A stretch of DNA of 42,842 bases from Nitrospinaceae bacterium (GTDB lineage Bacteria; Nitrospinota; Nitrospinia; Nitrospinales; VA-1). Location: the NCBI GenBank assembly GCA_023271875.1, contig JALPWY010000012.1:1-42842 (forward strand), written 5' to 3'. Below, piece by piece: positions 1 through 42,842 of this stretch (position 1 is the stretch's first letter; every line of letters starts with the position of its first letter). The notes beneath the pieces were generated by a model. It ran no database searches. It was not told the origin of the DNA and saw only the letters and a program-made list of their open reading frames with translations. The position numbers were made by a program, and so were the translations under genes.

Positions 1-11
1 AAATTTCTTTT

Positions 12-1070
12 ATGGTCAATCAGTATGCTCGGATTAGTGGTGGTAACCGGGCGCTTTTTGAATTTGCTAATCGCCTAAAGAGGGAAGGTCATGAGGTGCA
101 TTGGTTTGTTCTCGCTAAACCGAGTAAATGGTACAGGTGGGATAAAAAAATCATCGCATCTATGAGAAGAGTTGTTACCATGCCTCCCGAAACTATTGAT
201 TGGATTGATAATACGATTCCCATTGAGATACTCCCAGCTAATCACTCAAAATATATTCCTGAAGCGGATATTCTTGTCGCTACAGCATGGCAGACAGCAG
301 ATTTTGCGGATAAACTCCCAAAGGAAAAAGGTGTGCTATTTTATTTTGTTTTGCATTATGAAAGTTTGTGGGCACGTAATAAAAGTCAAGCTCTGAAGAC
401 TTATGACCTGTCCTGCCAAAAGATTGTTTGCTCAAATTGGATTAAGAATAATCTAATGGAAAAACACGGACAAGATGCTCATGTATTAGTTATTCCCGTT
501 GACCAAAAAAAATTTTACTGTAACAAGAAAAAGTGGAATGCGACACGTCGAGTGTGCATGCTTCATCATGATTACGACTGGAAAGGGTATGAAGATGGGA
601 TTAAAGCAGTAAAGGAAGTTATTGCTCAAGGGCATGACCTAGAACTTGTGGTTTTTGGGGAAAAACTAAAAGATCCACAACCGTTATTTGATGCTGCTGG
701 GTTTGAATTTGAATACCATTATCGTCCAGCGCGGGAGAAGTTGAGACAAGTATACGTTTCATGCGATATTTTTTTATGTTCGAGTTGGTATGAAGGGCTT
801 GGTTTGACTGGCATGGAAGCGATGGCTTGCCGTTGTTCTTTAGTAACAACTAACACAGGTGGGTGTCTTGAATATGCGATAGATGAGAAAACCGCCTTGG
901 TATCGGAGCCCAGAGATATTATTAGTTTGAGCCGAAACCTTATTCGCCTGTTGGAAGATGAAACACTGCTAAAATCATTATCTGAAGATGGGTATTGCAA
1001 AATAAATGAATTTAATTGGGAAGAAAGTTGCGATCGACTGATATGCTTGTTTAATGAAAGTTTAACTTAA
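12..1070 (+). CDS. Glycosyltransferase family 4 (GT4-like)
   Basis: 352 aa ORF; C-terminal GT-B pattern 'SSWYEGLGLTGMEAMACRCSLVTTNTGG'. The start may lie further upstream, outside the window. Confidence 0.85.
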   Translation: MVNQYARISGGNRALFEFANRLKREGHEVHWFVLAKPSKWYRWDKKIIASMRRVVTMPPETIDWIDNTIPIEILPANHSKYIPEADILVATAWQTADFADKLPKEKGVLFYFVLHYESLWARNKSQALKTYDLSCQKIVCSNWIKNNLMEKHGQDAHVLVIPVDQKKFYCNKKKWNATRRVCMLHHDYDWKGYEDGIKAVKEVIAQGHDLELVVFGEKLKDPQPLFDAAGFEFEYHYRPAREKLRQVYVSCDIFLCSSWYEGLGLTGMEAMACRCSLVTTNTGGCLEYAIDEKTALVSEPRDIISLSRNLIRLLEDETLLKSLSEDGYCKINEFNWEESCDRLICLFNESLT

Positions 1071-1175
1071 GGAAGTATAAATGTGATGGCGAAAAAAAAT
1101 ATTTGACCACTAAATTTTCAAATATTATTAGGGTTAGTTTGTTTAATTAATGCCGTTATTTTTTAGAGTAAAACA

Positions 1176-2165
1176 ATGATTATTGTGACAGGAGGGGCAG
1201 GATGTATAGGTAGTGCAATTGTTTGGGCTTTAAATAAGCGCGGCATTAAAAATATTATTTTGGTCGATGGAGTTGACCACCCAGAAAAAAAAAAGAATAT
1301 TGCATCACTTAATTACTTTGCATTGGAAGATAAGGAAATATTCCTAGATCGGATTAAAAATAACAAAACTCCATGGTCAATAGACGCGATTATTCACTTG
1401 GGAGGATGTTCTTCAACAATTGAAAGAAACGAAGGTTTTTTGACAAAAACTAATTTTGACTATACCAGATGCCTTGCGACATACGCGTTGAATAAAGATA
1501 TTCGATTTATATACGCTTCCAGTGCGGCAACATATGGTAGTGGAGAGAATGGTTTTTCCGACAAAGTAGATCTTAAAATATTAAATCCACTTAACCCTTA
1601 TGGGCATAGTAAACATAAATTCGATCTATGGGCACAGGAGCAGGGTGCTCTCGATCAAATTATTGGGTTGAAGTATTTTAACGTTTTTGGTCCCGGAGAA
1701 TATCATAAAAAGGAAATGCAAAGTATGGTTCGTAGAGGGTTTCTGCAAGTGCTGGACAGCGGTAAGATTCGTCTTTTTAAGTCCCATAACCCAGAGTACT
1801 CTGACGGAGATCAGGAACGCGACTTTTTATACATCAAAGATGCAATAGAGATGACTCTTTTTTTTCTGGACAACCCGAAAATTGGAGGAATATTCAACGC
1901 TGGCACTGGAGTGGTAAGAACTTGGAATGATCTTGCCGCAACTGTCTTTAAGGCTATGGATAGAAATATTGCAATTGAATATGTCGATATGCCACCTTCA
2001 ATACGTGACCAATTTCAGTATCGTACCTGCGCAAAAATAGGTAAGATTCGGGATGCAGGATATTCTCAACCAATAACTTCTTTAGAAGAGGCTACGATGG
2101 ATTATATCCAAAACTACCTTCTTTTTAATAAACGTCTAGGAGAATCAAAAGTCTCTTTTGGGTGA
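1176..2165 (+). CDS. hldD: ADP-L-glycero-D-manno-heptose 6-epimerase (extended SDR)
   Basis: N-terminal Rossmann 'IIVTGGAGCIGSAIVWALN', YGHSK catalytic motif and HldD-like 'KYFNVFGPGEYHKKEMQSMV'. Confidence 0.85.
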   Translation: MIIVTGGAGCIGSAIVWALNKRGIKNIILVDGVDHPEKKKNIASLNYFALEDKEIFLDRIKNNKTPWSIDAIIHLGGCSSTIERNEGFLTKTNFDYTRCLATYALNKDIRFIYASSAATYGSGENGFSDKVDLKILNPLNPYGHSKHKFDLWAQEQGALDQIIGLKYFNVFGPGEYHKKEMQSMVRRGFLQVLDSGKIRLFKSHNPEYSDGDQERDFLYIKDAIEMTLFFLDNPKIGGIFNAGTGVVRTWNDLAATVFKAMDRNIAIEYVDMPPSIRDQFQYRTCAKIGKIRDAGYSQPITSLEEATMDYIQNYLLFNKRLGESKVSFG

Positions 2166-2257
2166 CCGAAAAAAAATAAAAATTCGTCTATGAGAGATAG
2201 GTCACTTAAAACGGTTTAAATGTATCCTCTACTGTAGTAAATAATCGTATTCCAGTA

Positions 2258-3157
2258 ATGATTCCTATAACATTAAAAAAATGGCTTGGCATTCCTCACC
2301 CATGTGAAGCACCAAGTTCAATTTTTATTGGATTGATCGGGGGTGTGGGCGATTTGATTTCAGCTGCACCTTCGGTAGTTGCCTTAAAAAAGAAGTATCC
2401 AGATACCCAAATCACCTTTGGTGTCGGAGACGGCATTTTCTTTAATACAATTAAAAATGATCCTAATATTGACCACTTTGAGACTCCCTTTTTCTATAAC
2501 GTCTGGAAAAAACGAGCACGTAGAAAGACCTATCGAGAAAAATATAGAGAACATGATCAGGTGTTTCTTCTAGACAATGGAACTTATGATTGGTGGAAGC
2601 CAAGGAAACACCTTCTAGATATCTATGCTGAAAAATGCGGGGTGAGCTTGAAAGAACGAAGACCTGTTATCTATTTAAATGATAACGATTTTGACGAAGC
2701 CAAAAAAAAACTTAACGAACTGGGGATTTCTAATAACGATAAACTTTTAGTTCTATCGCCCGAGACCCGATCGAAGAAAAAAATGAAAGAATGGCCATAC
2801 GACCGATTCTTGTCCCTTATTCAAAAAATTCATCAAAACCATGACTTTAAAATTGTCACTCTAGTTTCTAAAGAAAACCCTTACAATTATGATGGAACTA
2901 TTCCTCTGAAAGGGTATCCTTTAGGACCTTCAGCGGCTATGATCAGCCGATCAAATTTTTATCTTGGACTGGATAACGGTTTAACGCACATTGCGTCTTG
3001 TTTTGATGTGAAAATACTTTCTATACATATCGGGTACCCTGTTGAATGTGCTGGCCCGCTCTCCCCATTTGCTAAAGTAGTTGCGCACAAACCTTTTGAA
3101 CCCCCAGAAGCTATTTCAGTAGATGAGGTTTACAAAGTTTTTCAAGAATTAATTTAA
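2258..3157 (+). CDS. Glycosyltransferase family 9 (ADP-heptose:LPS heptosyltransferase-like)
   Basis: 'GLIGGVGDLISAAPSVVALKKKYPD' and 'GLDNGLTHIASCFDVKILSIHIGYP' are typical of GT9 proteins; follows hldD. Confidence 0.8.
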   Translation: MIPITLKKWLGIPHPCEAPSSIFIGLIGGVGDLISAAPSVVALKKKYPDTQITFGVGDGIFFNTIKNDPNIDHFETPFFYNVWKKRARRKTYREKYREHDQVFLLDNGTYDWWKPRKHLLDIYAEKCGVSLKERRPVIYLNDNDFDEAKKKLNELGISNNDKLLVLSPETRSKKKMKEWPYDRFLSLIQKIHQNHDFKIVTLVSKENPYNYDGTIPLKGYPLGPSAAMISRSNFYLGLDNGLTHIASCFDVKILSIHIGYPVECAGPLSPFAKVVAHKPFEPPEAISVDEVYKVFQELI

Positions 3158-3272
3158 ACTCATATATAGGACAAAGACAGTTTTGTGGTTCGACTTGTCC
3201 AAAGTGGTATGTTAGATTGGTTGTTAGTTATTTATGACAGATTGTTTACCCAGTTTGCTTTGAGTTCCTACC

Positions 3273-4394
3273 TTGAAATTGCTTCATATACTTCACACTG
3301 AAGCTGCCGCAGGATGGGGTGGCCAGGAGATTAGGGTCTTACAGGAAACTCGATTGCTTCTTGAGAGGGGGAATAGAGTTTCCTTGGTATGTCAGGCCCA
3401 CAGCCCTCTAGAAGAACGCGCCAGATCTATTTCCAACTCGCGGTTTCACCTTATCCCCATATCAATGAAGAGTGCCTTGAGTCTCTGGATATTTCTGACC
3501 TTGTATCGCTATGTTTCCAAGAGTAATCTCGATGTTATTCATACTCATAGTTCTGTTGACAGTTGGTTAGGTGGTGTGGTCGGAAAATTGTCAGGAGTTC
3601 CAGTTATTCGCACTCGTCACGTTTCCTTGCCTGTGAATGACTTTTTTCCAAATCATCTTTTATATTCCTACATACCCCAGCGAATTCTCACTAGTGGAAA
3701 CATGATTTCAGACATTGTAAAACAGGTTCGTTGTGTTGACTCAACTAAAGTCGTTTCTATTCCCGCAGGAGTCGATCTAAGTAAATTTGATTCAGGAATT
3801 TCCGGAGAAAAGATTCGTAAGGAATTAAAGGTTAATTCAAATCAAATTCTTATAGGAAAAATAGGCGTCGTTAGGGGTTGGAAAGGGCACAACTATTTCC
3901 TTGAGGCTATTCCCTTGATTTTAAAAAAGATTCCTTATGCTAAGTTTGTGATTGCAGGAGATGGCCCAGGTTTTAAAGAAATAAAATCTAAAGTTAAGCT
4001 AGCTGGAATTGAGAATGAAGTAGACCTCCTTGGGCATAGGGAGGATGTTCCTGAGATTATGGCAGCATTAGATGTTCAAGTGTTAGCCTCATTTGCTGGA
4101 GAAGGTACCCCGCAAGTCATACCACAGGCATTTGCAATGAAGACACCAGTGGTGGCCACAAAGATAGCCTCTATTCCAGATCTTTTGGGTCAAGGGAAAC
4201 GAGGGATATTGATTGAACCTGAAAATGCTCTAAGTCTTGCAGAAGGTGTATTGAAAATAATCAGAAACCCTGAGATTGCGAAATGCCTAGTTGAAAACGC
4301 GTACTCATTTTGCCTCAAGGAATTAACGGTGGATAAAATGATGGATTCAACTATCGCTATTTATGAAGAGGTTACTTCTTCTCCCCAAAAATAA
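3273..4394 (+). CDS. Glycosyltransferase family 4; TTG start
   Basis: 373 aa; 'GWGGQEIRVLQETRLLLERGNRV', 'IVIAGDGPGFKEIKSKVKLAGIENEVDLLGHREDVPEIMAALDVQVLAS' type GT4 architecture. Confidence 0.85.
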   Translation: MKLLHILHTEAAAGWGGQEIRVLQETRLLLERGNRVSLVCQAHSPLEERARSISNSRFHLIPISMKSALSLWIFLTLYRYVSKSNLDVIHTHSSVDSWLGGVVGKLSGVPVIRTRHVSLPVNDFFPNHLLYSYIPQRILTSGNMISDIVKQVRCVDSTKVVSIPAGVDLSKFDSGISGEKIRKELKVNSNQILIGKIGVVRGWKGHNYFLEAIPLILKKIPYAKFVIAGDGPGFKEIKSKVKLAGIENEVDLLGHREDVPEIMAALDVQVLASFAGEGTPQVIPQAFAMKTPVVATKIASIPDLLGQGKRGILIEPENALSLAEGVLKIIRNPEIAKCLVENAYSFCLKELTVDKMMDSTIAIYEEVTSSPQK

Positions 4395-4425
4395 TTAGCT
4401 ATATTATTAGTTTTTTAGGCCACCT

Positions 4426-5559
4426 ATGAGAATTGCTGTTATTAGACAAAAGTTCGTTAACTATGGAGGGGCTGAACAATTTGTTTCGGGATATACAAAT
4501 CAACTTGCCAGCATGGGACATGCGATTCATATTTTTGCAAATCAATGGACTCCGTCTAATCACCCGAATATAAAGATTCATGCTGTTCGTGCAATTAAAA
4601 GAAACTCTTTTTTGAGAGTTTTATCATTTGCTTGGTTTGCTCTCCGTTCAACAAGCTCTAAATCGTTTGATATAGTTCAAAGCCATGAACGAACATGGAG
4701 CCAAGACGTATATCGAGCTGGCGATGGATGTCACCGTGAGTGGCTTGAAAGACGAGCACGTTATTTGCCATTTGTAAAGAGATTCTTTTTTCGTTTTAGT
4801 TTTTTTCATCAATTAATTTTAGGATTAGAGAAAAGAATTTTTGAGAATGGAGAATGTAAAAAGATAATAGCTATCTCCGAGATGGTTAAGCGAGATATAT
4901 TGAAGCATTACCAGCTACCAGAAGACAGGGTGAGGTTGGTTTATAATGGGGTGGATTTACATAGATTTAACCCAAGTAATAGGAAATCCTTCCGAGGCGA
5001 ACTTCGGCAGCAATTAAGAATTTCTGATGAAGAAGTAATGATTTTGTTTGTGGGGTCGGGATTCGAGCGCAAAGGGTTAGAGTATCTAATTAAGTCTGTT
5101 CAGCACGTGAAACAGAAAAACTGGAGATTAGTTCTCGTAGGAAAGGGAAAGTGGAAAAGATATTTAGATTTTGCTTCAAAGGAGAATCGGGGGAAAATAA
5201 CTAACCTAGAGCCAATTGATGAAATTGAAAAATTGTATGCAGCAGCAGATTTTTTTGTTCTTCCTTCAATCTATGAACCATTTGGAAATGCTAATCTGGA
5301 GGCTTTAGCCTCGGGGCTTCCGATCATCACGAGCCGCAACTGTGGTGTTGCAGAAATAATTACACCTCAAAAGGAAGGAATTATTTTGGAAGAGCCATCA
5401 GACTCTGAAGCCATGGCTAAAGCCATCGATTATTTGATGGATTCAAAAACTAGGGAACCAATGAGACAATCAGCTCGTTTGTTAGCTGAGAAATTCACCC
5501 AAGAGCGCAATGCTTCTGAGATGTTACAAATCTATCAGGAGTTGATAGACCATCAATGA
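4426..5559 (+). CDS. Glycosyltransferase family 4, WaaG/RfaG-like LPS core transferase
   Basis: 377 aa; 'FVNYGGAEQFVSGYTNQLASMGH', 'DVYRAGDGCHREWLERRA', 'ILFVGSGFERKGLEYLIKSV', 'FVLPSIYEPFGNANLEALASGLPIITS'. Confidence 0.85.
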   Translation: MRIAVIRQKFVNYGGAEQFVSGYTNQLASMGHAIHIFANQWTPSNHPNIKIHAVRAIKRNSFLRVLSFAWFALRSTSSKSFDIVQSHERTWSQDVYRAGDGCHREWLERRARYLPFVKRFFFRFSFFHQLILGLEKRIFENGECKKIIAISEMVKRDILKHYQLPEDRVRLVYNGVDLHRFNPSNRKSFRGELRQQLRISDEEVMILFVGSGFERKGLEYLIKSVQHVKQKNWRLVLVGKGKWKRYLDFASKENRGKITNLEPIDEIEKLYAAADFFVLPSIYEPFGNANLEALASGLPIITSRNCGVAEIITPQKEGIILEEPSDSEAMAKAIDYLMDSKTREPMRQSARLLAEKFTQERNASEMLQIYQELIDHQ

Positions 5560-5643
5560 GAATCCTGAGTAAGAGGTAAAAAAAATATAAGGCAACCAAA
5601 GATTTTCTACTGTTCATGGAAATGACTTTGAATTTATTGAAAA

Positions 5644-5872
5644 CTACAGCTTTGTGTGAGTACCGTCACAAAAGGGTAGTTTGCTAGTTTGCCACAGTCA
5701 CAAATAGCCATTCTTTTGGTTTGGCTGGCTTCAAATTCCATAGGTGATTTTCCCGTGTTAAACATTTCGTGGGAGCCATCACAATAAAGTTTTTTTGCTG
5801 ATTCCCCGCAGGCGCAGTAAATTTTTTTCCTGGAGTTTTATTTACGTAGTTGGGTTTATTTTCGTAAGTCAT
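5644..5872 (-). pseudogene. Double-CDGSH iron-sulfur domain protein, disrupted by two single-base frameshifts (or assembly indels)
   Basis: Reading through two one-base deletions gives MTYENKPNYVNKTPGKK|IYCACGESAKKLYCDGSHEMFNTGKSPMEFEASQTKRMAICDCGKLANY|PFCDGTHTKL*. This has two full CDGSH motifs, CxCx2Sx5CDGSH and CxCx8CDGTH. Frame breaks lie at the T7/A7 run (5822-5828) and the GGG/CCC run (5674-5676). The ORF track lists only the wrong-frame ORF 5684..5902. Confidence 0.85.
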
Positions 5873-6057
5873 ATGTTTATTCGTACGTTTAATAAGCGAC
5901 AATAAAAAACAAGTCTACATGGAAAAGATGTCTTTTCAATATAAAGAAAAAATATTTTATGTCATGAGTGATAGTTGTTGGATGCCAAGAATATATCTAG
6001 TGGTTCCAATTACCGGCAATTAAGAACTAGGGGATAATTGGCCGTTGGCAAACAAAA

Positions 6058-7071
6058 TTAAATCAAATGACGGATGATTTTCCAATATGTATTAAGCGCT
6101 GGACTAAGGAAATATGTTAGGAGGGGATTGTTTGTGCCACTGATAGCCAGAGTTCCTTTATAAACACGAGTAATTTCTTTGTCAGATACCTTGCGTAAAA
6201 GTTTTAGTTTTTTTCTTTTAGTTAATATGCGTGGAAAAAACATTAGAATTTCAATATAACTTTTCATTTTAAGAAGAAACCATCTATGAATAACAGCATG
6301 AAACCACTGAGAAAACTCAATAGTAATTAAAGCAGGGGAAATTAACGCGAGTGTTTTGACCTCCATATTTTTTAGTAAAATATGGAGACGATTTTTTTCA
6401 GAGGAGTAATATTTTAAAATGCCTTTGTTGAATTTATAGTGGTGATGCATAATAGCTTGTGGAACAACTTTAAGGTGCCATCCTGCCAGTCGAATTCTCC
6501 ATGACAAATCGTGATCTTCATGGTAAAGAAACAGGTCTTCATCAAATCCTCCTACCGTTTCATATACTTCTCTTCTTAACATAAAAATTCCACCACATGC
6601 TGATTCAAAAGGTTCCTGATAACCAGGATCTTTCTGGCCGAGTAAATTTGGATAGGCGATTCCGGTGTAATTAATCAATACGCCAAGAGAATTAATTGTA
6701 TTTTGTTGATCGATGTGTAGGATTTTTGGGATAGTCCCTCCCACATTGGAGTCGCTTTCTAAAACCTTAGCTAACTCCCCGACACATTTAGAATGTAGTT
6801 TGAGATCGCTGTTGAGGAAAAGAAGATAGTCGCCTTTGGCGATACCTAATCCTCTATTGATTGCAGAACCAAAACCTAGGTTTTCCCCGTTTTCAATAAT
6901 TTTAATAGAGGGAAAACATTTTCGGATATATTCGACTGAGTCGTCCTTAGAACCGTTATCGCTGATAATAATATCTATTTTGTTTCTATTTTGATCGAGT
7001 AGAGATTGAATGCACTCAACGATAACATCTTTGTCGTTCCAATTAACGATAATAGCGGTTACTTTTTTCAA
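6058..7071 (-). CDS. Glycosyltransferase family 2 (rhamnosyltransferase/WbbL-like); TTG start
   Basis: 'VTAIIVNWNDKDVIVECIQSLLDQ', 'ISDNGSKDDSVEYI', 'NLGFGSAINRGL', 'GGFDEDLFLYHEDHDLSWRIRLAGW'. Confidence 0.9.
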   Translation of the reverse strand: MKKVTAIIVNWNDKDVIVECIQSLLDQNRNKIDIIISDNGSKDDSVEYIRKCFPSIKIIENGENLGFGSAINRGLGIAKGDYLLFLNSDLKLHSKCVGELAKVLESDSNVGGTIPKILHIDQQNTINSLGVLINYTGIAYPNLLGQKDPGYQEPFESACGGIFMLRREVYETVGGFDEDLFLYHEDHDLSWRIRLAGWHLKVVPQAIMHHHYKFNKGILKYYSSEKNRLHILLKNMEVKTLALISPALITIEFSQWFHAVIHRWFLLKMKSYIEILMFFPRILTKRKKLKLLRKVSDKEITRVYKGTLAISGTNNPLLTYFLSPALNTYWKIIRHLI

Positions 7072-7253
7072 AGGTTTTCTCTTTCGTGTTAGCGAGAAAA
7101 TAAAAATATTACATAGTTAGGAATAGTTTTTGTGCTAGTTATAAAATTTATCTTAGTGCTCAAATTATATCGGGGGCTCAAATATTCTATGGACTTTCTT
7201 GCGATGTTTTAATTTGAAGGTGGCAAGCCATTAATTTCTGGATGGGTGTAAAT

Positions 7254-7658
7254 CTATTCTAAAATTTGTTCGTAGAAAGTGTCCGGGTCATCAGCGTTGA
7301 AAGACTCATTAGCGTAAACAATGAGCACCATATCAGTATCTCCAATATTCTTTATAGCATGAATGATTCCGGGAGTTATTTTTACTGTTCGTAGTGCGCC
7401 TTCACCCATGAGTAATTCTTTTTTTTCACCTGTTTCCAGGTCCTTTAGTAGCAGGAGGCCTTTTCCTTGTGGGACACAGAACCATTCTAGTTTTCGAGTA
7501 TGATAATGGTTGCCGCGAGTTTTCCCAGGATAAGCAACTGAAACATGAATTTGGCCAAACTCATGGGGAACTTTCAGGCTTTTGCTTCCTAAAACTTCTA
7601 TAAGCCAACCTCGCTCGTCTGATTTGCAGTCAAGGTTTTCTATTAGAATATCCTTCAT
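7254..7658 (-). CDS. Cupin protein resembling the C-terminal domain of CapF/WbjC/FnlB
   Basis: From MKDILIENLD: 'DERGWLIEV...GQIHVSVAYPGKTRGNHYHTRKLEWFCVPQGKGLLLL...IKNIGDTDMVLIVYANESFNADDPDTFYEQI'. ATGA overlap with the upstream SDR gene. Confidence 0.8.
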   Translation of the reverse strand: MKDILIENLDCKSDERGWLIEVLGSKSLKVPHEFGQIHVSVAYPGKTRGNHYHTRKLEWFCVPQGKGLLLLKDLETGEKKELLMGEGALRTVKITPGIIHAIKNIGDTDMVLIVYANESFNADDPDTFYEQILE

Positions 7659-8524
7659 TGAGTCACCTCTTTTTGAAACCAGAGCAAGGTCTTTTTTATC
7701 CCTGACCGAAGAGTGGTTTTTGGTGTCCACTTGAACCGTTGTCTGAAACGTGTAGCGTCTAGTGAAAAAGAATTTTGTCCGGTGCTTGCATTGGGAGAAT
7801 ACGATTCTTTTACTTCTACACCTGAAGATTTGATGCTCCGTATGACCTGACGCAACGAGGTCGTCTGGTTGGTGCCAATATTATAAACCCCTGAAATAAA
7901 ATTGTTTGTTTTAATTCCCGCGAGCACCATTGCTTTTACTACATCTTCTACGTAAATAAAGTCTCTTTTCTGGTGACCGTCACCGTCAATTCTAAGAGGT
8001 TCTTTGTTTATTGATTTATGACAGAATGTGGCGATGACGGAATTATATTCAGGGCGGCAACCTGGTCCATAGACATTTGCAATACGAAGTATAACGTGTT
8101 CAAAGCCAGAAAGTCGAATCAGATCCTCCGCCGTTCTTTTTGAGATACCGAACAGCGTTGTCGGTTCGACCTTGTAAGATTCCGTAACCAGTTTTCCGGG
8201 CGGCTTTATTTTTTTATAAACTTGTGATGAAGATGTGAAAATGATACGAGGAGAAGACTTCCCATATTTTTTAATCGCTTCGAGCAGACTGAAAGTGGCT
8301 TGGATATTCCCTTTTAAAATTTCTTTGTTGGTTCCTCGGTTCACACCGGCGATATGATAAATTAGATCCAAATTTTTAATAAAAGACTTTAGCTCGTTTA
8401 TCTCTGGAAATTTTTTGGAAGAGTTACGTTTAAGGGTAGTAACCTCAAAGTCGGTTAACTGATGAAGAGCATTTGTAAGGTGTGAACCTAAAAATCCTGA
8501 TGACCCTGTTACGCCAACTTGCAT
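7655..8524 (-). CDS. NAD-dependent epimerase/dehydratase (extended SDR)
   Basis: From MQVGVTGSSGFLGSHLTNAL with GGAAAGGA upstream; 'SSSQVYKK', 'FGISKRTAEDLIRL', 'YNSVIATFCHKS'. Confidence 0.85.
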   Translation of the reverse strand: MQVGVTGSSGFLGSHLTNALHQLTDFEVTTLKRNSSKKFPEINELKSFIKNLDLIYHIAGVNRGTNKEILKGNIQATFSLLEAIKKYGKSSPRIIFTSSSQVYKKIKPPGKLVTESYKVEPTTLFGISKRTAEDLIRLSGFEHVILRIANVYGPGCRPEYNSVIATFCHKSINKEPLRIDGDGHQKRDFIYVEDVVKAMVLAGIKTNNFISGVYNIGTNQTTSLRQVIRSIKSSGVEVKESYSPNASTGQNSFSLDATRFRQRFKWTPKTTLRSGIKKTLLWFQKEVTQ

Positions 8525-8706
8525 TAGTTTCCTTTCCATAAAACTATAGGATATTGACACACACTACTTTAAAAAAAATATATTTTATAAAATATTTATA
8601 CAGTATTCTAAAATCAGGAAGCTAAAATACCTAAATTTGAAATACGATGGTTGTTTTACTAATAATTACTTCTTAAACGGTATTATTTATACGGGGCTTA
8701 AGCGGT

Positions 8707-9843
8707 ATGGTTAGATTTGCTATTATATTCGTTCTTTCTCTGGCACTGACAATAAGCTTGAATATAACAGATTTTCGGGTTGCCAACGCCGCAGAACCAT
8801 CGGTGTTTAGTCAGGCGTTGCCTGGCTATGTCTATCGGTTTCCAGAAGATTTTTACTCTCATGATGGCTTTAGAATCGAATGGTGGTACTACACCGGAAA
8901 CCTAGAAGAGGTGGCAACGTCTCGTTCATTTGGTTATCAGCTTACATTCTTTCGTGTGGCTCTTGACACAATGGCTGATAATCCAAACCCCTCTAAATGG
9001 AAGGTGGGGCATATTTACTTCGCACATATGGCACTAACTGATATAGCAGGTGAAAAGTTTTATTACTTTGAGAGAATCAATCGGAAGGGGATTGGCAATG
9101 CTGGTGCAGACTCTCAACGACTGATGGTTTGGAATGAAGATTGGTCTCTTGAAGGCAAGGATAATGAACATTTGCTTGAAGCTGTTGAGTCAGGAACGGG
9201 GATTAAATTGCAACTAGCCCCTGAGAAGAAATTGGTGATTCATGGGCAAGATGGAATTAGCAGCAAAGGAAGCGAAGCAGGAAATGCCTCGCACTATTTT
9301 TCGTACACACGTATGAAAACAAGTGGGACGATTTTCGTAGACGGAAAAAGTTATAAGGTTTTTGGAACAAGTTGGATGGACCACGAATACTCGAGTAATC
9401 AGCTTAATAATGAATTGTCTGGCTGGGATTGGTTCTCGTTAAAACTTGATGATCAGACCGAATTAATGCTGTACCAACTTCGAAGAAAATCGGGGGGTAT
9501 CGATTCTTTTTCGAGTGGAACTTTCGTTTTATCTGACGGGGTTTCACGCCATATAAAGCGAAATGAATTTACAGTTGAATCGTCAGCTGAGTGGAGAAGT
9601 AAACAATCAGGTATTACTTACCCAGCTGGTTGGAAAGTGAGCTTGCCAGATTTTGGAATTAAGTTAAGCCTATCACCTGACTTGAATGATCAAGAGCTTT
9701 ATAACCTGCGGTCAATTTCAGCATCTTATTGGGAGGGGAGCGTTTCAGTAGAAGGGACTATTCGCGGGGAACTGATTAAAGGTAAAGGATATGTAGAGTT
9801 AGTAGGTTACGGCAAAGACCTAATGCAGGACTTGCCGGATTAA
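8707..9843 (+). CDS. Lipocalin-like / carotenoid 1,2-hydratase (CrtC/AttH-type) domain protein, secreted
   Basis: Signal peptide; 'FRIEWWYYTGNLEE...GYQLTFFRVAL', 'VFGTSWMDHEYSSNQL...GWDWFSLKLDDQTELMLYQLRR'. Confidence 0.85.
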   Translation: MVRFAIIFVLSLALTISLNITDFRVANAAEPSVFSQALPGYVYRFPEDFYSHDGFRIEWWYYTGNLEEVATSRSFGYQLTFFRVALDTMADNPNPSKWKVGHIYFAHMALTDIAGEKFYYFERINRKGIGNAGADSQRLMVWNEDWSLEGKDNEHLLEAVESGTGIKLQLAPEKKLVIHGQDGISSKGSEAGNASHYFSYTRMKTSGTIFVDGKSYKVFGTSWMDHEYSSNQLNNELSGWDWFSLKLDDQTELMLYQLRRKSGGIDSFSSGTFVLSDGVSRHIKRNEFTVESSAEWRSKQSGITYPAGWKVSLPDFGIKLSLSPDLNDQELYNLRSISASYWEGSVSVEGTIRGELIKGKGYVELVGYGKDLMQDLPD

Positions 9844-9944
9844 ATAACTAGGCAAAAACTTCCTCGTTGGGAAAACCAAGCTCGTAACGAATAAGATAAA
9901 AACTCGGAAAGTCTTTAAAATAAAGGGTTTTGAGAGGCTTAAAA

Positions 9945-9961
9945 TTGGCATAGGATTTGCT
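9945..9961 (+). promoter_or_regulatory. Putative sigma-54 (-24/-12) promoter TTGGCATAGGATTTGCT
   Basis: GG (9947-9948) and GC (9959-9960) have the 12-nt spacing expected for TGGCAC-N5-TTGCW; intergenic, 49 bp upstream of the 10010 ORF. Confidence 0.6.
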
Positions 9962-10009
9962 TTATTTATGGATTTATAAAGAATAAATTCAATCGAACCG
10001 GAGAAAGTC

Positions 10010-10273
10010 ATGGTAAATCCCGTTAGTAATACTAGTAAACCTCTTATCACAGCACCTGACTCGCAAAGACAAAAGAATTCATCGCAAGAATATAATGAAT
10101 ATGCTTCTATCAATGTTGAATTCTCTGAGCAAGCAAAGAAAGTTAAAATATTTGAAGAAGGTAGTAACTTAACTAACGTATTAAAAAGTGAGTTTGATCA
10201 GGTTTTTGGACTTGATGAAAGTAAGAAAGAGTTGTTTCTTGAAAGGTTAGATCGCATTTTAGCTGATAATTGA
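10010..10273 (+). CDS. Small conserved-looking hypothetical protein (87 aa)
   Basis: ATG with upstream GGAGAAAG; 'VEFSEQAKKVKIFEE...LKSEFDQVFGLDESKKELFLERLDRILADN'; behind a sigma-54-type site. Confidence 0.7.
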   Translation: MVNPVSNTSKPLITAPDSQRQKNSSQEYNEYASINVEFSEQAKKVKIFEEGSNLTNVLKSEFDQVFGLDESKKELFLERLDRILADN

Positions 10274-10304
10274 CTTTGGAATTAGAGTTAGTCATTTCTG
10301 TTAG

Positions 10305-11069
10305 TCAAATTTGTTTTAATATTATGCTTAGACAAGTGAGTCCTCCATCTGCTTTTTCGAACTCGCTTATATCTAGTTGTACCGTTTTAAATCCTTCCTG
10401 ATGAATTTTTTTTGCTATTTCATTTGATCCTTTTGAAATTAAAACCGTTTTCCCGATAGCTAGACAGTTAGCAGAGCAGCGGTTAGATTTGCTTGCTTCA
10501 ATCCATTTAAATTCATGAAGGGGGCTAGTGTCTACTGAAGATGGGTCAAGTACGAGAATATTTTCCCCTAAATACGAGACCGAAGTTTTTAGGTGCAACC
10601 CATTGAGGACTTTTACGGGAATAATAGGTTTTTTTGTAAACTTGGCTAGCGCGTTTACAGCTTCCAAATTGGTTCGGCTAGATATTCCAACAAATATTTT
10701 TTTTTTCGTATTTAGTACGTCACCTCCATCTAAAGTAACATGAGGAGGAAGCGTTTTTTTGGTTCTATATTTTTTAATTTCTTTATGAATACTTGCGCCT
10801 TCGCCACGTCTTGATTTTTCTTTATTGGGGCAAGCCAGAGCTACATGGTCGAAAACAACGGTTGTATCTTCTACAAACGGTGCATCAGGATATTCATAAA
10901 CAGCTGGGAGTGAGACAATAGCTACTCCGGTTTTCTTTAAAGCAGCGATGTAGCGTTCGTGTTGTAAACAGGCACGTTTGACGTTGATAGGTTGGTTTTT
11001 CGGGTTTGCAGAAATAGCCTGATTAAAAGAAGGTCCTGGTCTTCGAACAAAAGCGATGGTCTTGGGCAT
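10305..11069 (-). CDS. Dimethylarginine dimethylaminohydrolase (DDAH) / amidinotransferase superfamily
   Basis: 'RRPGPSFNQAIS', 'DAPFVEDTTVVFDHVALACP', 'LDGGDVLN', 'CSANCLAIGKTVLISKG' (catalytic Cys motif). Confidence 0.8.
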   Translation of the reverse strand: MPKTIAFVRRPGPSFNQAISANPKNQPINVKRACLQHERYIAALKKTGVAIVSLPAVYEYPDAPFVEDTTVVFDHVALACPNKEKSRRGEGASIHKEIKKYRTKKTLPPHVTLDGGDVLNTKKKIFVGISSRTNLEAVNALAKFTKKPIIPVKVLNGLHLKTSVSYLGENILVLDPSSVDTSPLHEFKWIEASKSNRCSANCLAIGKTVLISKGSNEIAKKIHQEGFKTVQLDISEFEKADGGLTCLSIILKQI

Positions 11070-11078
11070 TGATCGAGG

Positions 11079-11552
11079 TTAGTCACAGGTTCGAGTATTC
11101 ATTAGACGTGCAAAATAGAGCATGGTCATCTCTTTTCTTGATTTTTTGAAAAGTTTCATTAGAGCTTTACTAGGTTTAAGTTTATCTCCGATTCTATCTG
11201 GTTGCGCGAAGTAGACGATTCCCCTGACAGTATGGAAATCGTGGGCGTTAAGATCCATTACTTTCCTATTACATTCTTTGGGATAACCATGAAATTCATC
11301 TAATTTAGGAAGAAAGGTATCGTACATATCATAAAGCATGCCTTCCATCATCCCGGCGTTGTTTGGGGTAGGTTCAATGTTAGGTAGTCCTTGACCTTCA
11401 ATGCCTTCACCTTCAAGGGGTAATCTATTAAAAACTATCCTCTGAGCTGATAGCGTGACAGTAACCTTATCGATGTACTCAAATCCCTTTTCTTTGAAAT
11501 AGTCTTCATTTATGAGTTCATTGTATGCAAAAACACTTATTTTTTCTGACAT
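11079..11552 (-). CDS. Gamma-glutamylcyclotransferase (AIG2/YtfP-like) family protein
   Basis: 157 aa; 'VFAYNELINEDYF', 'GMLYDMYDTFLPKLDEFHGYP' fold pattern. Confidence 0.65.
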   Translation of the reverse strand: MSEKISVFAYNELINEDYFKEKGFEYIDKVTVTLSAQRIVFNRLPLEGEGIEGQGLPNIEPTPNNAGMMEGMLYDMYDTFLPKLDEFHGYPKECNRKVMDLNAHDFHTVRGIVYFAQPDRIGDKLKPSKALMKLFKKSRKEMTMLYFARLMNTRTCD

Positions 11553-11810
11553 GCGTGGTCCTCAGGATAGACTGATTAAGTATGATTATAAAGGTTAGGT
11601 TGTTGAGATACTGTTGAGATATAATGAAAACCGTTGCTGGCTAATAGCTCACTATGATAATATAACTTCATCAAATACACCGCTTTAATTCTAAAGAAAT
11701 ATGGTAAATAGATTTAAAACAGTTTCTTTGTTTCCACAGACCACCTGAAGGTTCAAGGTTTAAATAATCCTATATATTATAAAACTCATACTTTGAAAGA
11801 GGAGTTTGGT

Positions 11811-12143
11811 ATGTCGTCAAATAAAGTTGTTATTGTAACCGATTCAGAGTTCGATTCTACTGTTCTTCAGTCTGAAAGACCCGTCGTCCTTGATTTTTGG
11901 GCAGAATGGTGTCAACCCTGCAAGATGCTTGCTCCGACCATAGAGGAAATCGCGGGAGAATATGAAGATAAAGTCAAAATTGGTAAATTGAATGTGGATG
12001 ATAATCCCAATACAGCCACTAAATATGGAATTCGCGGAATTCCTACCCTATTGTTTTTTAAGGGTGGTAAAGTGGTTCAGCAGGTGACGGGAGTTAAATC
12101 TAAAGCTGAAATAAAAAAAATAATTGACGAAGATCTCGCCTGA
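11811..12143 (+). CDS. trxA: Thioredoxin
   Basis: 'VVLDFWAEWCQPCKMLAPTIEEIA', WCxPC active site, cis-Pro 'RGIPTLLFFKGG'; SD GAGGAG upstream of 11811. Confidence 0.95.
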   Translation: MSSNKVVIVTDSEFDSTVLQSERPVVLDFWAEWCQPCKMLAPTIEEIAGEYEDKVKIGKLNVDDNPNTATKYGIRGIPTLLFFKGGKVVQQVTGVKSKAEIKKIIDEDLA

Positions 12144-12207
12144 ATCCTAAGCTTTAGCTTTATGCTGGAGCGAGGTTTAATTTTTAAATTTAAAGGTAAA
12201 ATTGGGA

Positions 12208-13200
12208 TTAGATAGATTGATATATAGGATTCAAGCCGAGGCGTTCAATCATATCGATATCTCTTTTTGGATCTTGCCCTTTGGTCGTAAGGTAGTTGCC
12301 TCCGAGAATACCATTGGCCCCAGCAGCGAAAATCTGTTCCTGATGATTAGTGAATACTTCTTCACGGCCACCGCAGACAAATAAATCGATGGTTGGTAGG
12401 ACTAGTCTGAGCATAGCTATAGTCCGAAGGGCTTCATAACGTTCCATTAGACCCATGTTTTCGAGCGCTGTTCCCTCTAAGGGTTTGAGGAAGTTAACAG
12501 GGAATGACTGCGTTTCGAGATCTTGAATATCTATAGCAAGCTCTACCCGTTGAGCAAAAGTCTCCCCCATTCCAAAAATTCCTCCAACACAAACCTGAAG
12601 TCCGGCTTCTTTAGCATTCTTTACCGCTTGCACTTCATCTTCATAATTATGGGTAGTGACAATTTTCTCAAAATGGCTCGCGGCGGTTTCCAGATTATGA
12701 TGGCACCTATCCAGACCAGCTGCCTTTAGTTCCCTCAAATCGTCCAGATTCATCAAGCCAAGCGAGCAGCAAGTTTCCAAATTTGTTTCTTCTTTGATTC
12801 GCTTGATAGCTTCGATGACTTGATCCAACTCCTCACGGCGATTTAATGCGGTCCCTGAAGTGACGATGGAGAATTCGTTAGATCCGAATGCTTCAGCTTC
12901 TTTTGCAGCTTCTACAATTTTTTCCACATCCAACAATCCATATTCGGGACTATCCGTCTTGAATTGGCTGGATTGGGCACAAAAACCGCAGTCTTCTTCA
13001 CATTTGCCTGCTTTGGCGTTGACGATAGAACAAATTTTAACATCATCTCCTTTAAACCGATCACGTAGACGGTTAGTTCCCTCGAACAAATAATCTAGTT
13101 CCTCACGGGAAAAAAACTCCAGTTCAAGCGCTTGACGACGGGTAATTCCCTTCCCATCAAGGGCAGAATCAATCATTTGTTTGATTTGATCTTTTCGCAT
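12208..13200 (-). CDS. bioB: Biotin synthase
   Basis: Radical SAM motif 'CEEDCGFCAQSSQF', 'CVGGIFGMGET', 'CGGREE'; full length 330 aa. Confidence 0.95.
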   Translation of the reverse strand: MRKDQIKQMIDSALDGKGITRRQALELEFFSREELDYLFEGTNRLRDRFKGDDVKICSIVNAKAGKCEEDCGFCAQSSQFKTDSPEYGLLDVEKIVEAAKEAEAFGSNEFSIVTSGTALNRREELDQVIEAIKRIKEETNLETCCSLGLMNLDDLRELKAAGLDRCHHNLETAASHFEKIVTTHNYEDEVQAVKNAKEAGLQVCVGGIFGMGETFAQRVELAIDIQDLETQSFPVNFLKPLEGTALENMGLMERYEALRTIAMLRLVLPTIDLFVCGGREEVFTNHQEQIFAAGANGILGGNYLTTKGQDPKRDIDMIERLGLNPIYQSI

Positions 13201-13249
13201 TGTAGAAATTGTATTAATTAAGGTGCGAGAAATCGTACCATAGTTTGTA

Positions 13250-15334
13250 TTAGTTTTCTTTGTATTTAAGAAGGTTGACTAAATCTTCTGGTGAATTGAC
13301 AGGCGCTAGACATGTTCCTAACCGGCAAACATAAGCAGTTGCTTTGCCTCCTATTATTTTTTTCCCCGCCAGTAATGGTACGTCAGAAATCTTTTTAGCC
13401 ACTTCGTCCTCATACGAAAATGCGAAAACGGCATTAGGAAAAAATTGGGAACGAATGGTCTTTAGCATTTCTTTAGTAGATGGGTCATTTCGCTTTCCGA
13501 TGATAGCTACTTCTTTGAGACCCCCTAGATATAGATGCAACGCTTGCATCATGAATGAGGAATTCATCCCGTATTCTGTGAGATCTTCGTGGAAAGCTAG
13601 AAAAATTTTTTCCGCGCATTTAATTAAACCTGAGTTTGCAAGATAGGCTCCTAGTTTTAGGAATGCCAATGAGGCATTACTGTTACCCGATGGTTCGACC
13701 CCATCGTACCCAGAAATTTGCCTGACGATCAGCTTTTCTGCATCAACTGCAGTTTCATAATAAGCACCATCGGAAGCAAACTTTTCTTCCACGGTTTGCA
13801 TTAGGCCCTTTGCTTCCAGTATATACTTTGTGTCGTAGGTTGCCTCATAAAGCTCCAGACAGGCGACAGCAATTGATGAATAATCAAAAAGGTATCCATC
13901 GTAGCGAGCTTCCCCTTCCCTAAAACGTCTTAAGAGTTTCCCTTCGGGTGTTTTCAAGGTGGATAGAATAAACTTCATCGCCTTTTCCGCTTTAGCTATT
14001 CGATTCGTGTCTTCCAACACACGACCTGTTTTGGCCATAGCAGAGATCATTAGCCCGTTCCATGATGTGAGCACCTTGTCATCTAATAAAGGGCGAATAC
14101 GTTTGTTTCGCTCTTGCAGAAGTTTTTTTCGGGCGGTATTTAGTTCAGTAATAACAGTATCTTCAGTTAGCCCTAACTTTTTTGCTAGATCTTGATAGTT
14201 TTTAGTTTGATTAAGAATGTTTTTATGTTCAAAATTCCCCTCTTTGGTGATGTTGAAAAATGGGATAACAATAGACGATGTCTGTCGGCCTAATATTGAC
14301 TCTATTTCCTCTTTTGACCAGACGTAGAACTTCCCTTCAAATCCTTCGCTGTCAGCATCTTCAGCGCTAAAAAAAGCACCTTCTCCCGACGTCATATCGC
14401 GATCAACATAATGAAGAACATCGTTGGCATAATTCGCAAACTCTTGGTGTCCCGTGACTTGAAATGTTTCGATAAGTGCTGTGATAAATAATGAATTGTC
14501 GTAAAGCATCTTTTCAAAATGTGGTACGAGCCAACGGTAGTCAGTACTATAGCGGGAAAGCCCTCCTCCTATTTGATCGTAGATACCACCCCATTTCATA
14601 GCTCGCAGAGTACTTTTGGTCATTTCCAGACTCGAAGTTATTTCTGTGCGGTGGTAGTGACGTAATAACATTGACAAACCCATTGAAGGTGGAAACTTAT
14701 TTTGTGGCTGAAACCGAAATCCGTGGTTAAGGCTGTCGTAATGACTCTCATAAACTTTGGCTGCTTTGTTTTCACCATCAAAATCAAGCGTTTCGGTTGT
14801 GTCAGTAGTGGTTTTGCGTTCCGAGCTTTCTCGGATTGCCGTTGCGAGAGCCTCGCTTTGTTTTTTTATTTTTTCTGGTTCGTTAAGCCAGGTTTTGGTT
14901 AAAAATATCAATACATCAGTGAAAGATGGGAGGTTGAATCGCTTTTCAGGAGGGAAGTAGGTACCAGAGTAAAAAGGGATTCCTTCTGGAGTTATGAATA
15001 CATTGAGCGGCCAGCCACCTTGTTGCCCCATTGCCTGAATCGCTTTCATGTAGATGCTATCAATATCAGGTCTTTCCTCTCGGTCAATCTTGATGCTGAC
15101 AAAATGATCGTTGAGAAGTTTTGCTAAATCGGGGTCTTCAAACGATTCCCGTTCCATAACATGACACCAGTGACAAGTTGCATAACCGATACTTACGAGA
15201 AGAGGAAGATTCTTTTTTTGTGCTATCTTAAAGGGTTCCTCTCCCCACGGGAACCAATTAACCGGATTATGAGCATGCTGAAGGAGATAAGGGCTTTTTT
15301 CGTGAATCAACTGATTGGTGTGGGCTTCGTTCAC
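13250..15334 (-). CDS. Thioredoxin domain-containing protein (DUF255, YyaL/SPATA20-like); GTG start
   Basis: '[29 protein letters not shown]', '[21 protein letters not shown]', '[14 protein letters not shown]'. GTGA overlap with the aroA stop. Confidence 0.92.
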
Positions 15335-16602
15335 AATATTTCTTCGAGTTGTTTGAAAAAATCAGGAAAAGATTTCTCGACGCAGCTTGGGTTTTTAATG
15401 CGGATCCCCGGCACCTTGAGACCCGCTAAAGCGAAACTCATAGCCATTCGATGGTCATCATAAGTTTCAATATCAGTTGGGATGTAGGCTCCAGGACGAA
15501 TCTTTAAAAAATCTTCGCCTGATTCGACGTGGGCTCCTAACCGACAAAGCTCCTGTTCAAGCGCCCCTATTCGATCCGTTTCCTTAATTCTTAAATTACC
15601 TATGCCAGAGATACATGTTTCTCCTTCAGCAAATAGAGTTGTTACAGCAAGGGTTTGAACGACATCGGGCATGCTATTCATATTGATGTCAATCCCTCGC
15701 AAAGGATTTCCTTTTATGAAAATTTTTTCAGAGGACCGTTCAATCGTACAACCCATCTTCTCCAGAACATTGAGAAAACCGGCGTCTCCTTGAACGCTTT
15801 TAGAATTAAGGCCAATTAAAGTTACTTCACCTTGAGTGATTGCTGCTGCGGCAAGAAAGTAGGATGCGCTTGACCAGTCTGCTTCTATCGTGTAGTCCAT
15901 TGCATGATAGGTTTGATCTGCTGGGATATAGAACCGAGAGTGATCTGTACACTCAACTTCTACTCCAAAGGTTTTCATGATGTCGAGAGTTAGATCGGCA
16001 TAGGGTTTGGAAGTAAGTTCACCAACGATATTGATGGTGGTTTCATTTTTAAAATAAGGTGCAGAAAGCAGAATAGACGTCAGGTATTGGCTGCTATTGT
16101 TTCCGGCAAGACTAACTTCCCCTCCTTGAATGCCACCTCCCGGAATTTCCAAAGGAGGGCAACCATTATTTTTTACCGAGCGAACGTTGACACCTATTTG
16201 ATTGAGTGCTTTTAACAAGTCTGAAATGGGTCGTTCCAGCATGCGTTTTTCCCCTGTCAGCTGAGTTGTTCCTGGAGAAAGAGCTGCGAATGTTGTTAAA
16301 AAACGCATAGTAGTCCCAGCGAGGCCAATAGAAATCTCGTTACGTGGACATTGTATGTGCCCACCAGTTCCTGAAACCATGAAGGCGCAACCTTCTTGCT
16401 TGACAGAAATACCAAATTGCTCCAGAGCCAGACGCATATATTTTGTGTCGTCGCTAAACAGAGGATTGCGTAAAGTCGAAACACCTTTGGCAAGGGCCGC
16501 TATCAAAAGTGCTCGATTGGTGTAACTTTTTGAGGCAGGACATTCTACTGTCGCAATAATTTTTTCTGCAGGAGTAATTTCTTTCAAAAAAACAGTCTCC
16601 AT
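15331..16602 (-). CDS. aroA: 3-phosphoshikimate 1-carboxyvinyltransferase (EPSP synthase)
   Basis: '[16 protein letters not shown]', '[17 protein letters not shown]', '[15 protein letters not shown]', '[15 protein letters not shown]'; start chosen at [11 protein letters not shown]. Confidence 0.93.
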
Positions 16603-16762
16603 GTAGTTTAAAGTATGAACTATAGCACAACCATGAAACTCCAAAGACGCTTTGAAAGCGGAAGGTTTAGGAGTATAGGACTGGCTTGTTTCGACAGGTG
16701 GGTTTTGCTATCATCGCAAAGATTTACAATGCAGATGAGTATTGCTAAAGCTCTTTATATTC

Positions 16763-17101
16763 ATGGTTAATCCAACTTTTGTTATGGGTGATGACGCATT
16801 TAAAAATCAAAAAAACACACTTTGGAGACGCCTCCATCTATGGTGGCATGGCAAAGAAGAGGCGGAACAAAAACGTCTCAAATCTTTTATTCCGCTTACT
16901 CTTTATACAATTGCAGTTGTTTATGGAGTAATCTATCTTTCCATTCTCAATACGGTTAACCGAGGTAAGGGAATGGATGCGATCAAAACCTGGTACGGTG
17001 GTGATCGATCGGAGATAGTTAAAGCGCTTAAGGAAGAGAAAGAATATTTAGGAAACAGTTTTAAGACAATGATTAGAAAAAGAGTTTCTGGAGGGCGTTA
17101 A
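16763..17101 (+). CDS. Small single-TM hypothetical protein
   Basis: ORF with one predicted TM 'FIPLTLYTIAVVYGVIYLSIL'; start uncertain (TTG 16742, ATG 16763 or ATG 16784). Confidence 0.55.
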   Translation: MVNPTFVMGDDAFKNQKNTLWRRLHLWWHGKEEAEQKRLKSFIPLTLYTIAVVYGVIYLSILNTVNRGKGMDAIKTWYGGDRSEIVKALKEEKEYLGNSFKTMIRKRVSGGR

Positions 17102-17282
17102 TCTAAGCTTAAAAAGGATGTGAGTAAAAGATTGAATAAAAATGGAATTGCCGATTTTTTGATAGGTTTTGGGTGTGCATACTGCAAATTCGTGTAATCG
17201 TTTTTGTGAAATACAAAAACCATAAAGTTCTTAATATTATGTTTTGCAGGTTGAAAAATCTTCCTGCCACGTATGGTGCCAT

Positions 17283-17837
17283 ATGATGAAACGTCTAGTA
17301 CATATATTCAACATGTTTTACCTCTTGGGACTTTCTTTGTGGGTTGGGGGTATGTTTCTGCTGGGAATTTTGGTAGAGATTATCGTGCGGATCAAGCTTA
17401 AAGAACAGCCATTGCTGGCCAGTAAGGTGATGAATAGCATTATGGATGTGTTTAATATTGAAATTATTTATGTTTGCATCGGGTTTATGGTTACGGCCGA
17501 AATAATTAAGTTGTTGGTAGGGAAGTTTAGCAGGCTTGAATTTGATCAACTAGGCGTTACTAAACGCAGATACGTTAAGGAATGTATTCTTGGCGTTATG
17601 ATTGTGCTGGCAATTTATATGGGAAGTTTTCTGCGACCTGAAATGCACGAAGTGGACAAGTTGAAAAAAGCCAATCCAGCGGATCAGAAACTACAGATAC
17701 GTTTCGATCGTTTCCATTCAAAATTCGTCAATATTTATTCAGTTAACATGATCTTAGGGCTATCGCTTTTCTACATTCATGGTAAGGAGATGACTCGGTT
17801 TCGAAAAACCCTTAATGAAACTAATGAGTCAAACTGA
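17283..17837 (+). CDS. DUF4149/TMEM205-like integral membrane protein
   Basis: 'FYLLGLSLWVGGMFLLGILV', multiple hydrophobic segments, C-terminal 'RFHSKFVNIYSVNMILGLSLFY'. Confidence 0.7.
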   Translation: MMKRLVHIFNMFYLLGLSLWVGGMFLLGILVEIIVRIKLKEQPLLASKVMNSIMDVFNIEIIYVCIGFMVTAEIIKLLVGKFSRLEFDQLGVTKRRYVKECILGVMIVLAIYMGSFLRPEMHEVDKLKKANPADQKLQIRFDRFHSKFVNIYSVNMILGLSLFYIHGKEMTRFRKTLNETNESN

Positions 17838-17883
17838 TGAGTGAAAATCCTTTCACCAGAAGTTAACTATTTAGCCCGCACCC

Positions 17884-18816
17884 ATGACTGATCGGCTACT
17901 ATTTTTTCTTGCTATTTGTTTTTTTTCTGCGACCTCTGTGGTTTTTGCGATGCATGCTGGGGAAGAGCATAAAGAAGATTTGTTTGGAAATCTGCAGCAA
18001 CTGCAGGCAGAATCCCTCTTTGTACAATCAGATAATTCATTGATGATTCGTATCCCGGCAGGGACTTTTAAAATGGGATCGAGCTTTGAAGAAAATAAAA
18101 GGCACCTGAAAGGGTGCCGTAAGTACGACAAGTCCTGCGAGTTATGGTGGTTTAATGATGAGTATCCCGACCGACTTATTTTTCTTGATAGCTATTGGCT
18201 CGATATATATGAAGTGACCAATGAAAAATATCTTGAGTTTGTTTTAGCTACAGGACATCGTTTTGCCTTGGATCAAACTTGTGATACAGATAAATGCCGC
18301 GATGGTAACTTGTGGCAGGGGGTATCATTTTCCCCCAGAATCAAACATCAACCAGTGACACAAGTAAGTTGGCACGACGCGGATGCTTTTTGTAGATGGA
18401 GAGGTAAACGGCTTCCCTCAGAAGCGGAATGGGAAAAGGCGGCGCGAGGCCCGAGTGGAAACTTATACCCTTGGGGGAGCGGGTCACCTAAAAATCGAGC
18501 TACTTACGGGAGGAAATGGCGTGGTGTTTTCACTATGACAGATGTGGGAACGTATTCTCAAGGGACTTCTATTTATGGTGTGCATGATATGGCGGGCAAC
18601 GTTTGGGAGTGGGTCGATGATTGGTACGACTTAAAATATTATAATTGGAGACGTAAAAAAAACCCAAAAGGCCCGGCAGAAGGTGATTTTAAGGTGGTTA
18701 GAGGTGGTTCCTGGGTTAATTATCCTGATACTTTGCGTAGTTCCTTTCGAAGGTGGAGTCAACCTGAAGTAAGATTTAACGACACCGGATTCCGATGTTC
18801 CAAAGATGACAACTGA
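17884..18816 (+). CDS. Periplasmic FGE/SUMF1-fold protein #1 (lacks catalytic Cys pair)
   Basis: Signal peptide; 'RIPAGTFKMGS', 'RLPSEAEWEKAARG', 'MAGNVWEWVDDWYD', 'VVRGGSWVNYPDTLRSSFRRWSQ...GFRCSKDD'. Confidence 0.88.
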   Translation: MTDRLLFFLAICFFSATSVVFAMHAGEEHKEDLFGNLQQLQAESLFVQSDNSLMIRIPAGTFKMGSSFEENKRHLKGCRKYDKSCELWWFNDEYPDRLIFLDSYWLDIYEVTNEKYLEFVLATGHRFALDQTCDTDKCRDGNLWQGVSFSPRIKHQPVTQVSWHDADAFCRWRGKRLPSEAEWEKAARGPSGNLYPWGSGSPKNRATYGRKWRGVFTMTDVGTYSQGTSIYGVHDMAGNVWEWVDDWYDLKYYNWRRKKNPKGPAEGDFKVVRGGSWVNYPDTLRSSFRRWSQPEVRFNDTGFRCSKDDN

Positions 18817-18825
18817 TGACAACTT

Positions 18826-20487
18826 ATGAAACCTAAAAGATCTGACGAGCTAACCAAGCAAGAGAAAGAAAATCTTTCTTCATATTTTTCAGATGTGGAT
18901 GCGGATGTGTTTGTGATCAGCAACCTTAATCCAGAGGTGGTCGGTGCTGCTCTTGCACGCTACAGTCGAGCACCAACAGGACTTAAGGAGACAGTGGTAC
19001 GTGAATTTCTTAATCCGGACGGTACTCCCAATGAGGTCAAGGGGAGCGAGCTTATTGATCGAGTAGTAAACAAGTATGGAGATGAGTCCGTAGCAGAGCT
19101 TGCTGTTGCTCCTCTTTGCATCGAAAATGTTTCCAATTTAATGACGAAGATTATTGAAGATTGTAGAATAGGCGGCTCGCCGATTGAAGAGTCTACGCGC
19201 TACGTCTTATACGATGTGAAGCGTGACGAACAATGGAGATATGTTCGCCCCGAATCCATCATGAAATCCGGATTAGCTGAAGCATATATCCAGACGATGG
19301 ATTTTTTATTTGAAACGTATGCTGGGTTGGTCGAACCGATGCAAAACTTTTTTCGTAAAAAACTTCCGGCGTCAGCATTTAAGATCGAGGTCGAACGTGA
19401 TAATGGTGTCGTGCTTGTGGGAGCAGATGAATTAGAAAATGACAATGAACAAAGGGCGCATCGCTTGGCCTATGGCTTCACTATGCGAAGTGCAGCCTGT
19501 GATATTATTCGTTGCATTCTTCCTGCTTCGACCAAGGCCAATATGGGGCTTGTTGGGAATGGCAGGTTTTATAGTGGACTAATTACTAAGCTTCTATCTC
19601 AAGAGCTTGATGAAGGCTGGTTGCTCGCGGAGAATATTCGAAAAGCCTTGGATACGCAGATACCGACTTTTATTAGGCGAGCATCAAAAAATGATTATCT
19701 TGCCGAGAACCAAAACAGGATAAGAGAGTTTTCCATCGCTTTATTTAAAGATATTCCTATTCAAACGGTTCCAGAGGTTGTTCTGATCGAGGATCGAGTC
19801 GAAGATTATACAATTAACCTCTTAGCAAACATTATTTTCCCATATGTGCAACATTCGACTATGCAAATCCGAAATATCGTTCGTTCCTTGCCAGAAGAAA
19901 AACGAAATGAAATTTTATCTACAGTTATCGGTAAAAGGAGGACTAAAAGAGACCGGCCACCACGCGCCTTTGAATATGGTTACCCAATAAACTTTGATGT
20001 TGTTACGGGGTTTGCCGAATATAGAGATCTGCAAAGACATCGTATGTTGACCCAGCAAAGACAAGACATGAATGTATCACTTGGTTATTCGGTTCCAGAA
20101 GAAATTGAAGAAATGGGGCAGGGCGAGGTTGTCCAGGAATGCTTTGAGCGAGCAGAGTGGCTTCATAGTGATTTGATCAGGGCCGGGTTGGTCCGTGAAG
20201 CTCAATATGCTCCCCTGTTTAACCATTTTATTAGATGGAATATGGGGATGAACCTGAGAGAGCTTGGACATCTTACCGAATTACGATCGCAAAAGGCAGG
20301 GCACCCAAAATACCGTCGTACGGTTCAAGTAATGGCGAAACTATATATGGATCGACACCCCGAAATGGAACCTATATTACGATTTGTTGATTATAATGAT
20401 TATGATCAAGGGATTACTCGTGCCGAGCAGGAAGCACGCACTGCACGCAAAAGTTTGGCCACCGGTGTGTTTGACGATATGGACTAA
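18826..20487 (+). CDS. ThyX-like double-domain protein (FAD-dependent thymidylate synthase family)
   Basis: N-half 'GDESVAELA...PIEESTRYVLYD'; C-half 'LQRHRMLTQQRQDMNVSLGY' and 'NLRELGHLTELRSQKAGHPKYRR'; 553 aa, about twice canonical ThyX. Confidence 0.75.
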   Translation: MKPKRSDELTKQEKENLSSYFSDVDADVFVISNLNPEVVGAALARYSRAPTGLKETVVREFLNPDGTPNEVKGSELIDRVVNKYGDESVAELAVAPLCIENVSNLMTKIIEDCRIGGSPIEESTRYVLYDVKRDEQWRYVRPESIMKSGLAEAYIQTMDFLFETYAGLVEPMQNFFRKKLPASAFKIEVERDNGVVLVGADELENDNEQRAHRLAYGFTMRSAACDIIRCILPASTKANMGLVGNGRFYSGLITKLLSQELDEGWLLAENIRKALDTQIPTFIRRASKNDYLAENQNRIREFSIALFKDIPIQTVPEVVLIEDRVEDYTINLLANIIFPYVQHSTMQIRNIVRSLPEEKRNEILSTVIGKRRTKRDRPPRAFEYGYPINFDVVTGFAEYRDLQRHRMLTQQRQDMNVSLGYSVPEEIEEMGQGEVVQECFERAEWLHSDLIRAGLVREAQYAPLFNHFIRWNMGMNLRELGHLTELRSQKAGHPKYRRTVQVMAKLYMDRHPEMEPILRFVDYNDYDQGITRAEQEARTARKSLATGVFDDMD

Positions 20488-20606
20488 TATTTTAGTATCA
20501 GCCAGATTTTTTTACCAGACCCAATGTTTTTCGTTGATATTCAGATCGGTTTGTTTATTATTGCCCTTTATTATTTTTAAATTAACCTTCATCAAAGTGC
20601 GAAGTT

Positions 20607-22160
20607 ATGAAGATTGGCATCCCTAAAGAAATTCACGACGGTGAAAAAAGGGTAGCAACGACACCCGATGTTGCTAAGCAGCTTATCAAATTAGGTTTTG
20701 AAGTATTAGTTGAGTCAGGTGCAGGCGAAGGTTCTAGTTTTTCTGATGCTGCTTATACCGACGCTGGTGTGACAGTTGCGGAAGGTGCAAAAGCGATTTG
20801 GGACGATAGCGACATTATTCTAAAAGTGCGATCATTAGAATTTAATTCGAGTCTTAATTCTGAAGAAGTCGATTTGCTACGTGAAAAGCAGGTGATAATC
20901 ACCTTTCTTGCGCCAGCGCAGAACCCAGACTTGCTTAAAAAATTAGCTGAGAAAAAAGTTACTGCACTTTCAATGGATAGCGTGCCGCGTATTTCCCGTG
21001 CTCAAAAGATGGATGCACTTAGCTCGATGGGAAATATTGCTGGGTATCGAGCAGTAGTTGAAGCTGCTCAACACTTTGGTAGGTTTTTTACGGGGCAAAT
21101 TACAGCTGCGGGGAAAATACCACCGGCTAAGGTTATGGTTATTGGTGCGGGTGTTGCTGGGCTTGCCGCAATTGGTGCTGCGAAAAGTATGGGAGCTATT
21201 GTGCGGGCCTTTGATACCCGACCAGAAGTTAAAGAGCAGGTTGAGAGTATGAATGCAGAGTTTTTAGAGCTCGACTTTGAAGAAGAAGGATCAGGGACGG
21301 GTGGATATGCCAAGGTGATGAGTAAGGAATTTATAGAAGCAGAGATGGCATTATTCGCGGAACAAGCAAAAGAGGTAGACATTATTATTACCACAGCATT
21401 GATTCCAGGAAAGCCTGCCCCAGAATTAATCAAAGAAGAGATGGTTGTTTCAATGAAAGACGGAAGCGTGATAGTCGATCTCGCCGCAGAGCAGGGAGGT
21501 AATTGTAAACTGTCAGAGGCGGGCGTGGTAAAAAAGGTACACGGTGTTTCAATTATTGGTTACACAGATTTACCCAGTCGCCTTGCTGCCCAGTCCAGTC
21601 AGCTATATGGAACTAATTTGCGCCATCTTTTGACTGATATGTGTAAAGACAAGGATGGAAATATTACGGTTGATATGGAAGACGAGGTAGTCCGAGGAGC
21701 CACAGTCGTTAAAGATGGAGAAGTTACTTGGCCACCTCCCGCTCCTAAATTGTCTGCTGCACCTCCCAAACCATTAGAGAAGCCAGTGGAACCCGCTGAA
21801 GTGGTCGAGGAAAAACCTTCTTGGTTCGGGCCTCTAGTTACATTCATCGTTGGAGGGCTTGCTTTATTAGGGTTGGGATCTGTGGCCCCAGCGTCATTTA
21901 TGGCACATTTCACTGTCTTTGTTTTAGCCTGTTTTGTTGGCTACATGGTTATATGGAATGTTACCGCGGCTCTGCACACCCCGTTAATGAGTGTAACTAA
22001 CGCCATTAGCAGTATTATCGTTATCGGTGCAATCTTACAGATTAGTTCTGAGGATAGTTTGATTATGTGGATTGCGGGTTTTGCTGTGACAATCACAGCT
22101 ATTAATATAACAGGCGGATTCGCGGTAACGCGACGTATGCTTGAAATGTTTCGTAGATAG
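20607..22160 (+). CDS. pntA: NAD(P) transhydrogenase subunit alpha
   Basis: '[22 protein letters not shown]', '[40 protein letters not shown]', C-terminal TM segments (E. coli-like fused alpha). Confidence 0.95.
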
Positions 22161-22171
22161 AAAGCGACAAG

Positions 22172-23569
22172 ATGAGTCCAGGAATTATAACTGCCTCTTA
22201 TGTGGGCGCAACCATTCTTTTTATTTTAGCTCTGGGTGGTTTGAGCCATCAGGAAACATCCAGACGAGGTAATATCTTCGGTATAACTGGTATGGCAATT
22301 GCGCTAATTGTAACAATTGCCGGTGTTACCTCTAATATTGAAATCCTTATTGGCGGGTTGGTGATAGGTGCTTCGATTGGATTAATTCTGGCAAAGCGTG
22401 TGCAGATGACGGAGATGCCGGAGTTGGTTGCAATTCTTCATAGCCTGGTTGGTTTGGCAGCAGTCTTGGTAGGTTTTGCCAACTTTATGGATCCTGCACG
22501 TTTAGAACACTATGCAGGTGTCGAGTTGACGATTCATGATATTGAGACTTATTTAGGGATCTTAATTGGAGCGATTACTTTTTCAGGATCAGTTATCGCT
22601 TTTGGAAAGCTTAGCGGAAAAATTGGTGGGAATCCTATGCTGCTGCCAGCTCGACACTGGCTCAACCTTGGTCTATTGATTGCCTCCATCTGGTACTGTG
22701 TTCAATTTGTAGAACAATCAGCAGCGGGCAGTGGAATGTTGCCATTATTGGTTATGACGGCAATCGCATTACTCTTCGGGATTCATATGGTTATGGCGAT
22801 TGGGGGCGCTGACATGCCCGTGGTCATCTCCATGCTTAATAGTTATTCGGGTTGGGCGGCGGCTGCAACTGGTTTCATGCTCAACAATGATCTCCTCATA
22901 GTGACGGGGGCTTTGGTAGGCAGCAGCGGTGCCATTCTGAGTTACATCATGTGTCGAGCTATGAATAGAAAGTTCTTGGCAGTAATTGCCGGTGGGTTTG
23001 GTACGACGACAGGTGGGTCCTCGGCCGGTTCTGATGCCGAACAGGGTGAAGTAATCGCTTTGGAAGCACCTGAGGTTGCAAGCTTATTAAACGAAGCTAA
23101 AGAAGTCATGATCATTCCTGGTTACGGTATGGCTGTCGCTCAAGCTCAACATATCGTCTGCGAACTCACAAAGGCTCTCAAAAAGAAAAAGGTGAATGTG
23201 CGATTCGGTATTCATCCTGTAGCTGGACGCATGCCAGGGCATATGAATGTTCTTTTGGCGGAAGCCAAAGTCCCATATGATATCGTTTACGAAATGGATG
23301 AGATCAATGATGATTTCCCGAATATTGATGTTTCAATGGTTATCGGAGCAAACGATATCGTGAATCCGTCCGCACTAACAGATCCCAATAGCCCGATCGC
23401 GGGAATGCCGGTTCTTGAGTGTTGGAAGGGCACAACCACTATTGTTTTAAAACGGAGTATGGCAACCGGTTATGCGGGCGTACAAAACCCCCTATTCTTT
23501 GAAGAGAATACCCGCATGTTATTCGGTGATGCTAAAACCAGCCTAGATACTGTCTTCAAAAATCTTTAG
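22172..23569 (+). CDS. pntB: NAD(P) transhydrogenase subunit beta
   Basis: '[23 protein letters not shown]', '[23 protein letters not shown]', '[24 protein letters not shown]', '[17 protein letters not shown]'. Confidence 0.97.
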
Positions 23570-23626
23570 TGTGTTTCACAGCTATTTTTTTCAGAGATCT
23601 GCTGTGCCCCAACCTATTTTAGTTTT

Positions 23627-24658
23627 TCAGTCTCGATAGGCCACTCCATGTGTTTCTCCACCAGTGTCAACCTTAGTCGTCAGGCTCAGATCGGATGCTG
23701 CAACCACCGCTAGTTTATTTTCATCTCGAATCGCCACGAAAACTGTTTTTCCGTCCGAGCTGATAGCCATCATATCCGGACGTTGGCCGATAGGAGTTGT
23801 TTTAACTATTTTTCGGCTAGCGGTATCGATCATAGATATCTGGTTTAGTTTTCGTTGGCCGACATAGACAGTTTTTCCATCCGGGCTGTGTACCAGCCCA
23901 TGTGGTTCTCCAGGGACATCAATTGAAGCTTCAACTGAACCGGTCTGTGGATTCATTAGCAGTAATTTATTATCTGTTGGATCTGTAACCCAAAGTTGGC
24001 TCCAATCTTCATTAGGTTTGATAGCCATGGCACCTTTGGCACCTGGAAAGGTCTTGGTGATTTTGTGAGTGTTCATGTCAATCACCGAAATATTTGCATC
24101 ACCTGCGTTGACCACGTACAAAGTTTTCCCATCGGGAGAAAATACAGCGGTAATGGCTTTTTTCCCGGTTGCCATGGTGTGAGTGGCTTTTTTAGACGCA
24201 ACGTCAATAAATGTAATATTTCCTGCACCAACGTTGCAGGAGACCGCTGTTTTCCCATCTGGAGATACAGCTACATCGTGAGCCTTAGTATCTGCCAAGA
24301 CATCAGCTAACTTCTTTTTTGTTACGGCATCTATGATGGTTATACTGTTAGTCCCCAAGTTTGCAATGTAAGCCAGTTTACCGTCCGGGCTGAAAGTGAC
24401 ATTATGAGCGCCGGCTCCGGTAGGAATGGTTTTCACGACCTTATTGGAACCGGTATCTATGATCTGAACATTAGCACCCTTCATATTTGCAACCCATGCT
24501 TCACCAGCGAAGCTTTCTTTGCTTGATAGCAATCCCGAAAGAAAAATAGCTGTGAATACAAAAACCGTGAATAAACTGGATAGTTTCTGCTTTCGGCAAG
24601 AAGAATTTCCTGAAATTCCTTCGACAGGATTAATTGGTTTGTTTTTTTCGTTAAGCAT
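23627..24658 (-). CDS. YncE-like beta-propeller (YVTN repeat) protein, exported
   Basis: Repeated 'FSPDGKxxYVxN...ISVIDxxTxK' units; start at MLNEKNK with GGAGGAAAAAT upstream. Confidence 0.88.
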   Translation of the reverse strand: MLNEKNKPINPVEGISGNSSCRKQKLSSLFTVFVFTAIFLSGLLSSKESFAGEAWVANMKGANVQIIDTGSNKVVKTIPTGAGAHNVTFSPDGKLAYIANLGTNSITIIDAVTKKKLADVLADTKAHDVAVSPDGKTAVSCNVGAGNITFIDVASKKATHTMATGKKAITAVFSPDGKTLYVVNAGDANISVIDMNTHKITKTFPGAKGAMAIKPNEDWSQLWVTDPTDNKLLLMNPQTGSVEASIDVPGEPHGLVHSPDGKTVYVGQRKLNQISMIDTASRKIVKTTPIGQRPDMMAISSDGKTVFVAIRDENKLAVVAASDLSLTTKVDTGGETHGVAYRD

Positions 24659-24990
24659 ATTTTTCCTCCAAAGAAATAAATGGTAGAGAACATTCATTCA
24701 ATATTTTTGAGTATACGAATCATACTCTTTATTTTTTACAAGGTAAATCTATCAGTTCTAAATTAAATTTTTAATGTTTAGTAAATTAGAGTTATATAAA
24801 GGAAGTGTGTGAGACTAATTTTATCAGTTAAATTAAAAAACTTTAGCCTATCTGCAACCTTATAAGTTTCAATAAGTTATCGCAAAATAGGTTTTTTGTT
24901 TTCTAAGCAATGAAAACAAATCAGCATTACTACCATTCCAAGATGCTTAGAGTTATTGCCAGATAAGATTTAAAATAATACAATTAACTC

Positions 24991-25092
24991 ATGTTTAAAT
25001 TATCAAATATTTACAAAAAACCCTTTTTTGCTTGCGTATTTTGTGTGATTTATGTGGCGATCTCTTTTGGGGTAGCTTTATTTGGTTTTTAG
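24991..25092 (+). CDS. Possible 33-aa single-TM small protein (MFKLSNIYKKPFFACVFCVIYVAISFGVALFGF)
   Basis: ATG..TAG open frame in a 430-bp gap; basic N-terminus then a hydrophobic stretch. No clear SD, and below the ORF-track size cutoff. Confidence 0.3.
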   Translation: MFKLSNIYKKPFFACVFCVIYVAISFGVALFGF

Positions 25093-25130
25093 TCAAAACC
25101 TAGATCGACACATTCTGATTAAAGTTGTTT

Positions 25131-25916
25131 TTAGTGAGTCCTTCCAAAAAACGTTAATCTGGCGTTTTCTGATAATTCAATGCTCTTTTGAAGGTTATAA
25201 TTCAGGGTGACAAGAACTCGGTGCTTATTTGAAGTGACAGGAGTCACTCGATGAAGATAGTTGCTTCCATAAAAAAGAACAAGCGCGCCTTCCTCGATTC
25301 GCAATTCTTTTGCAGGATGTTTATTTTGTAAAACAGAGTCTATGAGTCGGGTATTAAGAGTGTTCTTTTCTACATTACGCGCATCGACGACATATTGAAA
25401 ATTTCCCCCTGATGCGGATGATTGGATCATCAGAGTAATAGCAAATGATGCATTATCAAAATGCCACCCCAACTGTTGATGTTTCTCATAATAATTATAA
25501 TTGATAGACGACAGGGTATCAGCGTATGGGTAAATCTTCTCAACGGACAGTAACGATTGAATAAAATTTTTAAAAAAAGCAGAGTTGTAAATTGTTCTTA
25601 AGGTGGAGTTCTCTGGAATCAAGTCATGCGGGACGCAGCCTTTATCACTGACTACTGCAATATTACAGGGATGTTTATCGCCTAACTGGGTATTTTTTTT
25701 TGTAAGTAAAACATTATGATTCTGCGAACAATAAAATGCCTTGTCGTGTAATGCTTGAGCTTCTCGCTGTAGGTTAACTAAAGGTTTTTCTGCTAGGAAG
25801 TTATTTAAAATAAGTATAGAGTTTTTTTTTAACTGACTCCTGCAACGTTTGACATAGTAATTTAAATCATCTATGGGGTGGAGTTTAAAATCAATAATAT
25901 CCTGCAGATCGTTCAT
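25131..25916 (-). CDS. 2OG-Fe(II) dioxygenase related to HalD/BesD-family proteins, intact HxD
   Basis: 'LGWHFDNASFAITLMIQSSASGGNFQYVVDARN' (HxD), 'GSNYLHRVTPVTSNKHRVLVTLNYN' (distal His and Arg). Confidence 0.75.
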   Translation of the reverse strand: MNDLQDIIDFKLHPIDDLNYYVKRCRSQLKKNSILILNNFLAEKPLVNLQREAQALHDKAFYCSQNHNVLLTKKNTQLGDKHPCNIAVVSDKGCVPHDLIPENSTLRTIYNSAFFKNFIQSLLSVEKIYPYADTLSSINYNYYEKHQQLGWHFDNASFAITLMIQSSASGGNFQYVVDARNVEKNTLNTRLIDSVLQNKHPAKELRIEEGALVLFYGSNYLHRVTPVTSNKHRVLVTLNYNLQKSIELSENARLTFFGRTH

Positions 25917-27530
25917 TTAAAAATTTTTAAGAAATGCTTTTGCCTCCTTTAGCTCAGGAAAAGCGGAGTCTGCATTTTTTAAAATAGACAGGATTTGTGA
26001 ATAGTTCTCCTTAGCTGTTATTTTATCACCATCCAATTTAGCAGACCGTGCAGCACCTATTAGTGATCGAATTCGGTTTGGATGACGCGTCAAGGAGATG
26101 TTGAATTGTTCTTTGGCTTTTTTGGGTTTCCCTGCTTTAAGATAAACTTCTCCTAATAATTCGTAGGTGGGTTTAAGGATACGTGGAGGACCAGACGGCG
26201 ATGGTAGTTTTTCTTCAACCAAAGTCGCTTGTTTTGCGAGTTGAATGGCACCTTCATAATTTTTTTCATAAAGCTTCATCGCGGTTTCAATTTCCAATTC
26301 CCATACTTCTAAATATTCTGGTCGACTGAAATGGTTTTTGCGAAATCCTTTTTCCTGTATTTCTTTTAACTCTGTGGCATATTTTTTTGCTTCGTCATCT
26401 CCTTGGATAGCGGCGGCGTAGCCAAGAACAAAATTATATCCAGCCTTGGAAAAGGTTTTGGGTTCCCATCCTTCAGGGGGCACAAGTTTTTTTGCTTTTT
26501 CCCATTGCTCAGTTTCTATTATAGTGGCAGCTAACATACGATGGTAATATTTACCGGACCTTAAATTGGGATTAGGTTTGGATTTTGCTGCAGCTTGAAT
26601 TCCTTCCTCCATATCTTTTTGCTGAATTTTGAAAATAGTTTCTGCTTTGCCTCTGAGTCCCTGTTGCAGATACACATAGTGCAGCCATTGCAGGCTGTGG
26701 TAATCGCGATTACTTTTGGGTAGTTTTTCTCGTTCTACCCACTTTTTGGAGGTGGCCCAACCATTTTCGTTCGATTTTGCTGCTTCAGGCCACATGCCGA
26801 GTTGAATAAAGATATGTGCCGGCATATGCTGAGCATGATGTGATGTAGGGGCAATTTTGGCATAGCGTTGTGCGGAAGGTAAGGCAAGCCTTGCGAGATC
26901 AGGGTGATCAAACGCGTGGATTGCATAATGTGCCGCACAGGGATGATCTGGTTTTTGCTCATATATCTCTAATGCAATCGCACCGGAATCAACTTTTAGT
27001 TTTATTTTTTTTTCCGTATTTCTAGCTATTCCTAATAAGGAGAGGCTGTAAAAACATGCAGCTTCTAGATCATTTGGATATTTGGTATAAATCTTTTTCA
27101 TAGCATTTGAATAAGCTTTATCTCGAGTTATTTTTCCCCCTTCTCCGTAAAGAAGTTGGACAGCTTGAATATAGTCTTGCTCTCTTTGAGTTAACTCTGA
27201 GAGATCAGATATTTTGGACAGTGCGGCCTTGGCCGACTTAGAATCTTGTCTTTCCCAAAGCGGGGCGTTGTGAGCCATAGCCTCGCCCCAGTACCCCATA
27301 GCAAAATTAGGATCCGCTTTAGTAGAACTTTGAAATTCTCGCAAGGCTTCTGGATACCAAAAAGAATGAAGTGCCGCCACACCACTTATAAAGTGATGTT
27401 GTGCAACTCCTGATCCAGAAGTAGGAAATTCTATCTTGCCAAGTTTGGATGATGCGTGAGTTGGTTGAATAATATAACTGGCGTTAAAGCCCCCAAAAAT
27501 TATCGTAATGAAGAGTAATCGAATCATCAT
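25917..27530 (-). CDS. Tetratricopeptide-repeat protein with conserved His-rich segments, exported
   Basis: Signal-like N-terminus; 'GYWGEAMAHNAPLW', 'CAAHYAIHAFDHPDLARLALPSAQRYAKIAPTSHHAQHMPAHIFIQLGMW'; stop directly abuts the ATG of the oxygenase. Confidence 0.8.
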   Translation of the reverse strand: MMIRLLFITIIFGGFNASYIIQPTHASSKLGKIEFPTSGSGVAQHHFISGVAALHSFWYPEALREFQSSTKADPNFAMGYWGEAMAHNAPLWERQDSKSAKAALSKISDLSELTQREQDYIQAVQLLYGEGGKITRDKAYSNAMKKIYTKYPNDLEAACFYSLSLLGIARNTEKKIKLKVDSGAIALEIYEQKPDHPCAAHYAIHAFDHPDLARLALPSAQRYAKIAPTSHHAQHMPAHIFIQLGMWPEAAKSNENGWATSKKWVEREKLPKSNRDYHSLQWLHYVYLQQGLRGKAETIFKIQQKDMEEGIQAAAKSKPNPNLRSGKYYHRMLAATIIETEQWEKAKKLVPPEGWEPKTFSKAGYNFVLGYAAAIQGDDEAKKYATELKEIQEKGFRKNHFSRPEYLEVWELEIETAMKLYEKNYEGAIQLAKQATLVEEKLPSPSGPPRILKPTYELLGEVYLKAGKPKKAKEQFNISLTRHPNRIRSLIGAARSAKLDGDKITAKENYSQILSILKNADSAFPELKEAKAFLKNF

Positions 27531-27638
27531 AATAAAAAAATAGTTGGATAATTAAAATAAAGCACGGTTGAAAAAATAAATAGGTGAGACTAAAGTAAAC
27601 AGAGAAATTTTTTTGTGTCATTTAGATAAAGATAGAAT

Positions 27639-27971
27639 ATGAAGAAAAGTAAGGATTTGTCCAGAATAAAATCAAGAAACGATATTCCCTTTGGCGCATT
27701 ATTGATGGGCACTACGGGTGTGTTGATCGGCTTAGTCGTGGATAGTGCAATGGCCATGCTTGTTGTTGGTATTTTGGGTGCTTTTATAGGGGGATTAGTA
27801 GGATGGGCTGGTGGAAGAGTTTTTCTGCTTATTATTTGTTTTGGTGTGTTGATAGGGGCATTTTTAGGTTACCGCACAGGAGATCAGGATATTCTCATTA
27901 TAGCTTCGGGAACCGGTGGAGCTATTGCCGGATTTATAGGGGCACAAGTCTCACTTTTTTTAAATAAATGA
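27639..27971 (+). CDS. Glycine-rich (Gly-zipper-like) membrane protein
   Basis: 110 aa with GxxxG-rich TM segments 'GILGAFIGGLVGWAGG', 'GTGGAIAGFIGAQV'; ATGA overlap with the next gene. Confidence 0.65.
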   Translation: MKKSKDLSRIKSRNDIPFGALLMGTTGVLIGLVVDSAMAMLVVGILGAFIGGLVGWAGGRVFLLIICFGVLIGAFLGYRTGDQDILIIASGTGGAIAGFIGAQVSLFLNK

Positions 27972-28705
27972 GTAGGATACTTTTATTATTATTGGGTAGT
28001 TTTTTTTTGTTCTCCAAAGTTTTTTTGCAAACTTCTTCTGCTTTGGAAAAATTAGCTCCTATTGGAATGGTGCTCGTCCCTGTAGGGACTTATATCGCAG
28101 GTTCAGACAAATATAACGATGAGCGACCAAGCAGAGAAATTCATTTAGATGCTTTTTTTGTTGATAGATTTGAGGTAACTCAGAAGCAATTTAAAAAAAT
28201 TATGAATATTAATCCGTCTGAATTTCGAGGAGAAAATTTACCAGTTGATCGGGTTGATTGGTACCAGGCGAGAGATTACTGTAATAAAATTGGGAAACGT
28301 TTGCCAACAGAGGCCGAATGGGAAAAGTCAGCTCGCTCAGGATCCACAGCCCAATATTACTGGGGGGATGTGCCAGACAATTCACATGCTTGGCACTGGG
28401 ACAACTCTGGTCGAAAAACTCACCCTGTGGGAGAAAAGAAACCGAACAAGTTTGGCCTGTATGATATTGCTGGAAATGTTTGGGAGTGGACCGCAGATTG
28501 GTATGATCAATACTATTACCAGACGCGCTCTTCCAGCAATCCAAAAAGCCCATTCAATGGAAAGCACAGGGTTCTTCGAGGTGGATCGTTTATGGATAAA
28601 GCAGAAGGACTACGTGTCACCCGGCGCAACTGGGATTTGCCGGGAGCCCGATTTAAAAATTTTGGATTCCGTTGTGCAAAAAATAAAAAAAGAAAAGAGA
28701 ACTAA
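27968..28705 (+). CDS. Periplasmic FGE/SUMF1-fold protein #2 (lacks catalytic Cys pair)
   Basis: 'MVLVPVGTYIAGS', 'RLPTEAEWEKSARSG', 'IAGNVWEWTADWYD', 'VLRGGSFMDKAEGLRVTRRNWDLP..GFRCAK'. Confidence 0.9.
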   Translation: MSRILLLLLGSFFLFSKVFLQTSSALEKLAPIGMVLVPVGTYIAGSDKYNDERPSREIHLDAFFVDRFEVTQKQFKKIMNINPSEFRGENLPVDRVDWYQARDYCNKIGKRLPTEAEWEKSARSGSTAQYYWGDVPDNSHAWHWDNSGRKTHPVGEKKPNKFGLYDIAGNVWEWTADWYDQYYYQTRSSSNPKSPFNGKHRVLRGGSFMDKAEGLRVTRRNWDLPGARFKNFGFRCAKNKKRKEN

Positions 28706-29674
28706 TCAGCCATAGAGGTGGGCTACCTGTTTTTCGTATCCATTGTATAGCCGAGTTTTATGAACTTCACCGGTCCCTAACATTTTTTCTGTTGCTTGCA
28801 ACCAGCGAGGATGATTAATGGTGGGATCGACGTTAGCTTCGAAGCTGTATTCTAGGGGTAATACTGTGTTCCAAAAGGTCAGAGGTTGGTAGTCAATTAA
28901 TTCTATTTTTACGATAGACTTGATACTTTTAAACCCGTATTTCCAGGGTACTACCAATCGTATAGGTGCACCGTGTTGTTTTCTGAGGGGATGGCCATAC
29001 ATGCCAAGAGCCATGAAAGTCAGTTCGTTGATTGCTTCCTCTATGGTAAGCGCTTCTGTATAAGGCCAAGGACGCCAAAAAGCCAGTTGCCCTTGGGCTG
29101 TAAAAGGTTTGTAAAAGGTAGTCATGGCCACGTGCGTTGCATTAGATTTGGGTTCAACGATATCCAACAAAGCTTTTAGGGGAAATCCCGTCCATGGCAC
29201 TGCCATCGCCCAAGCTTCAACACAACGTAACCGGTACAGACGTTCCTCAATATCCATCAACTTATAGAAGTCATCAAGGTCAAAAGTTCGCGGTTTGTTG
29301 ACGAGTCCAGTGATTTCCAGTTTCCATGGTCGAGTAGATAGGGCTTGGGCATGAAAACTTGGGTCGCTTTTAATCTCGCTAAACTCGAAAAAATTATTAA
29401 AGATTGCTGCGATTTTTTCCTCTGTTATACTCCGGTCAAGAGAATACTTTGTGTTACGTTTTACGGGGTAGATTTTTTCTTCAATTGCAGACCATTCAAT
29501 AGGTGCATTGCGATTAGGAGTAGGACCAATACCGCATCCATAGAATGAAGCTGTTGCAGCCAGTGTGGTAATTGAAGTTCCCTTAATAAAATCACGCCGA
29601 TTCATGTAGACCGACTCGGGTGTGGCCTCACCTTCAGCCATATTCCACGATTTAGGAAAAATAAGATTGCTCAT
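28706..29674 (-). CDS. msrP: Periplasmic protein-methionine-sulfoxide reductase, molybdopterin subunit (MsrP), Tat-exported
   Basis: 'EATPESVYMNRRDFIKGTS' Tat motif, 'LRCVEAWAMAVPWTGFPLKALL', 'GAPIRLVVPWKYGFKSIKSIVKIEL'. Confidence 0.93.
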   Translation of the reverse strand: MSNLIFPKSWNMAEGEATPESVYMNRRDFIKGTSITTLAATASFYGCGIGPTPNRNAPIEWSAIEEKIYPVKRNTKYSLDRSITEEKIAAIFNNFFEFSEIKSDPSFHAQALSTRPWKLEITGLVNKPRTFDLDDFYKLMDIEERLYRLRCVEAWAMAVPWTGFPLKALLDIVEPKSNATHVAMTTFYKPFTAQGQLAFWRPWPYTEALTIEEAINELTFMALGMYGHPLRKQHGAPIRLVVPWKYGFKSIKSIVKIELIDYQPLTFWNTVLPLEYSFEANVDPTINHPRWLQATEKMLGTGEVHKTRLYNGYEKQVAHLYG

Positions 29675-29701
29675 AATAATAAATCTAGAAAATAATATTC
29701 A

Positions 29702-30019
29702 CTACCCAACCCAATCATCAATACATTTAAGATAATCTGAAGAACCTTGTGTAATAGGGAGAGCAATTACTTCAGGAATATCGTAGCTGTGATTTTCAAG
29801 TATCCAATCTTTTAAGGCAGAAAATTTTTCTTCTTTGGTTTTGATTATGAGAAGAAGTTCGTCGTCGACGCATAATTTTCCATCCCAGTAGTAAGTCGAC
29901 TGGATAGAGGGAATAATATTTACGCAATAGGCTAGTTTTTTTTCAACTAAACCGCGGCTAATTTTTTTTGCTTCTTCTTTAGAACTTACGGTTGTAAATA
30001 CAGTGATATGATTCTTCAT
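29702..30019 (-). CDS. cutA: CutA divalent-cation tolerance family protein
   Basis: 'LAYCVNIIPSIQSTYYWDGKLCVDDELLLIIKTKEEKF', 'HSYDIPEVIALPI'. Confidence 0.93.
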   Translation of the reverse strand: MKNHITVFTTVSSKEEAKKISRGLVEKKLAYCVNIIPSIQSTYYWDGKLCVDDELLLIIKTKEEKFSALKDWILENHSYDIPEVIALPITQGSSDYLKCIDDWVG

Positions 30020-30034
30020 GATAATTTTATTTCA

Positions 30035-30622
30035 TTAAAGAATAACTTTTAGAATGAAAAAACCTAAAACTAGGAGAACCATAAAGACAATTGTAAAGAT
30101 GTTAAAATATTTTTCTATAAGTATCTTGAAAGGTGGACCAAATTTATACATCAGTGCAGCCACAAGAAAAAACCGGGCAGATCTGCTTACCGCTGAAGCC
30201 AAGACAAATATTGGAAAATTAATTTTAAACGCTCCAGCTGACAGAGTAAAAACCTTATACGGTAAAGGTGTAAAGCCTGCTGCCGCTACTGCCCAAGCAT
30301 TATATTTATCATAAAGTAATCCAATTTTATCCCATTTTTCTTGAAAATGATAAAACGCTACGATGTGGTCTCCGATTAGATCCATAAATTGATATCCAAT
30401 GAGGTACCCGAACATGCCTCCTAGAACCGACCCGACAGAGCAAACAAATGCAAAACGAAACCATCCAACAGGTGATGCTACAACCATTGCGATCAGCAAG
30501 ATATCTGGAGGAATAGGAAAAAAAGAGGATTCCACAAATGAAATGATAAATAAAACAGGAAGAGCATAGGGTGTAGTTGCCCATTGCAGGACCCAGTCGT
30601 AAAGTTTTCTAATTAATATCAT
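30035..30622 (-). CDS. YqaA-type VTT/DedA-like membrane protein
   Basis: 'ALPVLFIISFVESSFFPIPPDILLIAMVVASP', 'GGMFGYLIGYQFMD', 'FTPLPYKVFTLSAGAFKI'. Confidence 0.85.
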   Translation of the reverse strand: MILIRKLYDWVLQWATTPYALPVLFIISFVESSFFPIPPDILLIAMVVASPVGWFRFAFVCSVGSVLGGMFGYLIGYQFMDLIGDHIVAFYHFQEKWDKIGLLYDKYNAWAVAAAGFTPLPYKVFTLSAGAFKINFPIFVLASAVSRSARFFLVAALMYKFGPPFKILIEKYFNIFTIVFMVLLVLGFFILKVIL

Positions 30623-30649
30623 TTAATTCTTTGACCTATAATTTTTTAG

Positions 30650-33160
30650 CTACATAAGGTTGACTGGATCGACATCTAAGATTAGCTTTACTTTAGAGTT
30701 GGAACATTTCTTGATTTCGGGTGTTTCGTATAGACGGTGCAGGACCGAATGCAGTTTCCTATAGTCATAAGAGCGTAGAATTAGATGCCGGCGGAAGCGA
30801 TTATTGATTTGATAAAGTGAGGCGCGCGCAGGCCCAAGAATTTCAATGTCGTTTGCTTTATTTAGAATCCGGGTCAAAGCTTTATGGATGCTATTTGCAA
30901 ATATTTCACCAACCTGTTCATGTTCACTTTCAATTTCAATCGACACCATTCGAGTGAAAGGAGGATATTTTAATTTTTCTCTTAAGGCCAGTTCTTTTTC
31001 TGAAAATCCTGTAAAATCGTGTTCTTTTACGAAATCAAAAACATAGTGTTCAGGTGAGAGTGATTGAATGATTACTAGTCCCGGCACCTTGCCACGTCCT
31101 GCTCGCCCCGCAACCTGGGTTAATAACTGAAATGAGCGTTCGGCTGATCGGAAGTCAGGGATATGCAATGAAAGGTCTGCGTAGACGACACCGACTAAAG
31201 TTACGTTAGGAAAGTCATGTCCTTTCGTGATCATTTGAGTTCCAATAAGAATGTCAATCTCTCCCAAGGTCATTTTGCGATGGACCGATTCGAATGACTC
31301 ACGTCCTTTTACAGTGTCCCTGTCAAGTCGAGCTATTCTTGCTTGTGGAAAAAGTTTTTTCGTTTCATCTTCAAGCTTTTGTGTGCCAAACCCACTAAAT
31401 CTTATAACTGCTCCTCCACAGTCTGCGCAACATTCAGGTTTACGTGTAATAAAATTGCAGTAGTGGCATAGTAAGAAATTTTTTTTACTGTGAAAGGTGA
31501 GGGTTACACTACAATGAGGGCATTCGAAAACAAACGAGCACTCTTTACAGAAGACATGGTTTGCTGTTCCCCTTCGGTTAAGAAATAAAAATATTTGTTC
31601 TCCTCGTTTTATTCTATCGAAAATAGCTTTTTTCAAAGGCGTGGAAAAAATAGAAAAGTTTTTTTTCGAATCCATTTCCTCCTTCATGTTTATAACTTTA
31701 ACAATGGGGAGTAAACGGTTGTGAACTCGGTTTTCAAGAGAAAGGTAGTGGTATTTACCTCTTTCCGCATTTTTAATGGATTCAAGGGAAGGGGTTGCGG
31801 ACCCAAGGAGTACAACAGCGTTTTGCTTTTGAGCTCTTATTATTGCACTATCTCTTGCGTGGTAACGTGGGCAGGAATCCTGCTTGTAGGATGTGTCGTG
31901 TTCTTCGTCGATCACAATAATTCCCAGATTCATAAACGGCGCAAAAATGGCCGAACGAGCTCCTACGGCTATAGAAACCTTTTCGTCTCGAATTTTTTTC
32001 CATTCATAAAAACGTTCTTTTTGCGTCAATCCGCTATGAAGAACGGCGACCTGATCACCAAACCGCTGGCGGAATCGTTCAACAGTTTGTGGAGTCAGTG
32101 AGATTTCAGGGACTACCATTACGGCAGATCTATTTAGGTTGAGTACAAGTTGAATACTGCGAAGATAGATTTCTGTTTTACCACTTCCCGTTACTCCATG
32201 TAATAGGTAAGGCTGAAACACCGAATTTTCGATGGATCGTTTGAGCTCTCTATAGCATTTATCTTGATCTTTATTTAGTTGGAGTGGGCTTTCTGCGGTC
32301 CATTCTGGCTCCACATTCAATTGAATTGATCCCCTTTCTTTTTTTCTAGTAGATGTTTCAATAAGTTTTTTCTCAAGCAGGCTTTTAATGATTTGCGAAG
32401 AGCTAGGAAATTTATTATTTAAAACAGAAATAGTGGTTTGACCTTTGCAGATAAATTTATAAATCGCACGCTGTTTAGGGCTACGCTCCAGCAGCTTTTC
32501 AATTTCTTTTTTTTTCGGTAGATTTTTTGCCAGCCGAAAAATTTTTTCATATTCGTACCTCAGAGAGCTACGTTTGATTGCGTTTTCTAAGCCTACCAGC
32601 CCATTCCGTTTTAGCTTTGCTAGAGCGCTTGGGCTATATTTTTTTTTAAGAGAACGTTCTACCTGCTTGGAAGTTAAGCTTTTTTTAGAATGTAAAGTTT
32701 TAAGAATATAAGTAGCTTGGGTGGGTTGGGTATCTTCTGTGAGGGCTTTGAGGCCCTGTTCTGTTAGGTAAAGTTTGTCTAGGCTTGTATCGTCAAGTCC
32801 TGCGGGTAGCGCAGCCTTAATAGCTTCGCCCCAGGACGAATGATAGTAGTCAGCCATCCACCGTGTTAGAAAAAGAAGCTCTTTCGAAATAACAGGTTCT
32901 GAGTCTGGGACTTCTTCAATTGCTTTTAATGGGATATTTTTTTTATTTTGATTTGATATGCTAACAACATATCCAGTGAGTCGACGCCGACCAAATGGAA
33001 CCAATACCCGCATTCCCTTTTTAACCATTCCATGAAAATGTAGGGGGATTGTATAAGTGAATGCGTCCTTAATGGGTAGGTTGAATACTACATCTGCGCA
33101 AGCGAAAGTAGTTTTCTGATCTGACGATAATCTAGTCGAAGAAGATTTTTTGGAACTCAT
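30650..33160 (-). CDS. priA: Primosomal protein N' (replication restart helicase PriA)
   Basis: 'LLHGVTGSGKTEIYLRSI', 'IIVIDEEHDTSYKQD', Zn-binding 'CKECSFVFECPHCSVTLTFHSKKNFLLCHYC', 'GTQMITKGHDFPNVTLVGV'. Confidence 0.97.
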   Translation of the reverse strand: MSSKKSSSTRLSSDQKTTFACADVVFNLPIKDAFTYTIPLHFHGMVKKGMRVLVPFGRRRLTGYVVSISNQNKKNIPLKAIEEVPDSEPVISKELLFLTRWMADYYHSSWGEAIKAALPAGLDDTSLDKLYLTEQGLKALTEDTQPTQATYILKTLHSKKSLTSKQVERSLKKKYSPSALAKLKRNGLVGLENAIKRSSLRYEYEKIFRLAKNLPKKKEIEKLLERSPKQRAIYKFICKGQTTISVLNNKFPSSSQIIKSLLEKKLIETSTRKKERGSIQLNVEPEWTAESPLQLNKDQDKCYRELKRSIENSVFQPYLLHGVTGSGKTEIYLRSIQLVLNLNRSAVMVVPEISLTPQTVERFRQRFGDQVAVLHSGLTQKERFYEWKKIRDEKVSIAVGARSAIFAPFMNLGIIVIDEEHDTSYKQDSCPRYHARDSAIIRAQKQNAVVLLGSATPSLESIKNAERGKYHYLSLENRVHNRLLPIVKVINMKEEMDSKKNFSIFSTPLKKAIFDRIKRGEQIFLFLNRRGTANHVFCKECSFVFECPHCSVTLTFHSKKNFLLCHYCNFITRKPECCADCGGAVIRFSGFGTQKLEDETKKLFPQARIARLDRDTVKGRESFESVHRKMTLGEIDILIGTQMITKGHDFPNVTLVGVVYADLSLHIPDFRSAERSFQLLTQVAGRAGRGKVPGLVIIQSLSPEHYVFDFVKEHDFTGFSEKELALREKLKYPPFTRMVSIEIESEHEQVGEIFANSIHKALTRILNKANDIEILGPARASLYQINNRFRRHLILRSYDYRKLHSVLHRLYETPEIKKCSNSKVKLILDVDPVNLM

Positions 33161-33354
33161 AGTATGACAGTTGTTGTTTTTTGAGATTGTACCAGAGAAC
33201 GAACTTGAGCTAAACTCACGTTACAGTTTTGCTGAAGAAACCGTTGACTCTCAGGCGGTTTTAAATTAATCTTGCCCCTCTTCATGGTCGGAATTTCTAA
33301 GTAGTTCTAGTCGACTTAAGGTTCGCAGGGTCCCATGACAAACAGGAGTATGTT

Positions 33355-33543
33355 ATGAAGGCAGGAGATAAGATCAAAATTGATTTTGCGGGGAAGAAAA
33401 AAGACGCTTTAGTATTCAAACTTTTTCCAAGTTCGGTTTATTTAAAAGTAGATTTTGAAAATGACAAGGGGAAGATTGTAAAGCGAAAGCTTAGTCAGAT
33501 CGAAAATAAAAAATCGACCTCGAACAAGGAAAAGAAAAAATAA
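33355..33543 (+). CDS. Small basic hypothetical protein (62 aa)
   Basis: ATG with CAGGAG SD; Lys-rich 'MKAGDKIKIDFAGKKKDALVFKLFPSSVYLKVDF'. Confidence 0.6.
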   Translation: MKAGDKIKIDFAGKKKDALVFKLFPSSVYLKVDFENDKGKIVKRKLSQIENKKSTSNKEKKK

Positions 33544-33570
33544 TCCTCAGTCGGTAGAAGGTTTTTTAAC

Positions 33571-33586
33571 CTTGTTTGCAAACAAG
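33571..33586. repeat. Perfect 16-bp palindrome CTTGTTTGCAAACAAG
   Basis: Exact self-reverse-complement, overlapping an adjacent hairpin AAGGTT-TTTT-AACCTT (33558-33573) in a convergent intergenic gap. Confidence 0.6.
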
Positions 33587-33633
33587 AGTTAGAGTAGTTT
33601 GTGCTCTTTTATTTTTTATGTTTTGAGTGCTCG

Positions 33634-34650
33634 TTAAAAATACATTTTTATCTTGGATTTTTGTTTTAGCTTTTCCACGTAGTTACGTGTAGCGTTCCCC
33701 GCCTTGTTTTTTCTAAGTATCTTTTCTATCCTAGTTTTTGTTTTATCAAGAGGCATCTTCTTGCCTTCTTTGAGGTCGGTTAGTTTCAATAGGTGTAATC
33801 CGAGGCCGGTTTTAAAGACGGGGCTAACTTCGTTTACCTTCATATTGAACGCCCTTTCACTAAAAGCACCAAATATCTGATTTTTAGTGAAGTAGCCTAG
33901 GTCACCACCTTTTGGAGCTAGACTGTCTTCCGAATGCGTAATAGCCATTTCGCTGAAACTAGAACCGTTTTTAATATCTTCTAAAATAGATTCAATCTTT
34001 TGCCGAGCAGATTTTTCAGCTTTCGTGTCCCCCTGTTTAGCTTTAATAAGGATAACGCTTGCTCGCACTTTTTTTTCTGTAATAAATTGGGCTTTATTTT
34101 TTTCGTAAAATGACTGGATATCTTTTTCACTGACCTTGATGTTAGGTTCAATTTCTCGATCAATAACTTGTTGCATCAAAAGGTCAATTTTGAGTTCTTT
34201 CTTATACTGGTTAAGGGTTAACTTTCGATTTTTTAATTCATGTTCGAAAATGGAATCGGATTTAAAAGATGATTTAACTTTCCTTAGTTTTTTGTCTAAA
34301 GCCTCGTCAGATACAAGAGCGTTTATTTCATGTCCCTTCTGTAGTATTAGAGCTCGCTCGATTTCATTTTCGATCAATTTTTTTGCTGTAATTTTCTCTT
34401 CTTCGGCAGTGAGAGGCATGCCTCGATCTTTGTAGTTCTTTAGGGTTTTTTTTAATTCACGAATAATATCGTCGTTATGAATATCTTGACCATTTACTTT
34501 CGCTACGACGTCAGGCAAAGATATGCGAAGCTTTTCTTCATGTGTATGTCCAGAATGTGCAAATACCAAAGTTCCTGCTAAAAACGAGGAGAAAAAACAA
34601 AACAGACTAGCGTAGAGTATTTTTTTGCTAGATCGGAGCATGGGAGACAT
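33634..34650 (-). CDS. SurA/PrsA-like parvulin peptidyl-prolyl isomerase, exported
   Basis: Signal peptide; SurA-N-like helical region; 'KVRASVILIKAKQGD...SEMAITHSEDSLAPKGGDLGYFTKNQIFGAFSERAFNMKVNEVSPVFKTGLGLHLLKL'. Confidence 0.88.
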   Translation of the reverse strand: MSPMLRSSKKILYASLFCFFSSFLAGTLVFAHSGHTHEEKLRISLPDVVAKVNGQDIHNDDIIRELKKTLKNYKDRGMPLTAEEEKITAKKLIENEIERALILQKGHEINALVSDEALDKKLRKVKSSFKSDSIFEHELKNRKLTLNQYKKELKIDLLMQQVIDREIEPNIKVSEKDIQSFYEKNKAQFITEKKVRASVILIKAKQGDTKAEKSARQKIESILEDIKNGSSFSEMAITHSEDSLAPKGGDLGYFTKNQIFGAFSERAFNMKVNEVSPVFKTGLGLHLLKLTDLKEGKKMPLDKTKTRIEKILRKNKAGNATRNYVEKLKQKSKIKMYF

Positions 34651-34749
34651 TTTCTTCAAGGGATTTAATTTGTTTACTATGAGTTTACGGTATCTAGGCA
34701 AGTTAGACTTGTCAACCCGTTTATTTTTTAAGATTTGTAGTAGATATTC

Positions 34750-35982
34750 TTATTGCTCGATTTGGGGTGCGCTTGTTTGAATTTGTTTTTTTAGTGTGTT
34801 GAATAAGAATATCGTCGCGATAGTAATCAAAAGAAGGGAGCCAACAGCCGCTCTATATTTTAAGGTTTGGGTATCTTGAAATATCCAAACAACGCTTCCC
34901 CAAAGTAAAGGTCCTGCGATGGAAGCCATTTTCCCGGCTAGGCTGTAAATACCAAAAAACTCTCCTACTTTTTCAGGCGGAGATAGTTCGACAACGATAG
35001 CTCGGCTGGTAACCCATACCCCTCCCATGCCTACTCCGGCTAAAGGACCAACCGCCCAGAATAAGGTCTCCCCTGGACTAATTACTATTAGGGTCAGTGC
35101 TGTCAGCCAAATCCACAAAACAAGGCCATAAGAAAAGACTGTACCCTTATGCTTGACCAACCAACCGATTATCAGTGAGCCTAGCATGGCAAAAACGGTT
35201 GAAAGAATTAAAAAACTTGTTATTTGTTTGTCATCAAATCCAATCACTTTGTGTGCGTATACCGACATGAAAGCAATAATTGTATTTACAACATCAAGGA
35301 TAAGAAAGTGAACTACAAAAAACTTTAATAGAACGTGGTAATCAGAGGCGTCAGTAATTGTTTTTTTTAAGGTTTGAAAAGATTGGCCAATATCTACATA
35401 AAAAGTTTTTGGACTGAGATCTTTGACGTATAGAAAACAGGGAATGGCAAACACGAGAAACAGGATCGCCGTGGGAAGGAAGGCAGCTGATCTTCCGCCG
35501 TCGGTTACAAAAGGTTCGACTAGGGTGAGACCAGCGATAGATCCAATATAACCAAGTGCTACCCCATACCCAGAAATCATCCCAACATTTGACTGGCGGG
35601 CGACACTAGGTAGCATGCCATTGTAAAATACGAGTGCTGACTGATAACAATAATTAGCAATAACAAACAGAAGCAATCCCATCCATAACTGACTAGCCTG
35701 TCCTATAAGTGCAGTGGCAAAAACAGAAATGATAGTAAGGAGAATTAAGGGGAAACGTCGTCTACCAGTTTGATCTGAAATTGTTCCGAAAACAGGTGCG
35801 CTGATAGCGACTGCCAACATAGAACCGGAAAGAGCTATGCTGTAAAGAATATCCTCTCCGCCATGATCCACTGTGACCCATAAGGCAAAATAAAGTGAGA
35901 TCACATTCATGGAAAAAATGGTGTTGGCAAAGTCGTAAAACGCCCAAGAAGCGATAGCCCGTTTGTCGGGTCGCTCGGTCAT
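34750..35982 (-). CDS. MFS transporter, UMF1/Atg22-like
   Basis: 'RAIASWAFYDFANTIFSMNVISLYFALWV', 'FGTISDQTGRRR'; 12-TM-like pattern; ATGA overlap with the upstream gene. Confidence 0.88.
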   Translation of the reverse strand: MTERPDKRAIASWAFYDFANTIFSMNVISLYFALWVTVDHGGEDILYSIALSGSMLAVAISAPVFGTISDQTGRRRFPLILLTIISVFATALIGQASQLWMGLLLFVIANYCYQSALVFYNGMLPSVARQSNVGMISGYGVALGYIGSIAGLTLVEPFVTDGGRSAAFLPTAILFLVFAIPCFLYVKDLSPKTFYVDIGQSFQTLKKTITDASDYHVLLKFFVVHFLILDVVNTIIAFMSVYAHKVIGFDDKQITSFLILSTVFAMLGSLIIGWLVKHKGTVFSYGLVLWIWLTALTLIVISPGETLFWAVGPLAGVGMGGVWVTSRAIVVELSPPEKVGEFFGIYSLAGKMASIAGPLLWGSVVWIFQDTQTLKYRAAVGSLLLITIATIFLFNTLKKQIQTSAPQIEQ

Positions 35983-36782
35983 GGTATTGGAAGTACGGTG
36001 CGAAATCCGTAGATTTCATTTTTGATGTGGGGGCGGTTGCGCGACCGTCGAACGACTTGGACTCCATCAATACTATTTAGATAAGACCCGCCACGTAGTA
36101 CTTTATAAGTTCCGTTGCTCAAGGGCCCCTTAGGGTTTAGTTCTGGGCTGATGTGGTAGAAATCTTTGTCATACCAATCGAGACACCATTCCCAAACATT
36201 ACCGGACATATTCAGTAATCCAAATGGGCTGGCCCCTGATTCGTAATAATTTACTGGAGCGGTTTTTTTGTAATTATCATCTTCGCCGAAGACGTTTACA
36301 TAGTAGAAGAAAAACCCTTTGTCAAATTTTCGACCCCAAGGCCATAGCCTATTATCGTTTCCACGAGCCGATTTTTCCCATTCAGCCTCTGTAGGTAGTC
36401 GATGCCCTTTCCACTTTGCGTAAGCCATAGCATCTCGCCAGCTAACACCAACGACCGGGTGGTTAGGCAAATTCAGGGTTTCGTCTTCCCAGAATGTCGG
36501 TTTTGCGTATCCAGTTACTTCAATGAATTTCATATACTCTGCGTTACTGACTTCATGTTTGTCGATAAAAAATGCCTTCGTGTAGACAAAGTGAAGAGGT
36601 TTTTCATCTTCCCTTCCGGAAGAATTTCCCATAGGAAAATACCCTTCAGGGATAAAAACCATTCCAGTAGGTGGTGTCGAGTTGGGTTGGCTGTATGTTG
36701 ATAAGGGGAGATAGAGTATGAGGAAGGTGAGAAAAAAGCAGCTTAAGAATTTGGTTGATTTTGATCTGGGGTCTTCATTCAT
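35979..36782 (-). CDS. Periplasmic FGE/SUMF1-fold protein #3 (lacks catalytic Cys pair)
   Basis: Signal peptide; 'MVFIPEGYFPMGNSSGRED', 'RLPTEAEWEKSARG', 'MSGNVWEWCLDWYD', 'VLRGGSYLNSIDGVQVVRRSRNRP..YGFRTV'. Confidence 0.9.
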   Translation of the reverse strand: MNEDPRSKSTKFLSCFFLTFLILYLPLSTYSQPNSTPPTGMVFIPEGYFPMGNSSGREDEKPLHFVYTKAFFIDKHEVSNAEYMKFIEVTGYAKPTFWEDETLNLPNHPVVGVSWRDAMAYAKWKGHRLPTEAEWEKSARGNDNRLWPWGRKFDKGFFFYYVNVFGEDDNYKKTAPVNYYESGASPFGLLNMSGNVWEWCLDWYDKDFYHISPELNPKGPLSNGTYKVLRGGSYLNSIDGVQVVRRSRNRPHIKNEIYGFRTVLPIP

Positions 36783-37012
36783 GGAAGTTTAAAAAAACTG
36801 ATCCTTTTAACGAGGGATGCAGATACTCGAGTTTTAGTGTCAAGAGGAAGGTCAGATTCAATCCCTTCAATTTTAATCCATGCGTAGTGTCCATTCCAGC
36901 AATTTAGAGTAATTACCGTATTTCCATATTGGTCGTCTGAGTTATTTAGAAAGACGGGTGCCTTACACTTTTCGCAATAACCATGAATTTTCTGATTAGG
37001 TTCCTTAATCAT
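36779..37012 (-). CDS. Small putative zinc-ribbon-like protein (77 aa)
   Basis: 'YCEKCKAPVF...ITLNCWNGHYAWIKIEG' (CxxC ... CxxGH); ATGA overlap with FGE-like #3. Confidence 0.65.
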   Translation of the reverse strand: MIKEPNQKIHGYCEKCKAPVFLNNSDDQYGNTVITLNCWNGHYAWIKIEGIESDLPLDTKTRVSASLVKRISFFKLP

Positions 37013-37189
37013 AAAAGAAAGCGCTTAAGAAAAAAACTCAAAATAGGAAATCACTTAAAACATAAACCTGATTTTATGTTGAAATAGAAACTACAGCAAG
37101 TGAAATGTGTTCTGTGATTTTTAGTTGAGTAAATAAATTCATGCGAAAGTCAAGCTGATTTTATTGAAGGAGGTTATTAGGGGCGTGTT

Positions 37190-37765
37190 TTAAATAGAAA
37201 AATTTAATTTTTGTAAAAGATCTTTAAGCAGGTCCATCGGTAGTCCAATGATGTTTGAGTAGGATCCGCTATACCTTTCAATCAAAAATGATCCTTCTCC
37301 TTGAATAGCATAAGCCCCTGCTTTATCCATAGGTTCACCAGATTCGACGTAAGAATTGATTTCATTTGGAGTCAAAGCCTTGATGTGGACGTGAGAAATG
37401 CTGACCGCAGAAAAAATTTTTGAATGAACTACGGCAACGCCTGTAATCACTTTGTGTTCTTGCCCACTCAATTGTCTTAAAATTTGGCGAGCGTTTTCGG
37501 CATCAGCGGGTTTCCCGATAATTTTATTTTCTAAAACGACCATGGTATCTGCGCCAATGACCAAATTATTAGGATGATGTTTTGCGACCCAAGTGGCTTT
37601 TTTTCGACCCAATAACATTGCATTTTCTTCCGGAGAGAGATCTATGTCGCAAACCTCATCTATTTCACTCGGGACTATCCGAAAATTTTTAATGACGGTT
37701 TTAAGTAGTTCAATTCTTCTTGGAGATTGAGAGGCGAGGATGACGGGTATTCTTGGACTGTCCAT
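37190..37765 (-). CDS. maf: Maf family nucleotide pyrophosphatase
   Basis: 'VILASQSPRRIELLKTV', 'VIGADTMVVLENKIIGKPADAENARQILRQLSGQEHKVITGVAV', 'DKAGAYAIQGEGSFLIERYSGSYSNIIGLP'. Confidence 0.96.
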   Translation of the reverse strand: MDSPRIPVILASQSPRRIELLKTVIKNFRIVPSEIDEVCDIDLSPEENAMLLGRKKATWVAKHHPNNLVIGADTMVVLENKIIGKPADAENARQILRQLSGQEHKVITGVAVVHSKIFSAVSISHVHIKALTPNEINSYVESGEPMDKAGAYAIQGEGSFLIERYSGSYSNIIGLPMDLLKDLLQKLNFSI

Positions 37766-37923
37766 TTCCGGTTATATTTCGAGGTTATTTAGTTCTGCGC
37801 TGGAAAATACAAACTATTTTAATTATGATGTATTCTCGACCATTTCAAAAAAAATCAAGTTTTAGGTTTGGTTGGTTTCGCATTTTAACAAAAACATAAA
37901 CTGAAAAGGTTTAAAATTTAATT

Positions 37924-38316
37924 ATGGCCGGTTCATCTTTTCAAATTCAGGTTAGACATATCCAGGTTGCAAGTAAAAAAGTAGCAGACCTATTGGCTGA
38001 GACGATTGGAGAGAGTAAGCCAGGCGTAGCTCAAGTCCAGTTATTGATGAAACTTGCCAAGAAATATAGTAACTGTTCCTCAAAAAATGACGACGGTAAT
38101 CTTGGTTGGGTAGAGATGGGGTGGAATCCGGAAGATCCGCGCTCGCCACGAGGTGGCTTTAAGAAGCTCGAAAATGATGAACTTCATAACATTATTTGTA
38201 AGGCCTTAAATAAAAATGAAATACATCAGGGGAGGATTCACGGGCCCGTGCAAACCAAGCAGGGATACCACGTACTAATCATAGCCAACGAGTTTAAAAC
38301 AGATCGGATTTTGTGA
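37924..38316 (+). CDS. Single-domain parvulin-like protein
   Basis: 'RHIQVASKKVADLLAE...LAKKYSNCSSKNDDGNLGWVE...IHGPVQTKQGYHVLIIANE' PpiC-like pattern. Confidence 0.7.
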   Translation: MAGSSFQIQVRHIQVASKKVADLLAETIGESKPGVAQVQLLMKLAKKYSNCSSKNDDGNLGWVEMGWNPEDPRSPRGGFKKLENDELHNIICKALNKNEIHQGRIHGPVQTKQGYHVLIIANEFKTDRIL

Positions 38317-38422
38317 TTTGGATGAGGGGGAAATGATCTTGCAAGATCCCGAGCTGCCAAACTCACCAATCTCCCTAAGTAAGACCAAATAATATTTTAT
38401 TTAAAAAAGATTGAAGATTGTC

Positions 38423-39571
38423 TTAAACAAAATTGTAAGCGAAACAGCCACTAGAGCATCGAACCATGTAATGAGGGCAGGATTTACATGGTTCCTTGGC
38501 TTCGGTTTTTTCAAAAACGTTATTTAAGAATCTTGCGCCCATGCGAGCCGTAGCGATCGAGTTTACTTCTTTGAATTCACTGACGTTGCCTAATTGCATT
38601 TCATGAAAAGGAAAACAATTGAAGCAATCGCCTTTTGAATCTATATCCATTGGGCTACCATCTGCGCAACCAAAATAGAGATCTTGAGTTTTCCATTCAT
38701 CAAGTTCGGGGACCTGTTTAAAGCCGTGAAAATAAAATCTTTGAACGAGATCGGTCTCGTCTGCCTCGATCTCGTCCAGAAAACAAGGTGGGAAAGAACA
38801 GTCAAATCTAAAGGCCATCTGTGGAAATCTTTTAAGGAGTTGAAACATTTTGCGACCTAGCTTTGGATAGTCCCTTATAGGTAGATAGACATTGGACTCA
38901 CCTCCTACTATTGGGAAAGCCGGACTCACCCTAATGCGGTATTGTTGATCTTTTGGTAAACCCACCTTTTGATAAATTGAATCTATTTCTTCGCATTGCG
39001 TTTCTATATCTTGGTCTTTTGAATATAGATTCAGGCTAAAGGTAATGCTGTATCCGTTCTTACGCATCAACATTTCGGCAACTTCTCGACACCGTTCATG
39101 ATTTTTTTCAGAAATATTATCAAGTGTCTGCCAGTTTAGTAACACGGAAAAGGTAATTTTTCTTTTGAGAGCCCCGTCACGTCCGATAACATTAACTAGT
39201 GTGTCCAGAACTTTGTCACCCATCAATCCATTTGTAAATAATCCGAGGGACGTATAAGAAGGCATAGCATCAAGCGTTTGGGTGAAAATATCATTGAACT
39301 GTGGGTGGAGGGTTGGTTCGCCTCCCATAAAATTGATAACAGGAGTATTTTTGATCTTAGGAAGTAGGTCGTTTATAAAATAGTCGAAATCCATAGATTT
39401 GCCAGGAGTCCGAACAGTCTCTTCCATGTACTCATCAGCAAAACAGTAATTACATTTTAGGTTACAGTAGCTGTTTAAAATAATGTTCATTTCAGTTCCG
39501 TAGGTATCAATACTCTTCTTTTCCAACTTAACGGACAATCCCATATAAGCCCAGACCAATCCTACATCCAA
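38423..39571 (-). CDS. Radical SAM protein with C-terminal Cys-rich (SPASM-like) segment; start uncertain (39571 or 39490)
   Basis: 'NSYCNLKCNYCFADEY' CxxxCxxC, 'INFMGGEPTLHPQF', C-terminal 'CFNCFPF...CKSCPHYMVRCSSGCFAYNFV'. Confidence 0.88.
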   Translation of the reverse strand: MDVGLVWAYMGLSVKLEKKSIDTYGTEMNIILNSYCNLKCNYCFADEYMEETVRTPGKSMDFDYFINDLLPKIKNTPVINFMGGEPTLHPQFNDIFTQTLDAMPSYTSLGLFTNGLMGDKVLDTLVNVIGRDGALKRKITFSVLLNWQTLDNISEKNHERCREVAEMLMRKNGYSITFSLNLYSKDQDIETQCEEIDSIYQKVGLPKDQQYRIRVSPAFPIVGGESNVYLPIRDYPKLGRKMFQLLKRFPQMAFRFDCSFPPCFLDEIEADETDLVQRFYFHGFKQVPELDEWKTQDLYFGCADGSPMDIDSKGDCFNCFPFHEMQLGNVSEFKEVNSIATARMGARFLNNVFEKTEAKEPCKSCPHYMVRCSSGCFAYNFV

Positions 39572-39684
39572 TGAGAGTGGATAGAATCATAAGCTTACTG
39601 AAAAATCAAAAAACTGGCTTGTCAATATCCTATCACAATTCAAATGATTTCCATTAAATAGTAGGCAGATGCACTTTCTCAAGA

Positions 39685-39969
39685 TCAAGGTTCGAATGTT
39701 TTTTTTCGTCGTATGATTTGAGAGATTCCAGCATGTACGACCATACGAAGCTCGAAGGGATAAGTTCGACAGACATTTACGAAAATTTGGATTGCCTGGT
39801 CTTTCGCTTCGGACTCATCTTCAGCAGTGCATTTCATCTCCCAGGTGGAACTCAGGGTGGGTATTTTTTCCAAGCCGTGCTCCTCAAGACGCATATCGAT
39901 TTCTTTTTCCGCGTCTTCACTAATACCCTTTAGTTCGGTAGCAATTAAAACATTGTAAGTTTGGCTCAA
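39685..39969 (-). CDS. Small hypothetical protein; TTG start behind GGAGG
   Basis: '(M)SQTYNVLIATELKGISEDAEKEIDMRLEEHGLEKIPTLSSTWEMKCTAEDESEAKDQAIQIFVNVC'; SD GGAGGAATACC-TTG. Confidence 0.65.
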   Translation of the reverse strand: MSQTYNVLIATELKGISEDAEKEIDMRLEEHGLEKIPTLSSTWEMKCTAEDESEAKDQAIQIFVNVCRTYPFELRMVVHAGISQIIRRKKTFEP

Positions 39970-40041
39970 GGTATTCCTCCATGATGGTTTCAATAACCCA
40001 ATATGGTTTATAGTGTATAATAAGCCAGTTGGAATAAAAAC

Positions 40042-40079
40042 TAGGTTGTAATATTCCTTAATTAGGTTGTAATCTTCCT
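40042..40079. repeat. Tandem direct repeat TAGGTTGTAATNTTCCT x2, 21-bp period
   Basis: Copies at 40042-40058 and 40063-40079, one mismatch, just upstream of the neuB-like gene. Confidence 0.7.
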
Positions 40080-40111
40080 CAATTTATTTACCTAACAACT
40101 TCCGGTTTTCC

Positions 40112-41176
40112 TTGTACTCCTTCCAGAACGATGAAAACGAAACTATATTTTGCGGGAGACCCTTCGGGCCCCATAAGGCACCTCTGATAGTTGCTGAGAT
40201 AGGGTTTAATCACAATGGAGATGTCGACTTAGCTCGCGAGATGATAAGGTCGGCCGCACAGAATGGTGCTGATATTGTCAAACTGCAAACTTTTATCGGC
40301 AGCGAATTAGTTTCCAAAACGGCCAAGACTAAAGACCCCGACCAACCAGATCGTGAAATTTTTCTACACGAATTTTTCCAACGTTATCAACTTACCCAAA
40401 AAAACTACGAGACCTTGTTTGAATATTCCAATAAGCTAGGAACTCCTCTATTTTCAACACCCTTTGATGAGGGTTCGCTTGATATGCTGGTAGAGCTTGG
40501 AATGCCTGCTATCAAAATTGCGTCGCCTGACCTTACCTATCTTTCGTTTTTGAAACGGGCGGGAGGGAAAGGTTTGCCAGTTGTTCTTTCTACTGGCATG
40601 GGAACGAATGAAGAAATCGAAGCGGCCTTGAAGGCGATTCGGTTTACAGGAAATGAAAATATCATTCTATTGCATTGTGTTTCTAATTATCCCTCTCAAT
40701 ATTACGAGATGAACCTCGCTTGCCTGAAAGAAATGTCTTTGCGTTTCAAGGTTCCAGTCGGATTATCCGATCACACTAAAGATAATTTATCAGGAATAGT
40801 GGCCGCGTCTTTGGGTGCTGTGATGATCGAAAAACATTTTACGATTGATCGTAGCCTGCCGGGAGCGGATCAGAAAATTTCGATGGAACCCCATGAACTG
40901 TCTGCATTGAAAGAGGCAACGGTTAATGTTCAAAGTATTTTAGGAGACGGGGTGAAAAAAGTACAAGTTTCTGAAGAATCCGTAAAAAGGTCAGCTCGGC
41001 GCAGTTTAGTTGCCAGGATGGATATCAAATCTGGAACGACTTTAACTTCAGAAATGATCTGCTTGAAACGACCAGGCACAGGTATTCCCCCTGTGGATTT
41101 GGAACGAATCATAGGGGGAAAAGCAAAAACTGATATCCTCGCCGAACAGGTTATTACCTGGAAAATGATTCTGTAA
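40112..41176 (+). CDS. neuB: N-acetylneuraminate/legionaminate/pseudaminate synthase family protein with SAF domain; TTG start
   Basis: 'PLIVAEIGFNHNGDVDLAREMIRSAAQNGADIVKLQTF', 'PAIKIASPDLT', 'LSTGMGTNEEIEAAL', 'GLSDHTKDNLSGIVAASLGAVMIEKHFTIDRSLPGADQKISM', C-terminal SAF. Confidence 0.92.
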   Translation: MYSFQNDENETIFCGRPFGPHKAPLIVAEIGFNHNGDVDLAREMIRSAAQNGADIVKLQTFIGSELVSKTAKTKDPDQPDREIFLHEFFQRYQLTQKNYETLFEYSNKLGTPLFSTPFDEGSLDMLVELGMPAIKIASPDLTYLSFLKRAGGKGLPVVLSTGMGTNEEIEAALKAIRFTGNENIILLHCVSNYPSQYYEMNLACLKEMSLRFKVPVGLSDHTKDNLSGIVAASLGAVMIEKHFTIDRSLPGADQKISMEPHELSALKEATVNVQSILGDGVKKVQVSEESVKRSARRSLVARMDIKSGTTLTSEMICLKRPGTGIPPVDLERIIGGKAKTDILAEQVITWKMIL

Positions 41177-41208
41177 AAAATCTTTTCAAAAACCTCTTAT
41201 CAAATTAC

Positions 41209-42486
41209 ATGCTAAAGAATTTAGCTTTATTTTTAACAGCTCTTTTTTTGATGTTTGTTCTTGGAGAGTGGTTGTTTCCAAAGTTTCTAGGAAAACTTCC
41301 TCTGCGTTTATATGGTTCTATAGACAAAAACCTCCGAATTCTAGCGCAAAGTTCCAAGAAAAATACATTGCCTCATGAATACATCGCAATTGCGGGCGAT
41401 TCTTATGCTGTTGGCGCGGGTGATTGGTTAGAGGAAATTCGTGGCACTAGTTTTTTTGGATCACCTAGCTATTCTCCAGCCCATTTGATTAATGAAAAAA
41501 CAGGGATCGATGTAGTCTCTTTTGGGCAGGGAGGTGTTGGAAGTTTCGGGGGTATATGGAAAGAACCAATTACTCAATTTTTACACATAAATTCTGTAAA
41601 AAATTATCACCTTTCTCCGCCAAAGTATTTTTTAGTGTTTTTTTATGAAGGAAATGACATTTACGACAATGTTGGGTTTTTAAGGAAAAAACTATTTTCG
41701 ATTAAAAAAGGATCTCTGAACAAGAAAACTGAATTGAATGAGGTTATAACTCCTTTAAATCGAGAGTTCCAAAAAGTCTTAGATGGTGACTATAGTGGAA
41801 GTCTTTGGAAAAACATGCTGTTCACTCGATCTCTTTCTCAGGGTATTTCGAACCTGGTTAAAGAGTTTGCCTTTTTAAACAAAAACCTCCCATTTTATTT
41901 TTCATTTCCCAAAACACCTATTAGCCTTGGGCTAATTAATGATGAAAAAACCCCACTTCCAATGCACTTGCAAGGACCGCCTCTATTTGGGATCAAAGAA
42001 CCAGGTTGGAAATTTTCTCAAGCAGGCAAATTGACGAACCCGAGTGAGGAATTCCATATAACTGAAGGAGAATATAAATTGGGTTTGTTAATTTTTGAAC
42101 GAGGGTTGGTTGTTCTAGCAGGGTTTTTCCCTCAAACAGAGATCAAAGTAGTATTCATTCCGTCTCCTTTATCTTCTTATAATTTGGTTTCCCAAAAGGT
42201 TTCGTATAGGGGGTATATGGAGTTCAAAAACCTTGAAGAGGTTGCTGTGATTAACAGAAGACATGCGGAATTGTGCGAAGCTATTCAGAGTATTTCTTTG
42301 GCCCGCAATATGTCATTTTTAAATACCACAAAGAGTCTCAGAAGGGCGGCGTCTTATGAATTTATACACGGCCCAATCGACTGGGATCATTTCAACAAAA
42401 AAGGTTATGAGGCATTATCCACTGATATCGCGGAAATGTTTCTTAAACCAGGTGGAGGAGTTAGAACAGATAATTGCGTTTATTAA
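41209..42486 (+). CDS. SGNH/GDSL-hydrolase-like protein, membrane-anchored or secreted
   Basis: N-terminal hydrophobic segment; blocks 'IAIAGDSYAVGAG', 'GQGGVG', 'YEGNDIYDN' and C-terminal 'DWDHFNKKGYEALS'. Confidence 0.75.
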   Translation: MLKNLALFLTALFLMFVLGEWLFPKFLGKLPLRLYGSIDKNLRILAQSSKKNTLPHEYIAIAGDSYAVGAGDWLEEIRGTSFFGSPSYSPAHLINEKTGIDVVSFGQGGVGSFGGIWKEPITQFLHINSVKNYHLSPPKYFLVFFYEGNDIYDNVGFLRKKLFSIKKGSLNKKTELNEVITPLNREFQKVLDGDYSGSLWKNMLFTRSLSQGISNLVKEFAFLNKNLPFYFSFPKTPISLGLINDEKTPLPMHLQGPPLFGIKEPGWKFSQAGKLTNPSEEFHITEGEYKLGLLIFERGLVVLAGFFPQTEIKVVFIPSPLSSYNLVSQKVSYRGYMEFKNLEEVAVINRRHAELCEAIQSISLARNMSFLNTTKSLRRAASYEFIHGPIDWDHFNKKGYEALSTDIAEMFLKPGGGVRTDNCVY

Positions 42487-42842
42487 TAGAGTTTGATGGT
42501 GATCTGGGTTACCAAATTCGCGAACAAGCTATGATGAAGTTGACATAAAAGAAAAGATTCATCACCAACCTGTATTTATTGTTTGCAATAGTTTTCCTGT
42601 AATCGACATAACCCGGCAGCAATGCTTCCGAGGATACAATGGGTCAAAGCTGAGATAGCCCCTGGAACAGTTGCTAAAAGGTTAATATAGTAAAGAACTT
42701 AGCACGTCTTTTTCAAAGTTCAGCCCTATCATTTTTCCGCTTAAGATTTTCTTTTTAAGGCCAGCAACTGAATGTTATTCAATTCTTTTCAATACTTCCT
42801 GATATTTTTGCCAGCATCAGTTGCTCTTTATTATTTAACCTT

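Follow-up and report, generated by a model that had tools for sequence, protein, structure and literature searches.

The oxygenase gene at 25131-25916 of the window (the whole 42,842-nucleotide stretch of Nitrospinaceae DNA analysed here) encodes a real enzyme of the known HalD/BesD superfamily in what is an ordinary gene neighbourhood. With a probability of roughly two in three, we read this enzyme as a stand-alone cytoplasmic hydroxylase of a small free molecule that occurs sporadically and lies here behind an unrelated TPR gene. A bolder reading can be offered only tentatively, namely that the oxygenase founds a discrete subfamily, spread over Nitrospinota and enterobacterial megaplasmids and acting on a new amino-acid-like substrate, and that, separately, the TPR protein is one of a widespread family of exported proteins whose seven-histidine metal site is so far undescribed. 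The features concerned are as follows.

25131..25916, minus strand: gene for an Fe(II)/2-oxoglutarate-dependent oxygenase of the HalD/BesD superfamily (261 aa), with the HxD facial triad H152, D154, and H222 plus R233
25917..27530, minus strand: gene for a TPR protein (537 aa) with a signal-peptide-like N-terminus and seven invariant histidines
25914..25919, minus strand: TAA/ATG junction with 0 bp from stop to start, a spacing shared by three congeneric species

Also encoded within these 43 kb are three proteins that resemble FGE-sulfatase (sulfatase-modifying factor), at 17884-18816, 27968-28705, and 35979-36782; the middle one was confirmed by Pfam and the others were recognized by eye.

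The junction and the pairing of the two genes

The initial annotation described two minus-strand genes that abut without an intervening base, and the open reading frames bear this out, as the TPR stop codon directly precedes the oxygenase start (...TTT TAA/ATG AAC...). The same 0-bp junction occurs in two further species of the genus, G031 (TAA/ATG) and G032 (TAG/ATG), whose proteins are about 80-86% identical to those of the window, and because of this recurrence it is not an assembly accident. When compared with G031, the oxygenase gene exhibits a dN of 0.10 and a dS of 0.74, and the TPR gene a dN of 0.09 and a dS of 0.60. These ratios are far below 1 and therefore indicate purifying selection on both genes, each of which is thus real. 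A GGAGG-like stretch is located approximately 26 bases 5' of the oxygenase ATG, too distant for a usual Shine-Dalgarno site, which makes translation-termination coupling of the two genes possible. In the window's genus, the oxygenase is probably expressed by such coupling or by read-through from the TPR gene, and the retention of the junction in three species would also be consistent with selection acting on coupled synthesis.

The same annotation went further and proposed a candidate module. If this were a true functional module, the histidine-rich TPR protein would bind iron or the substrate and serve the oxygenase. The conserved junction, the purifying selection on both genes, and the capacity of seven invariant histidines to bind metal all favor this proposal, but the distribution of the pair does not. 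A gene-neighbourhood survey had been named beforehand as a check, with a pair that is not conserved in relatives as a refuting outcome, and this outcome is largely what was found. In a set of 46 Nitrospinaceae genomes, each from a different species and many of them incomplete (so that a gene scored as absent may in some cases fall in a gap), eight carried the oxygenase and 16 a close TPR orthologue, at 57% identity or above. Both genes occurred in five genomes (G000, G030, G031, G032, and G037), and they were adjacent in three (G000, G031, and G032), all from the window's genus, so that pairing is not conserved across lineages. Even within this genus the arrangement is not universal: G034 has the same TPR locus and flanking genes, but there the TPR stop is followed by a small opposite-strand TPR gene, and the oxygenase is absent. 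In G030, the pair is split over contigs, with fragments of the TPR and oxygenase genes at contig ends, and the oxygenase is followed by an opposite-strand peroxiredoxin gene rather than the beta-propeller gene of the window. In G037, the two genes are on separate contigs.

Both genes are mostly found without each other in Nitrospinota. Outside the window's genus they co-occur in one genome, compared with 1.2 expected by chance, and in the g6 genomes G009 and G014 it is a Sel1-repeat gene that comes after the TPR gene. As the two genes stand apart outside the genus, they are probably neighbours by chance rather than a working pair. As a separate observation, the TPR gene overlaps its downstream Sel1-repeat gene in two g6 genomes (L045 7747-10030 and L048 2555-4829), which makes the latter a tight, lineage-specific neighbour.

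The histidine-rich TPR protein

The conserved histidine clusters reported for the TPR protein, HYAIHAFDHPDLA and HHAQHMPAHIF, are both present, and their conservation extends well beyond the genus. H196, H201, H205, H232, H235, H239, and H278 are identical in all 26 TPR homologues aligned, which come from Nitrospinota, Fusobacteriota, and Pseudomonadota and belong to a TPR family with the motif HPxxxHxxIH...HxxHMPxH. A single canonical TPR repeat passed the Pfam cut-off (residues 456-485, in the C-terminal part), and the Pfam search returned no family beyond generic TPR models. Likewise, no solved structure covering the histidine region was found by sequence, and the structures matched by an AlphaFold2 model (pLDDT 56) were all generic TPR or helical-repeat ones, with low TM-scores. 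The family also occurs on plasmids from other phyla, and the four annotated records read among these lacked the oxygenase. Since the seven histidines are conserved in homologues that lack an adjoining oxygenase, they are a trait of the family and not of the pair. It is reasonable to regard them as a candidate metal site of the TPR family as a whole, independent of the oxygenase.

The predicted locations of the two proteins also differ. The TPR protein begins with a signal-peptide-like stretch, MMIRLLFITIIFGGFNASYIIQPTHA, with a hydropathy maximum of 2.3, and most homologues with a captured N-terminus start similarly, while hydropathy revealed no such stretch in the oxygenase. To judge from these N-termini, export is predicted for the TPR protein and a cytoplasmic location for the oxygenase. 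If these predictions hold, the TPR protein would be outside the cytoplasm with the enzyme and its co-substrate 2-oxoglutarate inside, and a physical complex between the two is therefore judged unlikely. Given its restricted pairing and these separate predicted compartments, we consider the proposed module improbable, and favor a hydroxylase that acts on its own.

Distribution and neighbours of the oxygenase

The oxygenase is best read as a sporadic accessory gene in Nitrospinota. Of 77 genomes from the phylum, 10 encode HalD-type proteins, and those of G049 and G054 are only very distant relatives. The window protein shares 69% identity with the oxygenase of G058, a genome from another family, as against 61% with that of G037 from the same family, and this hints at transfer or uneven loss. 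In a protein tree, the only fork resolved within Nitrospinota was that joining the window and G031. The oxygenase gene in G037 (contig C22; L040 8916-9623) is apparently frameshifted near its start, with residues 1-47 matching in another frame, and may be decaying or misassembled.

A different partner might be suggested by three genomes, G002, G024, and G037, together with G058 from another family, in which the oxygenase adjoins a TrmB-like (Methyltransf_4) gene that bears a long extension. These genes are located as follows.

L037 2651-4450: extended TrmB-like gene with oxygenase adjoining
L039 62-1627: extended TrmB-like gene with oxygenase adjoining
L040 7411-8871: extended TrmB-like gene with oxygenase adjoining
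L075 2419-4185: extended TrmB-like gene with oxygenase adjoining

The extended methyltransferases are approximately 490-600 aa in length, their long C-terminal extension has no convincing Pfam match, and in many genomes they accompany an ordinary, short TrmB-like gene. It could be argued that the extended enzyme is the real partner of the oxygenase, possibly in a step of RNA or nucleotide modification. The two genes share a strand and adjoin in four lineages of two families, with a spacing of about 40 bp in G024 and G037 and a slight overlap in G002, and the separate short gene in most genomes means that the extended form may act differently. However, Nitrospinaceae commonly have extended TrmB-like genes with no adjoining oxygenase, the TrmB-like gene of the window's own genome is on another contig and lacks one, and in G058 the two genes are about 0.8 kb apart. 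Enterobacterial relatives of the oxygenase have no TrmB-like neighbour either, and we regard this partnership as improbable.

These enterobacterial relatives are plasmid proteins annotated as '2OG-Fe(II) oxygenase' or 'arpA protein' in Pantoea, Erwinia, Klebsiella, Enterobacter, Rahnella, and Yersinia. They are 43-46% identical to the window oxygenase over its full length and share its KGC, LSSxN, LGWHFDN, HRVTP, and FxGR motifs. Most of the records read carry an adjoining, divergent LysR-type regulator; no TPR gene was present beside the oxygenase relative in these or in the other plasmid records read from other phyla. In several records, further genes lie close by, coding in Pantoea and Enterobacter for an ABC substrate-binding protein and for a DUF2817 (M14-like) protein, and in Yersinia for an L-asparagine permease and a LysE exporter; the Rahnella record has GNAT neighbours. 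Genes close to more distant relatives encode an aminotransferase with an amino acid permease in Peribacillus, an aminotransferase with an ABC transporter in Rhodobacteraceae, and trimethylamine methyltransferase and Rieske-type proteins in Mesorhizobium. Searches of phage and viral contigs found no relative of the oxygenase, a literature search combining 'arpA protein' with 2-oxoglutarate found no published characterisation, and a search of the Nitrospina literature returned nothing apparently relevant by title or abstract.

Active site and substrate of the oxygenase

The proposed kinship with the HalD/BesD family was upheld by profile searches. The window oxygenase scored 56.1 bits against the Pfam HalD model (PF23169; gathering cut-off 26), a model that all 15 relatives match (E up to 0.01); the WelO5 model also matches, and 2OG-FeII_Oxy_3 is narrowly above its own cut-off. 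A profile search of the PDB returned HalB, lysine halogenases, lysine hydroxylases, BesD, and HalD at 2e-11 to 3e-6, with FrbJ as a weak additional match (0.002). The same enzymes were found with the single sequence, and this search alone gave a PKHD-type hydroxylase, at 0.026. The solved members (lysine hydroxylase, PDB 7jsd and 9oet; HalB, 7u6i; BesD, 6nie; HalD, 7u6h) can be aligned with residues ~84-247 and share the W-H-x-[D/G] and LHR motifs and a distal arginine. They are nevertheless remote, as the best solved relative scored 31 bits, and the protein is far from the BesD equivalog of NCBIfam (NF042920; 22.9 bits against a curated cut-off of 450). An AlphaFold2 model built from three sequences (pLDDT 36) was too poor for use.

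The active site is that of an Fe(II)/2-oxoglutarate oxygenase, with an H-x-D...H triad and a distal arginine. The WHFD motif occupies residues 151-154, the distal histidine is H222, and R233 is the 2-oxoglutarate-binding arginine; W151, H152, D154, G170, G171, H222, R223, and R233 are invariant in the alignment of 15 relatives. HxD is therefore the rule of the subfamily and not a peculiarity of the window gene. Solved halogenases have WHWGD at this position, and the solved lysine hydroxylase has WHWDD, which the window protein resembles in its HxD. Radical halogenases have the carboxylate ligand replaced (HxG or HxA), whereas here D154 is retained. The invariance of HxD makes hydroxylation a sound prediction, as the initial annotation had anticipated from the full facial triad, and hydroxylation would be expected of the window enzyme. 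That it halogenates its substrate despite the retained ligand is very improbable, since D154 is invariant in all relatives and solved halogenases have glycine there, even though the HalD and WelO5 models match.

With regard to the substrate, BesD contacts the lysine amine through D239, D143, and E123, and the lysine carboxylate through R77, H137, and W241 (PMC13244439). Where the profile alignment with HalB and the lysine hydroxylases runs without gaps, three of these six positions could be compared: those at -17, -3, and +3 from the first facial histidine (E123, H137, and D143 in BesD) correspond to L135, L149, and N155 in the window oxygenase. With this glutamate, histidine, and aspartate of the free-lysine pocket all replaced, lysine is judged unlikely and is probably not the substrate. 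A small free amine or amino acid would fit as a substrate class, on the basis of family kinship and the neighbour genes of distant relatives. Most likely, the molecule that the enzyme hydroxylates with O2 and 2-oxoglutarate is small, free, and similar to an amino acid, and the reaction would proceed without physical association with the apparently exported, histidine-rich TPR protein.

A 0-bp junction in a single genome is thus weak evidence for a functional module, and the invariant histidine set of the TPR family is a matter separate from the oxygenase. The known spread of the HalD/BesD fold is widened to marine Nitrospina-type bacteria, where its members are present as predicted HxD hydroxylases. 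Moreover, the enterobacterial relative is easily cloned, and the LysR regulator and transporters encoded near it could show what the substrate is.
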